A DNA stretch of 64,000 bases from Pseudomonas fluorescens (lineage in GTDB: Bacteria > Pseudomonadota > Gammaproteobacteria > Pseudomonadales > Pseudomonadaceae): assembly GCF_902497775.2 (NCBI RefSeq), contig NZ_OZ024668.1:4696326-4760325 (forward strand), in the 5' to 3' direction. The number at the start of each line of letters is the position of its first letter. The stretch's first letter is position 1. A program made the translations under genes and the position numbers. The notes under the pieces are model-generated. The model searched no databases. It had not been told where the DNA came from and saw nothing but the letters and a program-made list of their open reading frames with translations. This document shows positions 1-64,000 of the stretch, piece by piece.

Positions 1-1
1 C

Positions 2-424
2 GGCGCGCAATACCGCAGCAGCGACGACGGCGAACCCGGCGGCACCGCTGGGCGGCCAATCCTGGCGGCCATCGAAGCCCAGGATTGCGATCAGGTGGTG
101 GTGCTGGTGATCCGCTGGTACGGCGGCATCCAGTTGGGTACCGGTGGCCTTGCCCGCGCTTATGGCGGTGGCGCCAACAAGTGCCTGCAGCAGGCAGAAA
201 AACGCTTGCTGGTCAGCCGCAGCGAGCTGACCTGCAGTTGCAGCTTCAGCGAACTGGCGCTGCTCAAATTGCGTGTTGCCGAGGCCGACGGCCTGGTCCT
301 GGACGAACAGTTCACCGCCAATGGCGTCGACCTGCGCCTGGCCTTGGGCGAGGAGCAGATCGAATCGCTGCAGCGCCAGCTGGCCGACCTCAGCCGCGGG
401 CGGATCCTGCTGGAACGCGCCTGA
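2..424 (+). CDS. yigZ: YigZ/IMPACT (UPF0029) family protein, 3' part
   Basis: The gene enters from the left edge; only about the last 140 codons are present. The visible reading frame begins inside the conserved IMPACT core and shows DDGEPGGTAGRPIL followed by VIRWYGGIQLGTGGLARAYG, the hallmark blocks of the YigZ/IMPACT family. The rest, down to the stop at 424, is the ferredoxin-like C-terminal subdomain. The E. coli and yeast relatives are linked to translational control and possible nucleic-acid binding, but the biochemical role of bacterial YigZ is not settled. The start codon lies outside the window. A 7-bp-stem hairpin follows the stop at once. The family assignment is secure; the function is not. 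Confidence 0.93.
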   Translation, partial: GAQYRSSDDGEPGGTAGRPILAAIEAQDCDQVVVLVIRWYGGIQLGTGGLARAYGGGANKCLQQAEKRLLVSRSELTCSCSFSELALLKLRVAEADGLVLDEQFTANGVDLRLALGEEQIESLQRQLADLSRGRILLERA

Positions 425-724
425 ACATTTGCCCACATTCACTGTGGGCCCGGCTGTGGATAAGCTCTGGGCATTCGCCTGCGAGCCTTTAACCACGGGG
501 CCTGCAGAAGAACGATCATATTTTGATCAAGATTTGATGACAGCGCTTGAACTGCCGAAAAATCAGCGAGTTATCCCCAGTTATTACGGCTGAAAGCTGC
601 CACTGACCGGCTTATACCCAACCTGCGCGCTTGCACACAAATACTGTGGAGCAAGCTGTGGATAAGCCGTGCACCCCTGCGCCAACGGCTTATACCGCCG
701 AGCGCAAAGGCAATTGATCATTTT
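425..724. other. 300-bp non-coding spacer with DnaA-box-like sites
   Basis: No convincing gene lies here. The spacer is more AT-rich than the flanking genes and contains two exact DnaA-box 9-mers, TGTGGATAA at 455-463 and 657-665 (both TTATCCACA on the other strand). One-mismatch relatives are TTATCCCCA at 571-579 and TTATACCCA at 612-620. Two more exact copies lie in coding sequence at 2853-2861 and 4150-4158. The 9-mers are read directly; DnaA binding is inferred. Confidence 0.5.
431..449 (+). terminator. hairpin after yigZ
   Basis: A perfect 7-bp inverted repeat (GCCCACA, 5-nt loop, TGTGGGC) starts 7 nt after the yigZ stop. No T-tract follows, so intrinsic termination is only suggested by position. 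Confidence 0.4.
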
Positions 725-1138
725 TCAACCAGACACTTGTGCGCCGTGGCGAACCGGCAACAGTTGCAGCAGCATCCACAGCAGCTCCAGTACCAGGATC
801 CCCCACAGCAAGGGTGTGGCGCCGTGGACCAGGGCATAGCCCTGCCAGGTGGCAAACAGCAGGCGCCCGAGCGCGTCGTAACGGCCAAACTGCACCTGCG
901 GATCACGGATGCGCAATACCGACCAGACACAGACGATCGAACCCATCAGGTTGGCCAGCAGCACATGCATGGGCGCAAAGTCCGGTACCTCGCCAGCCAG
1001 GCCCCAGTGCTGATGAAGCTGCCCGAGCAAGCCATAGACAAAAGCGAAGCTCCAGGGCGTGACAAAGGCCGCAGTGACGATCAGGTCATACCAGCCACTG
1101 GCGCGCACCAGCTTGCGATAGGCAGCGTTGCTCCACAT
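725..1138 (-). CDS. small multi-pass membrane protein of unknown function
   Basis: This 137-residue protein is dominated by four hydrophobic stretches: about 18-38 (DLIVTAAFVTPWSFAFVYG), 55-72, 84-102 and 108-128. It is therefore probably a four-helix inner-membrane protein. I do not recognise a named family. The start chosen is the ATG at 1138, because AAGGAG lies about 9 nt upstream; an in-frame extension to 1201 has no such site and would overlap the divergent regulator remnant. It is transcribed away from a merR-type pseudogene and a short-chain dehydrogenase. In an intact ancestor that MerR protein may have controlled one or both of them, which is inference. Confidence 0.75.
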   Translation of the reverse strand: MWSNAAYRKLVRASGWYDLIVTAAFVTPWSFAFVYGLLGQLHQHWGLAGEVPDFAPMHVLLANLMGSIVCVWSVLRIRDPQVQFGRYDALGRLLFATWQGYALVHGATPLLWGILVLELLWMLLQLLPVRHGAQVSG

Positions 1139-1224
1139 GTTCCTGCTCCTTGCATTGAATGAAGGCAGCAGGCTAAAGCCTGGAGTATGCTCCAAGGTCA
1201 AGCCTGCGCTTCAAGAAGCCCGTC

Positions 1225-1477
1225 GTGCGTATCGGTGAACTTGCCCAAGCCTGCGGCGTCAGCCGTGACACCCCTGCGCTTGGGCTTCAGCCTCACGGAA
1301 ATCGGCCAAAGCGTGGCCGAACTGTGGCAGGCCCGCGATCCGGACACAGCGGTAGCCCGCCTGCTGCAAGACAAGCTGGCGCTGGTCGAAGCCTGTATCG
1401 AAGAACTGGGCCAGTTGCGCCTGGAGCTGCAGCAACGCTTGAAACAATCCTGCCCTCTGCGCGCTGTCGGCGCCTGA
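1225..1477 (+). pseudogene. MerR-family regulator with internal deletion and frameshift
   Basis: From a GTG at 1225 the first 16 codons read VRIGELAQACGVSRDT, a typical start of a MerR-family DNA-binding domain, where LRFYE would normally follow. Instead the sequence jumps at 1274 to CTGCGCTTGGGCTTC. In another frame this reads LRLGFSLTEIGQSVAELW and continues through the helical dimerisation region to a stop at 1475-1477. About 30-40 residues (the wing and second helix pair) are missing and the two halves are out of frame. The sequence CTGCGCTT at 1274-1281 could encode the start of either LRFYE or LRLGF, so a deletion between short direct repeats is plausible. No functional DNA-binding regulator can be made from this copy. 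Confidence 0.82.
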
Positions 1478-1497
1478 ACCCTCGAAAGGAGTCTTGC

Positions 1498-2178
1498 ATG
1501 TCCACGAACAAAACCGCCCTGATCATTGGCGCCTCGCGCGGCCTGGGCCTTGGTCTGGTGCAACGCCTGGTGGAAGACGGCTGGAATGTGGTCGCCACGG
1601 TGCGCGACCCGGCCAAAGCGCACGACCTGGCAGCAGTGTCGGGCGTACAGGTTGAAACCCTGGAAATGAACAGTGGCAGCCAACTCGATGCCCTCCAGCA
1701 ACGCTTGAAGGGGCAGGTGTTTGACCTGCTGTTCGTCAATGCCGGGGTCATGGGCCCGGGCGATCAGAACCCCGAAGGCGCGCAATTGGCCGACGTTGGC
1801 GACCTGTTCCTGACCAATGCCGTGTCGCCCATTCGTGTCGCCCAGCGCTTGGCCCCACAACTGCGCGAAGACGGCGTGCTGGCGTTCATGAGTTCGATCC
1901 TCGGCAGCGTCGCCATTCCCGACGGCAGCGAGATGTGCCTGTACAAAGCCAGCAAGGCGGCGTTGAACTCGATGATCAACAGTTTCGTCACCCTGCAACA
2001 ACCGCCGCAAACCGTCCTGGCCATGCACCCGGGCTGGGTGAAAACCGACATGGGCGGCGAAAACGCCGAGATCGATGTACTGACCAGCACCCGCGGCATG
2101 CTTAAGCAAATCAAGGCCAACGCCGGCAAAGGCGGCCTGCAGTTCATCAATTACAAAGGCGAAAGCCTGATCTGGTGA
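1498..2178 (+). CDS. short-chain dehydrogenase/reductase (SDR)
   Basis: This 226-residue classical-type SDR should catalyse NAD(P)-dependent oxidation or reduction of an unidentified carbonyl or alcohol in the cytoplasm. The Rossmann motif IIGASRGLGLG sits near residues 8-18, the NAG motif (VNAGV) near 81-85, and the catalytic Tyr149-x3-Lys153 lies in LYKASKAAL. HPGWVKTDMGG near 180 is the usual PG motif after the active site. The ATG at 1498 is preceded by AAAGGAG at a good distance. The gene lies 20 nt after the merR pseudogene, which suggests that its specific regulator has been lost. Substrate is unknown; related proteins are often annotated as C-factor or carbonyl reductase-like. Confidence 0.9.
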   Translation: MSTNKTALIIGASRGLGLGLVQRLVEDGWNVVATVRDPAKAHDLAAVSGVQVETLEMNSGSQLDALQQRLKGQVFDLLFVNAGVMGPGDQNPEGAQLADVGDLFLTNAVSPIRVAQRLAPQLREDGVLAFMSSILGSVAIPDGSEMCLYKASKAALNSMINSFVTLQQPPQTVLAMHPGWVKTDMGGENAEIDVLTSTRGMLKQIKANAGKGGLQFINYKGESLIW

Positions 2179-2185
2179 AACCCCG

Positions 2186-2221
2186 CGCGGTGGGTGTAGA
2201 CTCGACGCCTCGCCCACCGCG
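2186..2221 (+). terminator. hairpin after the SDR gene
   Basis: CGCGGTGGG at 2186-2194 pairs with CCCACCGCG at 2213-2221 across an 18-nt loop, just after the stop at 2178. There is no T-run, so it could be a weak terminator or an RNA 3'-end stabiliser. Confidence 0.4.
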
Positions 2222-2293
2222 GCGGACCTGGATCAGCAGACAGGGCAACACTGAGCTGGCTAACCTGAACCCACTTTCAGAGGAGCCGGCACC

Positions 2294-3649
2294 ATGCCTG
2301 CGACCCGCATCTGGTTGAAAAACCCCCTGGCCATCTTCACTTCCAACACCCTCGACGCCCGTGGCGGCCTGGTGATCGAAGACGGCTGTATCCAGGAAGT
2401 TCTCGCCCTTGGCCAAAGCCCGGCCAGCCCCTGTGGACAAGTCTTCGATGCCCGCGAACACGTGGTGCTGCCGGGACTTATCAACACCCACCACCACTTC
2501 TACCAGACCCTGACCCGCGCCTGGGCGCCGGTGGTCAACCAGCCGTTGTTCCCCTGGTTGAAAACCCTGTACCCGGTCTGGGCCCGGCTGACCCCGGCCA
2601 AGCTTGAGCTGGCGACCCGCGTGGCCCTGGCCGAGCTGCTGCTGTCGGGCTGCACCACCGCCGCCGACCACCATTACTTGTTCCCCGATGGCCTGGAAAA
2701 CGCCATCGACGTACAAGTCGAAGCGGTACGCAAACTGGGTATGCGCGCCATGCTCACCCGCGGTTCCATGAGCCTGGGCGAAGCCGACGGCGGCCTGCCG
2801 CCGCAGCAGACAGTGCAGCAGGGTGAAGTGATCCTGGCCGACAGCCAGCGACTTATCCACAGCTACCACGAGCGCGGCGAAGGCGCGCAGATCCAGATTG
2901 CCCTGGCGCCCTGCTCGCCGTTCTCGGTTACCCCAGAGATCATGCGCGCCAGCGCGGACCTGGCAGTGGAGCTGGACGTGCGCCTGCATACCCACTTGGC
3001 CGAAACCCTCGACGAAGAAGACTTCTGCCTGCAGCGCTTCGGCCTGCGAACGGTTGATTACCTCGACAGCGTCGGCTGGCTTGGCCCGCGTACCTGGCTG
3101 GCCCATGGCATCCATTTCAACCCGGACGAGATCGCCCGCCTAGGCGCCGCCGGCACCGGCATCTGCCATTGCCCGAGCTCGAACATGCGCCTGGCCTCGG
3201 GCATCTGCCCGACCCTTGAGCTGACCGAGGCCGGTGCGCCAGTGGGCCTGGGCGTGGACGGTTCGGCCTCCAACGATGCATCGAACATGATCCTCGAAGC
3301 GCGCCAGGCCCTGTACCTGCAACGGCTACGCTATGGCGCCGAAGCGATCACTCCGGAACGGGTACTGGGCTGGGCCACCCGCGGTTCGGCGCAGTTGCTC
3401 GGGCGCACCGACATCGGCGAGCTGGCGGTGGGCAAGCAGGCCGACCTGGCCCTGTTCAAACTCGACGAGCTGCGTTTCTCTGGCAGCCACGATCCGCTTT
3501 CGGCCTTGTTGCTGTGCGGCGCCGACCGCGCTGACCGGGTCATGGTCGGTGGCCAGTGGCGGGTAACGGATGGTCAGATTGAAGGCCTGGACGTTCAGCA
3601 ACTGATTGCCGACCACCGTCAGGCCGCCGCCCAGTTGATCGCTGGCTGA
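2294..3649 (+). CDS. 8-oxoguanine deaminase-like amidohydrolase
   Basis: This 451-residue amidohydrolase-superfamily enzyme most resembles the family that includes P. aeruginosa PA0142, an 8-oxoguanine deaminase, which converts 8-oxoguanine to urate plus ammonia. The metal-binding HxH pair is in NTHHHFYQTL (His66 and His68). The later metal and catalytic residues are in HTHLAETLDEEDF, WLAHGIHF and GLGVDGSASND. The C-terminal beta-sandwich ends with ADLALFKLDEL. Length fits the ATZ/TRZ-like deaminases. Its neighbours are a ChaA antiporter on the opposite strand and an adenine/adenosine deaminase, so several purine-base enzymes sit together. AGAGGAG precedes the ATG. Exact substrate is inferred from family resemblance. 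Confidence 0.87.
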   Translation: MPATRIWLKNPLAIFTSNTLDARGGLVIEDGCIQEVLALGQSPASPCGQVFDAREHVVLPGLINTHHHFYQTLTRAWAPVVNQPLFPWLKTLYPVWARLTPAKLELATRVALAELLLSGCTTAADHHYLFPDGLENAIDVQVEAVRKLGMRAMLTRGSMSLGEADGGLPPQQTVQQGEVILADSQRLIHSYHERGEGAQIQIALAPCSPFSVTPEIMRASADLAVELDVRLHTHLAETLDEEDFCLQRFGLRTVDYLDSVGWLGPRTWLAHGIHFNPDEIARLGAAGTGICHCPSSNMRLASGICPTLELTEAGAPVGLGVDGSASNDASNMILEARQALYLQRLRYGAEAITPERVLGWATRGSAQLLGRTDIGELAVGKQADLALFKLDELRFSGSHDPLSALLLCGADRADRVMVGGQWRVTDGQIEGLDVQQLIADHRQAAAQLIAG

Positions 3650-3653
3650 AGGC

Positions 3654-4742
3654 TCAAAGGCCGAGCAATGCCAGCATGATGAAGGTGGCGAACAACACGA
3701 AGTGGGTCATGCCCTCGATCGCGTTGGTTTCGCCATCATTGAGGTTGATCGCACTGACGATCAGGGTGATGAAAACCATCACCGTCTGCACCGGGGTCAT
3801 GGCCATCTGAAATGGCTGGCCGGTGTAGAGCGCCATCGCCTCCATCAGCGGAACGGTCAATATCACCGTGGACAGCGACGCGCCCAGGGCGATATTGACC
3901 ACCGACTGCATGCGATTGGCCAACGCCGCGCGCAAGGCAGTCAGAATCTCCGGGGCGGCGGAAATTGCCGCCACCACGATGGCCATCAGTACCGGTGGCG
4001 CGCCGCTGCCTTCGAGGCCGTAATCGAGGGTGTGCGACATGACTTCGGCAAGCAGGCCGATGATCACCACGCCGCTGACCAGAATGGCGATCGACCGTAC
4101 TTTATTCACAGGTGCCGCCGCACCACCCTGCGGATCGCGGCGCTTTTTCTGTGGATAACTGTAACTGAAGAAGTAACTGTGCGGCCCGACCTGCATGCGC
4201 AGGAACAAGGCATAGAGCACCACCATTGCGGCGATGGTGAACCCCGAGTAGAGCTTCCAGTCGGCACGCGGAATGAACTCCGGCACCACCATCGACACGC
4301 CCATGGCGGTCATGATCATCACGCTGTAGGTGCGCGCCGAATCGTCGTTGTACGACTGTTCGCCATGTTTGAGCCCGCCCATCAGCGCGGCCAGGCCGAG
4401 AATGCCATTGATGTCGAGCATCACTGCCGAATAGATGGTGTCCCGCACCAGCGTCGGCGAAGCCTGGTTGCTCATCATGATCGCCAGGATCAGCACCTCG
4501 ACCATTACCGCCGACAGGGTAAGGATCATGGTGCCGTAGGGGTCGCCAACTTTTTCCGCGAGCAGTTCGGCATGCTGCGCCACGCGCATCGAGGCGCAGA
4601 TGATCGCGACCACCAGCACCACCCCGGCGAGCAGCGCCACGCCATGGCCATGACCGAGCAGTAGGCCCTGTAGCGGCCAGGCCAGCGCGGCCAGCAGCAC
4701 CGCGAGCAGCAAGGGCTTTTCCTGATTCAGTAGTCCGAGCAT
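3654..4742 (-). CDS. chaA: ChaA-type calcium/proton antiporter
   Basis: This 362-residue inner-membrane protein of the CaCA family exchanges Ca2+ (in E. coli ChaA also Na+ and K+) for protons. There are about ten to eleven hydrophobic segments in two halves. The family's acidic alpha-repeat is visible as GDPYGTMILTLSAVMVEV near residues 66-83, and the second as AAISAAPEILTALRAALAN near 262-280. A hydrophilic loop around residues 185-210 (SYPQKKRRDPQGG) separates the halves. It ends 4 nt from the convergent deaminase stop. The ATG at 4742 has only a weak ribosome site but matches the family's N-terminus. Confidence 0.92.
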   Translation of the reverse strand: MLGLLNQEKPLLLAVLLAALAWPLQGLLLGHGHGVALLAGVVLVVAIICASMRVAQHAELLAEKVGDPYGTMILTLSAVMVEVLILAIMMSNQASPTLVRDTIYSAVMLDINGILGLAALMGGLKHGEQSYNDDSARTYSVMIMTAMGVSMVVPEFIPRADWKLYSGFTIAAMVVLYALFLRMQVGPHSYFFSYSYPQKKRRDPQGGAAAPVNKVRSIAILVSGVVIIGLLAEVMSHTLDYGLEGSGAPPVLMAIVVAAISAAPEILTALRAALANRMQSVVNIALGASLSTVILTVPLMEAMALYTGQPFQMAMTPVQTVMVFITLIVSAINLNDGETNAIEGMTHFVLFATFIMLALLGL

Positions 4743-4876
4743 CGGCGGCCCTGCGCAGGTGGGTACTGGCTAGTGACTGTAGTCACTGTAGAAGGTTTCC
4801 CGGGGTTACCGCCCGGTCAGCTTTCTCCGCGTGGACAGCGCAACCTCTGTAGAATGGCGCCAACCGCACCTGATGA

Positions 4877-5842
<966 letters not shown>

Positions 5843-5852
5843 CAGCGAGTTG

Positions 5853-5878
5853 GTGGGAGCGGATGCATCCGCTCCCAC
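5853..5878. repeat. REP palindrome
   Basis: A perfect 26-bp palindrome: GTGGGAGCGGATG and its exact reverse complement CATCCGCTCCCAC, 10 nt after the deaminase stop. It belongs to the same repeat family as the elements at 42804 and 49306, a REP type common in P. putida and P. fluorescens relatives. It can act as an mRNA 3'-end hairpin. Confidence 0.85.
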
Positions 5879-5945
5879 GCCCTGGAACACACTCCTTAAA
5901 GCGCCCTTAGAGTGAGCGGCAAACGCTCCAGGCGCTGCGTGCCAA

Positions 5946-6662
5946 TCAGCCTGCGGTCTTCAGCACCGGGCGTTCAGCGATGCGGTTGATATGCGCCAAC
6001 CCCGTCGCGCTGATCTGCAACATGCGTGAGGTTTCACTTTCACGTATCCAGCCAGATTGCAGGAACAGCTTGAGCAGGCTGCTGCCCAACGCGCCGCCCA
6101 GGTGTGGACGATGGTCGCTCCATTCGCTGCAGCAACGGCAACTGCTGAAGCTTCGGCGCTGATGCTGGGCCAGGGCATCGATGAAAATACCGTAAGCGGC
6201 AAACTGCATACGGCCTTGCTGAGTCACTTCGAGATTGTGCTCGCTGCCTTCCAGCCAGCCGGCGTCAAACAGCCGTTGGTAGAGGTCCGCCGCCAGCTCA
6301 CCGCCCAAGTGATCACCACACAGCCGTGCCCGGCGCATTGACAGTGGAATTCCGCCCAGCTCTTGCTCGCGACTGTCTGCGGGGGTGTTGACCTGAACGC
6401 TTGCCAGCGCTTCGACCGCCGCGCCAACCTCTGGCGCAGCCAGCCTGAAATAGCGTTTGCGCCCCCGCGGTTCCAGCTTCAGCAAGCCACTGGCCGACAG
6501 CCTGGCCAGGTGCGCACAAGCTGAAGAAGGGGTGAGCCCAGCCAGGCTCGCCAGCTCATCGGAAGGACGTGCCATGCCATCGATCAACGCCCAGAGCATT
6601 GCACTGCGTTTCGGGTCGGCCAACAAGCTGGCGATCTGGCTGATACTTGTTACTGGTTTCAT
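5946..6662 (-). CDS. ArsR-type winged-helix transcriptional regulator
   Basis: This is a 238-residue regulator. Residues about 8-75 form an ArsR-like winged helix (IASLLADPKRSAMLWALIDG, then SSACAHLARLSASGLLKLEPRGRKRYFRL). The C-terminal half is long for an ArsR protein and carries a Cys-rich patch (SSCRCCSEW near residues 173-181) followed by HLGGALG, which could bind a metal or thiol-reactive ligand. An AGGGAG site precedes the ATG at 6662. No target gene is obvious: the upstream side is a long spacer and the gene ends toward the deaminase, so it may act at a distance. The family is clear; the inducer is unknown. Confidence 0.85.
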   Translation of the reverse strand: MKPVTSISQIASLLADPKRSAMLWALIDGMARPSDELASLAGLTPSSACAHLARLSASGLLKLEPRGRKRYFRLAAPEVGAAVEALASVQVNTPADSREQELGGIPLSMRRARLCGDHLGGELAADLYQRLFDAGWLEGSEHNLEVTQQGRMQFAAYGIFIDALAQHQRRSFSSCRCCSEWSDHRPHLGGALGSSLLKLFLQSGWIRESETSRMLQISATGLAHINRIAERPVLKTAG

Positions 6663-7189
6663 ATCTCAACTCCCTGCGAGATCATGTCTGATATCGATTG
6701 ATTAACCATGTCGGCAGCATTTACTGCGAGGTGTCCGATGCCAGAAAGGCAGGAAGTGAAAGTTATCAAGTCGTCGTGATCCTCCTGCAACACGAACATA
6801 CAAAAGTTATTCAAGCTACTTGCGGTCGAACACCTCACAGGCAGTCAGCCCGGGCCAGCGCCAGGCGATGTCTGAGTGAGAGGCAACACTTGCCGACCTG
6901 GACATGGAAGTATCTCTCGCTGGAAATGACTGCTGGATCCATTATAAGCCGCGTTGCGCGAACATAATCCGCCGAATCCCCATGGTATGAACAACCTCAG
7001 CAGGGGCCGCGCGGCGCGGCGCTCAGGATACGTTTGGACACTTACACCCCAACCCCCATGTTACATATCTTGCTCGCAACTTCCGCCTCAGTACCGACTT
7101 CATATTACCAGATAAAACCTACAATAAATTTTGCTGCAACCCACAAACAATACATAGAATCAATGTAGGAGCATCACGCTTTAAAGTTC
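6663..7189. other. 527-bp spacer of unusual composition
   Basis: No supported gene lies in this stretch. The frame 6698-6967 (89 codons) has no ribosome site and a composition unlike its neighbours. The segment is patchy: AT-rich around 6700-6830 and 7050-7180, with a GC-rich block (GGCCGCGCGGCGCGGCGCTC) near 7005. It separates two regulators on the same strand and may hold the ArsR gene promoter, an unrecognised small RNA or decayed DNA. Confidence 0.5.
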
Positions 7190-8116
7190 TCAGACGCTGA
7201 AAACCAGCAGTTTTTCGAACAGTGCCTGACAACGTGTGCGCAGCATATTTCGCAACAACTGTACGGGCTTGCCCAATTGTGCCCGATGAGTGCACATCAA
7301 GTTCAGTGGTGCAGCTTCACCCTGCAAGTGTGGCAAGACTAACTTCAACCGCCCGGCCTGCACGTCATTGGCCACATCCAGCCAGGACTTGTACGCGATA
7401 CCGACACCCGCCAACGCCCAGCGCCGGACCACATCGGCATCGTCACAGAAGCGATCTCCGCGCACACTCACGCCCACCTCACTGGCGCCCTCGCCAAAGC
7501 GCCAATGGTCATGCACACGGCTGCCAAGCTGGTACAGCAGGCAATTGTGCTGGGCCAGTTGCGCAACTTGCGTTGGTTCGCCGTGCCGGGCCAGGTAGGC
7601 GGCTGAAGCGCACAACACCCGGCGGTTGTCCGGGCACAGCGGCAAGGCCACCAGGCTTGAGTCTTCCGGGGCGCCATAACGCAGTGCAATATCCGCGGCC
7701 TGGCGAAACAGGTCGGCATTGCGATCGCCCAGCAGCAAGCGCACATTGAGCTGCGGGTGCTCGTCCTGCAACTCATCGAGCCACGGCAGCAGTACGTTAC
7801 GACCAAAATCCGAGGGTGCCGACAACTGCAGGGTGCCGCTGACCTGATCCTGCCCATGGGCCAGAATTCGCTGCCCCTCCTCCAGGCTCGACAGAGCAGA
7901 GCGGGCATGCTGCAAGTAACCTTCGCCCTCGGCGGTCAGGCGCAGGTTGCGGGTCGAACGCGCCAGCAAGCGCACGCCCAACTGCTGCTCCAGCCGTTTG
8001 AGCGACGCGCTGGCCACGGCCGGTGACAAATCGAGCAAACGTGCCGCAGCAGACAGACTGCCCAGTTCGGCAGCACGAACGAACAACTGCAGATCATCGA
8101 TACGCAACCCGGGCAC
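7190..8116 (-). CDS. LysR-type transcriptional regulator
   Basis: This 308-residue LTTR has an N-terminal winged helix (DLQLFVRAAELGSLSAAARLLDLSPAVASASLKRLEQQLGVRLLAR, residues 7-52) and a two-lobed periplasmic-binding-like effector domain from about residue 90. It belongs to the subgroup that ends with a long C-terminal helix. The start is a GTG at 8116; an ATG a few bases upstream is out of frame. It is divergent from the zinc-type oxidoreductase gene at 8224, the classic layout of an LTTR and its target. Regulation of that gene is therefore the best guess. Confidence 0.9.
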   Translation of the reverse strand: MPGLRIDDLQLFVRAAELGSLSAAARLLDLSPAVASASLKRLEQQLGVRLLARSTRNLRLTAEGEGYLQHARSALSSLEEGQRILAHGQDQVSGTLQLSAPSDFGRNVLLPWLDELQDEHPQLNVRLLLGDRNADLFRQAADIALRYGAPEDSSLVALPLCPDNRRVLCASAAYLARHGEPTQVAQLAQHNCLLYQLGSRVHDHWRFGEGASEVGVSVRGDRFCDDADVVRRWALAGVGIAYKSWLDVANDVQAGRLKLVLPHLQGEAAPLNLMCTHRAQLGKPVQLLRNMLRTRCQALFEKLLVFSV

Positions 8117-8223
8117 CCGCCATTATCAAAATAATATTGAAAGTATCTGTAGTTTTAGCGGCTTTTAACCGCAAGTGAAAGCACCAATCATGGCCCTCAT
8201 TGACCACTCGCCGAGGAACTTCC

Positions 8224-9234
8224 ATGAAAGCCGTTGCCTACTATCACTCGCTGCCCATCACCGACGCGGCCGCCCTGCAAGACATCGAACTGCCAGCCCC
8301 CGAACCCGGCCCACACGACCTGTTGGTAGAAGTGCGGGCGATTTCGGTGAACCCGGTGGATACCAAGGTTCGCCAGAACGTGCAGCCAGAAGGCAGCGCC
8401 AAGGTACTGGGCTGGGACGTGGCCGGTGTGGTCAAGGCGGTGGGCAGCGAGGTCAGTCTGTTCCAGCCGGGCGACAAGGTTTATTACGCAGGCTCCATCG
8501 CCCGTGCTGGCGGCAACAGCGAGCTGCATGTGGTGGATGAGCGGATCGTCGGGCACATGCCGAAAACCCTGGGCTTTGCCGAAGCGGCGGCGCTGCCGTT
8601 GACCGCCATCACCGCCTGGGAACTGCTGTTCGAGCGCCTGCAGATCGCCGAGGGCCAACAGGACCTCGGCCAGAGTCTGCTGATTGTCGGTGCCGCTGGC
8701 GGCGTCGGCTCTATCCTCACGCAACTGGCAAGCAAGCTGACCGGCCTCACCGTGATCGGCAGCGCCTCGCGCCCGCAAACCCAGGACTGGGTGCGTGAAC
8801 TGGGCGCCGATCAGGTCGTCGATCACAGTCAGCCGCTGGCCGCCGCGCTCAAGGCCCAGGGCATCGAGCAGGTGACGCACGTCGCCAGCCTGACCCAGAC
8901 CGACCAGCACCTCGAGCAATTGGTCGAAGCCCTGGCGCCGCAAGGCAAACTGGCGCTGATCGATGATCCCAAGCAGCTGGACGTGACCAAGCTCAAGCGC
9001 AAGAGCCTGTCGCTGCACTGGGAGTTCATGTACACCCGCTCGCTGTTCGAAACCGCCGACATGATCGAGCAGCACAACCTGCTCAACCGGGTGGCCGAAC
9101 TGATCGACAACGGCACGTTGAAGACTACCCTGGGCGAGCATTTCGGCACCATCAATGCCGCCAACCTGCGCCGCGCCCATGCCCTGCTGGAAAGCGGCGC
9201 GGCCAAGGGCAAGATCGTTCTGGAAGGCTTCTGA
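8224..9234 (+). CDS. zinc-binding alcohol dehydrogenase family / quinone oxidoreductase-like protein
   Basis: This 336-residue medium-chain dehydrogenase/reductase starts MKAVAYYHSLPI, with a GroES-like domain up to about residue 125 and a Rossmann domain with the nucleotide motif IVGAAGGVGSILTQLA near residues 157-172. The structural-zinc cysteines of true alcohol dehydrogenases are absent, so a zinc-free quinone or enone reductase using NADPH is more likely than an alcohol dehydrogenase. The ATG at 8224 has GAGGAAC upstream and is preferred to an in-frame ATG at 8200. It is divergent from the LysR gene. Substrate unknown. Confidence 0.9.
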   Translation: MKAVAYYHSLPITDAAALQDIELPAPEPGPHDLLVEVRAISVNPVDTKVRQNVQPEGSAKVLGWDVAGVVKAVGSEVSLFQPGDKVYYAGSIARAGGNSELHVVDERIVGHMPKTLGFAEAAALPLTAITAWELLFERLQIAEGQQDLGQSLLIVGAAGGVGSILTQLASKLTGLTVIGSASRPQTQDWVRELGADQVVDHSQPLAAALKAQGIEQVTHVASLTQTDQHLEQLVEALAPQGKLALIDDPKQLDVTKLKRKSLSLHWEFMYTRSLFETADMIEQHNLLNRVAELIDNGTLKTTLGEHFGTINAANLRRAHALLESGAAKGKIVLEGF

Positions 9235-9239
9235 AAAGG

Positions 9240-9269
9240 CGCGCCCACCTCGCTTGCGGGGTGGGCGCG
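9240..9269. terminator. stem-loop after the oxidoreductase gene
   Basis: CGCGCCCACC at 9240-9249 pairs with GGTGGGCGCG at 9260-9269 with a 10-nt loop, starting 6 nt after the stop. There is no T-tract downstream. Confidence 0.5.
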
Positions 9270-9359
9270 ACCGTCAGTCCGACAACTGACTCAGGTCATT
9301 CCGCTGCCCGTGGCCGGCGCTACAATGCATCAGCCAACGCCAACCTCAGGTATGCAGAT

Positions 9360-9524
9360 ATGAATATCCAGGTCAGTGCATCAGCAAAAAAGCCCGGCTG
9401 CCCATGGCAGGTTCAGCTCGACCAGCATGTGGTGAGCTTTCGCAGCGAGGCCGAGGCCCGCGCCTTCGTCAACACCCTGCAAGCCAGGCTCCAGGCGCCG
9501 CACCCGCTCAAACGCAGCGGCTGA
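9360..9524 (+). CDS. small conserved-type hypothetical protein
   Basis: This is a 54-residue hydrophilic protein beginning MNIQVSASAKKPGCPWQVQLDQ and containing SEAEARAFVNTLQARL, which looks like an amphipathic helix. The ribosome site (CAGG) is weak. Codon choice is like that of the neighbouring genes, which favours a real gene. Its last 17 bases overlap the 3' end of the convergent efflux-pump gene. No family is recognised and no function can be given. Confidence 0.55.
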   Translation: MNIQVSASAKKPGCPWQVQLDQHVVSFRSEAEARAFVNTLQARLQAPHPLKRSG

Positions 9525-10689
9525 GGTTCAGCCTGCGGGTCAGCATCGCCACGCTCACCACCGCCAGGCCGCACAGGCTGATGACGATGGCCATCGGTAC
9601 CGCCGTGCCGTCGTGCAGCACCCCCACCAGCGCCGCAGCCGCGGCCGCCACACTGAACTGCAAACATCCCAGCAGTGCTGAAGCGCTGCCGGCCCGGGCG
9701 CCCTGCCCGCTCATGGCGCAAGCCGAGGCGTTGGGGATGATGCAGCCGAGGCTGGCGATGCAGATGAACAACGGAATCAGCAAAGGCCACAGCGCCGTCG
9801 GGTGCAATGCGCTGATGCCCAGCAAGGTCAGGCCCGCCGCCAGGTAGACCCACACCGCCCGGGCCAGCAAGAAGGCCGGGCCACGCTTGGCCAGCAGTCG
9901 CGCATTAATCTGCGCCACCAGAATGAACCCCGCCGCGTTACTGCCGAACAACCAGCCATAGTGTTCGGCCGGTACCCCATAGAGCTTGATGAAGACGAAC
10001 GGCGAGCCGGCGATATAGGCAAACATCCCGGCGATGGCAATGCCGCCGGTCAAGGCGTGGCCGAGGAAAATGCGGTCCTTGAACAACCGCCCGTACTGGC
10101 GCAGCGAGCCGGACAAGGGCGGGCGCGGCTGATTGGCCGGCAGGCTTTCCGGCAGGCCCAGGGCCACGGCCAGGGTGCACAGGGCACTGAACAGGGTCAG
10201 GGCAATGAAGATCGACTGCCAGCCATACAGGTTGACCATCAGGCCTCCAAGCATCGGTGCCAGGATCGGTGCCAGGCCCATGACCAGCATCAGCTGCGAG
10301 AAGACCTTGGCCGAACCCACGGCATCGCACTTGTCGCTGACGATCGCCCGCGACAGCACCATCCCGGCACAGCCACCGAGGGCCTGGACGAAGCGCGCCA
10401 CGATCAACGCATCGAGGCTCGGGGCGAAGGCGCAGGCCAGCGACGCCAGGGTGAACAGGGTCACCCCGACCAGCAGCGGAATGCGCCGGCCAAAGCGGTC
10501 GGCCACCGGCCCATAGGCCAACTGGCCTAGCGACAGGCCGAGGAAGTACGCCGCGAGGGTGGTCTGGATGTGCTTCTCGTCGGTACCGAAGGCTAGCGCC
10601 ATGGCCGGGAAGCCGGGCAGATAGAAGTCGATCGCCAGGGGCCCGAACGCACTCAAGGCGCCGAGAATCAGGATGGTTCGCAGGTTCAT
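9508..10689 (-). CDS. Bcr/CflA-type multidrug efflux MFS transporter
   Basis: This 393-residue major facilitator protein has twelve predicted transmembrane segments and is a proton-driven drug exporter of the DHA1 Bcr/CflA group. Family signs are the N-terminus LGALSAFGPLAIDFYLPGFP, the MFS motif A loop GPVADRFGRRIPLL between helices 2 and 3, and the motif C-like helix 5 (LMLVMGLAPILAPMLGG). Bcr and CflA relatives export bicyclomycin, chloramphenicol or sulfonamides; the substrate here is not predictable. No regulator is adjacent. The ATG at 10689 matches the family N-terminus. Confidence 0.93.
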   Translation of the reverse strand: MNLRTILILGALSAFGPLAIDFYLPGFPAMALAFGTDEKHIQTTLAAYFLGLSLGQLAYGPVADRFGRRIPLLVGVTLFTLASLACAFAPSLDALIVARFVQALGGCAGMVLSRAIVSDKCDAVGSAKVFSQLMLVMGLAPILAPMLGGLMVNLYGWQSIFIALTLFSALCTLAVALGLPESLPANQPRPPLSGSLRQYGRLFKDRIFLGHALTGGIAIAGMFAYIAGSPFVFIKLYGVPAEHYGWLFGSNAAGFILVAQINARLLAKRGPAFLLARAVWVYLAAGLTLLGISALHPTALWPLLIPLFICIASLGCIIPNASACAMSGQGARAGSASALLGCLQFSVAAAAAALVGVLHDGTAVPMAIVISLCGLAVVSVAMLTRRLNLSRCV

Positions 10690-10803
10690 CGGAAATCCGT
10701 AGCAGGCTAAGCAAGTCCGCTAGTCTAACCGCCCCGCCGGGGTTTCGCTGACAGAGTTACGCTTGCGCGACGAATCTTTTATCCACCGCGCAAGCGTCGG
10801 CTG

Positions 10804-11001
10804 TCAGGCGGGTTCGGCCGTGTAGCCCTCTGCACGAATTGCCGTGAGGATATTGTCTGCCGGCAACTCGCTCTGCACTTTAACCAGCTTGCGAGCCAGA
10901 TCGATCTCGACCACAGCCTCCTCATCATGCTCCCGAACGGCACGAGTGATAGCCTTGGCGCAATGGCCGCAGGTCATTCCTTGAACAGTGAATACTTGCA
11001 T
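10804..11001 (-). CDS. copZ: CopZ-like copper chaperone
   Basis: This is a single 65-residue heavy-metal-associated domain with the Cu(I)-binding motif GMTCGHC near residues 8-14 (MxCxxC form) and the usual beta-alpha-beta-beta-alpha-beta pattern. It should carry Cu(I) in the cytoplasm to the CopA ATPase encoded nearby on the other strand. AGGAGG lies about 9 nt before the ATG. Upstream is a near-perfect CueR operator in a promoter with a 19-bp spacer, so it should be induced by copper together with copA. Confidence 0.95.
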   Translation of the reverse strand: MQVFTVQGMTCGHCAKAITRAVREHDEEAVVEIDLARKLVKVQSELPADNILTAIRAEGYTAEPA

Positions 11002-11037
11002 TGCAACAGCCTCCTGTGGGGTTTGAGCGCAGTCTCA

Positions 11038-11058
11038 AGCTTGCCATCGGGGCAAGGT
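11038..11058 (-). promoter_or_regulatory. CueR operator/promoter of copZ
   Basis: On the minus strand TTGACC (-35, 11061-11056) is followed by the dyad ACCTTGCC-N5-GGCAAGCT (11058-11038), placed so that the -35 and the presumed -10 (GAGACT) are 19 bp apart. This long spacer is the hallmark of MerR-family activated promoters, and the dyad matches the known CueR box type. Confidence 0.85.
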
Positions 11059-11148
11059 CAAGTACCCGGATTGCCTGCCGGGCTGGAAATCAGCGCGCCG
11101 CTCCGCCAAGCTGCAAGCCTGAGAATTGATTAGCAGGAGTTTGAATTC

Positions 11149-11535
11149 ATGCGCAGGGCAGCTTTGGGCCTTTTCGGCCTGCTGGGAGTAATGGGCCTGG
11201 TTCCCCAGGCCAGCGCCGAAGGCAACGCCGACTACAGCGTACTGACCATTTCCCGCGAGCGCCTGGAAGTGGCGACCTCGTGCGAGATCGGCGTATACCT
11301 TGATGACCAGCTTTCGGCGCGGCTGTTCCAGGAGCAGTCGACCTCGTTCAACCTGCCGCCGGGCAAAGTCGCGGTACGCCTGCGCCTGTTGCCGGCACAG
11401 ATGCCGGGCTGCCAGAACGGCCTGGAGAACCAGCGTAGCCAGCAACTGACCTTGAAGGCCGGTGAGATCAATAAATACCGCATCGCCGTGGACCAGAATG
11501 GCCTCAAGCTGATCAGGGCCGGCTTGGACTATTGA
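11149..11535 (+). CDS. small secreted protein within the copper locus
   Basis: This 128-residue protein has a clear signal peptide (basic MRRA, hydrophobic LGLFGLLGVMGLV, cleavage probably after ASA near residue 22), so it is periplasmic or outer-membrane associated. The mature part has a single Cys pair (SCEIG and PGCQN) and a beta-rich look (VAVRLRLLPAQ, QLTLKAGEINKYRIAVD). I recognise no family. It sits between the CueR-controlled copZ promoter (divergent) and the CueR-controlled copA promoter, and its stop codon overlaps the copA -35 element. A link to copper handling is only suggested by location. Confidence 0.75.
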   Translation: MRRAALGLFGLLGVMGLVPQASAEGNADYSVLTISRERLEVATSCEIGVYLDDQLSARLFQEQSTSFNLPPGKVAVRLRLLPAQMPGCQNGLENQRSQQLTLKAGEINKYRIAVDQNGLKLIRAGLDY

Positions 11536-11555
11536 CCTTCCCCGTATGGCAAGGT
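11535..11555 (+). promoter_or_regulatory. CueR operator/promoter of copA
   Basis: TTGACC (-35, 11532-11537) runs into the dyad ACCTTCC-N7-GCAAGGT (11535-11555), with a 19-bp spacer to the presumed -10 GATGCT (11557-11562). Architecture is the same as at the copZ operator and similar to the E. coli copA promoter. The -35 overlaps the stop codon of the upstream gene. Confidence 0.88.
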
Positions 11556-11589
11556 TGATGCTTGAGGCCTGTCCAAGGAGGAGTGCCCC

Positions 11590-13992
11590 ATGTCCGCATC
11601 TACCACATTCGATCTGCCGATTGCCGGCATGACCTGCGCCAGCTGTGCTGGCCGGGTCGAGCGCGCCCTGCGCAAGGTCGTTGGTGCCGAACAGGTCAGT
11701 GTCAACCTGGCCACCGAGCAGGCCCGCATCCAGGCCCCGGCCGACAGCCTGCCCGCGCTGGTCGAAGCCGTCGAGCAAGCCGGCTACAGCGTGCCAGCGC
11801 AAAGCCTCGAACTGCAGATCGGCGGCATGACCTGCGCCTCCTGCGTCGGGCGCGTCGAGCGCGCCCTGGCCAAGGTCGCGGGCGTGCAGCAGGTGACCGT
11901 CAACCTGGCCAACGAACGTGCCCACCTGCAGCTACTGGGCCAGGTCGACAGCAGTGTGCTGATCGATGCCGTCAGCCAGGCCGGCTATAGCGCCAGCCTG
12001 CCGCAGAGCGCCAAGGTCAACCAGGCCGACGCCGAACGCCGCCTGCGCAAGGAGCGCTGGTCGGTGGCCCTGGCGGTGCTGCTGGCCCTGCCGCTGGTGC
12101 TGCCGATGGTCCTGCAACCCTTTGGCATCCACTGGATGCTGCCGGCCTGGGCGCAGTTCGTCCTCGCCACTCCAGTGCAGTTCATCCTCGGTGCGCGCTT
12201 CTATGTCGCCGCGTGGAAAGCCGTGCGCGCCGGTGCCGGCAACATGGACCTGCTGGTGGCCATCGGCACCAGTGCCGGTTACGGCCTGAGTATTTACGAA
12301 TGGGCCACAGCCAGCGCCGGGGTCATGCCGCACCTGTACTTTGAAGCTTCGGCGGTGGTGATTGCCCTGATCTTGCTGGGCAAATACCTCGAAAGCCGGG
12401 CCAAGCGCCAGACCGCCAGTGCCATCCGCGCCCTGGAGGCCCTGCGCCCGGAACGCGCACTATTGCTGGTCGACGGCCAGGAGCGCGATGTCGCCATCAG
12501 CGAGCTGCGCCTGCATGACCTGGTGCTGGTCAAGCCCGGCGAGCGCTTCCCGGTCGACGGTGAGGTGGTCGAAGGCCAGAGCCACGCCGACGAAGCGCTG
12601 ATCAGCGGCGAAAGCCTGCCGGTACCGAAACAGCCGGGTGACAAGGTCACCGGCGGTGCGATCAACGGCGAAGGCCGTCTGCTGGTGCGCACCCTGGCCC
12701 TGGGCACGGAAACCGTGCTGGCGCGGATCATTCGCCTGGTCGAAGACGCCCAGGCCGCCAAGGCGCCGATCCAGAAACTGGTCGACCGGGTCAGCCAGGT
12801 ATTCGTCCCGGCCGTGCTGGTGCTGGCACTGATTACCCTGGTGGGCTGGTGGCTGAGCGGCGCACCGATTGAAACCGCACTGATCAACGCCGTCGCCGTG
12901 CTGGTGATTGCCTGCCCGTGCGCCCTGGGCCTGGCCACACCGACGGCGATCATGGCCGGTACCGGTGTCGCCGCCCGCCACGGCATCCTGATCAAGGACG
13001 CCGAAGCCCTGGAGCGCGCCCATGCGGTCAACCGCGTGGTGTTCGACAAGACCGGTACCCTGACCTCCGGCAGCCCGCGCATTGTCCACAGCCATGCGCT
13101 GGTCGGTGACCAGGCGCATCTGCTGCAACTGGCCGGCGCCCTGCAGCGCGGCAGCGAGCACCCGTTGGCCAAGGCGGTGCTCGATGCCTGCGAAGAGCAA
13201 GGCCTGCGGGTGGCCGATATCAGCAACAGCCAGTCGCTGACCGGCCGTGGTATCGCCGGCGTCCTCGACGGCCGCGAACTGGCCCTGGGCAACCGCCGCA
13301 TGCTGGATGAAAGCGGCCTGCAACCCGGTGAACTGGCCAGCAGCGCCCAGGCCTGGGAAGCCGAAGGCCGTACCCTGTCATGGTTGATCGAGCGCAGCCC
13401 GCAGCCGCGGGTGCTGGGTCTGTTCGCCTTCGGTGACAGCCTCAAGCCCGGTGCCGGGCAAGCAGTACGCCAGCTGGCCGGGCAAGGCATCAGCAGCCAC
13501 CTGTTGACCGGCGACAACCGCGGCAGTGCCAACGTGGTGGGTCAAGCCTTGGGGATCACCGACGTGTACGCCGAGGTGTTGCCCGCCGACAAGGCCGCCA
13601 CCGTTGCCACGCTCAAGCAGTCCGGCGTGGTCGCCATGGTCGGCGACGGCATCAACGACGCCCCGGCCCTGGCTGCCGCGGATATCGGCATCGCCATGGG
13701 CGGCGGCACCGACGTGGCCATGCAGGCGGCGGGCATTACCCTGATGCGCGGCGACCCGCGCCTGGTGCCGGCAGCCCTGGAGATCAGCCGCAAGACCTAC
13801 GCCAAGATCCGCCAGAACCTGTTCTGGGCGTTTATCTACAACCTGATCGGGATTCCCCTGGCCGCCTTCGGCATGCTCAACCCGGTGCTGGCCGGCGCCG
13901 CCATGGCCTTGTCGAGCGTCAGCGTGGTCAGCAACGCGCTGCTGTTGAAAACCTGGAAACCGGCCACCCCGCCTGAGGACGATACCCAATGA
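11590..13992 (+). CDS. copA: copper-exporting P1B-type ATPase CopA
   Basis: This 800-residue inner-membrane ATPase pumps Cu(I) from the cytoplasm to the periplasm. Two N-terminal heavy-metal domains carry GMTCASC (Cys16/Cys19 and Cys82/Cys85). Eight membrane helices follow, with the ion-binding CPC (442-444) in [13 protein letters not shown]. The actuator domain has [10 protein letters not shown]. The phosphorylated Asp486 is in DKTGTLT, with the P1B-specific [13 protein letters not shown] and [10 protein letters not shown] motifs after it. It is also called cueA in P. putida. An AAGGAGG-like site precedes the ATG. It overlaps cueR by 4 nt (ATGA), so pump and sensor are one operon under the CueR promoter. 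Confidence 0.97.
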
Positions 13993-14393
13993 ATATCGGC
14001 CAAGCCGCCCGCCGCTCAGGGCTGAGTGCGAAGATGATCCGCTACTACGAGTCGATCGGCCTGCTCAAGCCGGCCCTGCGCAGCGACAGCGGCTATCGCC
14101 TGTACCAGCAGGACGACCTGCACCAATTGGCGTTCATCAAGCGCTCGCGGGACCTGGGGTTTTCCCTGGAAGAAGTCGCCCGCCTGCTGACCCTGTGGCA
14201 GGACCGCCAGCGCGCCAGTGCCGACGTCAAGGCCCTGGCCAGCCAGCACATTGACGACCTCAACCGGCGCATCGAGGAATTGGTGAGTCTGCGTGACACC
14301 TTGAGCGAGCTGGTCGCCCACTGCCAGGGCGACGACCGCCCGGACTGCCCGATCCTCAAGGACCTGGCAGCCGGCGGCAGCTGCTGTCACTGA
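13989..14393 (+). CDS. cueR: Cu(I)-responsive MerR-family regulator CueR
   Basis: This 134-residue regulator twists its promoters to activate copZ and copA when Cu(I) binds. The N-terminal winged helix reads [26 protein letters not shown], followed by a long dimerisation helix. The metal-binding loop contains Cys112 and Cys120 (CQGDDRPDC), the same numbering as E. coli CueR and the spacing that selects monovalent ions. A C-terminal SCCH tail is present. It is translationally coupled to copA. Both cognate operators are visible upstream of copA and copZ. Confidence 0.96.
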
Positions 14394-14399
14394 CGGCGT

Positions 14400-15293
14400 T
14401 TACTGGAGCCAGGGCGGCGCCGGTTCTTCGTCCTTGACCGTGCCCCGTTCGGCGTCGGCCTTCGCCGCACGCCGACGGGCTTCATCAATGCGCGCCGCGT
14501 CGATCTCGCGCATCACCCCGTCAACGTCAGCACTGTGCTCGTCATCGGCGAATACGCCGGTCAACGGGCTTTCCGGGAGCAGATTGCCGGCCTGGTACAG
14601 GGCCCACATCTCACGGGCATAGCGCGTCTGCTTGAGCTCCGGGGCGAAACGCCCGAAGTAGGCGGCCATGTTGCCGACATCGCGCTCAAGCATGCTGAAC
14701 GCGTGGTTGTTGCCGGCGGCGTCGACCGCTTGCGGCAGGTCGATGATCACCGGGCCGTCCGGGCCGAGCAGCACGTTGAACTCCGAGAGGTCGCCATGGA
14801 CCAGGCCGGTGCAGAGCATCAGCACGATCTGGCGGATCACGAAGGCGTGGTATTCCCGGGCCTGCTCAGGCTCCAGGTGCACGTCGTTCAGGCGTGGCGC
14901 GGCGTCACCATATTCATCGGCGACCAGCTCCATGAGCAGCACGCCATCAAGAAAATCATAAGGCTTGGGCACCCGCACACCGGCATTGGCCAGGCGGAAC
15001 AGCGCCGCCACTTCGGCGTTCTGCCAGGCGTCTTCAGCCTCCTTGCGGCCGAACTTGGAGCCCTTGGCCATGGCCCGGGCCTGGCGGCTGTTACGCACCT
15101 TGCGGCCTTCCTGGTACTCGGCGGCCTGGCGGAAACTGCGCTTGTTGGCTTCTTTGTAGACCTTGGCGCACCGTAGCTCCCGACCGCAGCGGACCACATA
15201 CACCGCAGCCTCCTTGCCACTCATCAGCGGTCGCAGTACTTCGTCGACCAGTCCATCTTCAACCAGCGGTTCAATGCGTTTTGGAGTCTTCAT
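14400..15293 (-). CDS. RIO-type atypical serine/threonine kinase
   Basis: This 297-residue cytoplasmic protein resembles RIO1-family kinases. Signs are the glycine-poor nucleotide loop LMSGKEAAVYVVRC, a lysine in CAKVYKEANKRSF, the long insertion rich in Lys/Arg typical of RIO1 (residues about 60-90), the catalytic loop LVHGDLSEFNVLL and the metal-binding VIIDLPQAVD. Archaeal and eukaryotic RIO kinases act in ribosome maturation; the bacterial role is little known. I chose the ATG at 15293 (MKTPKRIEPL) over an in-frame TTG at 15323; neither has a strong ribosome site. It is convergent with cueR, 6 nt away. Confidence 0.87.
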   Translation of the reverse strand: MKTPKRIEPLVEDGLVDEVLRPLMSGKEAAVYVVRCGRELRCAKVYKEANKRSFRQAAEYQEGRKVRNSRQARAMAKGSKFGRKEAEDAWQNAEVAALFRLANAGVRVPKPYDFLDGVLLMELVADEYGDAAPRLNDVHLEPEQAREYHAFVIRQIVLMLCTGLVHGDLSEFNVLLGPDGPVIIDLPQAVDAAGNNHAFSMLERDVGNMAAYFGRFAPELKQTRYAREMWALYQAGNLLPESPLTGVFADDEHSADVDGVMREIDAARIDEARRRAAKADAERGTVKDEEPAPPWLQ

Positions 15294-15573
15294 CGGTTTC
15301 TGTCGGGGGTCCTGTCTGGCCAAACACGGGATTGTTATAGGTCTCAGGTCCTGGAACCTGCTTGTCGCTGAAGCAAGACCGCACTGCGTTGTAACGGCTA
15401 TCTGCCTGACTTGCCATTCTTTTTCTGCCTGAAGGCGACCAAACGGTCACAAAATTCGGCAACTACCAATAAATACGGGGGATTCCCCCCAAGTAACACT
15501 TTATTTCCAGTGCACACGGCCGATGTAGTCTGCAGCAGCCTCGTACGTTTACAAGAAAAATTCTGGAGCGCGG

Positions 15574-17520
15574 ATGAACATAAAACAAAAACTGACCTGG
15601 GCCTTCGCCGTAATCGCCAGCTTGCCGGTGATTCTGGTCGCCACCCTGGTGGTCCTCAACCTGCGCAGCGAAGCCCGCGAAGGCTTTGTCGACGGCAGCA
15701 GCCGCGAGATCCGCCAGGTGGCCAACGCCATGCAACTGTTCTTCGAAGGCATCAGCCAGAACGTCGACTACCTGGCCGCCCAGCCGCTGGTCAGCGCTAC
15801 CGGCAGCGAGGTGAAAAAGTACCTGGGCGCCGATGCTGGGCAAATCGCCCTGGGCGAACAGGACAAGAAACTCTACGATTTCTTCGCCAGCCTCGCCGCC
15901 AGCCATCCCGCCTATTCCTACGTGTCCTACGGCCTGAGCGATGGCGGTTACGCCTTCTGGCCGGGCGACGCGAAAATGGCCAACTACGATCCGCGCCAAC
16001 GCCCCTGGTACCAGGCGGCCATGGCCAACCCAGGCAAGACCCTGCGCACCGACGCCTACTATTGGGCCGGTGATGACGCCGTGCTGGTCAGTACCGTGCG
16101 CGCCATAGCCAACCAGCTCGGCAACCCCGGTGGCGTGGTCAACATCGACGTCTCGCTCAAGCAACTGACCGAGATCGTCAAGCAGATCAAGCTTGGCGAA
16201 AGCGGCTACCTGATGCTGCTCGAAGACAACGGCAGCGTGCTGGTCGACCCGCGCGATCCGGCGCACAACTTCAAGCAGCTGGGCAGCCTTGGCGAGGGCT
16301 ATGCGCAACTGGCCAAGGCCGGCAAGGGCCTGGTCGAAGTCGAACTGGATGGCGAACGCTACATGGCCAACGTCTGGCCTTCGGAACAACTGGGCTGGAA
16401 CTTCATTGGCCTGATCCGCCACGACGAAGTGATGCAGACCGCCACCCAGCTGACCTGGCTGGTCGCCGCCCTGGCCCTGGTGCTGGCGGCAATCTTTGCC
16501 CTGGTCGGGGCCACCTTCGCCAAGCTCATCGTGCGCCCGATCCACAGTGTTACCAGCGGCCTGGAAGGCATCGCCCAGGGTGAAGGCGACCTGACCCGCA
16601 GCCTGGAAGTGCGCGGGCGCGACGAAACCGCGCAACTGGCCAGCTGGTTCAACCAGTTCCTTAGCGCGATTCGCAACCTGATCCAGAACATCGGCCAGGC
16701 GGCGAACAAGATCCTCGCCACCTCCAGCAGCTCGACCCAGGTTTCCCACGACATGGCCGAAGCCGCCGGGCGCCAGCGTGAAGCGGTGGACATGGTCTCG
16801 ACCGCCTTCCACGAAATGGTCGCCACCGCCAACGAAGTCGCCCGCTCCTGCAGTCAGGCCGCCGACTCGGCCGATAGCGGCCAGCAACAGGCCCGCGAAG
16901 GCCAGCAGCAGATCGATGCGGCAGTGCAGAGCGTCGATCGCCTGAGCCAGGAGATTGAACAATCGGCGCAGTCGATGCAGCAACTGGAACGCGACAGCAA
17001 CGCCATTCAGTCAATTCTTGGCACCATCCGTTCGATCGCCGAGCAGACCAACCTGCTGGCCCTCAACGCCGCGATCGAGGCCGCCCGCGCCGGAGAGCAA
17101 GGCCGTGGCTTTGCCGTGGTCGCCGACGAGGTGCGGGCCCTGGCCAAGCGCACCGCCGACTCCACGGCCGAGATCGACAACCTGCTCGGCAACCTGGCCA
17201 ACCGCACCAGTGAAGTGGCCCAGCAGATGCACGCCAGCCTCCAAGTGTCGCAGCAGTCGGTCAGCCGCATCGGCCTTGCGCGCAGCAGCTTCGGGCAGAT
17301 CCGCGAGTCGGTGGACATCATCCGCGACATGAACACGCAGATCGCCACCGCTGCCGAAGAACAGCACCAGGTAGCCGAAGACATCAACCGCCATATCAGC
17401 CAGATCCACGGCGATGCGCAGTTGGTGGCGGAGCTGGCCAATTCGGCGCGCCAGGACTCGCAAAGCCTGGCCGGTCTGTCCAATGAACTGGATGCACTGG
17501 TACGGCGCTTCCGTACCTGA
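15574..17520 (+). CDS. methyl-accepting chemotaxis protein with Cache sensor domain
   Basis: This 648-residue transmembrane chemoreceptor has TM1 at about residues 8-29, a periplasmic double-Cache domain at about 35-280, TM2 at about 292-316, a HAMP domain to about 370 and a cytoplasmic signalling domain. The hairpin tip contains [37 protein letters not shown], split here as tip and flank. The Cache domain has [11 protein letters not shown] and TDAYYW and NIDVSL, close to the amino-acid-binding pattern of PctA-type receptors. However, the Asp expected shortly after the Tyr is replaced by Trp, so the ligand is uncertain. It is a single-gene unit with GGAG near the start. Confidence 0.95.
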
Positions 17521-17523
17521 CGG

Positions 17524-18312
17524 CTAGAAGCGCAGCTCGCCTGGGGTAGAGCCGAACAAGCCCTTGAAGGCGGCGATATAGGCCGAGGTGGAGTCGTAAC
17601 CGCAGCCCAGCGCGGCTTCGGTGACGCTCTGCCCGGCCTCCAGTGCAGTCAGCGATGACAGCAGACGCATGCGCTGGCGCCAACCGCGAAAGCTCAAGCC
17701 GGTTTCGCGCTGGAACAGGCGCATCAGGGTCTTTTCCGAGGTATTCAGACGCTGCGCCCACTGGGTGAGGGTCTGTGTCTGCTCGGGGTGTTCAAGCAAT
17801 TGGTTGCACAGCTCGAGCAGCCGCGGGTGTTGCGGCAAAGGCAGCGAAAACCCCACTTCCGGCAGTGCCTGCAACTGGTCGAGCAATACCGCAACCAGCC
17901 GCGCTTCGGCGCTGTTGCCTTCAGGGTAGGCCGCCGGCAACAGGCAGAACTGCTTGATCAGTTCACGGGCCAGCGGCGTCACTTCCAGCACCCGGCACTG
18001 CCCCGGCGCCCAATGGGCTTCTTCGCGGCGCACATACAGGCTGCGCATCTCGGCCTGCATCGAGGTCACCACCTCGTGCTCGACCCCGGCCGGAATCCAC
18101 ACGCCCCACTGCGGTGGCGCAAAGTAGCTGCCTTCGGCGGTATAGACCCCGAGCACACCACTGATCGCATACGAAAACTGCACCCAGTCATGCTGGTGGC
18201 GCGGCGTCCAGGAGCCGGCGCCGAGGCTTTCGGCGCGGGCATACAGTGGCCGGGGCAAGCGCTCCAGGTGCGGAATCGCCCGGGCCGACGGTTTTTGTCC
18301 GTTACTCGGCAT
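17524..18312 (-). CDS. AraC-family transcriptional regulator
   Basis: This 262-residue regulator has an N-terminal cupin sensing domain (HQHDWVQFSYAISGVLGVYT and PPQWGVWIPAGVEHEV, residues 38-85) and a C-terminal AraC double helix-turn-helix (LTQWAQRLNTSEKTLMRLFQRETGLSF ... AALGCGYDSTSAYIAAFKGLFGSTPGELRF). It is divergent from the transporter gene at 18400 with under 90 bp between starts, so it probably controls that gene. The effector is unknown. Confidence 0.92.
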   Translation of the reverse strand: MPSNGQKPSARAIPHLERLPRPLYARAESLGAGSWTPRHQHDWVQFSYAISGVLGVYTAEGSYFAPPQWGVWIPAGVEHEVVTSMQAEMRSLYVRREEAHWAPGQCRVLEVTPLARELIKQFCLLPAAYPEGNSAEARLVAVLLDQLQALPEVGFSLPLPQHPRLLELCNQLLEHPEQTQTLTQWAQRLNTSEKTLMRLFQRETGLSFRGWRQRMRLLSSLTALEAGQSVTEAALGCGYDSTSAYIAAFKGLFGSTPGELRF

Positions 18313-18399
18313 CAGTTGGCCTTATGTCGCAAGACGGTAATCACCCGCCGAGCGTAGCCTCTGGGCTCAATGAATACAAAATGATTCGCAGGCCCGCCT

Positions 18400-19422
18400 A
18401 TGCAAGCACTCAAACACCTCAAACGCGTGGTAACCGACTGGTTCCTCTGCGGCATGTTCCTCGCCACGTTCCTCGCCTGGCTGTTCCCGCAATTCGGCCG
18501 CAGCGGCGGCGCACTACACGCCGAGGTGGTGATCAATGTCGGCGTGTTCCTGGTGTTCTTTCTGCACGGTATCAACCTGTCCAGCGAACAGATCCGTCAC
18601 GGTCTGAATAACTGGCGCCTGCACCTGATGGTCCAGGGCTTTACCTTCCTGGTCTTCCCGTTGCTGTGGTGGCTGGGCAACAAGGTGCTCGGCAGCCAGT
18701 TGCCGGCACTGTTGATGCTCGGCTTTTTCTACCTGTGCGCCCTGCCCTCGACCATTTCTTCGTCGGTGGCGCTGACCGGCAGCGCCGGCGGCAACGTGCC
18801 AGCGGCGATCCTCAATGCCAGCCTGTCCAGCGTCCTGGGGATATTCCTCACTCCCTGGCTGGTGAGCCTGGTGGTCGGCAGTGGCAGTGACGGCATTGAC
18901 CTGGGCGCGACCCTGCTCGACCTTTGCGCCCTGCTGCTGTTGCCGCTGGCGCTTGGTCAGTTGCTACGGCCCTGGTTCGGGCGTTTTTTCGCCCGGCACA
19001 AGCGCTACACCAATGTCATGGACAAGCTGGTGATCCTGCTGTTGGTGTATGCAGCGTTCTGCAACTCGATGGTGTCGGGGATGTGGCAGCAGCAAGGCGG
19101 CTCGGTGATCGCCTTTGCCCTGGTGGGCAGCGCCCTGCTGCTGGGGTTGATTCTGCTGCTCACCACCCGTACCGCGCGGGCCCTGAACTTCAGCCCGGCA
19201 GACGAAATTGCGGCGGTGTTTTGTGCCAGCAAAAAATCCCTGGCCGCTGGCGCGCCCATGGCCGCACTGATCTTCGGTGCGCACCCCGGACTGGGGCTGA
19301 TCCTGCTGCCGATCATGATCTACCACCCGCTGCAGTTGATCGTCTGTTCGATCATGGCCGAGCACTATGCCAATCGCCCGGCCCCGCAGGTCAGCCCCGT
19401 GGCCCAGGTCAACGCTCGATGA
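18400..19422 (+). CDS. bile acid:sodium symporter-like (SBF-like) transporter
   Basis: This 340-residue inner-membrane protein has about ten hydrophobic helices. It belongs to the SBF-like/YfeH branch of the BASS superfamily, with conserved pieces such as FFLHGINLSSEQIRHGL, LCALPSTISSSVALTGSAGGN and FCASKKSLAAGAPMA. The paired ST/SS crossover motifs resemble the sodium and substrate sites of ASBT-type symporters. The natural substrate of this branch is not established. It is divergent from an AraC regulator, and its end overlaps the convergent thiolase gene by 14 nt. Confidence 0.9.
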   Translation: MQALKHLKRVVTDWFLCGMFLATFLAWLFPQFGRSGGALHAEVVINVGVFLVFFLHGINLSSEQIRHGLNNWRLHLMVQGFTFLVFPLLWWLGNKVLGSQLPALLMLGFFYLCALPSTISSSVALTGSAGGNVPAAILNASLSSVLGIFLTPWLVSLVVGSGSDGIDLGATLLDLCALLLLPLALGQLLRPWFGRFFARHKRYTNVMDKLVILLLVYAAFCNSMVSGMWQQQGGSVIAFALVGSALLLGLILLLTTRTARALNFSPADEIAAVFCASKKSLAAGAPMAALIFGAHPGLGLILLPIMIYHPLQLIVCSIMAEHYANRPAPQVSPVAQVNAR

Positions 19423-20686
19423 TCGCCGTCACACCCTGACCGCCAGCGGCGCAGATCGAGATCAGGCCACGGCCCTTGCCGGCGGTGGCCAGCAATTTGG
19501 CCATGTTGGCCAGAATGCGCCCACCGGTGGCGGCAAAGGGATGCCCGGCGGCCAATGAGCTGCCCTTGACGTTGAGCTTGCTGCGGTCGATTGACCCCAG
19601 CGGCGCGTCCAGGCCCAGGCGGGTTTTGCAGTAGTCCGGGTCTTCCCAGGCCTTGAGGGTGCACAGCACTTGCGCGGCGAAAGCTTCGTGGATTTCGTAG
19701 TAGTCGAAGTCCTGCAGAGTCAGGCCGTTGCGCGCCAACAAGCGTGGCACGGCATAGGCCGGGGCCATCAACAGCCCTTCGTGACCTTTGACGAAATCCA
19801 CCGCAGCGGTTTCGCCATCGAGCAGATAGGCCAGCACCGGCAAGCCACGCTCACGGGCCCAGTCTTCGCTGCTCAGCAGCACCACCGAAGCGCCATCGGT
19901 CAACGGCGTGGAATTGCCTGCGGTCAGCGTACCCTGCCCGCTGCGGTCGAACGCCGGCTTGAGGCTGGCGAGTTTCTCCAGAGTCAGGTCCGGGCGCAGG
20001 TTGTTGTCGCGGGTCAGGCCCAGGAAGGGGGTCAGCAGATCGTCATGCCAGCCTTCGCTAAAGGCCGCGGCCATGTTCTGGTGGCTGCGCAGGGCCAGCT
20101 CGTCCTGCTCCTGGCGCGGGATCTGCCAGGTCTTGGCCATCTGCTCGCAATGCTCGCCCATGGACAGGCCGGTGCGCGACTCGCCGTTGCGCGGCAGCTC
20201 GGGTTTGAGGTGGCCGGGGCGCAGCTTGAGGAAGGCTTTGAGCTTGTCGGCGGTAGTTTTGCCACGGTTGGCCTGGAGCAAGATCCGGCGCAAGCCTTCG
20301 CTCACCGCTATCGGCGCATCCGAGGTGGTATCAACGCCGCCGGCGATGCCGCAGTCGATCTGCCCCAGGGCGATCTTGTTGGCCACCAGCAAGGCGGTTT
20401 CCAGGCCGGTGCCGCAGGCCTGCTGCAGGTCGTAGGCCGGCGTTTGCGGCGACAGCCGCGAGCCGAGCACGCTCTCGCGGGTCAGGTTCATGTCGCGTGA
20501 ATGCTTGAGCACCGCTCCCGCCGCCACTTCACCCAGGCGCAGGCCATGCAGGCTGTAACGTTCGATCAGGCCCTCAAGCGCGACAGTGAGCATCGCCTGA
20601 TTGCTGGCAGTGGCGTAAGGGCCGTTGGAACGGGCGAAAGGAATGCGATTGCCGCCAATGATGGCGACCCGGCGCAGTGAGCGCAT
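19409..20686 (-). CDS. acetyl-CoA C-acyltransferase (thiolase, FadI-like)
   Basis: This 425-residue thiolase has the acylated nucleophile Cys91 in QQACGTGLET, the catalytic His in YYEIHEAFAAQ, SSLAAGHPFAATGGR and the second Cys near the C-terminus in SICAAGGQG. It cleaves 3-ketoacyl-CoA with CoA (or runs in reverse). An insertion around residues 140-210 and length of about 425 fit the FadI-type branch rather than the 390-residue FadA type. The start at 20686 is chosen for AGAGGA at the right distance; an N-terminal extension to 20773 is not needed. It is divergent from a ketoacyl reductase and a MaoC hydratase, which makes a coherent fatty acyl-CoA or 3-hydroxyacyl module. Confidence 0.93.
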   Translation of the reverse strand: MRSLRRVAIIGGNRIPFARSNGPYATASNQAMLTVALEGLIERYSLHGLRLGEVAAGAVLKHSRDMNLTRESVLGSRLSPQTPAYDLQQACGTGLETALLVANKIALGQIDCGIAGGVDTTSDAPIAVSEGLRRILLQANRGKTTADKLKAFLKLRPGHLKPELPRNGESRTGLSMGEHCEQMAKTWQIPRQEQDELALRSHQNMAAAFSEGWHDDLLTPFLGLTRDNNLRPDLTLEKLASLKPAFDRSGQGTLTAGNSTPLTDGASVVLLSSEDWARERGLPVLAYLLDGETAAVDFVKGHEGLLMAPAYAVPRLLARNGLTLQDFDYYEIHEAFAAQVLCTLKAWEDPDYCKTRLGLDAPLGSIDRSKLNVKGSSLAAGHPFAATGGRILANMAKLLATAGKGRGLISICAAGGQGVTAIIER

Positions 20687-20803
20687 GCGTAATGTCCTCT
20701 TTTTCCCCAATGGTCCGCTACAGCGTAGGTGTTTTTTGCCCAGTCGAACGACCAATGGCCAATCATGGTCCACACTTTCAAGCTATTTCAGGGAGAACCG
20801 CAC

Positions 20804-22156
20804 ATGAGCGACCGCTATATCGACTTCGCCAACTCCGACCTTGGCCGCCGTCTGGTAGGTGCCGTCGGCCTGCCCAGCCCGGCGCGCCTGGAACGTTGGC
20901 AAGCCGGCCGCCTGCGGCCGATCGAAGGCGCCCTGCTGCTCGGCGGCGGGCCATTGGCCAAGACCGTCGAAAGCTTCGCCAAGCGCCTGACCGACGAGCT
21001 GTACAGCTTCGCCAGCCCCGAACTTGAAGCCAGCGAGTGGGTGGCAGGCTTGGGTCCCAAGCTCAAGGCGGTGGTGTTCGATGCCAGTGAACTGGACGAT
21101 ATCGACCAGCTCAAACAACTGCGCGAGTTCTTCCAGCCGCTGTTGCGCAGCCTGGCGCCCAGCGCGCATATCGTCATTCTCGGCCGCGCCCCGGAACAGC
21201 TCGACGACCCACTTGCACGGGTTGCCCAGCGCGCCCTCGAAGGTTTCAGCCGCTCGCTGGCCAAGGAGCTGCGTGCCGGCGGTACCCTGCAACTGCTTTA
21301 CGTCGACGAAGCCGCTGAAGACCAGCTCGAAGGGGCGCTGCGTTTCTTTCTCTCACCGAAAAGCGCGTTCATTTCCGGCCAGGTGCTGCGCCTGGAAGCC
21401 TGCGGCACAGCGGTACAGGACTGGAGCCGGCCACTGGCCGGGCGCAAGGCGCTGGTCACTGGCGCTGCGCGGGGCATCGGTGCGGCGATTGCCGAAACCC
21501 TCGCGCGCGATGGCGCCGAAGTGATCCTGCTTGATGTGCCGCCGGCCAAGGCCGACCTCGAGGCCCTGGCCGCGCGCCTGGGCGGGCGCAGCCTGGCCCT
21601 GGACATCTGCGCGGCCGACGCCCCGGCGCAGTTGCTCGAAGGCCTGCCCGATGGCATCGACATCGTCGTGCACAACGCCGGCATCACTCGCGACAAGACC
21701 CTGGCCAACATGACCCCGGAGTTCTGGGACTCGGTGCTGGCGGTCAACCTCAAGGCCCCGCAACTGCTGACCCAGGCGCTGTTCGACAGCGGTGCCCTGC
21801 ACGATAACGCGCGTATTGTGCTGCTGGCCTCGATCAGCGGCATCGCCGGCAACCGTGGCCAGGCCAACTATGCCGCGAGCAAGGCCGGGTTGATTGGCCT
21901 GGCCCAGGCCTGGGCGCCGAAGCTGGCCGAGCGCGGCGCCAGCATCAATGCCGTGGCCCCCGGGTTTATCGAAACGCGCATGACCGCGGCCATTCCCTTC
22001 GCCCTGCGCGAGGCCGGGCGGCGCATGAGCTCGCTGGGCCAGGGCGGCCTGCCCCAGGATGTCGCCGAAGCGGTGGCGTGGCTGGCGCAGCCAGGCAGCG
22101 GCGCGGTCAATGGCCAGGTGCTGCGGGTTTGCGGCCAAGCCGTGATGGGGGCCTGA
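20804..22156 (+). CDS. FabG-like 3-ketoacyl reductase with N-terminal extension
   Basis: This is a 450-residue SDR in which the catalytic domain occupies the C-terminal part (TGAARGIGAAIAETLA near residues 219-234, HNAGITRD near 288-295, Tyr356-x3-Lys360 in NYAASKAGL, PGFIETRM). The N-terminal 200 residues form a degenerate second Rossmann-like domain without the glycine motif. This is the layout of the high-molecular-weight FabG (FabG4-type, NADH-preferring) enzymes. It reduces 3-ketoacyl-CoA or -ACP, or oxidises the 3-hydroxy form. It is followed after 2 nt by the MaoC gene and is divergent from the thiolase. The ATG at 20804 has GGGAGA upstream. Confidence 0.93.
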   Translation: MSDRYIDFANSDLGRRLVGAVGLPSPARLERWQAGRLRPIEGALLLGGGPLAKTVESFAKRLTDELYSFASPELEASEWVAGLGPKLKAVVFDASELDDIDQLKQLREFFQPLLRSLAPSAHIVILGRAPEQLDDPLARVAQRALEGFSRSLAKELRAGGTLQLLYVDEAAEDQLEGALRFFLSPKSAFISGQVLRLEACGTAVQDWSRPLAGRKALVTGAARGIGAAIAETLARDGAEVILLDVPPAKADLEALAARLGGRSLALDICAADAPAQLLEGLPDGIDIVVHNAGITRDKTLANMTPEFWDSVLAVNLKAPQLLTQALFDSGALHDNARIVLLASISGIAGNRGQANYAASKAGLIGLAQAWAPKLAERGASINAVAPGFIETRMTAAIPFALREAGRRMSSLGQGGLPQDVAEAVAWLAQPGSGAVNGQVLRVCGQAVMGA

Positions 22157-22158
22157 AC

Positions 22159-23013
22159 ATGACCCGAAAATGGCTTGAGCTGGGCAGTACCGCGGCGCTT
22201 TCCGGGCTGTACCTGCGCGCCGCACGCAAGCGCAAGATCAGCGGCGACAGCCTGCCGGCCAGTGGTTTGCGCTGCCACCTGAACGTCGACCCGCAGCAGT
22301 TGGAGGCCTACCGCAAACTCTGTCATTTCAGCGAAGACGGGCGCCTGCCGCCGACCTTCCCGCATGTCATGGCCTTCGCCCTGCAAATGCAGTTGCTGAG
22401 CGCAGCGGACTTTCCCTTCCCGCTGCTGGGGCTGGTGCACCTGTACAACAGCATTCGCGTAGTACGCCCCCTGGGCGGTATCAGTCGCCTGCGTTTCAGC
22501 GTGCATGTGGATAACCTGCAGGCCCACGAAAAAGGCGGCACCTTCGACCTGATCACCGAAGCTGAAGACGGCCTCGGCCTGCTCTGGTCCGAGACCAGTC
22601 GCATGCTCTGCCGGGGCCTGAAACTGGGCGGCGAGCCGGCCGCGGTCGACGCGCCTGAAACCCTGCCCTTGAGCGAGGCGACCCGCTGGTACGCCGACAG
22701 CGATATCGGCCGGCGTTACGCCAAGGTCTGCGGCGACTACAACCCGATCCACCTGAGCGCCATCAGCGCCAGGCTGTTCGGCTTCCCTTGCGCCATTGCC
22801 CACGGCATGTGGAGCAAGGCCATGACCCTCGCTGCCCTGCGCGGGCACCTGCCGGTCAGCGGTTATGAGATCGAGGTGAGCTTCCTTAAACCGGTGCGCC
22901 TGCCCAGCGAGGTAATCCTCAATGCCAGCCCGGCAGCGGCCGAGGGCCAGTTGCAGCTCGACGGCCATGGCGAGCTGGTGCACATGCGCGGCGCCTGGTG
23001 GCCATTGAACTGA
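22159..23013 (+). CDS. MaoC-like hot-dog-fold dehydratase
   Basis: This 284-residue protein has a C-terminal MaoC/(R)-hydratase segment with YAKVCGDYNPIHLSAISARLFGFPCAIAHGMW, containing the catalytic Asp-x4-His dyad (D-YNPI-H) of R-specific enoyl-CoA hydratases. The N-terminal half looks like a second, catalytically empty hot-dog domain. It should hydrate 2-enoyl-CoA or dehydrate the (R)-3-hydroxy compound. Its start is 2 nt after the FabG-like stop, so the two are one operon; with the divergent thiolase they could complete three steps of acyl-CoA turnover. Chain-length preference is unknown. Confidence 0.9.
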   Translation: MTRKWLELGSTAALSGLYLRAARKRKISGDSLPASGLRCHLNVDPQQLEAYRKLCHFSEDGRLPPTFPHVMAFALQMQLLSAADFPFPLLGLVHLYNSIRVVRPLGGISRLRFSVHVDNLQAHEKGGTFDLITEAEDGLGLLWSETSRMLCRGLKLGGEPAAVDAPETLPLSEATRWYADSDIGRRYAKVCGDYNPIHLSAISARLFGFPCAIAHGMWSKAMTLAALRGHLPVSGYEIEVSFLKPVRLPSEVILNASPAAAEGQLQLDGHGELVHMRGAWWPLN

Positions 23014-23073
23014 GAGCGCCCCTTGCGTTGCGAAGGCGCCCGCCTGAAGCTATGCCGCTTGAGGAGAGCCCTG

Positions 23074-23379
23074 ATGAACCTGCAAGAACTGACCGAACGC
23101 CTGCACCGCATCCGCGACACCAATGATTGGCGCGGCTTTCACAGCCCGAAAAACCTGGCCATGGCCGCCAGCGTCGAGATGGCCGAACTGGTGGAAATCT
23201 TCCAGTGGCTGACGGAAGACCAGTCGCGCCAGTTGCCGCCCGAGCAGCTTGAGCACGCCGGCCAGGAAGTCGGCGATATCGTCCTCTACCTGTTGCTGCT
23301 GTGCAGCGAGCTGGGCCTGGACATGGAGCAGGTGGTCAAAAGCAAACTGGCCGACAGCGAAAGGCGTTTTGCCAAATGA
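23074..23379 (+). CDS. MazG-like nucleotide pyrophosphohydrolase
   Basis: This 101-residue all-helical protein has the metal-binding layout of the MazG/dCTPase superfamily: an E-x2-E pair in SVEMAELVEIFQWL (residues about 34-47) and E-x3-D in EVGDIVLYLLLL near residue 75. WRGFHSPKNLAMA just before the first pair is typical of RS21-C6/dCTP pyrophosphatase-like members. It probably removes a non-canonical or excess (d)NTP by hydrolysis to the monophosphate. GAGGAG precedes the ATG at 23074. The stop overlaps the next start (ATGA), so it is coupled to cmoM. Confidence 0.9.
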   Translation: MNLQELTERLHRIRDTNDWRGFHSPKNLAMAASVEMAELVEIFQWLTEDQSRQLPPEQLEHAGQEVGDIVLYLLLLCSELGLDMEQVVKSKLADSERRFAK

Positions 23380-24125
23380 ACGACCGTCACTTCGATGAGC
23401 TGGCCACCCGTTTTGCCGAGAAAATCTACGGCGGTGCCAAAGGCGCGATCCGCCTGGCGGTGCTTCAGGCCGACCTGGCGCAAGCCCTCCCCGATCGCCC
23501 ACTGCGCGTACTGGATATTGGCGCGGGCCTGGGCCACATGGCCCTGTGGCTGGCCCAACGCGGCCATCAGGTAACCCTGGCCGAGCCCGCCGCGCCGATG
23601 CTAGACGGCGCCCGCGAACGCTTTGCCGAAGCCGGCCAGCAGGCCACGTTCATCCAGGCGCCGTGGCAGGACCTGCTCGGCCAGCTGACCGAACCCTACG
23701 ACCTGGTGCTGTGCCATGCGGTGCTGGAGTGGCTGGCCGAGCCTGAGACCATCCTGCCAGTGCTGCATCAACTGACCCGTGCCGATGGCTGGTTGTCGCT
23801 GGCGTTCTACAACCGTGACGCGCTGGTGTACCGCAACCTGCTCAAGGGCCATTTCCGCAAGTTGCGCAGCAACGAACTGGCCGGTGAAAAGCAGAGCCTG
23901 ACCCCGCAAAAACCACTTGATCCACGTACGCTCAAGGCGCAACTTGAAGACTTGTGGCAGATCGAAAGTGAAAGTGGTGTGCGGGTTTTCCACGACTACA
24001 TGCCGCGCGACTTCCAGGCCAAGGCCGAGCTGCTCGACCTGCTGGAAATGGAGCTGGCACATCGGCGTCACCCGGCGTTTGCCGGCCTGGGCCGCTACCT
24101 GCACTGGATCTGTCGACCGCGTTGA
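23376..24125 (+). CDS. cmoM: tRNA 5-carboxymethoxyuridine methyltransferase CmoM
   Basis: This 249-residue class I SAM methyltransferase closely follows E. coli CmoM (SmtA). It has [20 protein letters not shown] at the start, the SAM motif [16 protein letters not shown] near residue 45, [29 protein letters not shown], and the late [13 protein letters not shown] and LGRYLHWI. It methylates cmo5U34 to mcmo5U34 in wobble tRNAs. It is translationally coupled to the MazG-like gene by a 4-nt overlap. Confidence 0.92.
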
Positions 24126-24147
24126 AGCGCCCCACCGGGAGGGTGAC

Positions 24148-24774
24148 ATGCCGTACCGTTTGACCCTGGGCCTGTTGTGCCTGGCCCTGGTCGCCTGCCA
24201 GGGCAGCAACCCCTATGTCGCCAGTTCCCGGCCAATACCCCCGGCGCCGCCGCAAGCGGCCAACACCTTCGATGCCAGCGCCTACCCTGCCGCGCCGCGC
24301 GACTACGGGCGCTACCGCAGCTGGGCATGGCTCAACGGCCAGCTACCGGCTGGCAGCACCTATGCCGAACCTGCCCAGGTCGCCGATGCGGTCAGCAATG
24401 CCCTCGACCAGCGCGGCCTGCGTCCGGCACGCAACGGCCAGAGCGGCGATCTGCTGGTCAGCGCCGACCTGCGCCTGGAACGGCGCCTGCGCCAGGTGCG
24501 CGAAGACTACTATCCCTACGACACCTATCCCTACGGTGGTTACGCGGGCTTAGGCGGCTACCGTAATGGCTACGGGGTCTACGGCAGCGTGCCGCTGGTG
24601 CGTACCTACGAGGTCGAAGTGATGGTGGTGCGCGTTGATCTGTACGACGCCCGCGACGGCCAGCCGGTGTGGAGCGCCAGCGCCGAAACCGCCAGCCAGG
24701 ACTCCCAGGGCAAGCGCGCCGACGCCCTGCGCGAATCGGTGCAAAAGGCTCTGGCCAGCTATCCTCCCAGTTAA
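24148..24774 (+). CDS. DUF4136 lipoprotein
   Basis: This 208-residue lipoprotein has a signal ending LALVACQG (lipobox with Cys17). It shows the DUF4136 pattern: an early [14 protein letters not shown] segment, a middle [20 protein letters not shown] segment and a late [20 protein letters not shown] segment. A Tyr/Gly-rich stretch (residues about 115-150) sits where relatives also have low-complexity sequence. It is presumably an envelope protein; function is unknown. A good GGGAGG site precedes the ATG. The next gene encodes a second member of the same family 19 nt downstream. Confidence 0.88.
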
Positions 24775-24793
24775 AGGCAATCGGAGAACCATC

Positions 24794-25354
24794 ATGTTGC
24801 GCCGTCTCGCTTTACTTTCGTTAGTGCTGTTGCTCGGCGCCTGCCAGAGCGGCAACGTCACCCAGGACTTCGATGCCAGCCGGGATTTTGCCGCCTACCG
24901 CAGCTGGACCTGGCAGGAACCGGCTTTGCAGTACCGTCCGGACGACCCACGGATCAAGAGCGACCTCACCGAGCAGCGCATTCGCCAGGCGGTGGCCGGC
25001 CAGCTCGACCAGCGCGGGCTGCGCCCGGCCCAGGGCAACAGCCGCGGTGACCTCAAGGTGCAGGCCTACCTGATCGTCGAGAACCGCCAGCAACAGGTCA
25101 CCACCAACTATGGCGGCGCCTGGGGCGGCTATTGGGGCGGCTACTGGGGTGGGCCGATGTACAACGAAACCCGCAGCGTCGACTACAAGGTGGCAACTAT
25201 CCAGGTCGACCTGTTCGATGCCCGCGACGGCAAGCTGGTGTGGCGCGGCAGTGCCGAACAGATCATGAACAACTACCCGCCAAGCCCGGAAGAACGCAAC
25301 ACGGCAATCCAGAACACCGTCGCCAAACTGATGGGCAACTACCCGCCACGTTGA
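24794..25354 (+). CDS. DUF4136 lipoprotein, tandem paralogue
   Basis: This 186-residue lipoprotein has a lipobox LLGACQS (Cys17) and the same ordered DUF4136 blocks as its neighbour: [30 protein letters not shown] and VDLFDARDGKLVWRGSAE. It also has a Gly/Trp/Tyr-rich middle (GGAWGGYWGGYWGG). The pair is an old tandem duplication that has diverged considerably. Both are probably co-transcribed. A stem-loop follows and marks the left border of the pilus locus. Confidence 0.88.
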   Translation: MLRRLALLSLVLLLGACQSGNVTQDFDASRDFAAYRSWTWQEPALQYRPDDPRIKSDLTEQRIRQAVAGQLDQRGLRPAQGNSRGDLKVQAYLIVENRQQQVTTNYGGAWGGYWGGYWGGPMYNETRSVDYKVATIQVDLFDARDGKLVWRGSAEQIMNNYPPSPEERNTAIQNTVAKLMGNYPPR

Positions 25355-25363
25355 ACCTCACCC

Positions 25364-25387
25364 GCCAGTCGCATACAGGCGACTGGC
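25364..25387 (+). terminator. stem-loop between DUF4136 genes and tadG
   Basis: GCCAGTCGC at 25364-25372 and GCGACTGGC at 25379-25387 form a perfect 9-bp stem with a 6-nt loop, 10 nt after the lipoprotein stop. The sequence after it (CATTATCTTG) is T-containing but not a true T-run. Confidence 0.65.
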
Positions 25388-25456
25388 CATTATCTTGACT
25401 ACACTCCTTTGCACTGCTGCTGCCCCGCGCGGCCATGGGCCGGCAAAGGAGTGCTC

Positions 25457-27181
25457 GTGTCTTCTCGCTTTCCAGCACGGCAACGTGGCGCCATCGGCTT
25501 GATCGCCGCCCTGACCCTGGGCATGGCCTTGTTGTTCGTGCTGCTGGTGGTCGACAGCGGGCGGTTGTACCTGGAGCAGCGCAAATTGCAGCGGGTAGTC
25601 GACATGGCGGCGCTGGAGGCGGTCAATGGCAAAGGCACCTGTCTGCCACCAGGACCCAATGCGCAAACCCTGGCAGTCCAGGCAGCGACTCGCAACGGTC
25701 ATAAACCAGGCGCCGAGCCCAGCCTGAAGGTCGAGTGCGGCAGCCTGCAAACCGGCGCTGGCAGCCTGCGGGTATTCACGGCCGATGCCAGCAAAGCCGA
25801 TGCCATACGCGTTACGGCGAGTTATACCCTGGACACCAGCATTGCCGCCGGTATTCGCTCGCTGGCGTCCTCTGCACCCTTCAGTTCCAGCACTCGCCTC
25901 AGCGCTCATGCGACCGCCGCCCAGGCCGGTCCGCCGTTGGCCCGTTTGAACATTCGCAGTACCTTGCTGAACATCGATTCGTCACGTTCGGCGCTGCTCA
26001 ACTCATTGATGAGCACATTGCTGGGCAGCCAGGTCAATTTGAGCCTGGCCCAGTGGCAGGGCTTGTTGCAGGCCAACGTCAACCTGCTCAATTACCTCGA
26101 TGCCCTGGCGATCAAGGCCCAGGTCACTGCAGGCAACTACACCGAACTGCTGGGCAAGACCCTCCAGCTCGGTGAAGCCCTGGACGTCATGGCCAAGGTG
26201 GCGGCGCAGAACAACCCGCTGGTGGATGTCAGCGGCCTGGCCCAGCTCAGTGTGCTGGCCCAGAACGCGGGGGGCATTGTCCTGGGGGATTTGCTCAATA
26301 TTCAGAATGGCGGCTCGAGTGCCGGGCTGGATGCGAAACTGCAAGCTTTGCAACTGGTTCAGGGCATGGTGCAACTGGCCAACAGCGCACACGGCGCCGA
26401 GGTCAGCCTGCCGGTCAGTTTGCTGGGCCTGGCCAATATCTCGACGCGGGTCAAGATCATCGAGCCACCGCAGTTTTCCGCGTTGGGCAATCCGGCCAAA
26501 GCCACGAGCAACGCAAAAGATCCCGAACAGATCTATGTTCGTACGGCCCAGACCCGCATTCTGATCAAGGTCGACCTCGGCCCCTTGCTCGGCGGTATCA
26601 ACTTGGGGATCATCAAGGTATTGCCCAATCCCAGCCTGGATGTGGGCCTGGAGGTTGCCAGTGCCAGCAGTCATGTGACCGGCTACAACTGCGCCTGCGC
26701 CGCCAGCAAAAGCCTGACCGTACGCAATGAAGCGGCGGCGGTGAAGGTGCTGATCGGCACGATCAACAGCAACAACTTCTTTTCCTCGACGCATCCGGTC
26801 GATGCCAGCCCTCTGGTCCTGCTCAGCGTGCTGGGGATCGATATCGGCCTGGGCGCGAACTCACCGGTTTTCAGCCAGAGCGAATCCTTCAGCTACCTCA
26901 AGCCACCCGAGCTTGAACAGGACTCGGCCAACCACCTGCTCAGCTCGAAAAACATCGTTTCCAGCGTACGCAACACCTTGCAGGGCCTGGAGCTGAGCCC
27001 GCAGATTCCGCTGGTCAGCCTGTTGCTCAATACGGTCTCAGGCCTGATCGGTGGTTTGCTGGGGGCTCTGCTCGACCCGATCATCAACAACCTGCTGACG
27101 CTGCTGGGTATCGATTTGAACCAGGTGGAGATCGGTGCCAACCTCAGTTGCCACAGCGGTCGCGCTCAACTGATGATCTGA
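25457..27181 (+). CDS. tadG: TadG-like pilus assembly protein
   Basis: This 574-residue protein has an N-terminal basic segment and membrane anchor of the Tad domain (RQRGAIGLIAALTLGMALLFVLLVVDSGRLYLEQRKLQRVVDMAA, split as anchor and helix). A long, Ser/Leu-rich extracytoplasmic part follows, with a Cys pair in YNCACAAS. TadG and related proteins are minor components of the Flp/Tad secretion machine. The GTG at 25457 is chosen because AAGGAG ends 5 nt before it; a TTG at 25409 has no site. It is convergent with pprA, overlapping its end by 16 nt. In P. aeruginosa tadG also lies in the Tad locus but in a different local order. Confidence 0.85.
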   Translation: MSSRFPARQRGAIGLIAALTLGMALLFVLLVVDSGRLYLEQRKLQRVVDMAALEAVNGKGTCLPPGPNAQTLAVQAATRNGHKPGAEPSLKVECGSLQTGAGSLRVFTADASKADAIRVTASYTLDTSIAAGIRSLASSAPFSSSTRLSAHATAAQAGPPLARLNIRSTLLNIDSSRSALLNSLMSTLLGSQVNLSLAQWQGLLQANVNLLNYLDALAIKAQVTAGNYTELLGKTLQLGEALDVMAKVAAQNNPLVDVSGLAQLSVLAQNAGGIVLGDLLNIQNGGSSAGLDAKLQALQLVQGMVQLANSAHGAEVSLPVSLLGLANISTRVKIIEPPQFSALGNPAKATSNAKDPEQIYVRTAQTRILIKVDLGPLLGGINLGIIKVLPNPSLDVGLEVASASSHVTGYNCACAASKSLTVRNEAAAVKVLIGTINSNNFFSSTHPVDASPLVLLSVLGIDIGLGANSPVFSQSESFSYLKPPELEQDSANHLLSSKNIVSSVRNTLQGLELSPQIPLVSLLLNTVSGLIGGLLGALLDPIINNLLTLLGIDLNQVEIGANLSCHSGRAQLMI

Positions 27182-29868
27182 GCCAGCGGCAACTCGATGC
27201 AGAACCGCGCACCGTGCTCGCCGTTTTCGACACTCAGGCAGCCACCCATGGTGTCGATGATGCCGTAGCTCACCGACAGCCCCAGACCAGTGCCGACGCC
27301 CACCGGCTTGGTGGTGAAGAACGGCTCGAAGATGCGCTCGAGCAAACGCGGCTCGATGCCGCCGCCGTTGTCCTCGACCAGCAAGCGCAGTTGCTGCGCA
27401 TCCCGCTCAAGACTCAGGGCGATCCACGGCTGCAGGTCGCGTTGCTGCTCGCGGCGGGCCAGCAGGGCATCGCGGGCGTTGACCAGCAGGTTGATCAGCA
27501 CCTGCTCCAGCTGATCCTGATGACCACGGACCTGCAGCTCGTGCTCAGGCACCTGCACCCGTAGCTCCACCCCCTTGCCACGCAGGCCGTCGGCCAGCAA
27601 CGACAGGGCCCCCTCCACCGCCTGCCAGGGCGCGAACAGTTGCTGCTCATGCTCAGAACGCCGACCGAATACGCGCAGGTGATCGACCACCTTCGAGGCG
27701 CGTAGCACCTGGGCGTCGATACGCCTGAGCTTGTCCTGCAGGTAGTCGACCTCGGCATTACCGTTTTCCAGGCGCTTGAGGGCGTTGACCACGGCCATGC
27801 GCATCACGTTGAGCGGCTGGTTGATCTCATGGGCAAGGCCGGTGGCCATTTCACCGAGGGTGGCCATTTTTGCGCTTTGCAGCAGTTGCTGCTGGGTGCG
27901 CCGTACTTGCGTGTTGTCGCGGCCCACCGCCTGGATTTCCTGCAACTGGCCATGCTCGTCGAACAGCCCACGATCGGACCACACCCACCAGGCATGCTCG
28001 CGCCCTGGCAGTTGCAGGCAGATCTCGGCGCTGCTGACCGGCTGCTCCGGGGTCAACCCCGCCAGGCGTTCGACAAAAGCCTCGCGCTGCGTCTCGGACA
28101 GCCATTGGCCGAGGTTCACTCCGGCCAGTTGTGCCGGTGCGCACTCCAGGTAATCGGCCAGCGGCTGGTTGCCGAATACCAGGCTCAGGTCCGGCCGGTA
28201 GCGGCAGATCATCGCTGGGGAATCCTCGACCAGCACCCGATAGCGCTCCTCGCTCTGACGCACTTTTTCCGCAGCTTCCGTAGCCTCGCTGATATCCAGC
28301 CAGATGCCCACCACCTCTACCGGCAAGCCCAGGTCATCGCGCAGCAGACGGGCTTCATCGAGTACCCAGTGATAGCCGCCGTGATGATCACGCAGGCGAT
28401 AACGGCTGCGGCTCTGGCCCAGTTGCAGCAGCGTGCGGGTACGTTCCAGCCACAGTGGCTGATCATCGGGGTGCAACCACTGCGCAGGCTGCAGCGCCTC
28501 GCCAGTCAGCGGCTGCCAGCCGAGCATCGGCAACAGGCTGGCACTGCAGAACTCGGTCAGCAACGCGCCTTCGGCGTAGCGCTGGATATAGATCACCGCC
28601 GGCGAACTGGCGATCAGGTTTTCCAGGCGCGCATGGGCAGCACTGGCCTGCAGCTGCTGCGCCTTGATGTCGCTGATGTCGAGCATGAAGCCCTGTACCC
28701 GGCGGTTGCCGCCGCTACCGTGCACCTGGCCGCACAAACGATACCCGCGCGGCTGCGTCTGGGTGTTGTGGTCGAGCAAGCGCAGGTTCAGTTGCAAGGC
28801 ACAGCCCTGGCGCTGCAGGTCGCCAAAGGCCAGCTGGGTGGCTTCGCGGTCCGCCGGGTGCACGCGGCTCAGCCATTGATTGAGCGTCAGCGCCGCAGGA
28901 ACACCCAGGCTCTCGGCCAGTGCCGGGTCCAGGTGCAGGTGCGGCTCGTCCAGGCGCCATTGCCACCAGCCAGCGCCCAACTGCAGTTGCAGGCTGTCCA
29001 GGCGTTCGCTTTGCTGATGCAGTTGGTGCGCAGCCAGGCGACCGAGCAGGGGTTCGACGAAGGCGGCGGCAACCAGCAGGGCATCCTCGGCTTGCAACAC
29101 CTCTTGCGGCTCGACACAGATCAGCCAGGCCTGATTGACCTGGCCTTGGGCAAAGGCCAACAGGTAAGTCGAAAGCCCCGGCAGCAAAGCCTGCAAGCCA
29201 GGCTCGCAGGCGCTGCTGAGCATGCCCGCCGGCAACTGGCGATCGAGCAACGGCGCGATCTGTTCGTCACGCGGCCAGTGCAGCGCGTCGCCGCTGCAGG
29301 CATAGGTCTGCCAGCCCTGCCCGGTTTGCACCAGCACCGCCGCGCACCGGGCTCGCCAGTGGCGTACCAGCCAGTTGAGCTGTTCTTCGGCCACCGCTTG
29401 CAGGCGTTCGATACTGCAGGCGCGCAATGCGCAGGCCAGGTGCGTGGTTAGGTGCTGCTGACGCTCGGCGGCCAGGGCCTGCTGGCGGTGCTGCAACAGG
29501 TCGCCGATATCAAACAGTTGCAGCAACCAGCCGCCATCGCTCTGGGCCAGCAACCAGCCTCGGGTGTGCAGGGTGTGGCCGCCGGCCGCCTTGAAATCCA
29601 GCTCCAGCGGCTGGCCCTGCCAGTCTGCCGGCTGGCCTTCGAGCACCAGCAGGCTGTAAGGCTGCACGTAGTCGTGCAGGCGCACGCCGGCCTGGGTCGG
29701 CAGCGCCAGCGCCGAGCGCAGCGGGCCGGCCAGGCGCAACACCCTGGCCGCGGCATCCAGCCACAATTGCAGGCCCACCGCCGGCACCTCGGGCCCTTGC
29801 GGCAAGGGTTCTTCGACCGGCGCCGCGCGCCCGCGCCAACGTTCGAACAGGCTATGCCCGCCACTCAC
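27166..29868 (-). CDS. pprA: PprA-like multi-PAS sensor histidine kinase
   Basis: This 900-residue kinase has no obvious membrane helices. A GAF-like N-terminal half is followed by three PAS/PAC units (about 280-400, 410-530 and 540-650), then the H box with His680 in GLAHEINQPLNVMR. After it come the N box INLLVNARDALL, the G1 box VEDNGGGIE and the F/G2 box FEPFFTTKPVGVGTGLGLSVSYG. It should phosphorylate PprB. Identification as PprA rests on the neighbourhood (pprB, fppA, tad genes) and size. Its ATG overlaps the stop of the TadE-like gene by 4 nt, so kinase and minor pilin share a message. The signal is unknown. Confidence 0.85.
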   Translation of the reverse strand: MSGGHSLFERWRGRAAPVEEPLPQGPEVPAVGLQLWLDAAARVLRLAGPLRSALALPTQAGVRLHDYVQPYSLLVLEGQPADWQGQPLELDFKAAGGHTLHTRGWLLAQSDGGWLLQLFDIGDLLQHRQQALAAERQQHLTTHLACALRACSIERLQAVAEEQLNWLVRHWRARCAAVLVQTGQGWQTYACSGDALHWPRDEQIAPLLDRQLPAGMLSSACEPGLQALLPGLSTYLLAFAQGQVNQAWLICVEPQEVLQAEDALLVAAAFVEPLLGRLAAHQLHQQSERLDSLQLQLGAGWWQWRLDEPHLHLDPALAESLGVPAALTLNQWLSRVHPADREATQLAFGDLQRQGCALQLNLRLLDHNTQTQPRGYRLCGQVHGSGGNRRVQGFMLDISDIKAQQLQASAAHARLENLIASSPAVIYIQRYAEGALLTEFCSASLLPMLGWQPLTGEALQPAQWLHPDDQPLWLERTRTLLQLGQSRSRYRLRDHHGGYHWVLDEARLLRDDLGLPVEVVGIWLDISEATEAAEKVRQSEERYRVLVEDSPAMICRYRPDLSLVFGNQPLADYLECAPAQLAGVNLGQWLSETQREAFVERLAGLTPEQPVSSAEICLQLPGREHAWWVWSDRGLFDEHGQLQEIQAVGRDNTQVRRTQQQLLQSAKMATLGEMATGLAHEINQPLNVMRMAVVNALKRLENGNAEVDYLQDKLRRIDAQVLRASKVVDHLRVFGRRSEHEQQLFAPWQAVEGALSLLADGLRGKGVELRVQVPEHELQVRGHQDQLEQVLINLLVNARDALLARREQQRDLQPWIALSLERDAQQLRLLVEDNGGGIEPRLLERIFEPFFTTKPVGVGTGLGLSVSYGIIDTMGGCLSVENGEHGARFCIELPLAQIIS

Positions 29869-30308
29869 AGTTGCAGACTCGCTTCAGCCTTGAGGCTGGC
29901 GGGCAGACGCGGTATCTCACCGATGCCCGGCAGGGTCAGTACCGGCACCACCGAGGTCAGTTTGGCTTTGGCGTAGTCGATCTTCACCGTCAGCAACTTG
30001 CCCGCCGTAAGGTTGATGCTGGCATCGCTGTTGACCTGGAAATTCAACGACGCCGGCATCCACGCCAGTTGCTCACCGAGCACGCGTTTGGCCAGAGCAT
30101 TGACATCCGCGCTGTAGGTGGCGCTGCCAGGATCCAGCGCCACGCAGCGGCGCACCGCTTCGCTGCTGGCCTGGTTGAACGACTGCAGCATCAGCATGGG
30201 CAGGCCGTAGCTGAGCACCCCATAGAAAACCGCGAAGAAGATCACGAATACCGCGACAAACTCGAGGGCTGCCGCACCTTTTTGCCGCTTGCACAGGCTT
30301 GCTTTCAT
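29865..30308 (-). CDS. tadE: TadE-like minor pseudopilin
   Basis: This 147-residue protein has a short basic leader ending in Gly11, followed by AAALEFVAVFVIFFAVFYGVL. The Gly and the Glu at +5 are the FppA/TadV-type processing signature of Tad pseudopilins. The mature part is one hydrophobic helix and a mainly beta periplasmic domain with one Cys. It should be a minor pilin or assembly initiator. The ATG at 30308 gives the shortest leader; an in-frame ATG at 30356 would add 16 hydrophobic residues and is less likely. Divergent from the prepilin peptidase gene and translationally coupled to pprA. Confidence 0.82.
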   Translation of the reverse strand: MKASLCKRQKGAAALEFVAVFVIFFAVFYGVLSYGLPMLMLQSFNQASSEAVRRCVALDPGSATYSADVNALAKRVLGEQLAWMPASLNFQVNSDASINLTAGKLLTVKIDYAKAKLTSVVPVLTLPGIGEIPRLPASLKAEASLQL

Positions 30309-30383
30309 GATCGCGTCTACCCTGACAGAGACACCTGAAAGACAGCATAGAATCATTCACCACAAAGGGATGGCCTTTCGCCA

Positions 30384-30854
30384 ATGCAAAGCATTGTTCT
30401 GCTGCTGTGGCTTGCCTTGTGCTCTGAACAAGATCTGCGCGAACGCCAGATCGCCAATACCCTGACCCTCGGCGCCGCCGCCTGCGCCCTGGCTTATCTG
30501 TTCGTTACCGGCCACACCTGGATTGGCGCCGATGCCAGCGAAGGTGGCTGGGCGCTGGCCATCGTCATGCTGCTGACCCTGCCAGGCTACATGCTCGGCC
30601 GCCTGGGGGCGGGCGATGTGAAATTGCTCGGGGCCCTGGCCCTGGCCACCGATCGCCTGCACCTGCTGGGCACCTTCATCGGTGCCGGGGTCGCGCTTGT
30701 CGCCTGGCTGTTCAGCCGTCGTTGGCTGTGGTCCCTTTTAAGTCAGAAGGTTAAGAACCGTCTGAAGCAGTTGAGTGAAGAGTCGTCAAAAAAGCAGCCC
30801 TTTGCGCCGTTCCTGCTGGTCGGTTTTCTCCTTGCTGCGGTCTGGATCAATTGA
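30384..30854 (+). CDS. fppA: FppA-type prepilin peptidase (A24A family)
   Basis: This 156-residue inner-membrane aspartic protease cleaves the leader of Flp and TadE-like prepilins. It is the short form without the N-methylation domain. Both catalytic Asp sites are visible: Asp17 in SEQDLRERQI and Asp78 in the GxGD motif GAGDVKLL. Four to five hydrophobic helices follow the expected layout, with a Lys/Ser-rich cytoplasmic piece near residues 120-137. It is divergent from the tadE-pprA unit and lies upstream of pprB in the same direction. Confidence 0.92.
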   Translation: MQSIVLLLWLALCSEQDLRERQIANTLTLGAAACALAYLFVTGHTWIGADASEGGWALAIVMLLTLPGYMLGRLGAGDVKLLGALALATDRLHLLGTFIGAGVALVAWLFSRRWLWSLLSQKVKNRLKQLSEESSKKQPFAPFLLVGFLLAAVWIN

Positions 30855-30875
30855 GCGAATGTTGGCTACAAAAGG

Positions 30876-30894
30876 ATGTACAAACCTTGTACAT
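30876..30894. promoter_or_regulatory. perfect palindrome upstream of pprB
   Basis: ATGTACA-N5-TGTACAT is a 19-bp sequence with perfect 7-bp arms, about 100 nt before the pprB start and 22 nt after the fppA stop. It looks like the site of a dimeric regulator. A looser relative (CTTGTA-N11-TACAAG) lies before gcbA at 53792. Confidence 0.55.
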
Positions 30895-30992
30895 AGTCAA
30901 AAAGTGCGTCTACTTTCTAGTGTGTGCCAGGAATGGATCCAGGCTCGGCCTGGCCTCGGGAACACCAAGGCGAATAGCGCAGGGAGTTGCAT

Positions 30993-31775
30993 GTGAGCAA
31001 GCCAGTCAGTGAGTTGAAGGTGCTGGTTGTGGACGACCAGCCACTGATCGTTGAAGAGCTGTGTGAGTTTCTCCAGGGCAGCGGCTACCGTTGCGTACCC
31101 TGCCACTCCAGTACCCAGGCCATCGAGCAGTTCAGCGTCGATCAGGAGATCGCGCTGGTGGTGTGCGACCTGCACATGCCCGACTGCGATGGCCTCGAAC
31201 TGATGCGCGCGCTCAAGGCCATTGCCGGGTCGCAGCGGCTGTTCGAAGCAATCATGCTCACCGGTCGCGCCAACAAGCAGGACGTGATCAGGGCACTGCG
31301 CGAAGGCTTTGCCGATTACTACCAGAAACCAGTCGACCTCAACGAGCTGCTTGAAGGCGTGCAACGCCAGGAAGTCGCCGTGCTGGAGCGGCGCAGGAGC
31401 TACCAGCACCTGGGTGACCTGAACCAGAAGCTGCAGTTTCTGGCCGAGTCGATCGACGACCTCTACCAGGACCTGGACAAAGCCCGTGGACTTGGAGCTC
31501 ACCGCCGCGCCACCGACATCAGTCCCGAAGCTGAAACCGACAACCTGCCGGCGCTGTTCGACAAGCTTTCACCGCGTCAGCTGGACGTGGCCAAACTGGT
31601 CAGCAAGGGCAAGACCAATTACCAGATCGCCTGCGAACTGGGCATCACCGAGAACACCGTGAAGCTCTACGTGTCCCAGGTGCTGCGCCTGACCCACATG
31701 CACAACCGCACCCAACTGGCGCTGGCGCTGTCTCCCATCTCCTCGCCCCTGCATCAGCGAGTTACGGCGCACTGA
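30993..31775 (+). CDS. pprB: PprB-like response regulator (REC-LuxR HTH)
   Basis: This 260-residue regulator has a receiver domain (VVDDQPL near residue 12, phospho-acceptor Asp59 in VVCDLHMPDCDG, Lys in YYQKPVD), a linker helix, and a C-terminal NarL/LuxR-type HTH (LSPRQLDVAKLVSKGKTNYQIACELGITENTVKLYVSQVL, residues about 190-230). In P. aeruginosa PprB switches on the Flp pilus genes and other surface adhesins. The GTG at 30993 is chosen because AGGGAG lies 6 nt upstream; an in-frame TTG two codons earlier is too close to it. A perfect palindrome lies upstream. It is convergent with tadC. Confidence 0.9.
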   Translation: MSKPVSELKVLVVDDQPLIVEELCEFLQGSGYRCVPCHSSTQAIEQFSVDQEIALVVCDLHMPDCDGLELMRALKAIAGSQRLFEAIMLTGRANKQDVIRALREGFADYYQKPVDLNELLEGVQRQEVAVLERRRSYQHLGDLNQKLQFLAESIDDLYQDLDKARGLGAHRRATDISPEAETDNLPALFDKLSPRQLDVAKLVSKGKTNYQIACELGITENTVKLYVSQVLRLTHMHNRTQLALALSPISSPLHQRVTAH

Positions 31776-31850
31776 GTGCAGCACCGCCCGGCTGACCTTC
31801 TCCCAGCGCCACTGCCAGGGGGCATCATTGTCTTCATGCCTTTCTCCCGC

Positions 31851-32738
31851 TCATGAACCCAATGCCCTGCCCAAGGCGCTAAGGCCGGGGCCGGCCAACA
31901 CGATCAGCAAGGCCGGAAACAAAAACACCATCATCACCATCGACATCTTCCCGGACATCTTCGAAATCCGTTCCTGCATGCGTGTCAGGCGACGGTCATC
32001 GAGCAGTTGCTTGAGCGCCAACAGCGACTTCATTGCGCCACCGCCCTGGGTCAGCAATTGCTGGAGAATCACGCAGGTGTCGCTGAACTCCTCGACGCTG
32101 AGCAACTGCGCGGTTTTCTCAAGCTCCGCAGCCAAGGCCAAACCGGAGTCGACCCGCAGCAGAATCACCCGTAACTCCTCGCTCAACACTGGCAACAGTT
32201 GTCGCGACTCCCGACTCAGAACACGCAAGGTTTGCTCCACCGCCAGGCCCGACTCGAAGAGAATCCTCAGCAAGGGTATGAAGGTCGAAACTTCGCCGGC
32301 AATCTGTTGCTGACGACGCGCAGCGGCCCTCGCCAGCAGGCGCTTGGGCAGCAGATAACCCACGCCCATGGCGCAAAACGGCAGTACCAGCCACGGTACC
32401 TGGCTATCGCGGCACAGGGTCTCCTGCAGCGCTACGCCCAAGCCCAGGGCCAGGAACGGCACGCCAACCTGGCAAGCGGCAAACAGCGCCCGCTGCCGAC
32501 TCCGCCGCCAGCCCATGCGGTCAAGCAGCAGACGGGTCTCGCTATCCAGATTCATCGAGCGCTGGCCCAGCCGGCTGCTACCGATCTGTTGCAGCCAGTT
32601 GCCCAAGCGGTTCTCACTGCCAAGCTGGCCCTGCAGACGCCGAGCGACCAGGTGCTGACGACGACGCTGGTGCAGCAACTGGCCTGCCAGCAAGACAAAT
32701 GCGGCGAAGAACATCAAGGCACAGAGCAACCAGGCCAT
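31851..32738 (-). CDS. tadC: TadC inner-membrane platform protein
   Basis: This 295-residue GspF/TadC-type membrane protein has an N-terminal helix, a pair of helices near residues 90-135, a cytoplasmic T2SSF domain (FIPLLRILFESGLAVEQTLRVLSRE ... FSDTCVILQQLLTQGGGAMKSLLALKQ) and a C-terminal helix (MVMMVFLFPALLIVLAGPGL). With TadB it forms the platform on which the ATPase TadA acts. It starts 1 nt after the tadB stop. In P. aeruginosa tadD lies downstream; here the next gene is the convergent pprB, so tadD is absent. Confidence 0.92.
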   Translation of the reverse strand: MAWLLCALMFFAAFVLLAGQLLHQRRRQHLVARRLQGQLGSENRLGNWLQQIGSSRLGQRSMNLDSETRLLLDRMGWRRSRQRALFAACQVGVPFLALGLGVALQETLCRDSQVPWLVLPFCAMGVGYLLPKRLLARAAARRQQQIAGEVSTFIPLLRILFESGLAVEQTLRVLSRESRQLLPVLSEELRVILLRVDSGLALAAELEKTAQLLSVEEFSDTCVILQQLLTQGGGAMKSLLALKQLLDDRRLTRMQERISKMSGKMSMVMMVFLFPALLIVLAGPGLSALGRALGS

Positions 32739-32739
32739 T

Positions 32740-33621
32740 TCAGATACTCCGTAACATACGCCACAACACCAGGCACCCCACCACTTGCAGGATAAAGGCG
32801 CCGAGCAGCAGTAACTGACCGTTGCCGTCCTGCCACATTGACAGCAAGTAGTTGGGGTTACTGATCAGAAAATAGCCGGCCATAGCCACCGGCAACAGGC
32901 CCAGGACAGTCGCGGTCATGCGGGTTTCACCGGTCATGGCGCGCAGTTGACGGCTACCCTGCTCGCGCTCGCGAATCAGCTTGATCAGGTTCTCCAGCAG
33001 TTCGCTGGCGTTGCCGCCGTAGCGATGATTGATACGCAGGCCCAATGCGAACAGGCGCAGCTCATCCTGCTCATACAGTTCGGCCAGGTCGCTCATGGCA
33101 TCGTCCAGGCTGACGCCCATCTGCACATTGCGCCGCACCCGCTGTAGAGCGCCATGCAAAGGGTCACGCGACGCATCGATGGCCCCCAGCACGGCATCGT
33201 TCAAGGTTCGCCCGGCCTTGAGGCTGCGCACACTGTGATCGAGCAACACCGGCAACTGTTCGATCATCCGCAGCAGCCGTCGGCGATAACGCCAGCCCAG
33301 GTACAACCAGATCAGCAACGGTGCAAGCAGCACCAGCCCGACGCCGGCTGCCCACCCCAGGATCCGGCCACACAGCAGCGCTGTCAGCAGGCCGATCACC
33401 AGCCATATCAGCAGCCGGTCATTGCGCCGCTCGATACCGGCACGCAGCAACAGGCGGTCCAGCCAGTCGCGGCTACTGGGCGTCAGCGCCGAGGTCTCCT
33501 GAACTTGGCCAAGACGCTGCAGGATCCGCTCCTCACCCGACTTGCGCATGCCGCTGTAGAACAAGCGCACCGATACCCCCAGCAACGCCAGGCAGATCAA
33601 GCCAAGTACCGCGGCAATCAC
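32740..33621 (-). CDS. tadB: TadB inner-membrane platform protein
   Basis: This 293-residue T2SSF-domain membrane protein has an N-terminal helix, two helices near residues 70-110, the cytoplasmic domain (LPVLLDHSVRSLKAGRTLNDAVLGAIDASRDPLHGAL ... GNASELLENLIKLIREREQGSRQLRAMTGE) and C-terminal helices. It pairs with TadC. The start is a GTG that overlaps the tadA stop by 4 nt, so translation is coupled. Confidence 0.92.
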   Translation of the reverse strand: MIAAVLGLICLALLGVSVRLFYSGMRKSGEERILQRLGQVQETSALTPSSRDWLDRLLLRAGIERRNDRLLIWLVIGLLTALLCGRILGWAAGVGLVLLAPLLIWLYLGWRYRRRLLRMIEQLPVLLDHSVRSLKAGRTLNDAVLGAIDASRDPLHGALQRVRRNVQMGVSLDDAMSDLAELYEQDELRLFALGLRINHRYGGNASELLENLIKLIREREQGSRQLRAMTGETRMTATVLGLLPVAMAGYFLISNPNYLLSMWQDGNGQLLLLGAFILQVVGCLVLWRMLRSI

Positions 33622-34886
33622 GGCTGCAGTTCCGAATAGTCGCGGCGCAGCTTGTCGCCGGCAGGGTTCGGCGCCTCCCGCAAGAAACCCTCGCCGTTGT
33701 GCCGATCGAGACGGAACAGGGTATTGGTGACGTACACATCATCGCGCACCCCGACTACCTCCAGCACCTCGCTGACACAGCGGCGGCCATCGGCCAGACG
33801 GGTCAATTGAATGACCACGTCCAGTGCCGCACAGATCATCTGGCGCAGGGTTTTCTCGGCCACCTGGCGGCCGGTCAGGCCGACCAGGGTTTCCAGACGC
33901 AGCAAGGCGTCCTGGGCGCTGTTGGCATGTACGGTACTCATTGAGCCGTCGTGACCGGTGTTCATCGCGGTGAGCACATCGAGCACTTCGACGCCACGGA
34001 TCTCACCGAGCAGAATGCGGTCGGGGCGCATCCTCAAGGCGTTGCGGATCAGCTCGCTGGCCTTGATCTCGCCATGCCCCTCGGCATTCGGCGGACGGGT
34101 TTCCAGGCGCACCACGTGAGGGTGATCGAGCTGCAGCTCGGCCACGTCCTCGATGGTCACCAGGCGCTCATGGGGCGTGATCAACTGGCTGAGGATATTC
34201 AGCAGGGTGGTCTTGCCGGTGCCGGTACCGCCACTGACCAGGATGTTGCAGCGTCGCGCCACCGCCAGCTGGATGAAGTCGAGAATGCCCTGGTCGATGG
34301 TCCGGGTGGCCAGCAGGTCGGCGCTCTTGAGCATGTCCTTGCGAAACTTGCGGATCGACAGGCACGGGCCGTCCAGCGCCACCGGCGGAATGATCGCGTT
34401 GACCCGGCTGCCGTCAGGCATACGCGCATCGACCATGGGTGACGATTCATCCAGGCGCCTGCCCAAGGGCGCGAGAATCCGTTGCATGACCCGCTCGACA
34501 TGGTGCGCATCGATAAAGCGCAGATCCGTGCGCTGCAGCACGCCGGCTCGTTCGATGAACACCCGGTGCGGACCGTTGACCAGGATTTCGGTGACGCTGG
34601 TATCGCGCAACAGCACTTCAAGCGGACCGAAGCCGGTCAGTTCGTCGACGATTTCCTCGGCCAGGCGTTCCATCTCGTAGCGCGACAGGGCCAGGTGCAA
34701 TCGGGCGATATAGTCGCCGACCTGCTCCACCACAAATTGCGCCAAGGCCGGGCGCGAGCCTTCGAGCAGGTTGCGCCCGCTATCCTCGATGGCGTCGATG
34801 ATGTAACGATGCAAGGCACGCTTGAGCCCTTGCGGGTCGGCCCCCAGGTTGTGCCGCGGGCCGCCGAACAGTTCGTCACCGCTCAT
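33618..34886 (-). CDS. tadA: TadA (CpaF-type) pilus assembly ATPase
   Basis: This 422-residue cytoplasmic hexameric secretion ATPase powers Flp pilus assembly. The N-terminal domain (to about 190) precedes the Walker A GGTGTGKTTLLN (Lys225), an Asp box (VTIEDVAELQL), Walker B with RMRPDRILLGEIRG and the His box NTGHDGSMSTVHANS. All key residues are intact. It overlaps tadZ upstream and tadB downstream by 4 nt each. Confidence 0.96.
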   Translation of the reverse strand: MSGDELFGGPRHNLGADPQGLKRALHRYIIDAIEDSGRNLLEGSRPALAQFVVEQVGDYIARLHLALSRYEMERLAEEIVDELTGFGPLEVLLRDTSVTEILVNGPHRVFIERAGVLQRTDLRFIDAHHVERVMQRILAPLGRRLDESSPMVDARMPDGSRVNAIIPPVALDGPCLSIRKFRKDMLKSADLLATRTIDQGILDFIQLAVARRCNILVSGGTGTGKTTLLNILSQLITPHERLVTIEDVAELQLDHPHVVRLETRPPNAEGHGEIKASELIRNALRMRPDRILLGEIRGVEVLDVLTAMNTGHDGSMSTVHANSAQDALLRLETLVGLTGRQVAEKTLRQMICAALDVVIQLTRLADGRRCVSEVLEVVGVRDDVYVTNTLFRLDRHNGEGFLREAPNPAGDKLRRDYSELQP

Positions 34887-36073
34887 TTATGCCCCCATAA
34901 CCGATTGAGCCAGTTGGCGCTGACCGCAGGGTTGCTCTCGGAGCGGCGCGCCAGCCGTTCACCGAGCGCTTTCAAATGTTGGGTGAGCTGCTCGCGCGGC
35001 GCCAGTTCGAACAAGGTCAGGCCCTGGTTCTTGGCATTCAGGCGCACCTCTGGGCTGTAGGGTAAAACCCGTAGAACCGGCAAGCCATAGCGCTTTCCCA
35101 GGGCTTCGGAGTCCGGTGCGACGCCGCGCAGGTAGCGGTCGACCAGCAGGCTGGCGTGTTCGAGTTTCATGCCCTTCTCGCGCCATTGAGTCAGTACCTC
35201 CAGGTTGCGCCGGCAATCGAGGACGTTCTGGTCGGTGTACCAGATCAGCTTGTCGCAATGGCTGACGAAGGTGCGCAAGGCTTCGCTGTCAGCCTGCCCG
35301 GCCAGGTTCACGACGATGTGCTGGAAATGCTGGCGCAAGGCGCTGAGCAGCATGTACAGCTCCGCCGCGCTGGTGCGCTCCAGCGGCTCGTCAGTCTCGG
35401 CGTAGGCCAGCAGGCGCAGGCCCGAGCTTTCACGCGTGAAGGCGCTGTCGATCAGGGTATTGTCGAGCCGGCGCAAGTGACGCAGGGCATCGCCGAAATG
35501 AAACGAGGCTTCCAGGCCGAGCAACGCCAGGCTGTCGCCACGAGGCACGCCAAGGTCCAGCAGCAACGTTTGCTGGCCGCTGGTTTGCACCACTCGCGCC
35601 ATATGGGTGGTCAGCAAGGCGCCATCAGCGGTGCACTGGGCGCCATAGAGTACCGTCAGCCCCCCAAGGCTGGGGTTGCTGGTTACTGGCGGCAGGCGTT
35701 TGCTCAAGCGCCGCACCAACCCTGCGACTTCACTGGAGCGTGAGCCATAGGCGACGAAGTCCCGCGCCCCGGCACGCATGGCATTGAGCACCAACTGGTT
35801 GTCCATGCCATCGCCCAGGGCAACGATTGCCAGCATCGGCTTGGCTTCCAGCACCCCCTCGATCAATGCGCACTGATTGACCACCTGCTCACGATCCAGC
35901 CCCACGAACACCAAACTGGCAAAGGTGACATCGACCAGCGCCAGCAACTCGTCAAGGCTGCCGCTGCCGGCGCCCACCACCTGCCCCATTGGCGCCAGCG
36001 CACCTTGCAACCACTGCAAGTCGCCATCGTTACGGGTGATGGCAAGGAAGGTCTGGCTCAGGCTTTCACTCAT
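34883..36073 (-). CDS. tadZ: TadZ-like (CpaE/MinD-superfamily) localisation protein
   Basis: This 396-residue protein has an N-terminal receiver-like domain without a clear phospho-acceptor pocket, followed by a MinD/ParA-like domain from about residue 135. The nucleotide loop reads VLYGAQCTADGALLTT instead of the classical KGGxGKT, so the P-loop lysine is missing. Later elements such as TLLLDLGVPRGDSLALLGL and QHIVVNLAGQ are recognisable. TadZ proteins place the Tad machine at its membrane site, and degenerate P-loops are known in the family. It is coupled to tadA (ATGA) and preceded by a short open frame at the position of rcpA. Confidence 0.87.
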   Translation of the reverse strand: MSESLSQTFLAITRNDGDLQWLQGALAPMGQVVGAGSGSLDELLALVDVTFASLVFVGLDREQVVNQCALIEGVLEAKPMLAIVALGDGMDNQLVLNAMRAGARDFVAYGSRSSEVAGLVRRLSKRLPPVTSNPSLGGLTVLYGAQCTADGALLTTHMARVVQTSGQQTLLLDLGVPRGDSLALLGLEASFHFGDALRHLRRLDNTLIDSAFTRESSGLRLLAYAETDEPLERTSAAELYMLLSALRQHFQHIVVNLAGQADSEALRTFVSHCDKLIWYTDQNVLDCRRNLEVLTQWREKGMKLEHASLLVDRYLRGVAPDSEALGKRYGLPVLRVLPYSPEVRLNAKNQGLTLFELAPREQLTQHLKALGERLARRSESNPAVSANWLNRLWGHK

Positions 36074-36245
36074 TGGGATAACCCGCTGCGACGTTCGAAG
36101 TCGCCGTTTTCGAGGAACAACCAGCCCCGGTTCGGGACGTCATGGCGCAACCCTTGGGTGCTGCCAGCGCCGTTGGCAACTGCGGCGCAGTGCACGGCAA
36201 GGCACAGAGCATCTGCTTGATTACCCGCTCGGAACGACTGCTCAT
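36066..36245 (-). CDS. 59-residue open frame at the position expected for rcpA
   Basis: Between rcpC and tadZ, where P. aeruginosa has the secretin gene rcpA, only about 190 bp remain. This frame starts at an ATG (36245) with CAAGGA about 9 nt upstream and overlaps the tadZ start by 8 nt. It encodes a peptide starting MSSRSERVIKQMLCAL and passing through LPTALAAPKG, which could be a degenerate signal sequence. A competing 61-codon frame (36070-36255) ends exactly at the tadZ start but has a badly spaced ribosome site. Neither shows secretin motifs. It may be an rcpA remnant, a small new gene, or only a translated leader. Confidence 0.4.
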   Translation of the reverse strand: MSSRSERVIKQMLCALPCTAPQLPTALAAPKGCAMTSRTGAGCSSKTATSNVAAGYPNE

Positions 36246-36265
36246 TGAAGGGCATCCTTGCTTGG

Positions 36266-37195
36266 TCAGGGAGTTGGCTGTCTGGCTTGATTTCCGCGGA
36301 TGATTTCTATGCCGCGCGACGGCGCGACGCTGGCCACCGGCTGGGCGGCGGGTAGCTGGGCAAGCTGACTGAAGCGATAGAGTTTGCGATTGGCGCTATC
36401 GACTTCCTTAGCACTGGCTTTGGGGTCCGCCCAGTAGCGGGCCAGGCGCTTCTCTTCGGCGCTGCGCACGGCCAGGCGCAAACTGCCGGCCTGGGCGGCA
36501 AGCAGCAAGCGGCTGGCCAGTGCCTCGGGAACGGCAAGCACTACCGTGCGCGCAGCATTTGACGGTTGCTGCGGATGACTCTTTTCATTCACTGGCGGCT
36601 GCGCGGGCTTGCCGTCATTGGTCAGGCCCAACTGTTCGCCGACACTGAGCAGACGTAGTGCGGGCAGTACCACTTGAGCCGATGCTTGCGGGTTGCGGGT
36701 CTCTTCGCGCAGAAACAGCAAGACATCGACATAATCGCCCGGACTCAACTGCCCGGCGACACCCACCACCTCATCCACCGCTACCGCCAGCGCTCGCTCA
36801 TGAGGATGGATCATCCGTGCCAGCGGGCCACCGGCTTCGAAGCTGCCCTGATCCAGCCAGGTTCCAGCACTCAACGCGCGCCAACTGCTGCGCCCGAGAA
36901 CTTGCTCAAGGGTCTGGAAACTGCCGGGCGCAGCCACCTGCAAGCGCTCTACCACCAGGTCGTCTGCCGTCAGCGGCACATACGCGGCAACGTCGCGACG
37001 CAACACCACCACCGGCTTGCGCAGTTCATCAGCGGCATCTTTTGCCACTTGCTCAACTGGCATCGGTACAGGTGCAGCGACAGATGCGGCAAGCGGTTCA
37101 CTGGGTGGCCGGCTTAGGACCAGGCCCCAGTAACCGGCCAGTAACGCACCGAGCAGAAAGAAGCCTGCGAGGATGATGGTAATGCGACTGCTCAT
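36266..37195 (-). CDS. rcpC: RcpC/CpaB pilus assembly protein
   Basis: This 309-residue protein has an N-terminal membrane anchor (IIILAGFFLLGALLAGYWGLVL region, residues 5-25), then an SAF domain (VVVLRRDVAAYVPLTADDLVVERL, residues about 62-85) and the RcpC/CpaB periplasmic part (LAVAVDEVVGVAGQLSPGDYVDVLLFL). In Tad systems it works with the secretin RcpA at the outer membrane or peptidoglycan. AGGAGG precedes the ATG. It is divergent from flp across a 317-bp spacer and heads the rcpC-tadZ-tadA-tadB-tadC operon. Confidence 0.92.
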   Translation of the reverse strand: MSSRITIILAGFFLLGALLAGYWGLVLSRPPSEPLAASVAAPVPMPVEQVAKDAADELRKPVVVLRRDVAAYVPLTADDLVVERLQVAAPGSFQTLEQVLGRSSWRALSAGTWLDQGSFEAGGPLARMIHPHERALAVAVDEVVGVAGQLSPGDYVDVLLFLREETRNPQASAQVVLPALRLLSVGEQLGLTNDGKPAQPPVNEKSHPQQPSNAARTVVLAVPEALASRLLLAAQAGSLRLAVRSAEEKRLARYWADPKASAKEVDSANRKLYRFSQLAQLPAAQPVASVAPSRGIEIIRGNQARQPTP

Positions 37196-37512
37196 GCCGA
37201 TCCTCCTTCCCCTCAGCGTTCTTGCGGCCCTTTATGTGAAATGGCCCACAGCACTGCAGTCGGAAACTACTATTTCGCTATTTGACGGTAGCGCAGCTAG
37301 GACAAAATGCCATTACCCGTCAGATTTTTTTCCGTCGCAAAACCGACAGCACCACAAAACAACAACTTATTGGCGTCGGCATCTGGTTATAACTTTAGTG
37401 TTAATGCCTTCTTACATTTGCCGAAGTATGACCCGTTGACGATGCTGTGATGGCAAAGGGGAATCATCAAATACCCCTGCCATCTGCGCCTCCCCGCGCA
37501 AGGAGAAATGCC
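37196..37512. promoter_or_regulatory. AT-rich divergent control region of rcpC and flp
   Basis: This 317-bp spacer is clearly richer in A+T than the genes around it and must hold the two divergent promoters of the pilus genes. An inverted pair TGACGG (37283-37288) and CCGTCA (37317-37322), extended as TGACGGTA and TTACCCGTCA, could be a regulator site, for example for PprB. TATAAC at 37388-37393 is a possible -10 for flp, but no good -35 precedes it. No further gene is seen. Confidence 0.5.
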
Positions 37513-37728
37513 ATGCGTCTTTCCCGAATCCTCAAGAGCTGCAAAGAATTCTTCTATCGCAAGGATGGTGCCTCAGGCATCGAGTACGCGATTGTCGCGG
37601 CGATGGTCGCGGTAGCGTTGACGGCGTTCATTACACCCATTTCCACAAACGTCTCTGGCGTCATGACCAAAGTTGAAAACGCGCTAAAAGCCACGCCAGC
37701 GCCGAGCGGTGGTACGGGTACCAATTGA
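37513..37728 (+). CDS. flp: Flp-type major pilin
   Basis: This 71-residue prepilin has a 19-residue leader ending in Gly19, followed by ASGIEYAIVAAMVAVALTAF. The Gly at -1 with Glu at +5 and Tyr at +6 is the diagnostic Flp processing motif. The mature subunit is about 52 residues with a short Thr/Gly/Pro-rich tail, the normal size for type IVb Flp pilins. AAGGAG precedes the ATG. It is the substrate of FppA and the fibre subunit of the Tad machine encoded on the other strand. A receiver-only regulator follows 53 nt downstream. Confidence 0.93.
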   Translation: MRLSRILKSCKEFFYRKDGASGIEYAIVAAMVAVALTAFITPISTNVSGVMTKVENALKATPAPSGGTGTN

Positions 37729-37781
37729 CGAATGGATTCACGCTGATGTACTGAACAACCCGCCGATCACAGGACTGCCCT

Positions 37782-38189
37782 ATGCCGACCTCTTCCCCCC
37801 GTCAACAGTTGCTCCTGGTGGATGACGAAGAGGACGCCTTGCTGGAACTTGCCGAATTGCTGGAGGGTGAGGGGTTTTGCTGTCACACGGCTACCTCGGT
37901 CAAACTCGCCCTGCAACAGCTCACCCGCCACCCGGACGTGGCCCTGGTCATCACTGACCTGCGGATGCCGGAGGAAAGCGGCATATCACTGATCAAGCGC
38001 CTGCGCGAGCACACCTCACGCCAGCACCTGCCGGTGATTGTCACCTCCGGGCATGCCGACATGGACGACATCAGCGACCTGCTGCGCCTGCAGGTGCTGG
38101 ACCTGTTCCGCAAGCCGATCTACCACACTCGCCTGCTGGAAACCCTGGACAACCTGTTCCCCAAACCGCGGATGCAGTTGGTGCAATGA
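37782..38189 (+). CDS. single-domain response regulator
   Basis: This 135-residue protein is a receiver domain only: DDEED near residue 14, the phospho-acceptor Asp59 in VITDLRMPEESG, VTSGHAD with the conserved Thr/Ser, and FRKPIYH with the Lys. There is no output domain, so it acts by protein contact or as a phosphate sink. It lies 53 nt after flp in the same direction with its own AGGA site and is probably co-transcribed with the pilin gene. Cross-talk with PprA is a natural suggestion but unproven. I do not recall this gene in the P. aeruginosa Tad locus. Confidence 0.88.
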   Translation: MPTSSPRQQLLLVDDEEDALLELAELLEGEGFCCHTATSVKLALQQLTRHPDVALVITDLRMPEESGISLIKRLREHTSRQHLPVIVTSGHADMDDISDLLRLQVLDLFRKPIYHTRLLETLDNLFPKPRMQLVQ

Positions 38190-38194
38190 ACCTG

Positions 38195-38212
38195 CAGGGG
38201 CTGCTGCCCCTG
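38195..38212. terminator. hairpin between convergent genes
   Basis: CAGGGGC and GCCCCTG form a 7-bp stem with a 4-nt loop, 6 nt after the response-regulator stop; a second GC-rich hairpin (CGCCGGC/GCCGGCG) follows. Neither has a T-tract. They lie between two converging genes. Confidence 0.4.
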
Positions 38213-38272
38213 TGGGGCGCCGGCGTTGCCGGCGATCGAGCCCGAAAGGGTCGTAATCCAGGCGACGCAAGT

Positions 38273-39940
38273 TCACAGCTGCAAACTGAAACTCAAACTC
38301 ACCCGCGGTTCCCGGTCAAAGCTGTCGAGGGCGACATCCGACAGTGGCTTGGCCAGCTCCAGCGCCAGGTTATAGAAACGCCCATCACCAATACGCAGCC
38401 CCAACGCCACTGAACTCAAGTGTGCATCGCGCAGGTCCACTTCATTGAACCAGGTGCGCGCAGTATCCAGCACGGCATAGGGTTGCAGCAGCTTCACCCA
38501 GCGGCCATCGCCGTTGAAACTGTAATTCACCTCATATGCCAGACCCCAGCCCTTGTCACCCAGGGCCTGGTCGGCGGGATAGCCGCGGGCAAAGCTCTGC
38601 CCGCCAAACACCACCCGCTCGCTGTCGGGCAGGCTGTCGCCACTCCAGTACAAAGCCGCCGACGCCACGCCCTGCCAGTTGCCAAACAGGCGGTCGCTCT
38701 GCAACCCGGACAGGCGCAAGCGCAGAAAATCCAGGTCGAAGTCGCTGTTGGTTTTCGCCCCCAGGTAATCCAGGCCCTGGTAGGCCCCACCACTGACAAT
38801 CCGCAGTTGCTCGGCATCGGCCTTGCGCCACTCACCTTCAAAGCCCAACGCGCGCACGTCAGTGCGGTTGCTCAGGCGCAGGGGTGCACCGACCGCGCGA
38901 TACACGACATCGTCATTGACCATGTAGAAGCGCGCGGCAACGTTGAGCGACTCGCCGGGCGCGGCCAGCAGCACCTGACTGAGGCCGGCCGAGAAACGGT
39001 CATTCTCGCGATGGGCCTTGAGCTGGGTGCCATCGCCGAGCAGCACCTGGGCACTGGGGTCGCTTTCGTAACGCGACGCCGACAGGTGCAGCTGGCTGCC
39101 CTGATCGTCCAGGTACTGGGAGTAGTCCAGGCGAAAGTAGCTTTCGTGATCTTCCCCGCGCGGCGCTAAAGCGGTGACACTGAACTGTTCAGCGAGCGCC
39201 GTCTGCGCATTGCTGTTCACCGTGAGCAATGCCTGGGGGTCATCGCGGGTGCCGTCGGTGGCAGTCATTGTGGCGTTGAAAGGCCGACGCGTGGCCTCGA
39301 CGATCAGCCGGCTGGCGCCATTGGCGGCGTTCGCCGGCGACAAGCGCGCCTGCACGCTGAAACCCGGCAGACGGCTCATCAGCGCGACATAACGCTCGAA
39401 GGTGGCGCGAGTCAGTGGCCGCTCGGCCTTGAGCCTGCCCACCAGCTTTTCCACATAGGCCGCCGCCGGGCCAACTTCACCGTGCAATTGCAGATCGTCG
39501 ATGTAGCCCTCGACCAGCACCACCCGCACCCGGCCATCGGCGAAATCCTGCTCAGGCAGATAGGCATGGGACAGCAGGTAGCCGTCCTGCTGGTAGCGCT
39601 GGGTCAGGCGCTGGGTGGCATCCATCAGCTCGCCCAGGCTGACTTCGCGGTTGACCAGGCTCTGATAGTTGTCGCGCAGGTCACTCAACGGATAGATGCT
39701 GCCGCCTTCGAAGCGCACCTTGCGCAGGAAGATCCGCGTGCCGCGCAACAACGGCTGGGCCTGGGTCACCGGAATCGGCACCTGCACCCCCGGATTGCTC
39801 GGCCTATAGGCATCGGCCGGCAAGTTGGGGGCCGGCAGGTTTCGCTCGATTTCGTGGCTGTCGAGAAAGCGCGGCAGGGGTTCGCTATTGGCAACGCTCG
39901 CCCAGGACAACCCAACAATCGCGACAGCCAACGCACGCAT
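38273..39940 (-). CDS. orphan TpsB/ShlB-family outer-membrane transporter
   Basis: This 555-residue protein has a signal peptide (MRALAVAIVGLSWASVANS). A ShlB-type POTRA unit follows (LRKVRFEGGSIYPLSDLR ... RYQQDGYLLSHAYLPEQDFADGRVRVVLVEGYI, split around residues 65-150), a second POTRA, and a 16-strand-type barrel with the conserved loop motif in SFARGYPADQALG. These are two-partner secretion pores that export one large TpsA adhesin or toxin. No TpsA gene is present nearby. The last residue is Leu rather than the usual aromatic. The ATG at 39940 has GGAG upstream; an in-frame ATG four codons earlier is weaker. It lies 98 nt downstream of pbpC. Confidence 0.88.
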   Translation of the reverse strand: MRALAVAIVGLSWASVANSEPLPRFLDSHEIERNLPAPNLPADAYRPSNPGVQVPIPVTQAQPLLRGTRIFLRKVRFEGGSIYPLSDLRDNYQSLVNREVSLGELMDATQRLTQRYQQDGYLLSHAYLPEQDFADGRVRVVLVEGYIDDLQLHGEVGPAAAYVEKLVGRLKAERPLTRATFERYVALMSRLPGFSVQARLSPANAANGASRLIVEATRRPFNATMTATDGTRDDPQALLTVNSNAQTALAEQFSVTALAPRGEDHESYFRLDYSQYLDDQGSQLHLSASRYESDPSAQVLLGDGTQLKAHRENDRFSAGLSQVLLAAPGESLNVAARFYMVNDDVVYRAVGAPLRLSNRTDVRALGFEGEWRKADAEQLRIVSGGAYQGLDYLGAKTNSDFDLDFLRLRLSGLQSDRLFGNWQGVASAALYWSGDSLPDSERVVFGGQSFARGYPADQALGDKGWGLAYEVNYSFNGDGRWVKLLQPYAVLDTARTWFNEVDLRDAHLSSVALGLRIGDGRFYNLALELAKPLSDVALDSFDREPRVSLSFSLQL

Positions 39941-40038
39941 CGGACACTCCATGATCCCGAACAGTACGAAGCCGCCAGAACGGCGGCCTCGTCAATTCAA
40001 GCGTAGGTGCTGGCTCCGGCATCGTCTAATCGGCGGCG

Positions 40039-42393
40039 TCAGTCATTGACCTGGAACTCCACCCGGGCGGTTTCGCCGCTTTCATCCAGGGCGCTCAACT
40101 CGAAACGCCCGGCCTGTTCGAAGCTCGCCGTGAGGTTTTCCTGGCCGCTGGTTTCGCCCAGTGGCGCACCGTTGAGGAACCACCAGTGGCGACCGTTACC
40201 GCCAAGGGCCGAGACCTTGAAGCGCAATGGCTCGCTGCTGGTGGCCGGGCGGCGCAACTGATCCCCCTGGCGCACACCGACGATCGACAACGGCGGTGCA
40301 CTGGGCGGCACCTGCGGCGGGCACTGCGGATCGATCTTGGGCAAGCGCGCCTCGCGGCGTTCCACCCGGGGCAGCCAGGGCTCCAGCGGCGAAGGCCAAA
40401 GGGCGATGTCCCGGGCCTGGGCACCGGCGCAGGTGGCATCGACACGCAAGCCCTGATCGTTGACCCAGACCGTCTCGCGCAAGCCGACGCTCAAAGGTTG
40501 GTCCTGGGCCAGCAAGGTCGGCGGCGTGGTGCCGTCGAGGGTCCAGGCAAAACGCTGGCGCCGGCAGTTGGGGTCCTGGCGGGCCATGGGTTGCCCGAGC
40601 GGCCAGCAGATCGCCGCAACCCCCACGTTGGCGGGCACCGCCGCCACCGGTACGGCGATGCCGCGCTGGCTGTCGCGGTTGCTCAGCACATCATGCACCT
40701 GCAGCATCAACGGCGCAGCTGAAGCCAGGCCGAACTGGCCGGGCACCGGCGTACCGTCCGGGCGACCGATCCAGATACCGATCAGGTAACGCGGCCCCAC
40801 CCCGATCGACCAGGCATCACGAAAGCCATAGCTGGTGCCGGTCTTCCAGGCCAGTTGCGGGCGCTGCACCAGTTCGGCATGCGGGTCGCGATCCGGGCGG
40901 GCCTGGCCGCTGAGAATCCGCCGGATGATCCAGGCGCTGCCGGGCGAGAGCAGGCGCCGTTCAAGCAAGGGATCATCCGGTTGCAAGCGGATCGGCGCGC
41001 TCAAGCCATTGCGGGAAAACGCTGCGTAACCGCCAACCAGATCCTCCAGGCGGCTACCGGCACCGCCAAGAATCAGCGACAGGTTCGGCTCGGCCAGTGG
41101 CGGCAATATCAGCGGCACGCCGCCACTGCGCATCTGCGCGGCGAAGCGTTTCGGCCCGTAGGCTTCCAGCAGTTGCACCGCCGGCAGGTTCAACGACAAG
41201 GCCAGCGCGGAACTGGCCGCCACCGGCCCGCTGAAGCCCATGGAGAAGTTGCCTGGGCGGTAATCACCGTAGCGGCGCGGCACATCCTGGAGCAACGACT
41301 CGGAATGGATCAGGCCCTCATCCATGGCCATGCCGAAGAGGAACGGCTTGAGGGTCGAGCCGGGTGAACGCAGGGCGCTGATCATGTCGACATGGCCAAA
41401 ACGGCGCTCGTCGTTCAGATCAACCGAGCCCAGGTAGGCGCGCACAGCCATGTTCTGCGTCTCGACCACCAGGATCGCCGCCGAGGTACGCTCCGGCAAC
41501 CGCGCCCGCCAACCCAGCAGCAGGTCTTCCAGGCGTCGTTGCAAGGCGGCATCGAGGGTGGTGCGAATCAATGGCGGGCTGTGCGGGCGATTCAGGCGGC
41601 GGGCCAGCAGCGGCGCCAGGGCGGGCTCCTGACGGGGTGCCAGCAACAGCGGTTCCTCTGCTGCTTCGGCGACCCGCTGCTGCGACCACACCTGGTACTC
41701 GGCCAGGCGCTGCAGGACTTTGTCGCGCGCAGCCTGGGCCCGCTCCGGGTGACGATCCGGACGCAGGCGGCTGGGTGCCTGGGGCAACACGGCAAGCAAG
41801 GCCGCTTCCGAGGGCGTCAGGTGCATCGGCGACTTGCCCAGATAGGCCCAACTGGCAGCGGCGACACCCTGCAAGGTGCCGCCGAACGGCGCGCGGTTGA
41901 GGTAGATCTCAAGGATCTGCGCCTTCGACAGGTGCCACTCCAGTTGCGCGGTACGCCACAGCTGGCGCAACTTGCCGGGCAGCGTGCGCGAATGCGGATC
42001 GAGCAGGCGCGCCACCTGCATCGACAGCGTACTACCACCGGACAACACCCGGCCACCGCGCAGGTTCTGCCAGGCCGCGCGGCCCAGGGCCAGCGGGTTG
42101 ACCCCGGGGTGATGGTAGAACCAGCGGTCTTCGTAGGTCAGCAACGCCTCCAGGTAGTAAGGCGAAACCTGCTCGGCCGTGACCGGGTAGCGCCACACGC
42201 CATCGGCATCGGCGAAACGCCACAGCGGTGTGCCGTCTTCGGCCAGGACAACACGGGCGAGGTCATCGGCCGGCATCGGCAACGGCCAGATGCGGTCGGC
42301 GAGCCATAACAGGGCAATCAACAGCAACGGGATGGCGAGCAACCAGCGCAGGGGCTTTGTTATTGCGCCACGCAGGCGAGCTAAGATGTGCAT
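40039..42393 (-). CDS. pbpC: penicillin-binding protein 1C
   Basis: This 784-residue bifunctional class A PBP is anchored by an N-terminal helix (WLLAIPLLLIALLWLA). The GT51 glycosyltransferase domain has ALLTYEDRWFYHHPGVNPLA (catalytic Glu) and LSGGSTLSMQVARLL. The transpeptidase domain has the SxxK motif in PGSTLKPFLFG, an SLN-type motif and WKTGTSYGF. A PBP1C-specific C-terminal domain completes the protein. It polymerises peptidoglycan in the periplasm, possibly as a repair enzyme with the nearby alpha-2-macroglobulin, a pairing found in many Gram-negative bacteria. Confidence 0.95.
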   Translation of the reverse strand: MHILARLRGAITKPLRWLLAIPLLLIALLWLADRIWPLPMPADDLARVVLAEDGTPLWRFADADGVWRYPVTAEQVSPYYLEALLTYEDRWFYHHPGVNPLALGRAAWQNLRGGRVLSGGSTLSMQVARLLDPHSRTLPGKLRQLWRTAQLEWHLSKAQILEIYLNRAPFGGTLQGVAAASWAYLGKSPMHLTPSEAALLAVLPQAPSRLRPDRHPERAQAARDKVLQRLAEYQVWSQQRVAEAAEEPLLLAPRQEPALAPLLARRLNRPHSPPLIRTTLDAALQRRLEDLLLGWRARLPERTSAAILVVETQNMAVRAYLGSVDLNDERRFGHVDMISALRSPGSTLKPFLFGMAMDEGLIHSESLLQDVPRRYGDYRPGNFSMGFSGPVAASSALALSLNLPAVQLLEAYGPKRFAAQMRSGGVPLILPPLAEPNLSLILGGAGSRLEDLVGGYAAFSRNGLSAPIRLQPDDPLLERRLLSPGSAWIIRRILSGQARPDRDPHAELVQRPQLAWKTGTSYGFRDAWSIGVGPRYLIGIWIGRPDGTPVPGQFGLASAAPLMLQVHDVLSNRDSQRGIAVPVAAVPANVGVAAICWPLGQPMARQDPNCRRQRFAWTLDGTTPPTLLAQDQPLSVGLRETVWVNDQGLRVDATCAGAQARDIALWPSPLEPWLPRVERREARLPKIDPQCPPQVPPSAPPLSIVGVRQGDQLRRPATSSEPLRFKVSALGGNGRHWWFLNGAPLGETSGQENLTASFEQAGRFELSALDESGETARVEFQVND

Positions 42394-42497
42394 CAGGCTC
42401 TCCTGGCGTAACAGCTACGCAGGGAACCGACTTGGCCACGGCATGGCCAAAGGCTTGGCAACGGCGCATTCGCCGAATTGATCATCAGGAAGCAACT

Positions 42498-42791
42498 ATG
42501 CATGTAGAAGGTTTTTTCGAGTGGCTCGGCCAGGCGCTGGGGGCGGTGATCCGGTTTATCGTCGACGGCCTGAGCGGGTTGTTCAACCTGCTGGCCAACG
42601 CCGGTGGCAATTTCATCGAGGGCCTGTCACGCACCCTGGGCATGGACACTTCGCTGGTCAGCATCCTCGCCCTGATCATCGGCCTGATGTTGCTGTACTC
42701 GGCGATCCGCGCCTTCATGCGCGCTTCGATCATACTCGGCATCATCTGGCTGGTGCTGGGTTTGTGGGTGCTGAGCTGGATCATTCACTGA
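42498..42791 (+). CDS. small membrane protein between pbpC and alpha-2-macroglobulin genes
   Basis: This 97-residue protein has an amphipathic N-terminus (FFEWLGQALGAVIRFIVDGLSGLF) and two strong hydrophobic helices (SILALIIGLMLLYSAI and ASIILGIIWLVLGLWVLSWII). An AGGA site precedes the ATG. It is divergent from pbpC and convergent with the macroglobulin gene. No family is recognised; its place inside the PBP1C/macroglobulin pair suggests an envelope role. Confidence 0.75.
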   Translation: MHVEGFFEWLGQALGAVIRFIVDGLSGLFNLLANAGGNFIEGLSRTLGMDTSLVSILALIIGLMLLYSAIRAFMRASIILGIIWLVLGLWVLSWIIH

Positions 42792-42803
42792 GCAATTAGA
42801 ACC

Positions 42804-42831
42804 TGTGGGAGCGGATTCATCCGCTCCCACA
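42804..42831. repeat. REP palindrome
   Basis: Perfect 13-bp arms TGTGGGAGCGGAT and ATCCGCTCCCACA with a 2-nt centre, lying between two convergent genes 10 bp from each stop. Same family as the element at 5853. Confidence 0.85.
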
Positions 42832-42841
42832 ACGCCCTCTG

Positions 42842-45800
42842 TCAGCGGCCTTTGACTACCAGCTCGGCAGGCGCCTCGCCCACCGCGTTGTAGTTCGGCC
42901 GGTACATCGACTCGACCTGCGGTGGCGGTACCTTGTAGGTCCCCGGGGTTACCGCCCGGGCCAGGTACAGCAGGTGGGTGGTGGAGTATTGGTCGATGTT
43001 CAGCGCCGCCACGTAGCGGTCATCGCGAAACTCCTGATGCACGACGTTGGCGTTCTGCATCGACTCGCGCCATTCCTTCACCGCACTGCTGGCGTTCTCC
43101 AGACTTGCCGCGCTTTGCGCCAGGTTCTGGTTTTCCAGCTCCAGGCCTGCCGGCAGCAGGTCGACCACCAGCGCATCCGGCACCTGGGTGTTGGCCGTCA
43201 CCGCCAGGTGCACCAGCACCAGATCACCGCTCTTGAGCGCCTTGATGTCCAGCGCCTGGCCATTCATGCCGAGGAATTCACGGCGAATGGTCATGCCGCT
43301 GCCACGGGCAACCGGTGCCTGACGCGGATAACCGGACAGGGTCAGTTGCTGGAACAGCGTCTCGCTGCCTTGGTTCTGGATGGTCAGGGGCGATGCCAGC
43401 AGAGCGCCCTCGAGTTTCATACCCGATTGCTCGGGGTTGAACTCGCGCACTTCACCGGCACTGTCCAGGCGTGCCGACCAGTTGCTTTCAGGTTTACCCA
43501 GCAGGCCACGACCGGCAAGGAACAGCGCGTTACGCTCCTGAGTCGACAGCCAGCGATTACCTGCCATCTGATCGGAGAGCTCGAACAGCCGTGCATCGAC
43601 CTTGTCGCTGGCCAGGTTGTTCTCGGTGAGCAGCGACAGGATCAGCGCCTGGTCACGCACCGGGCTACCGTAGTCGCCCAGCCAGGTGTTCTCGTTACGG
43701 GTGACGGCCAGGCCGGCCTGCAGCGCCTGCTGCGCGCGTGGCTTGTCGCCCATCTTGTCGAGGGCGATGGCCAACTGCACCAGCGGCAGGCCGGAGCGCG
43801 AATCGCTGCGCCGCTCGAACAGGCTGCGCAGGGCGCCCAGCGGTGCCTGCTGGGTACGCGCCAGCACCAGGGCGGCATACGATTGCACGGCGAAGCGGCT
43901 GTGCTCCGAGTTCTGGCTGTAGTTGACTTCGATCAGGTTGCGCTCTTGCAGGTAACGCAGCAGACGCTCGCTGGCCTTTTTCAGGGCCTCGGGCGGTACC
44001 GCATAACCCTGCTCGCGGGCACGCAGAAGGAAGTCGGTGACGTAGGCGGTCAGCCAGAACTCTTCCTGGTCATCGGCACTCCACAGGCCAAAGCTGCCGT
44101 TATAGCGCTGCATGCCCAGCAGGTGCTCGATGCCCATCTCGATCTTGCGCTTGCGTACGTCCGCCGGCTCACCCTTGATACCCAGACGCTTGAGCGTTGC
44201 GGCATCGGCGTACAGCGATGGATACAGGCCACTGGTGGTCTGCTCCAGGCAGCCGTACGGATAGGCTTCGAGGGCACGGATCTGCTCGGCCAGGTTCAGC
44301 GGCGGGCGGCTCGACAGGGCCAGCGAGGCTTCCAGGCCCGAAGGTTCGAACAGCGCCAGATCGGCATCCGGCAGCGTCCAGGGTTGGTCTTTGAGGGCGA
44401 CGCGATAGTGCTGCAGCATCGCCGGGTAGGCTGGACGAACGCCCAGGGTCCAGTCGCGGCTGAAGGCTGTGGCCGATTCGCCTGGCAACTGCAGGCCCTG
44501 CACGTCGACCTTTACCTTGCCCTGGCCCAGGCCACCGCTGGCCTGCACCGGCACCAGCAGGGTGACGCGCTTGCCTTCGGTGAGGTTCAGGGTCTGTTCG
44601 GCGGCGCCGAGCAGGTTCAGCTGGCCTTCGGTGCTCAGGCGCACGGTAACGTTTTGTGCTTTGCCCGACAGGTTGGAGAGATCCAGCGCCAGGGTGGTGC
44701 GGTCGCCACCGGCGAGGAAGCGCGGTGCCGATAGCTCGGCAATCAACGGCGCGGCGACCACGGTCTTGCCTTCGGCCATGCCGTAGCGCTCGTCGGTCCA
44801 GGCCTGGGCCATCAGCCGCAGCTCACCGTTGAAGTCGGGAATATCGACCGTCGCTTCACCTTCGCCCTTGTCATTGAGGGTCACCGGGGCGCTTTGTTTG
44901 GCGACGATGGTCACCGTGGTGTTCGGGCGCTTGCCGCCCTTGGCCATGGCCGCGTCACCACCGAAGGCCAGGCTGGCCAAACGGCCCTGTCCGGCTTCGA
45001 TCAACTGGCCGTAGATGTCCAGTTGGTCGGCGCCATAGGCCTTGCGCCCGAACATGCCGGTGAACGGGTCGGGGGTGGCAAACTCGGTGATATTGAGAAT
45101 TCCCACGTCCACCGCTGCCAGCAGTACATGCACCTTTTTAGGCACACTGCCGTCGGCATTGCGCGCTTGTACCTTGACGGTCAGCGGCTGCTTGGGACGC
45201 ATCTTCTCAGGAGCAGTGAGGGTTACTGCCAGCTTGCGTTCGTGGCGATCCAGCGGCAGGTGCAGCACACCCACGGCGCGTTTCGGCGTAGCGTTGACCT
45301 TACGCTCGCCCGGGCGGATCACCAGGGCCGTGACATACAGGTCGTGGCGCGCCCACTTCGGATCGAGCTTGACGGCGAAGCTCTTGCCTTCAGCCGGTAC
45401 GTCGATTTCTTCCCACCACAGCGGGCCTTCGCTGGACTCGACCATCAGGTAGCCGGTGCCCGCAGCAGGCGGCGTAACGGTGATGTTGGCTGTGGCGCCG
45501 TCGGCGTACGACGGTTTGTCCAGGGCCAGTTTGACCTGGTCCGGACGCACGGCGCCGCCGTCGGCGTTATCCTGGGCACGGTAGCCGGCCCAGAAACGCC
45601 CGCTCGACACCAAGCCGGTTTGCGGGTCTTCGACCTCGACGCGGTACGGGCCCCAATCAACCAGGAAGTTCACCCGCGCGGTGGAGCCGGCTTTGACGTT
45701 GACTGTCTCTTCGTTCTGGATCAGGTACTTCTCGTTGTAGTTGTAGCTCCAGCCATCGCTCTGCGAATAGTTCCAATAGTAGTCGCGGCGCTCGCGGACC

Positions 45801-47806
45801 AGGCGCACCTTGAGGTTGTTGACGGCCAGCTTGTTGCCTTGGGGGTCGGCCACCAGCACTTCGAATTCCACCGGGCCTTCGCCATCGGTCTCTTCACCTT
45901 CGAACAGGCCGCGCAAGCCAGGCAGACGCCCGGCCGGCCAGATCGGTTGTTCCAGGCGGCGGGTGATCGGCCGGCCACCGGACTCCTGCAGGCTGGCCTG
46001 GACGGTCAGTTGCAGCGGCGAACGGGCTTCGGACCATTTGCTTTCGATGTTCAGGGTAGTTTTGCCGGCGCTGTCCAGGGTGACTTCGTCCAGCTCCAGG
46101 TCCTGGCTCAGTTCTTCCTCGGTGATCGAACCGAACTGGTAGCCCGGCAGTGCCGGTACCGCTTCACGCAGCGGGCGCACATAGGCCTGGCCGCTCAGAC
46201 GATTGCCCGAGGCCGGGGCACCGTACAGGTAGCGGCCGTTGACCTTGATCTGCGCGGTTTGATCGGGGCTCAGCGGCTTGTCGCTGCCCTTGAGTTCCAG
46301 GGCCAGGCGCTCGGGCAGGAAGTCTTCGACAAGGAACTCGAACACCTGCTTCTTGCCGCCACCGAGGTCGAACAGCAACTGCCAGCGCCCGGTCGGCGCC
46401 TCGTCGGCCAGTTGTAACTGGTACTGATAGAAGCCATTGGCATCGGCTTCCCAGACAAACTTGCGGCTGATCTGCTCATCCGGACGGCGTACTTCCACGG
46501 TCACCGGTTGCGGCTTGAGCGGGCGGCCATCCTTGTCACGCAACAGGCCGTTGAGCAGCACGGTCTCACCCGGGCGATAAAGGTCGCGCGGGCCGAACAC
46601 GAAGAACTGCAGCGGGTTGGCCTGAGGGCCGGTGATATCGAATTCGGCCAGGTCCAGGGCCGCGCTGTTCAGGCGCAGCATGGTGGTGTGCACGCCCTGG
46701 TGGGCCAGCAGGGTTTCGGCCTTGGGTGGCGTCGGCAACTGGGCGTGGCCGTCGCTGTCGGTCTTGGCCTGGGCCAGCACGCGGCCTTCGCCGTCGAGCA
46801 GTTCCAGCTCGACGCCGCTCAGCGCCTTGCCGCCTTCCAGCCCCTGGGTGAAGACGTCCAGGCGGTTCTGGTAACGGTGCGCCGAGACGCCGATGTCACT
46901 CAGGGTGAACAGCGTTGCCGGTTGCGAATAGTCGTAGGTCCCGGAGGCACGCATCACCGCCAGGTACACGCCTGGCTCTTGCAGCGGCTTGATCCCGGCA
47001 ATCGGCAGCAGCACGGTTTCACGGGTGTTCTTCGCCGGGTTGAGGTCGAAGCGGCCGCTGTAGACCAGCTCGGCCATGTCCAGGGTTTCTTTGGACGTGT
47101 AGTAGTACAAGCTGCTGTTGCGGCCCCAGGCGGCGAGGAACGGCGACAGTTTGTCCGACTTGATGCGGAAGAACTCGACATCGACCTTGTTGACGTTCAG
47201 GGCGATCACCGGCAGGCCTTCGGCCAGGCGGGTCGGCAGCAGCGAGCCACGACTGGCGAAGCCGATGGTCGACTGCATGTCGCGGGTTTCCAGGCGGCTG
47301 ATCGCCTCGGCAGGCAGGCGCTTGCCGTTGACCGCGAGCAGGCCGGCGTCGATGGTCAGCACCAGTTTGCGCTGCGGCTCCAGGTGACGCAGGCGCAGTT
47401 CCATCTTGTTGGCGGAGAGCTCCCAGGCACCGTCGACCTTGCCTTTGACGGTGTCGACCAGGTGCACCTTGTCGGCGAAGTTCTGCTGGTCATCCAGGGG
47501 TATCGAGAAGGTCAAGGCCAGGGCGCTGGCACCATCGACCTGCACTTCCGAGACATCCACCACGCTCAGCTCGCGACCGGCATAACGCTTGGCCAGGGTT
47601 GAGGCATCGTCCTTGGCCGGGACGGTTTTTTCCGCTTCCGGCTGCGCTGCGGGTGCAGCTGCCGGGGCCGGGGCTGGCGCCGCGGGTTGATCCTGCGTCT
47701 GCGCTGGCGGTGTGGCCGGCGCCGAAGCCGGTTTGTCCGGAGCAGACGAATCGCAGGCACTGAGCAAAGCCAGCGCGCAGGCCAGCAACAATCCTTTGTT
47801 GAGCAT
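42842..47806 (-). CDS. yfhM: bacterial alpha-2-macroglobulin, lipoprotein (YfhM type)
   Basis: This 1654-residue lipoprotein has a lipobox LLSACDS (Cys18), then a Pro/Ala linker (residues about 22-55), many MG-type beta-sandwich domains, the thioester motif YPYGCLEQ with Cys1186, an alpha/alpha toroid thioester domain after it and a receptor-binding-like C-terminal domain. It is thought to trap proteases in the periplasm by covalent thioester attack. Its pairing with pbpC is typical: protease trapping coupled to wall repair. I take the ATG at 47806 because it gives the lipoprotein signal; the open frame extends much further upstream without a proper start. Confidence 0.95.
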   Translation of the reverse strand: MLNKGLLLACALALLSACDSSAPDKPASAPATPPAQTQDQPAAPAPAPAAAPAAQPEAEKTVPAKDDASTLAKRYAGRELSVVDVSEVQVDGASALALTFSIPLDDQQNFADKVHLVDTVKGKVDGAWELSANKMELRLRHLEPQRKLVLTIDAGLLAVNGKRLPAEAISRLETRDMQSTIGFASRGSLLPTRLAEGLPVIALNVNKVDVEFFRIKSDKLSPFLAAWGRNSSLYYYTSKETLDMAELVYSGRFDLNPAKNTRETVLLPIAGIKPLQEPGVYLAVMRASGTYDYSQPATLFTLSDIGVSAHRYQNRLDVFTQGLEGGKALSGVELELLDGEGRVLAQAKTDSDGHAQLPTPPKAETLLAHQGVHTTMLRLNSAALDLAEFDITGPQANPLQFFVFGPRDLYRPGETVLLNGLLRDKDGRPLKPQPVTVEVRRPDEQISRKFVWEADANGFYQYQLQLADEAPTGRWQLLFDLGGGKKQVFEFLVEDFLPERLALELKGSDKPLSPDQTAQIKVNGRYLYGAPASGNRLSGQAYVRPLREAVPALPGYQFGSITEEELSQDLELDEVTLDSAGKTTLNIESKWSEARSPLQLTVQASLQESGGRPITRRLEQPIWPAGRLPGLRGLFEGEETDGEGPVEFEVLVADPQGNKLAVNNLKVRLVRERRDYYWNYSQSDGWSYNYNEKYLIQNEETVNVKAGSTARVNFLVDWGPYRVEVEDPQTGLVSSGRFWAGYRAQDNADGGAVRPDQVKLALDKPSYADGATANITVTPPAAGTGYLMVESSEGPLWWEEIDVPAEGKSFAVKLDPKWARHDLYVTALVIRPGERKVNATPKRAVGVLHLPLDRHERKLAVTLTAPEKMRPKQPLTVKVQARNADGSVPKKVHVLLAAVDVGILNITEFATPDPFTGMFGRKAYGADQLDIYGQLIEAGQGRLASLAFGGDAAMAKGGKRPNTTVTIVAKQSAPVTLNDKGEGEATVDIPDFNGELRLMAQAWTDERYGMAEGKTVVAAPLIAELSAPRFLAGGDRTTLALDLSNLSGKAQNVTVRLSTEGQLNLLGAAEQTLNLTEGKRVTLLVPVQASGGLGQGKVKVDVQGLQLPGESATAFSRDWTLGVRPAYPAMLQHYRVALKDQPWTLPDADLALFEPSGLEASLALSSRPPLNLAEQIRALEAYPYGCLEQTTSGLYPSLYADAATLKRLGIKGEPADVRKRKIEMGIEHLLGMQRYNGSFGLWSADDQEEFWLTAYVTDFLLRAREQGYAVPPEALKKASERLLRYLQERNLIEVNYSQNSEHSRFAVQSYAALVLARTQQAPLGALRSLFERRSDSRSGLPLVQLAIALDKMGDKPRAQQALQAGLAVTRNENTWLGDYGSPVRDQALILSLLTENNLASDKVDARLFELSDQMAGNRWLSTQERNALFLAGRGLLGKPESNWSARLDSAGEVREFNPEQSGMKLEGALLASPLTIQNQGSETLFQQLTLSGYPRQAPVARGSGMTIRREFLGMNGQALDIKALKSGDLVLVHLAVTANTQVPDALVVDLLPAGLELENQNLAQSAASLENASSAVKEWRESMQNANVVHQEFRDDRYVAALNIDQYSTTHLLYLARAVTPGTYKVPPPQVESMYRPNYNAVGEAPAELVVKGR

Positions 47807-47953
47807 GGGAGTAGTAACTCTCGGGCAGCGGAATCTTAGGCGTGCACTATATATCAACCGTGCGGCAACTGTGAGGCGGCGAACGGATGTGAGACCGCCT
47901 TCGCACGATTTGCTCTGCGCAGCGGCTACAATGCCGGCTCGCCAGGAGCTTCC

Positions 47954-49297
47954 ATGTCCCGTTTGCTGACCGACTGGCGCGACCGCCCGACCCATATCAA
48001 GGTCTGGGCGCTGGCCGCGCCGATGATACTTTCCAATATTTCCGTACCGCTGGTGGCTCTGGTCGACAGCGCCGTGATCGGCCACCTGCCCCATGCTCAT
48101 CAGCTTGGCGCAGTGGCGGTGGGCGCCAGCCTGTATACCTTCCTGGCCTGGGTCATGGGCTTTCTGCGCATGGGCTCGACCGGTTTCGCCGCCCAGGCTG
48201 CGGGCCGTGGCGACGGCGCGGCATTACGCCAGGTGCTGCTGCAAGGCTTGCTGCTGGCGATGCTGCTTGCCCTGCTACTTGGCTTGTTGGCGCTACCGTT
48301 CAGCCACCTGGCCCTGCAGTTGATGCAACCCACGGCGGCGCTGGAGCAATCGACCCACGACTTCTTCCAGACCCGCCTGCTCGGGCTGCCGGCGGCGCTG
48401 GCCAGCTTCGCCCTGGTCGGCTGGTTCCTCGGTACCCAGAACGCCAAGGCGCCGCTGGCGATCCTGCTGACCACCAACCTGCTCAACATCGCCCTCAACC
48501 TGTGGTTCGTACTCGGCCTGGACTGGGGCGTGATCGGCTCGGCCCGCGCCTCGGTGATTGCCGAATGGAGCGCCGCTCTGCTCGGCCTGGCCCTGACCCG
48601 CCCGGCCCTGCGCACCTACCCCGGGCAGATCGCCTGGGCGCTGCTGGCGCGCTGGCAGAGCTGGCGGCCGCTGCTCAGCGTCAACCGCGACATCTTCATC
48701 CGCAGCCTGGCGCTGCAGGCGGTGTTCTTCCTGATTACCGTGCAAGGCGCGCGGTTGGGTGAAGCGACGGTAGCGGCCAACGCCCTGTTGCTCAATGGCC
48801 TGCTGCTCAGCGCCTATGCCCTCGATGGCCTGGCCCATGCGGTCGAGGCGCTGTGCGGGCATGCCATCGGCGCCGGTGATCGCCAGGCGCTGCGGCGTTC
48901 GTTGACCGTCGCCTGCGGCTGGTCGCTGCTGGCCAGCAGCGGCTTTGCCGTGCTGTTCCTGCTGGGTGGGCATCTGTTCATCAATATGCAGACCGACATC
49001 GCCAACGTGCGCGAAACCGCCTACCAGTACTTGCCGTACCTGGCCTTGCTGCCATTGATTGCGGTGTGGAGTTATCTGCTCGATGGCTTGTTCATCGGCG
49101 CCACACGGGCGCGGGAGATGCGCAACGGCATGCTGCTCAGCGTACTGATGGCCTTGCCTGTTGCTTATGTTGCTCGAGACCTGGGCAACCATGGCTTGTG
49201 GCTGGGGTTTCTGCTGTTCATGGCTTTGCGCGGGGTAACGCTGGGGGTGATCGGCTGGCGGTTGCAGCGGCGGGATGGGTGGTTTGTGCGTCGGTAG
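47954..49297 (+). CDS. dinF: DinF-like MATE efflux transporter
   Basis: This 447-residue inner-membrane antiporter has twelve hydrophobic helices in two similar halves, starting with VWALAAPMILSNISVPLVALVDSAVIGHLP, split here as helix 1 and loop. That is the family pattern with an N-terminal P-and-D motif (VDSAVIGHL). It exports cationic drugs or toxic metabolites in exchange for H+ or Na+. E. coli dinF is LexA-controlled; no LexA gene or clear SOS box is seen here. It is divergent from the macroglobulin gene, and a large REP-type stem-loop separates it from speA. Confidence 0.92.
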   Translation: MSRLLTDWRDRPTHIKVWALAAPMILSNISVPLVALVDSAVIGHLPHAHQLGAVAVGASLYTFLAWVMGFLRMGSTGFAAQAAGRGDGAALRQVLLQGLLLAMLLALLLGLLALPFSHLALQLMQPTAALEQSTHDFFQTRLLGLPAALASFALVGWFLGTQNAKAPLAILLTTNLLNIALNLWFVLGLDWGVIGSARASVIAEWSAALLGLALTRPALRTYPGQIAWALLARWQSWRPLLSVNRDIFIRSLALQAVFFLITVQGARLGEATVAANALLLNGLLLSAYALDGLAHAVEALCGHAIGAGDRQALRRSLTVACGWSLLASSGFAVLFLLGGHLFINMQTDIANVRETAYQYLPYLALLPLIAVWSYLLDGLFIGATRAREMRNGMLLSVLMALPVAYVARDLGNHGLWLGFLLFMALRGVTLGVIGWRLQRRDGWFVRR

Positions 49298-49305
49298 TCA
49301 GAAGC

Positions 49306-49360
49306 ATCGCGGGTCAAGCCCACTCCCACAACAGCTGTGGGAGCGGGCTTGACCCGTGAT
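49306..49360. repeat. long REP-type stem-loop between dinF and speA
   Basis: CGGGTCAAGCCCACTCCCACA (49310-49330, in two parts CGGGTCAAGCCC and ACTCCCACA) pairs with the arm at 49336-49356 with one mismatch and a 5-nt loop. Pairing extends outward to 49306 and 49360 with one more mismatch. It contains the TGTGGGAGCGGGCTTGACCC element common in Pseudomonas and can act as a bidirectional terminator between the convergent genes. Confidence 0.85.
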
Positions 49361-49364
49361 CGCA

Positions 49365-51278
49365 TCAGCTCGACAGGTAAGACGAGCGGGTCAGCCCCAG
49401 ACGCAGAGCGTCGAGGAACTGGGTCTTCTCACGGGCGGTGATCTTGGCGCTGGCGCACTTGTCGCGGTAGTGGGTCATCAACTCCTCCGGCGACAGGTGC
49501 ACGTAGCGCAGCATGTCTTCGATGGTGTCGTGGGTCTCGATACCAGCGTGGTACACGCTGCCGTTCGGGTTCTGGTAGATGTTCACCGAGTCGGTGTCAC
49601 CGAACAGGTTGTGCATGTCACCGAGGATTTCCTGGTAGGCACCGACCAGGAAGATACCCAGCAGGTAGTCTTCACCTTCGTTGATCGCGTGCACCGGCAG
49701 GCTGGTCTCGATGCTCTGCTCGTCGACGTACTGGTTGATCTTGCCATCCGAGTCGCAGGTCAGGTCTTGCAGCACGGCGCGGCGCAGCGGCTCTTCATCC
49801 AGGCGATGCAGCGGCAGGATCGGCAGGACCTGGCCGATGGCCCAGGTGTCCGGCAGGCTCTGGAACACCGAGAAGTTGCAGATGTACTTGTCGGCCAGCT
49901 TGTCGTTGAGCTCATCGAGCACCTGGCGATGCGAGCGCTGACGGGCCTTGAGCGAGTTGTGCAGGCGTCGGCACACGGCAAAGTAGCACTGCTCGGCCAG
50001 GGCTTTCTCAGCCAGGGTGATCTTGCCGTCGGCGTACTGGGCGGCGACGTCGCTCATGTAGTGAGTGGCGCGCCAGTAGGTCTCGGTGACCATCTCGATA
50101 TCGGTCGGGCCGAGCAGGTCGGCCAGCCACTGCACGGTCTGCGGCAGGCTGTCCTTGTTCTCGATCTGCGGCACGTCGTCGTTGTGCTTCTCGACGTCGG
50201 TCACCTGCACCACCAGCATGGCGTGGTGGGCGGTCAGCGAGCGGCCGCTTTCCGAGAAGATGTGCGGATGCGGCAGGCCCTGAGCATCGCAGAACTCCTT
50301 GAGCATGCCGACCACGACACCGGCGTAGTCATCCATGTCGTAGTTGATCGAGCTGGCGTTGCGCGAGTGGGTGCCGTCGTAGTCCACACCCAGGCCGCCG
50401 CCGACGTCGATGTGATCGACCGGCAGGTTCAGCGCGCGCAGCTCGCCGTAGTAACGGATGGCTTCCTTGAAACCGTGCTGGTAGTCGGCCAGGTTGGCGA
50501 TCTGCGAGCCCATGTGGAAGTGCAGCAGGCGGATGCCCTGGTCCAGGCCGGCATCGCGAAAGCGCTGCACTACCGAGATCAGTTGCGCCGCCGAAAGACC
50601 GAACTTGGACTTCTCGCCACCGGTATCGGCCCACTTGCTCGAAGCCAGCGACGACAGGCGCACGCGCAGGCCGACCTGCGGCTTGACCTTGAGTTCGGCG
50701 GCTTCTTCGATCACCAGAGCCACTTCCGACTCTTTCTCGATGACGATGAAGACGTTATGGCCAAGCTTCTGGCCCATCAGTGCCAGGCGGATGAACTCGC
50801 GGTCCTTGTAACCGTTGCAGACGATGGTGCCGCCTTTCGGCGCCAGCGCCAGCACGGCCAGCAGCTCGGGCTTGGAGCCGGCTTCCAGACCAATGGAGAC
50901 GTTCTGGGTGGCGATGATGTTTTCCACCACCGCTTCCTGCTGGTTGACCTTGATCGGGTACAACGCGGTGTACTGGCTCTGGTATTCCAGGCGCGCGATG
51001 TTGGCGTCAAAAGCGCCGGTCAGCTGACGTACGCGGTCCTGGAGAATGTCCGGGAAACGTACCAGCAGTGGCAGCGACAGGCCGCTCTTGCGCAGCTCGT
51101 CGACCTGTTCGTACAGGTCGATCGGCGCACTGCCTGGCCCGTTCGGGCGGACTTCGACGCGCCCGGCCTCGTTGATTGCGAAGTAACCGGCCCCCCAATG
51201 GCGAATGCCGTAAACACTGCGGCTGTCCGCAACTGTCCATTGGCTGCCATCGTCTTTGCGTGTGCGTCGTACGGACAT
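49365..51278 (-). CDS. speA: biosynthetic arginine decarboxylase SpeA
   Basis: This 637-residue PLP enzyme of the alanine-racemase-like fold III converts arginine to agmatine, the first step of putrescine and spermidine synthesis. The PLP lysine is Lys110 in [15 protein letters not shown]. Other family blocks are [40 protein letters not shown] sequence (read here as [12 protein letters not shown]) and [12 protein letters not shown]. Length matches E. coli SpeA. The next genes upstream (yciH, NUDIX, DUF2333) follow the P. aeruginosa order. Confidence 0.97.
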
Positions 51279-51431
51279 TGAAGTCCCCTATATAGAAAGT
51301 CGAAAAACACCGGCCGGCATGGGGCGGGCGCAGTGTAAAACCTGAAAGTGACGATTATCCGTGTTCAGGGATAGACCCTTCCTACGGGAACGAGTTTAGA
51401 AAGCGAATTGCAAAAAATCGCGATGCAGTCT

Positions 51432-51803
51432 TCAGCCGCCGGACTTTTTCGCTTTGAAGCCCTGTTTGATCAGCTCGGCCAGTAGCAGCTCGACATGATC
51501 GCCCTGGATTTCGATGACCCCGTCTTTCAACGCGCCGCCGGTTCCGCAGCGACGCTTGAGCGTGCTGGCCAGATCCTTGAGCTGCTCCAGGGGCAGCGGC
51601 ACGCCGCTGATGGTCGTCACCGTCTTGCCGCCACGGCCCTTGCTTTCGCGACGCACGCGAGCAATGCCATCGCCTTCAGGGATGAGCGTCTGATTGCAGA
51701 TGCAGGCATCTATGGGTTTGCTGCAGTCCGGGCAATGCCGACCTGCATCAGTGGAGAACACCAGGCCACCGAGGGCGGCGAATGATGCGGCTTTCTTGGC
51801 CAC
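51432..51803 (-). CDS. yciH: SUI1/eIF1-like translation factor YciH
   Basis: This 123-residue protein has a short N-terminal Cys cluster (CPDCSKPIDACIC, residues about 25-37) and a C-terminal SUI1 fold with RRESKGRGGKTVTTISGVPL, KRRCGTGGALKDGVIEIQGDH and the terminal KQGFKAKKSGG. It is related to eIF1 and can influence start-site or initiator-tRNA fidelity on the 30S subunit. The start is the GTG at 51803, with GAGGATC 7 nt before it. The four-Cys cluster could bind zinc. Confidence 0.94.
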   Translation of the reverse strand: MAKKAASFAALGGLVFSTDAGRHCPDCSKPIDACICNQTLIPEGDGIARVRRESKGRGGKTVTTISGVPLPLEQLKDLASTLKRRCGTGGALKDGVIEIQGDHVELLLAELIKQGFKAKKSGG

Positions 51804-51995
51804 TTTTGATCCTCTACGGTGAGGATAAAAACTGGTCGACGCCCCGACGGGGTACCGACCGCGAAGCCCCACTCTGGCAGGGGCAGCGCAACTGCCGCAT
51901 GAAGCGTGCGGCAGCCTTAAAGGCCGCGCAGTGTAACGATAAATGTCGCGAATGCTAAGTACAAAACTGCGCCATTTTGCATGTGATTCGCGACG

Positions 51996-52532
51996 TCAGG
52001 CTTGACGGTCGATATAGCGCTGCAAAGCGGCCAGTGAATCGGGGCAGTACAGTTGTTGCCGGCTGTCGGCCAGGGCCTGCTCGACGGCGATGAAACGCGC
52101 CTCGCTGACTTCTTCCGGCTGCAGGCGCAAAGGCCCGTCCCAGACCGCCGAAAACACCGCACACCAGAGCCGGTTGCCGGGCTGGTCGAAGAAAAAACAC
52201 TCATGGGCGCTGAGTTCGACTCCACCCACCCCGAGCTCCTCTTCCAGTTCGCGGGCCGCCGATTCGGCAAAGCTTTCATCGGCCTGGACCATGCCACCGG
52301 CGGCGACATCCCAGTAACCCGGGTAGATCGCCTTGCTTTCGGTGCGCCGGTGTACGCACAGCTCTCCGGCGGAGTTGAACAGCAGGATGTAAGTACCGCG
52401 CCCGATCAGCCCGCGCTTGCGCAGCTCGGCACGAGGCAAGGCGCCGAGCAACTGGTCGTGTTCGTCGACCCAGGCAATCAGTTCGAGGTCGGAGGCGGCG
52501 CGGTGCGCCGCCTCCTGCTTGGAGATCGACAC
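51996..52532 (-). CDS. NUDIX hydrolase (YfcD-like)
   Basis: This 178-residue protein has a perfect Nudix box, GX5EX7REUXEEXGU, at residues 80-102, starting at the last Gly of VAAGG and ending ELEEELGV. It hydrolyses a nucleoside diphosphate linked to another group, substrate unknown. The N-terminal part with WVDEHDQLLG and the layout resemble E. coli YfcD and IPP-isomerase-like Nudix proteins. The start is a GTG at 52532, 4 nt after the DUF2333 stop, so the two are an operon. Confidence 0.9.
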   Translation of the reverse strand: MSISKQEAAHRAASDLELIAWVDEHDQLLGALPRAELRKRGLIGRGTYILLFNSAGELCVHRRTESKAIYPGYWDVAAGGMVQADESFAESAARELEEELGVGGVELSAHECFFFDQPGNRLWCAVFSAVWDGPLRLQPEEVSEARFIAVEQALADSRQQLYCPDSLAALQRYIDRQA

Positions 52533-52536
52533 CGGA

Positions 52537-53610
52537 TCAGCCCTGGGTCAGCAGTTGACGCAGGTCGATGACCGCGGCGTTGGCCCGCGAGATGTAGTTG
52601 GCCATGACCAGCGAGTGGTTGGCCCACATGCCGAAGCCGCTGCCATTGAGCACCATCGGGCTCCACAGTGGCTCCTGCGAGGCTTCCAGCTCACGGATGA
52701 TCTGGCGCACGCTGACCGTGGCGTTCTTCTTCGCCAGCACATCGGCGAAGTCGACCTCGATGGCGCGCAGCAGGTGCGACAGCGCCCAGGCCTGGCCACG
52801 GGCTTCGTAGAACACGTTGTCGATCTGCAGCCATGGGGTTTCTACGACTTCCTCGTCAAGCTGCGGGGCCTGGCCCGCAACCACCGATTCGGTCTTCAGG
52901 GTGCTGTTGAGCTTGACTCGGCCGACACTGGCCGACAGCCGCTGCGACAGCGAACCCAGGCGGGTGGCGACGTCGCCCAGCCAGTTGTTGAGGTTATCGG
53001 CACGGGTATAGAACAGCGCGCCTTGTTGGTCAGGCGAGGCCAGGCGGTTCTGGTAGCGGGTCAGCGAGTTGATGCCTTCCTGGAACTCGGACTCACTCGA
53101 CGGCAGGATCCAGCTCTTGTTGTCGAAGTTGAAGCGCGGCTCGGCCTTGGCCAGGTCGGCGTCTTCGGTGGACTGCGACTGCGAGCGGGCAAAGTCCTTG
53201 CGCAGGGCGCGGCTCAGGTCACGCACCTGGACCAGCACGCCGTACTCCCAGCTGGGCATGTTGTCCATCCACAGGCCTGGCGGGAAGCGGTCGTTGGAAA
53301 TGTAGCCACCGGGCTTGTTCAGCAGGGTGCCGGCAACGGTCTTGAGGGTTTCGATGGTGGTATAGCCGACGACCATCTGCTTGCCGGTCTTTTCAGCGGC
53401 GGCCTGGGCGTTCTGTTGCACCGGGAACAGGTCGGGCTCGGCGCTCCAGTACCAGCCCAGGCCCACGCACACCAACAGGTACAGACCGATCAGCGAGCCC
53501 AGGGCGCGGCTGAAGAACAACCCGCCGAAATAGCTGCGAGTGGCGGCAGTGCGCGGTTCGACCCGCTCACGGGCCTCGGCTTTGCCTGTACGGTTTTTCC
53601 AGTCCAGCAT
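52537..53610 (-). CDS. DUF2333 family membrane-anchored protein
   Basis: This 357-residue protein has one N-terminal transmembrane helix (ALGSLIGLYLLVCVGLGWYW, residues about 36-55) and a large, mainly helical periplasmic domain. I recognise it as the DUF2333 family of Proteobacteria. The molecular function is unknown. AAAGGA precedes the ATG. It is divergent from gcbA and co-transcribed with the NUDIX gene; the same order is kept in P. aeruginosa (PA4842-PA4841). Confidence 0.88.
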   Translation of the reverse strand: MLDWKNRTGKAEARERVEPRTAATRSYFGGLFFSRALGSLIGLYLLVCVGLGWYWSAEPDLFPVQQNAQAAAEKTGKQMVVGYTTIETLKTVAGTLLNKPGGYISNDRFPPGLWMDNMPSWEYGVLVQVRDLSRALRKDFARSQSQSTEDADLAKAEPRFNFDNKSWILPSSESEFQEGINSLTRYQNRLASPDQQGALFYTRADNLNNWLGDVATRLGSLSQRLSASVGRVKLNSTLKTESVVAGQAPQLDEEVVETPWLQIDNVFYEARGQAWALSHLLRAIEVDFADVLAKKNATVSVRQIIRELEASQEPLWSPMVLNGSGFGMWANHSLVMANYISRANAAVIDLRQLLTQG

Positions 53611-53791
53611 GGCGTTGTCCTTTCAGTCACGTCGGTTCAAGGGGTTCGACCGCAACCCCCGGGCTTCGTGCCAGCGCGAAGGGCTTTTTGTGCCGCGCGC
53701 CACCTGCCGGGGTCGGCAAGTATCGCTGCACTATAAATCAAGCACGGCGGTTCGCATAAGCGACTATTGGGTCAGCAAATGAATAAACGGA

Positions 53792-53814
53792 CTTGTACAG
53801 TTAATTGATACAAG
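53792..53814. promoter_or_regulatory. inverted repeat in the gcbA / DUF2333 spacer
   Basis: CTTGTA (53792-53797) and TACAAG (53809-53814) flank 11 AT-rich bases in the 283-bp divergent spacer, about 80 bp before gcbA. It may be a regulator site or part of a promoter. Confidence 0.35.
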
Positions 53815-53893
53815 GCACTCGATTGCCGGGAAAGTGGTGCTAGCATAGAGCCATCACTCGAACTCAGCCTCACCCCTTATAAGTAGTCAGGAC

Positions 53894-55510
53894 ATGACCG
53901 AGCCAGAAGACCCCAGTCGTGAGCGCCTCAAGCAACACTTTGCCCAGCGGGTCATTCATCAGGCCCGGCAAATCCTCGAGATCTGGCAGCGCCTGCAGCG
54001 CAGCGAGTGGTCGACTGGCGACCTGGGTGAGCTGTGCGAAGCCAACCTGCGCCTGCAACGCTATGCCGAGCGCTTCGAGCAGCCCGAACACAGCCAGTTG
54101 GCCGAGGCCATCGGTCATGCCCTGGAGGCGGTCGAGGCCAATAGTGCGCGCCTGAGCAGCCATCTGATCAGCGAGCTCAACCGGTTGATGCAGCGCCTGT
54201 CGCGCACCGGCCTGCGCCAGGGCGACCAGCTTGAGCAAGTGCCGCTGCCGCCGCTGCGCAAGCCGGTCTACATCATGCTCCAGGACCACGACCGCGCTGA
54301 GCGCCTGGCGCAACAGCTGGAGTTCTTCGGCCTGGGTGTACAAGCCTTGTACAGCGCCGCTGCGTTTCAGGCGACCATGAGTGAACGGCTGCCCTCGGCG
54401 ATCGTCATGGACGTCGACTTCACCGGGCCGGGTGTCGGCCTGCAACTGGCGGACCAAGCCCAGCAGGGCCTGGAGCAGCGGGTGCCGTTGCTGTTCTTCA
54501 GCCTGCACGAAACTGACACGCCGACTCGCCTGGCAGCGGTACGCGCCGGTGGCCAGGAGTTCCTCACCGGCACCTTGGAAGCCTCAAGCCTGCTGGAAAA
54601 AGTCGAGTTGCTGACCAGCGTCACCCAGTACGAACCCTTCAAAGTGCTGATCATCGACGACTCGCGGGCCCAGGCCCTGCACACCGAGCGCCTGCTCAAC
54701 AGTGCCGGGATCGTCACCCGTACCCTGATCGACCCAATCCAGACCATGGCCGAGCTTGCCGACTTCCAGCCCGACCTGATCATCCTCGACATGTACATGC
54801 CCGCCTGCAACGGCACGGAGCTGGCCAAGGTGATCCGCCACAACGACCGTTACGTCAGCGTGCCGATCATCTATCTGTCGGCCGAAGACGACCTGGATAA
54901 ACAGCTCGATGCCATGAGCGAGGGCGGTGATGATTTTCTGACCAAGCCGATCCGCTCCCGGCACCTGATCACCACCGTGCGCAATCGCGCTGCCCGCGCG
55001 CGCAACCTCAAGGCGCGGATGGTTCGCGACAGCCTCACCGGGCTGTACAACCACACCCATATCCTGCAATTGCTCGAAGACTGCAGCTTCCGTGCGCGCC
55101 GCGAAGAGCAGCCGCTGAGTTTTGCCATGCTCGACATCGACCACTTCAAGAAGGTCAATGACAGCCACGGCCACCCCATGGGCGACCGGGTGATCAAGAG
55201 CCTGGCGCTGTTTCTCAAACAGCGCCTGCGCAAGACCGACTTCATCGGCCGCTACGGCGGTGAAGAGTTCGCCATCGTCATGCCCAACACCGACCTGGGC
55301 TCGGCGCACAAGGTGCTCGACGAGATCCGCCGGCGCTTTGCCGAGATCCACTACCCGGCCCAGCCTCGCGACCTGTCCTGCACTTTCAGCGCCGGCGTGG
55401 TGCAATTGAGCGACGGCCTGGATGCCCTGAGCATGGCCACCGCCGCCGATGAGGCGCTGTACCGGGCCAAGGGTGCCGGGCGCAACTGCGTGCAGCGGGT
55501 GGAAGCATAA
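53894..55510 (+). CDS. gcbA: GcbA-like diguanylate cyclase with receiver domains
   Basis: This 538-residue cytoplasmic enzyme makes c-di-GMP from two GTP. An N-terminal helical region (1-115) is followed by a degenerate receiver (about 120-240), a complete receiver (about 250-370, Asp299 in IILDMYMPACNG, Lys in LTKPIRS) and a GGDEF domain. The active site is GGEEF at 455-459. The product-inhibition I-site RxxD (RKTD, 446-449) is present five residues before it. It is the homologue of PA4843 and P. fluorescens GcbA, which promote attachment and biofilm. It precedes ctpL in the conserved order. Confidence 0.95.
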   Translation: MTEPEDPSRERLKQHFAQRVIHQARQILEIWQRLQRSEWSTGDLGELCEANLRLQRYAERFEQPEHSQLAEAIGHALEAVEANSARLSSHLISELNRLMQRLSRTGLRQGDQLEQVPLPPLRKPVYIMLQDHDRAERLAQQLEFFGLGVQALYSAAAFQATMSERLPSAIVMDVDFTGPGVGLQLADQAQQGLEQRVPLLFFSLHETDTPTRLAAVRAGGQEFLTGTLEASSLLEKVELLTSVTQYEPFKVLIIDDSRAQALHTERLLNSAGIVTRTLIDPIQTMAELADFQPDLIILDMYMPACNGTELAKVIRHNDRYVSVPIIYLSAEDDLDKQLDAMSEGGDDFLTKPIRSRHLITTVRNRAARARNLKARMVRDSLTGLYNHTHILQLLEDCSFRARREEQPLSFAMLDIDHFKKVNDSHGHPMGDRVIKSLALFLKQRLRKTDFIGRYGGEEFAIVMPNTDLGSAHKVLDEIRRRFAEIHYPAQPRDLSCTFSAGVVQLSDGLDALSMATAADEALYRAKGAGRNCVQRVEA

Positions 55511-55617
55511 AGGCAAAGTGCCATTTTTTTCACCAAGCTGCCCGCTTCGTCATAACCCGGTCATAAAAACGCAATAACTTCAGGCGCTTACCATTCGGCC
55601 GTTGGTAGACACCGAAC

Positions 55618-57579
55618 ATGCGCCTGAAGCTGATCACCAATTTCAACACCCTGTTGCTGGTTACTGTGTGCATCGCCCTGGGCGCGACCCTGTGGTGGTC
55701 ACAGCGCGCGCTGGAGCGCCCCTACCTATTGATGGAGCGCTACCTGTCGCTGTCGCAGCAGTTCCAGAACCAGGCGGCACGCAACATCCAGGACTACCTG
55801 AGCAGCGGCGATGCCCTGCGCCACGCCACCGCGCTGCAGGCCACCGCCGCCCTGCAGGGCGAACTCGAGCAATTGCCGACAGACCTTTCGGCACGCCTGA
55901 GCCCGAGCCTGGACAACCTGCAGCGCTTCACCGCCAACGAACTGCTGAGTGCCGGCAAGCTGGCCGGCGATCCGCAGGCCCTGCTGCTACAGGCCGAACG
56001 CGAGCTGGGCGCCAGCCTTGAACAACTGGCCAACTACGCCCAGAGCAGCACCGGCAGCGATGCCGGACGCTATCCGCCGCTGCTGTTCAAGGCCTCGCTG
56101 CACCTGTCGCGGTTGTCCCTGGCCCGGGACAAACTGGTCAGCAGTGGCCGTAGCGAACTGACCGAAGAAGTCGAACGCGAACTGCAGCAGATTGCCGCCC
56201 AGGCCCAACTGCTTGAGCAATTGCCGCTGCTGGGTGTGACCGCCAGCAACGCCTCGAGCGCCGATGATTTTGCCGCCCTGATGGGCCTGGAAACCCAGGC
56301 CAGCAGCGCAGCCGAGGACACCGGCGTAGCGCTCAAGCGCGAGCTCAACAGCCTGATCAAGCGCTACCCGGGCGAGCTGCAGCGTACCCGCGAACAGATC
56401 CAGCAACGCAGCGTATTGGCCAGCAGCACCTTCGAACGCATCGCCGCCGTACAGCAGGCCATCGCCGAGCTCGAACCCAGCGTGCGCAGCCAGCATGCCG
56501 CCATTCAGGGCGAGGTACGGCTGATCCAGGGCCTGATGATCGGCCTGATCCTGCTGATCGCCCTGCTCATCGACACCCTGCAACGTCGCCTGGCGCGGGT
56601 GCTGACCAACCTGGCGCCGGCACTGTCGCGCTGGGCCGAGGGCGACTTCAGCCAGGCCATCGCCCTGGGCAGGAGCAACCGCGAAATGCACGACATCCAG
56701 GACTCGCTCAACCGCCTGCGAGTCTATCTGGTCGAGCTGGTCGGCACCCTTCGCCACAACGCCGAGCAGGTCGCCGGCAGCAGCCATGCCCTGGCCGGCA
56801 TGAGCAGCGCCTTGCACGATGGCGCCGAACGCCAGGCCGGCGACACCGCGCAGATCCGCGATGCCCTGGGCGAGCTGGAAGCGACCATCCTCCAGGTCGC
56901 CGGCGATGCCAGCCAGGCTGCCGACGCCAGCCACGATGCCGGGCGTGCGGTCGAGCAAGGCCAGGCGGTGATCGGCCAGAGCCTGACCGGGCTGCGGGCG
57001 CTGGTCGATGAAGTGCAGGGCAACGCACAGATGATCGAACAGCTGGCCGAGGAATCGGCCACCATCGGCGGTGTGCTGACGGTGATCCGCTCGATCGCCG
57101 AGCAGACCAACCTGCTGGCTCTGAACGCCGCGATCGAGGCGGCGCGGGCCGGGGAAATGGGCCGTGGCTTTGCCGTGGTCGCTGAAGAAGTGCGCTCCCT
57201 GGCGCAGCGCACCACCGGGGCTACCGGTGAAATTCAGACCTTGATCGGTCGCTTGCAGCAGGCTGCTCGGGAATCGGTTGAAGGCATGCGCGTCCAGCTC
57301 GAACATGCCCAAATCACTGCCGACCAGGCCCAGGCGGCGGATGGCGCGCTGGATGAGATTGTCGCGGCGATCCAGACCATCTCGGCCACGGCGGTGCGGA
57401 TTGCCGATGTCACTGCCCAGCAGAGTGGCGCGGTGAGCGAGATTCGCGATCACAGCGAGCGCATTCATGGGTTGGGTGAAGACAACTTGCAACGAATTGG
57501 CGAGGGGCGTGAGCAGGGTGAACAGTTGCTTCGACTGGGGGGCGAGCTGAACACGGCGGTGCGGGCGTTTCGCCTGTGA
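55618..57579 (+). CDS. ctpL: CtpL-like methyl-accepting chemotaxis protein
   Basis: This 653-residue chemoreceptor has TM1 at about residues 8-28, a large helical periplasmic domain (about 30-300) rather than a Cache domain, TM2 at about 302-320 ([20 protein letters not shown]), a HAMP-like region and a signalling hairpin with [20 protein letters not shown] and [20 protein letters not shown]. By synteny it corresponds to P. aeruginosa CtpL (PA4844), a receptor for low-phosphate chemotaxis that reads phosphate via PstS. Ligand transfer is inferred from synteny. Confidence 0.92.
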
Positions 57580-57687
57580 GAATGTGTCGCGGCCATCGCA
57601 AGTCAAGTCGAGTCGTCGCACCGCGATGAGGGCAACAGGGCTGCAAAGTCCGTTATCATGCAGGCACTTTTGGACTGCGAGACCGCC

Positions 57688-59478
57688 ATGCGCCGCCTGC
57701 TTTGCCTCCTGTTTCTGCTCCTGGCCTTGCCCGCCGTCGGCGCCGGCCTGCTCGACAATCGCCCCAGCGCCACCCTGGGCGCCGCGTCGCTGAACAACAG
57801 CGGCGACTTTTTGCCGGTACACGAAGCCTTCAAGCTGAGCATGGTCCAGGATGAAGGGCAAACCCTGAAGCTGCGCTTTGTCGCCGCCGACGGTTACTAC
57901 CTGTACCGCCACCGCTTCCAGTTCCGCAGCGAACCTGCCGACATCGCCCTGGGCACGGCGCAGATCCCGCCCGGTGAAGCCAAGCACGACGAGTTCTTCG
58001 GCGACGTCGAGGTCTACCACGGCATCCTCGACATCGAAATCCCCCGCCCGGCCAACGAGCACCGCCCCTTCACCCTGCTGGTGGGCTACCAGGGCTGCGC
58101 CGACAAAGGCCTGTGCTACCCGCCGGAAACCGCTCGCCTGAGCGTCGATGGTGCCGCTGACAGCGCACCGCCCGCCACTGCCAGCGTCAACAACGCCGGT
58201 TGGGACTGGAAAAGCCTGCTGCTGTTCTTCCTCGCCGGTGTCGGCCTGACCTTCACCCCCTGTGTGTTACCGATGCTGCCGATCCTCTCGGGCGTGGTAC
58301 TGCGCGGCCAGGTCGGCGGCTTGCGCGGGTTTGCCCTGTCGCTGGCCTATGTCCTGCCGATGGCCGCCTGCTTTGCCCTGCTCGGTGCGCTGATGGGCCT
58401 GTTCGGCGCGGGCCTCAACCTGCAGGCGCGCTTGCAGTCGGCCTGGGTGCTGGTGCCGTTTTCGCTGTTCTTCGTGCTGTTCGCCCTGGCCATGTTCGGC
58501 CTGTTCGAGCTCAAGCTGCCCCATGCCATCAGCAGCCGCCTGGAGCGCCTGGTCGGCCAGACCAAGGGTGGTTCGCTGATCGGTGCGGCGGTTCTCGGGG
58601 TGTTTTCCAGCCTGCTAGTGTCGCCGTGCGTATCGGCGCCACTGGCCGGCGCGCTGTTGTACATCAGCGCCAGCGGCGACGCCCTGGGCGGTGCGTTGAA
58701 ACTGTTTGCCCTGGGCCTGGGCATGGGTGCGCCACTGCTGCTGATCGCCACTGGCGGCGCGGCCTGGCTGCCAAAAAGCGGGCCGTGGCTGGTAACCGTA
58801 AAAAACGCCATCGGCGTGCTGTTGCTGGGCCTGGCCATCGGCCTGCTCAGCCGCGTACTGCCGGGCCAGGTCACGCTGCTGCTGGTTGGCCTGCTGGCCG
58901 CTGGCACGGCGGTGTTCCTCGGTGCCCTGGAGTTCACCGTGAAAACCACCCGCCAGCGCTTGGCGCAACTGCTCGGCCTGGCCCTGCTGTTCTATGCCCT
59001 GGCCTGCTGGTACGGTGCCTTGAGCGGGCAGACCGACCCGCTGCGCCCGCTGCCTCAGGCCGGTATTGCCAGCACCGCTGCCAGTACCCAGGCCAGCAGC
59101 GCCAGCGCCTGGCAGACCATCACCACCCCGGCGGCGCTGGACAGCGCCCTGGCCGCAGCCAAGGCCGCCGGCCAGCCGGTGCTGCTGGATTGGTACGCCG
59201 ACTGGTGCATCAGTTGCAAAGTGATCGAGCACGAGGTGCTCAATGCCCCGGCAGTGCAAGCGCAGCTCAAGGATTACACGCTGCTGCGCTTCGATATCAC
59301 CGAAAGCAACGCCGAACAGCGTGCCCTGCTCGACCGCTACCAGCTGTTCGGTCCACCAGCGCTGTTGTTCTTTGCCGCGAACGGCAGCGAAATCACCGCC
59401 GATCGTGTGGTTGGCGAGATAAACGCCGGCGAATTTGCCGAGCATCTGACGCGCATTCGCGCCGATCTGGGTCTATAA
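57688..59478 (+). CDS. dsbD: thiol:disulfide interchange protein DsbD
   Basis: This 596-residue protein carries electrons from cytoplasmic thioredoxin to periplasmic DsbC, DsbG and CcmG. After a signal peptide (MRRLLCLLFLLLALPAVGAG), the N-terminal immunoglobulin-like domain has the pair in YQGCADKGLCYPP. The eight-helix membrane domain has its two Cys in FTPCVLPM and VSPCVSAPL. The C-terminal thioredoxin domain has WCISC. All six redox cysteines are intact. The ATG at 57688 gives the best signal peptide; one 10 codons earlier has no ribosome site. P. aeruginosa calls this gene dipZ. Confidence 0.95.
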   Translation: MRRLLCLLFLLLALPAVGAGLLDNRPSATLGAASLNNSGDFLPVHEAFKLSMVQDEGQTLKLRFVAADGYYLYRHRFQFRSEPADIALGTAQIPPGEAKHDEFFGDVEVYHGILDIEIPRPANEHRPFTLLVGYQGCADKGLCYPPETARLSVDGAADSAPPATASVNNAGWDWKSLLLFFLAGVGLTFTPCVLPMLPILSGVVLRGQVGGLRGFALSLAYVLPMAACFALLGALMGLFGAGLNLQARLQSAWVLVPFSLFFVLFALAMFGLFELKLPHAISSRLERLVGQTKGGSLIGAAVLGVFSSLLVSPCVSAPLAGALLYISASGDALGGALKLFALGLGMGAPLLLIATGGAAWLPKSGPWLVTVKNAIGVLLLGLAIGLLSRVLPGQVTLLLVGLLAAGTAVFLGALEFTVKTTRQRLAQLLGLALLFYALACWYGALSGQTDPLRPLPQAGIASTAASTQASSASAWQTITTPAALDSALAAAKAAGQPVLLDWYADWCISCKVIEHEVLNAPAVQAQLKDYTLLRFDITESNAEQRALLDRYQLFGPPALLFFAANGSEITADRVVGEINAGEFAEHLTRIRADLGL

Positions 59479-59650
59479 CTTCCTCTGGCCGCTAATAAAG
59501 CCGGTTTCGATGACCGAAATTAATAAATTAGTCACATATTTAGCGTGAATATCGGTCATCGTGCTGGCTATTGCCGGTAACTGGACAGTGCCCGCCGGTT
59601 TACGGCATAGTCGCCGCGCAAAGTTTCCTAACGATAAAAAGGAACCACAG

Positions 59651-60103
59651 ATGGCAACGCTACTGGTGCTGCACGGCCCCAACCTGAACCTGCTCGGCAC
59701 CCGCGAACCGGGCGTCTATGGCGCCGTGACCCTGGCCCAGATCAACCAGGACCTGGAGCAGCGCGCCCGCGCCGCCGGCCATCACCTGCAGTACCTGCAA
59801 AGCAATGCCGAGTACGAATTGATCGACCGCATCCACGCTGCGCGCGGCGAAGGCGTGGACTTCATCCTGATCAATCCGGCGGCTTTCACACATACAAGTG
59901 TCGCATTACGTGACGCGTTGCTGGCGGTGAGCATCCCATTCATCGAAGTGCATTTGTCCAACGTGCACAAGCGCGAACCTTTTCGCCATCACTCCTACTT
60001 CTCTGATGTCGCCGTAGGAGTGATTTGCGGCCTGGGTGCCACTGGCTATCGCCTGGCCCTGGAGTCTGCCCTGGAACACCTGGCTGCTAACGCAAAGCCC
60101 TGA
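59651..60103 (+). CDS. aroQ: type II 3-dehydroquinate dehydratase
   Basis: This 150-residue dodecameric enzyme removes water from 3-dehydroquinate in the shikimate pathway. Family blocks are [20 protein letters not shown] (catalytic Tyr23 and the flexible lid), [32 protein letters not shown] and [20 protein letters not shown]. The ATG at 59651 (MATLLVLHG) fits the family start. It precedes accB by about 100 bp as in other pseudomonads. Confidence 0.97.
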
Positions 60104-60201
60104 TGACGAGAACCTGGCCTATGGGCCGGGGCTCACAAGAAACGTTTGCTAACACGTTTTTATATTTACGCCCCTGACCGAACCTTGGGAGTTGATGATT
60201 A

Positions 60202-60657
60202 ATGGATATCCGTAAAGTCAAGAAACTGATCGAACTGCTGGAAGAATCTGGCATCGACGAGCTGGAGATCAAGGAAGGCGAAGAGTCCGTTCGGATCAGC
60301 CGCCACAGCAAGACTCCAGCCCAGCAGTACTACGCTCCGGCTCCAGTCGCCGCTCCTGTTGCCGCACCAGCCGCCCCTGCCGCTGCCGCCGCTCCAGCCG
60401 AAGCTGCCGCGCCAAAACTGAACGGCACCGTTGCCCGCTCGCCAATGGTCGGTACCTTCTACCGCAAAGCCTCGCCTGCCTCGCCAGCCTTCGTTGAAGT
60501 CGGCCAGACCGTGAAGAAAGGCGACACCCTGTGCATCGTCGAAGCCATGAAGATGATGAACCACATCGAAGCTGAAACCAGCGGTGTGATCGAATCCATC
60601 CTGGTAGAAGACGGTCAGCCGGTTGAGTTCGACCAGCCGCTGTTCACCATCGTTTGA
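60202..60657 (+). CDS. accB: biotin carboxyl carrier protein of acetyl-CoA carboxylase
   Basis: This 151-residue carrier has the N-terminal AccB segment ([20 protein letters not shown]), an Ala/Pro-rich flexible linker (residues about 47-72), and the biotinyl domain with Lys117 in EAMKMMN as the biotinylation site. The thumb loop [13 protein letters not shown] is present. It shuttles carboxybiotin to AccAD for malonyl-CoA synthesis. The gene is 17 nt upstream of accC, so the two are co-transcribed. Confidence 0.98.
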
Positions 60658-60674
60658 ACCGCGGAGAGCCAACG

Positions 60675-62030
60675 ATGTCTGCGAAGCTGGAAAAAGTCCT
60701 GATTGCCAACCGCGGGGAAATTGCCCTGCGGATCCTGCGTGCCTGCAAAGAGCTGGGCATCAAGACCGTCGCCGTACACTCCACGGCTGACCGCGAACTG
60801 ATGCACCTGGGCCTGGCAGACGAGTCGGTCTGCATCGGTCCTGCTTCGGCCAGCCAGTCCTACCTGCACATCCCGGCCATCATCGCCGCGGCCGAAGTGA
60901 CCGGCGCTACCGCCATTCACCCAGGCTACGGTTTCCTTGCGGAAAACGCCGATTTCGCCGAGCAGGTCGAGAACTCCGGTTTTGCCTTCATTGGCCCGAA
61001 AGCCGACACCATTCGCCTGATGGGCGACAAGGTTTCGGCCAAGGACGCGATGATCAAAACCGGTGTTCCGACCGTGCCAGGTTCCGACGGCCCGCTGCCG
61101 GAAGACGAAGAAGAAGCCCTGCGCATCGGCCGTGAAGTCGGCTACCCGGTGATCATCAAGGCCGCCGGTGGCGGTGGTGGTCGCGGCATGCGCGTGGTGC
61201 ACAAGGAAGAGGACCTGATCGCCTCGGCCAAGCTGACCCGTACCGAAGCTGGCGCAGCTTTCGGCAACCCGATGGTCTACCTCGAGAAGTTCCTGACCAA
61301 CCCACGTCACGTGGAAGTCCAGGTCCTCTCCGACGGCCAGGGTAACGCCGTGCACCTGGGTGACCGCGACTGCTCGCTGCAGCGCCGCCACCAGAAGGTC
61401 CTCGAAGAAGCGCCGGCCCCGGGCATCGATGAGAAAGCCCGCCAGGAAGTGTTCAAGCGCTGTGTCGATGCCTGCATCGAGATCGGCTACCGTGGCGCCG
61501 GCACCTTCGAGTTCCTCTACGAGAACGGTAGTTTCTACTTCATCGAAATGAACACCCGTGTTCAGGTGGAGCACCCGGTTTCGGAGATGGTCACCGGTAT
61601 CGACATCGTCAAGGAGATGCTCAGCATCGCCGCTGGCAACAAGCTGTCGTTCACCCAGGATGACGTGGTGATTCGTGGTCACTCCCTGGAGTGCCGGATC
61701 AACGCCGAAGACCCGAAGAAGTTCATCCCGAGCCCAGGCACGGTCAAGCATTTCCACGCCCCGGGTGGCAACGGCGTTCGCGTCGATTCGCACCTGTACA
61801 GCGGTTACGCGGTTCCCCCGAACTACGACTCGCTGATCGGCAAGCTGATCACCTACGGCAAGGACCGCGACGAAGCCATGGCGCGCATGCGCAATGCCCT
61901 GGACGAGATCGTCGTCGACGGCATCAAGACCAACATCCCGCTGCACCGCGACCTGGTGCGTGATGAAGGTTTCTGCAAAGGTGGCGTCAACATTCACTAC
62001 CTGGAACACAAACTGGCTAACCAGGAGTGA
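60675..62030 (+). CDS. accC: biotin carboxylase subunit of acetyl-CoA carboxylase
   Basis: This 451-residue ATP-grasp enzyme carboxylates biotin on AccB with bicarbonate and ATP. The N-terminal [14 protein letters not shown], the glycine-rich loop [27 protein letters not shown], the Glu-rich metal site [18 protein letters not shown] and [13 protein letters not shown] are all intact. The ATG at 60675 has GGAGAG upstream. A strong intrinsic terminator follows. In P. aeruginosa prmA comes next; here the next gene is a regulator on the opposite strand. Confidence 0.98.
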
Positions 62031-62044
62031 TTCGGTCGTGATGT

Positions 62045-62081
62045 AAAAAGACCCCGGTCCTGTGACCGGGGTCTTTTTTTT
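62045..62081 (+). terminator. intrinsic terminator of accBC
   Basis: AGACCCCGGTC (62049-62059) and GACCGGGGTCT (62064-62074) form an 11-bp GC-rich stem with a 4-nt loop, followed by a run of T and preceded by a run of A. It may work in both directions, for acoR too. A half REP arm (CCCGCTCCCACA) follows. Confidence 0.95.
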
Positions 62082-62100
62082 GGCCCGCTCCCACAGAGAA

Positions 62101-63975
62101 TCAGCTTTTGCTCATCCGCGGCATCTCGATCCTGTGCTCATGCACCCGCCGATACAGCGTCGCCCGCGAAATCCCTAAGGCCTTGGCGGTTTCCCCTGGT
62201 TTCCAGCGATGGCGAATCAGCGCATCGAGCAACTGCTGACGCATCGGGCTGACACTGCTCTGAAGCTGCACCTGGACCTGCCCTGCGCGAATCTCCAACG
62301 GCAAGTCATCCAACTGCAGGGTGCTCGTGCAACAGATCGCACAGGCATAGCGCAGCACCTGGCGTAGCTGGCGTAAATTACCCGGCCAGCGGTAATTGAG
62401 CAGCGCCTCCAGCGCATCACCACTCAAACCGACATCAACACCACAGCCCTTGGCCTCTTCGCCCAGCAACTGGTTGATCAGCGCCAGCCGGTCACTGCGC
62501 TCGCGCAAGGGCGGCAGTTCGAAGCGGGCATTGGCCAGGCGAAAGTACAGGTCTTCGCGAAAGCTGCCCGCGGCGACCATCGCCGTGAGGTCGCGGTGGG
62601 TGGCGCAGATCACCTGGATATCCACCCGTTGCCGCGCCGAAGCGCCCAGCGGCGCCACCTCACCCTCAGCCAGCACACGTAGCAAACGGGTTTGCAGGTT
62701 CAGCGGCATATCGCCGATTTCGTCGAGAAACAACGTTCCGCCATCTGCCTGTTGCAACAGGCCCTGCATGCCCTTGCTCGAAGCACCGGTAAAAGCTCCG
62801 GCGACATAGCCAAACAGCTCGCTCTCGATCAGGTTCTCGGGGATAGCAGCGCAGTTCAGCGCCACGAACGGCTTGCCGCTACGCAAGCTCATGGCATGCA
62901 ACTGGCGGGCGAATACCTCCTTCCCAGAACCCGTCTCACCCAACACCAACACGGCCAGGTTGCAGTCCTTGACCCGGGTGGCCAGGCGCAGGCTGTGCTC
63001 GACCCGCTCATCAATCGGCTGGCGGGCAATGGCTGCAATTCGGCGCCCAGGCTTGCGCCGCGGCGAGCTGATACGCACATGCAGCTCGCCGCTTTCACCG
63101 CGCCAGCGCAGGCGCTGGGACGATTCATCGGTGGCGGCGCGCAGGGCGTCAAGGTCGAACAGCTCACCGATATGTTCCGGCAACTGGCCGTAGCGCTCCA
63201 GCAGCGCCTTGCGCGCCAGGCTGTTGAGGGCCTGCAAACGGCCATCGGCATCCCAGGCCAGCAGGTAATCCGGCTGACTGTCGACATAGCCCGGCGTGCT
63301 GTGGGCGCGCAACACCCAGTGCGGCTCGGCACTGTGCATGAAAAATGCGTTTTCGATCTCCCGTGCGCTCTGTACCACCATCTGCCGGATCAGGTGCTGG
63401 CTGCGTCGGTCATCCGGCGATTGCAGCGCCGAGACATCGACGACGCCAAGCAGCTCGCCCTGCGGGTCGAACACTGGCGCCGCCGAGCAGGTCAAGCCGA
63501 TGAAGGCGGCGCGAAAATGGTCGCGCTTGTGCACAGTCGCCGGCGCCTTGCTGGTCAGCACCGCCGCCACCCCGCAGGTGCCCTCCTCGCCCTCCGACCA
63601 ACAGGTGCCCAAGTACAACCCGGCCTTGCGACAGTCGTTGCGGATGGCCGACTCGACCCGGTAGTCGATGGTCCGCCCCTGGGCATCGGTCAGCAGCACG
63701 CAGTAGTCGGCATCGCGCACCCGCCCGTGCAGGCGCGCCACGGCATCGCCGGCAATGCGCAGGAACAGGTCGGAACGCTCACGGCATTCGTCGAGCAGAC
63801 TTTGCGAAAGGATGCGCGGCCCCTGCTGGGACGCGGGGTCGAGCCGGTGCTGCTCCATCGAGCGGCGCCAGGAGTCGAGGATCAGCGGCGGCACCGGCGC
63901 CTGTGGCAGTCGTTCGGCGTTCTTCAGTACGCGGCTGACACAGTCGACGTGGGCTTTGGAGTTCGCGGCAAGCAT
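62101..63975 (-). CDS. acoR: AcoR-like sigma-54-dependent activator
   Basis: This 624-residue enhancer-binding protein has an N-terminal GAF sensing domain (residues about 75-205), a PAS-like middle region, an AAA+ domain with Walker [15 protein letters not shown], the sigma-54 contact loop GAFTGA (393-398), Walker [13 protein letters not shown], and a C-terminal Fis-type HTH ([20 protein letters not shown]). In P. putida, as I recall, acoR lies next to accC and drives the acetoin-catabolism genes acoXABC, which would lie just beyond the right edge. GGAGG precedes the ATG. The class is sure; acetoin as effector is inferred from context. Confidence 0.88.
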
Positions 63976-64000
63976 GGGGCCTCCGGTTCTCGTGTTCTTG

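Follow-up and report, generated by a model that had tools for sequence, protein, structure and literature searches.

The Tad1 locus and the scars of rcpA and tadD

The window, i.e., the whole stretch of 64,000 nucleotides that was analysed, contains at 25.4-38.2 kb a Tad pilus locus of the P. aeruginosa type (Tad1), in which only rcpA and tadD are absent among the usual parts. The locus begins with tadG (25457..27181, forward strand; Pfam Tad and Tad_C), a sensor histidine kinase gene which by its position we take to be pprA (27166..29868, reverse strand; PAS, HisKA and HATPase_c), the tadF/tadE pseudopilin gene (29865..30308, reverse strand; Pfam TadE), the prepilin peptidase gene fppA (30384..30854, forward strand; Peptidase_A24) and the response regulator gene pprB (30993..31775, forward strand; Response_reg and GerE). 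These are followed, all on the reverse strand, by tadC (31851..32738; T2SSF), tadB (32740..33621; T2SSF), the ATPase gene tadA (33618..34886; T2SSE), tadZ (34883..36073; TadZ_N) and rcpC (36266..37195; RcpC and SAF), the last encoding the alignment-ring protein, which matches the solved RcpC (9gzr) with E 9.8e-46. The flp pilin gene (37513..37728, forward strand) has the processing motif GASGIEY, and beside it lies a gene for a receiver-domain protein (37782..38189, forward strand; Response_reg), which adjoins flp in the other Tad1 loci read as well. The first-pass annotation had stated that the cytoplasmic, membrane and pilin parts are present, and the Pfam search bore this out, finding TadG, PprA, TadE/F, FppA, PprB, TadC, TadB, TadA, TadZ and RcpC where that annotation had placed them. 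The core of a Tad system, with TadA, TadB/TadC, TadZ, RcpC, a prepilin peptidase, Flp with its motif and TadE/TadG-like proteins, is in place, and the locus' own RcpA and TadD are deleted, with scars left. An outer-membrane transporter of the ShlB/FhaC type adjoins Tad1 (38273-39952, reverse strand).

The gap between rcpC and tadZ, from which rcpA had been reported missing, measures 195 bp in the window vs. 1276 bp in G096, and the gap between tadC and pprB, where tadD had not been found next to tadC, measures 81 bp vs. 1014 bp. The genome G096 (locus L063) served as the reference for the scars, as the nearest genome read in which rcpA is kept (TadZ 94% identical). The rcpA scar (36070..36245, reverse strand) aligns to the rcpA region of G096 with 86% and 84% identity, and keeps the first approx. 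100 and the last approx. 85 bases of the gene, with the signal-peptide part retained at its start. The two remnants sit in different frames and meet at an 11-base near-repeat (36145-36155), circa 1.08 kb being deleted. In the tadD scar (31776..31850, reverse strand, by alignment to the same genome) the start codon at 31837 and a few bases are left and the rest is deleted, with an 18-base match (31791-31808) to G096 sequence beyond tadD. Both genes were once present in Tad1 and were removed by local deletions, and since remnants of the lost genes lie in both gaps, their absence is real and no slip of annotation.

Tad1 loci without rcpA (orphaned loci) number 19 among those read, and remnants of rcpA were found in 16 of them (flanking the deletion on both sides in 10 loci and on a single side in 6, the other 3 having none), which, together with the single-contig source genome, rules out an assembly gap. 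The 10 two-sided scars represent about seven junction types (G000, the source genome; G007; G102; G351; G006; G183 and G083; G337, G135 and G349). The genome G007 is a close relative of the source genome (TadZ1 99% and RcpA 99% identical), and the scars of these two may come from one common deletion event.

The single RcpA-TadD pair and its distribution in the genus

The source genome consists of one contig of 5.97 Mb and is 100% complete. A search of the whole genome with the PF13629 profile (Tad-type/CpaC-type secretin) gave a single match, at 2.443 Mb, by which an rcpA that was merely overlooked is ruled out. The match lies in a second, complete Tad block (Tad2; G000:C1:2.431-2.443 Mb), circa 2.28 Mb from Tad1, containing two flp genes, a prepilin peptidase, an AAA protein, RcpC2, TadG2, two TadE, TadZ2, TadA2, TadB2 and TadC2, with RcpA and the TadD lipoprotein encoded on the strand opposite to the rest of the block. 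The identity of Tad1 and Tad2 proteins in local alignments is 23% for TadZ, 26% for TadB, 24% for TadC, 27% for RcpC, 27% for FppA and 52% for TadA. The second-block RcpA carries PF13629 and PF00263 (the CpaC-type N domain and the secretin domain), ends in GLSK and matches the solved P. aeruginosa RcpA (8odn chain A) with E 4.9e-135, while TadD, a TPR lipoprotein with a lipobox-like LMLSGC (judged by eye), matches the solved TadD (8odn chain B) with E 1.4e-43. Judged by its sequence, the pair belongs to the Tad1 family. The description of the locus as being without its secretin therefore stands for the locus and falls for the genome, where one RcpA-TadD pair is present elsewhere; the first-pass annotation had itself named such a pair in a second Tad block as the finding that would dissolve the puzzle. 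The PF00263 secretin profile has five other matches in the genome. A weak secretin match (E 2.8e-9) lies at G000:C1:3301819-3302133 (L006, L010), in a frame of 264 residues.

In the first draw of 249 genomes of the genus, where Tad1 was scored by a strong TadZ1 match and Tad2 by TadZ2, Tad1 was present in 140 genomes, Tad2 in 49 and both in 13. Tad1 without a linked rcpA was found in 11 of the 13 genomes with Tad2 vs. 0 of the 127 without it (Fisher p 1.2e-14, without correction for kinship). In G076, counted among the 127, rcpA is seen only in part, at the end of a contig. The larger draw comprised 398 genomes, 76 of them with Tad2; the 27 new ones were tested for Tad1 and RcpA, and 10 of these have Tad1, which brings the genomes with both loci to 23. 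For these 10 last-added genomes RcpA was sought with the protein P0002 at E 1e-30 and not with PF13629, a search that still found distant native secretins.

Two machines with only one RcpA per genome, on either locus, were seen in 22 of the 23 two-locus genomes. In 19 of the 23, Tad1 lacks rcpA and the single RcpA lies away from Tad1; it was read beside Tad2 in 18, and the rcpA-tadD pair of G007 occupies a separate contig of 4,096 bases and presumably also has its place beside Tad2. The comparison across related strains that had been proposed for this locus thus gave 18 further genomes of the genus without rcpA in Tad1. The reciprocal state is found in three genomes (G244, G256 and G344), where Tad1 carries the single RcpA and neither a secretin nor TadD was found in the Tad2 locus; the genes beyond TadC2 were inspected in G244 and G256, with neither of the two among them. 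Only G070, of the 23, has an RcpA-TadD pair on each locus (L062 and L083); its two pairs are 72% (RcpA) and 65% (TadD) identical, and this genome is possibly an intermediate state. Additionally, 23 of the 127 Tad1-only genomes have one or two further PF13629 matches and retain rcpA, by which the idea that any extra CpaC-type secretin triggers the loss is ruled out. The extra secretins of G017, G024, G119 and G130 (the four compared of these 23 genomes) are 38-41% identical to the RcpA of the pair (P0002), and the further secretins beside an intact Tad1 perhaps represent a third Tad type.

The comparison of the 50 Tad1 loci read was made under the headings co-loss, INDEPENDENCE and selection. 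The gene rcpA is present in 31 of the 50 loci and the identical 31 carry tadD, while in the 19 loci without rcpA, tadD is also absent from all 18 that have sequence beyond tadC (the contig of G083 stops 147 bases after tadC and was left out of this count). The two genes, although not adjacent, were lost jointly in every locus where both could be read. On the Tad1 tree, which is a gene tree made by a quick method and with 27 Tad1-only rows hand-picked from 127, many as close relatives, 9 changes of state are counted, of which at least 8 fall on supported branches; in 8 independent pairs, an average of 7 differ as predicted, 0 differ in the opposite direction and 1 does not differ (median p 0.016). 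A tadD match is lacking in two of the 73 named rcpA-bearing Tad1 loci: in L187 the contig ends, and in L208 (P. proteolytica DSM 15321), which has rcpA, both tadC and tadD are unmatched in the DNA covered.

The secretin of Tad2 and the 32-bp element

A different, native secretin of circa 500 residues is present in 24 of the 76 Tad2 genomes, near TadZ2 in 23 of them and on another contig in G123, and Tad1 (by TadZ1) was found in none of these 24. The native secretin gene lies between RcpC2 and TadG2 in 13 of 13 loci read, and in the four native-secretin loci checked a lipoprotein-like frame of 342-348 residues follows TadC2, the one tested being a TPR protein. The other 37 Tad2 loci read have the Tad1-type pair (32), neither gene (3) or a contig end near TadC2 (2; the Tad2 contigs of G035 and G173 stop near tadC), and the 29 Tad2 genomes with neither Tad1 nor a native secretin were read in part. 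In the RcpA tree, Tad2 RcpA is nested among Tad1 RcpA, in two Tad2 clades, and one single Tad2 RcpA clade is not rejected (RcpA and TadD together, p-AU 0.24); the AU test grouping the short-RcpA Tad2 loci was set aside because G244 and G035 had been left outside the group. The native-secretin loci (n = 13) take two positions on the Tad2 backbone tree (a quick tree with SH-aLRT only), which forces at least two changes and makes repeated replacement probable: the Tad1 pair probably took the place of the own pair of Tad2 on two or more occasions, through one or two relocations.

A 32-bp element upstream of rcpC (37279..37310, reverse strand) is repeated upstream of the second-block rcpA. It begins circa 115 bases upstream of rcpC1 and is conserved in the majority of the 50 Tad1 loci. 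A k-mer inspection of the element preceded the profile test, in which the profile was trained on rcpC1 upstreams alone and the controls were 2-mer shuffles of one strand. This profile exceeds the 99% shuffle level upstream of rcpA2 in 21 of 32 Tad2 loci (G183 is marginal), and the corresponding counts are 0/32 for flp1, 0/49 for flp2, 0/47 for tadF, 0/47 for fppA1, 0/50 for fppA2, 0/31 for in-place rcpA1, 0/31 for tadD1 and 1/47 for pprB upstreams. Over 259,696 positions (the window and four stretches of its own genome) the two best profile matches are those at rcpC1 and rcpA2. Genome-wide, a joint pattern allowing up to 3 mismatches was matched at two sites, and as it was derived from both copies, it is informative only as to the absence of a third. 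At the relocated rcpA, 12 of 32 loci have either no such element or a marginal one; they make up one Tad2 subclade, to which 8 or 9 of the 19 orphaned genomes belong, and this counts against a general role. We regard the element as a candidate control element common to rcpC1 and rcpA2; that PprB could be its regulator is a guess.

A proposed port common to two pilus machines

The best explanation of these results, which we hold to be likely (probability of approx. 0.8), is that a single secretin-pilotin port serves both Tad machines and that rcpA and tadD of Tad1 were deleted, having become dispensable because the second Tad locus carries a same-family RcpA-TadD pair. The explanation is built on what was observed in scars, the single remaining pair, loss recurring with Tad2, purifying selection and a 32-bp element in common, and with it the second pair would serve the pilus of the window. 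Among the options raised at the first pass, a secretin supplied by another locus is thus the one favoured, with the pair lying in a second Tad block, while a periplasmic fibre or a different exit route gained no support, as in the 140 Tad1 genomes the loss occurs only with a same-family RcpA elsewhere. According to this explanation, TadD would bring RcpA to the outer membrane via the C-terminal tail of RcpA, the RcpA ring would dock through its N-domain on RcpC1 or RcpC2, and the Flp1 and Flp2 fibres would both exit through RcpA rings of one family, with the motor, platform, pilins, peptidase and alignment ring remaining separate for each machine. RcpA tails end in GLS followed by Q, K or R in 63 of 63 read, and the literature describes this end as the one bound by TadD (PMC10499894) and RcpC as a periplasmic ring docking on the RcpA N-domain (PMC12307814). 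RcpC1 and RcpC2 both match the solved RcpC and have a similar C-terminal [IV]RG strand motif. What speaks against sharing is that RcpC1 and RcpC2 are only 27% identical, that the element at the relocated rcpA is absent or marginal in the 12 loci mentioned and that G070 retains both pairs, and the conserved Tad1 genes could serve something besides a surface fibre.

If Tad1 were decaying, the second pilus would have made it superfluous and rcpA and tadD would simply be the first genes lost, in agreement with a loss that accompanies a second Tad system and with scars that are plain deletions. We consider this unlikely, since 19 of 19 orphaned loci have RcpC, TadZ, TadA, TadB, TadC, TadF, FppA and PprB at nearly full length, along with a candidate Flp that bears the processing motif. 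Among Tad1 pairs, dN/dS is 0.070-0.169 for orphaned (n = 9), 0.055-0.174 for mixed (n = 7) and 0.051-0.175 for rcpA-bearing ones (n = 9), and among Tad2 pairs it is 0.046-0.089 for secretin-less (n = 3) and 0.055-0.245 for secretin-bearing ones (n = 8); the pairs have genomes in common and so are not independent. Inside clades with a common scar dN/dS is as low as in intact pairs, which also argues against decay: the orphaned Tad1 genes are still under purifying selection. Decay would also have to account for two non-adjacent genes that vanish together when nothing else does, for the three genomes in which Tad2, at the low secretin-less values given above, is the pair-less system, and for the Tad1-only genomes that retain rcpA beside a further PF13629 secretin.

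Export of the Tad1 pilus via an unrelated secretin, e.g., that of type II secretion or PilQ, for which the five other PF00263 matches would offer material, is very improbable, since the loss of rcpA tracks Tad2, other genomes with PilQ- or GspD-sized matches keep rcpA, and RcpC1 is of the kind whose docking partner is RcpA (PMC12307814). We give equally little credence to a relocated pair that serves Tad1 alone and merely neighbours a Tad2 exiting otherwise: membership of the pair in the Tad1 family, the rcpC element that often accompanies it and its position mostly on the strand opposite to Tad2 would fit this, but the genome has no second PF13629 secretin, the native slot (between RcpC2 and TadG2) holds no secretin in pair-bearing Tad2 loci, and the pair is found with Tad2 also in Tad1-less genomes (e.g., G237, G112, G010 and G021).

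Going beyond the shared port of these two machines, we lean slightly towards a more general form, in which the secretin-pilotin pair would be a plug-in port of the outer membrane. Whenever two Tad machines of distant kinship came together in a cell, usually just one such port would be left, located on either of the loci and in many cases bearing the control element of the first machine, and it would serve both, so that the pili would compete or be coordinated through the same channels. If sharing is true, the completeness of a pilus or secretion locus is not to be judged locus by locus, as an orphaned locus can function, and the genus offers a natural repeated experiment in which secretin and pilotin are interchangeable and the alignment ring, motor and platform are not. 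It would also make the specificity between secretin and alignment ring testable, since two RcpC proteins of such low identity would accept one RcpA, and it raises the question of how the common ports would be divided between the two pili of a cell.

Filamentous phage CTX uses EpsD, the type II secretin of Vibrio cholerae. One secretin then serves two systems, as proposed here, but the phage borrows a host channel and the two systems are not paralogous pilus machines. In P. aeruginosa, RcpA and TadD serve one Tad machine and their genes are not an adjacent pair. The P. aeruginosa RcpA-TadD complex (8odn; PMC10499894) is matched by RcpA and TadD of the second block. In Sinorhizobium meliloti, the flp-2 Tad cluster is without secretin genes and a separate secretin/pilotin set, Locus 3, has been proposed for it (PMC10934763), so that, as in Tad1, a secretin-less cluster would be served from elsewhere on the replicon; unlike here, the other Tad cluster keeps its own secretin, and two machines with one port are not proposed in the available part of that paper.

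Two Flp/Tad types, A and B, are already known in Pseudomonas, and P. chlororaphis subsp. aurantiaca DSM 19603 was reported in 2020 to have both, with type A lacking rcpA (PMC7716237). The missing type A genes have homologues in type B, and interchangeability between the pili was suggested from this one strain (PMC7716237). That paper gives rcpA, tadC and PA4298 as missing, whereas in the 19 loci of this study tadC is present and tadD missing (G083 unreadable for the latter). It concerns one strain, and the scars, the recurrence, the reciprocal state, the selection test and the control element come from the present analysis. In the openly accessible literature searched, we recognised no other report of recurrence, reciprocity, scars or a shared element.

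Two further frames lie near the relocated rcpA of the source genome. One of 1,428 residues (G000:C1:2443687-2447973, forward strand) adjoins rcpA and is divergent from it, and a transposase-like frame (G000:C1:2449088-2449987, reverse strand), presumably of the IS3 type as judged by eye, lies circa 6 kb beyond it.
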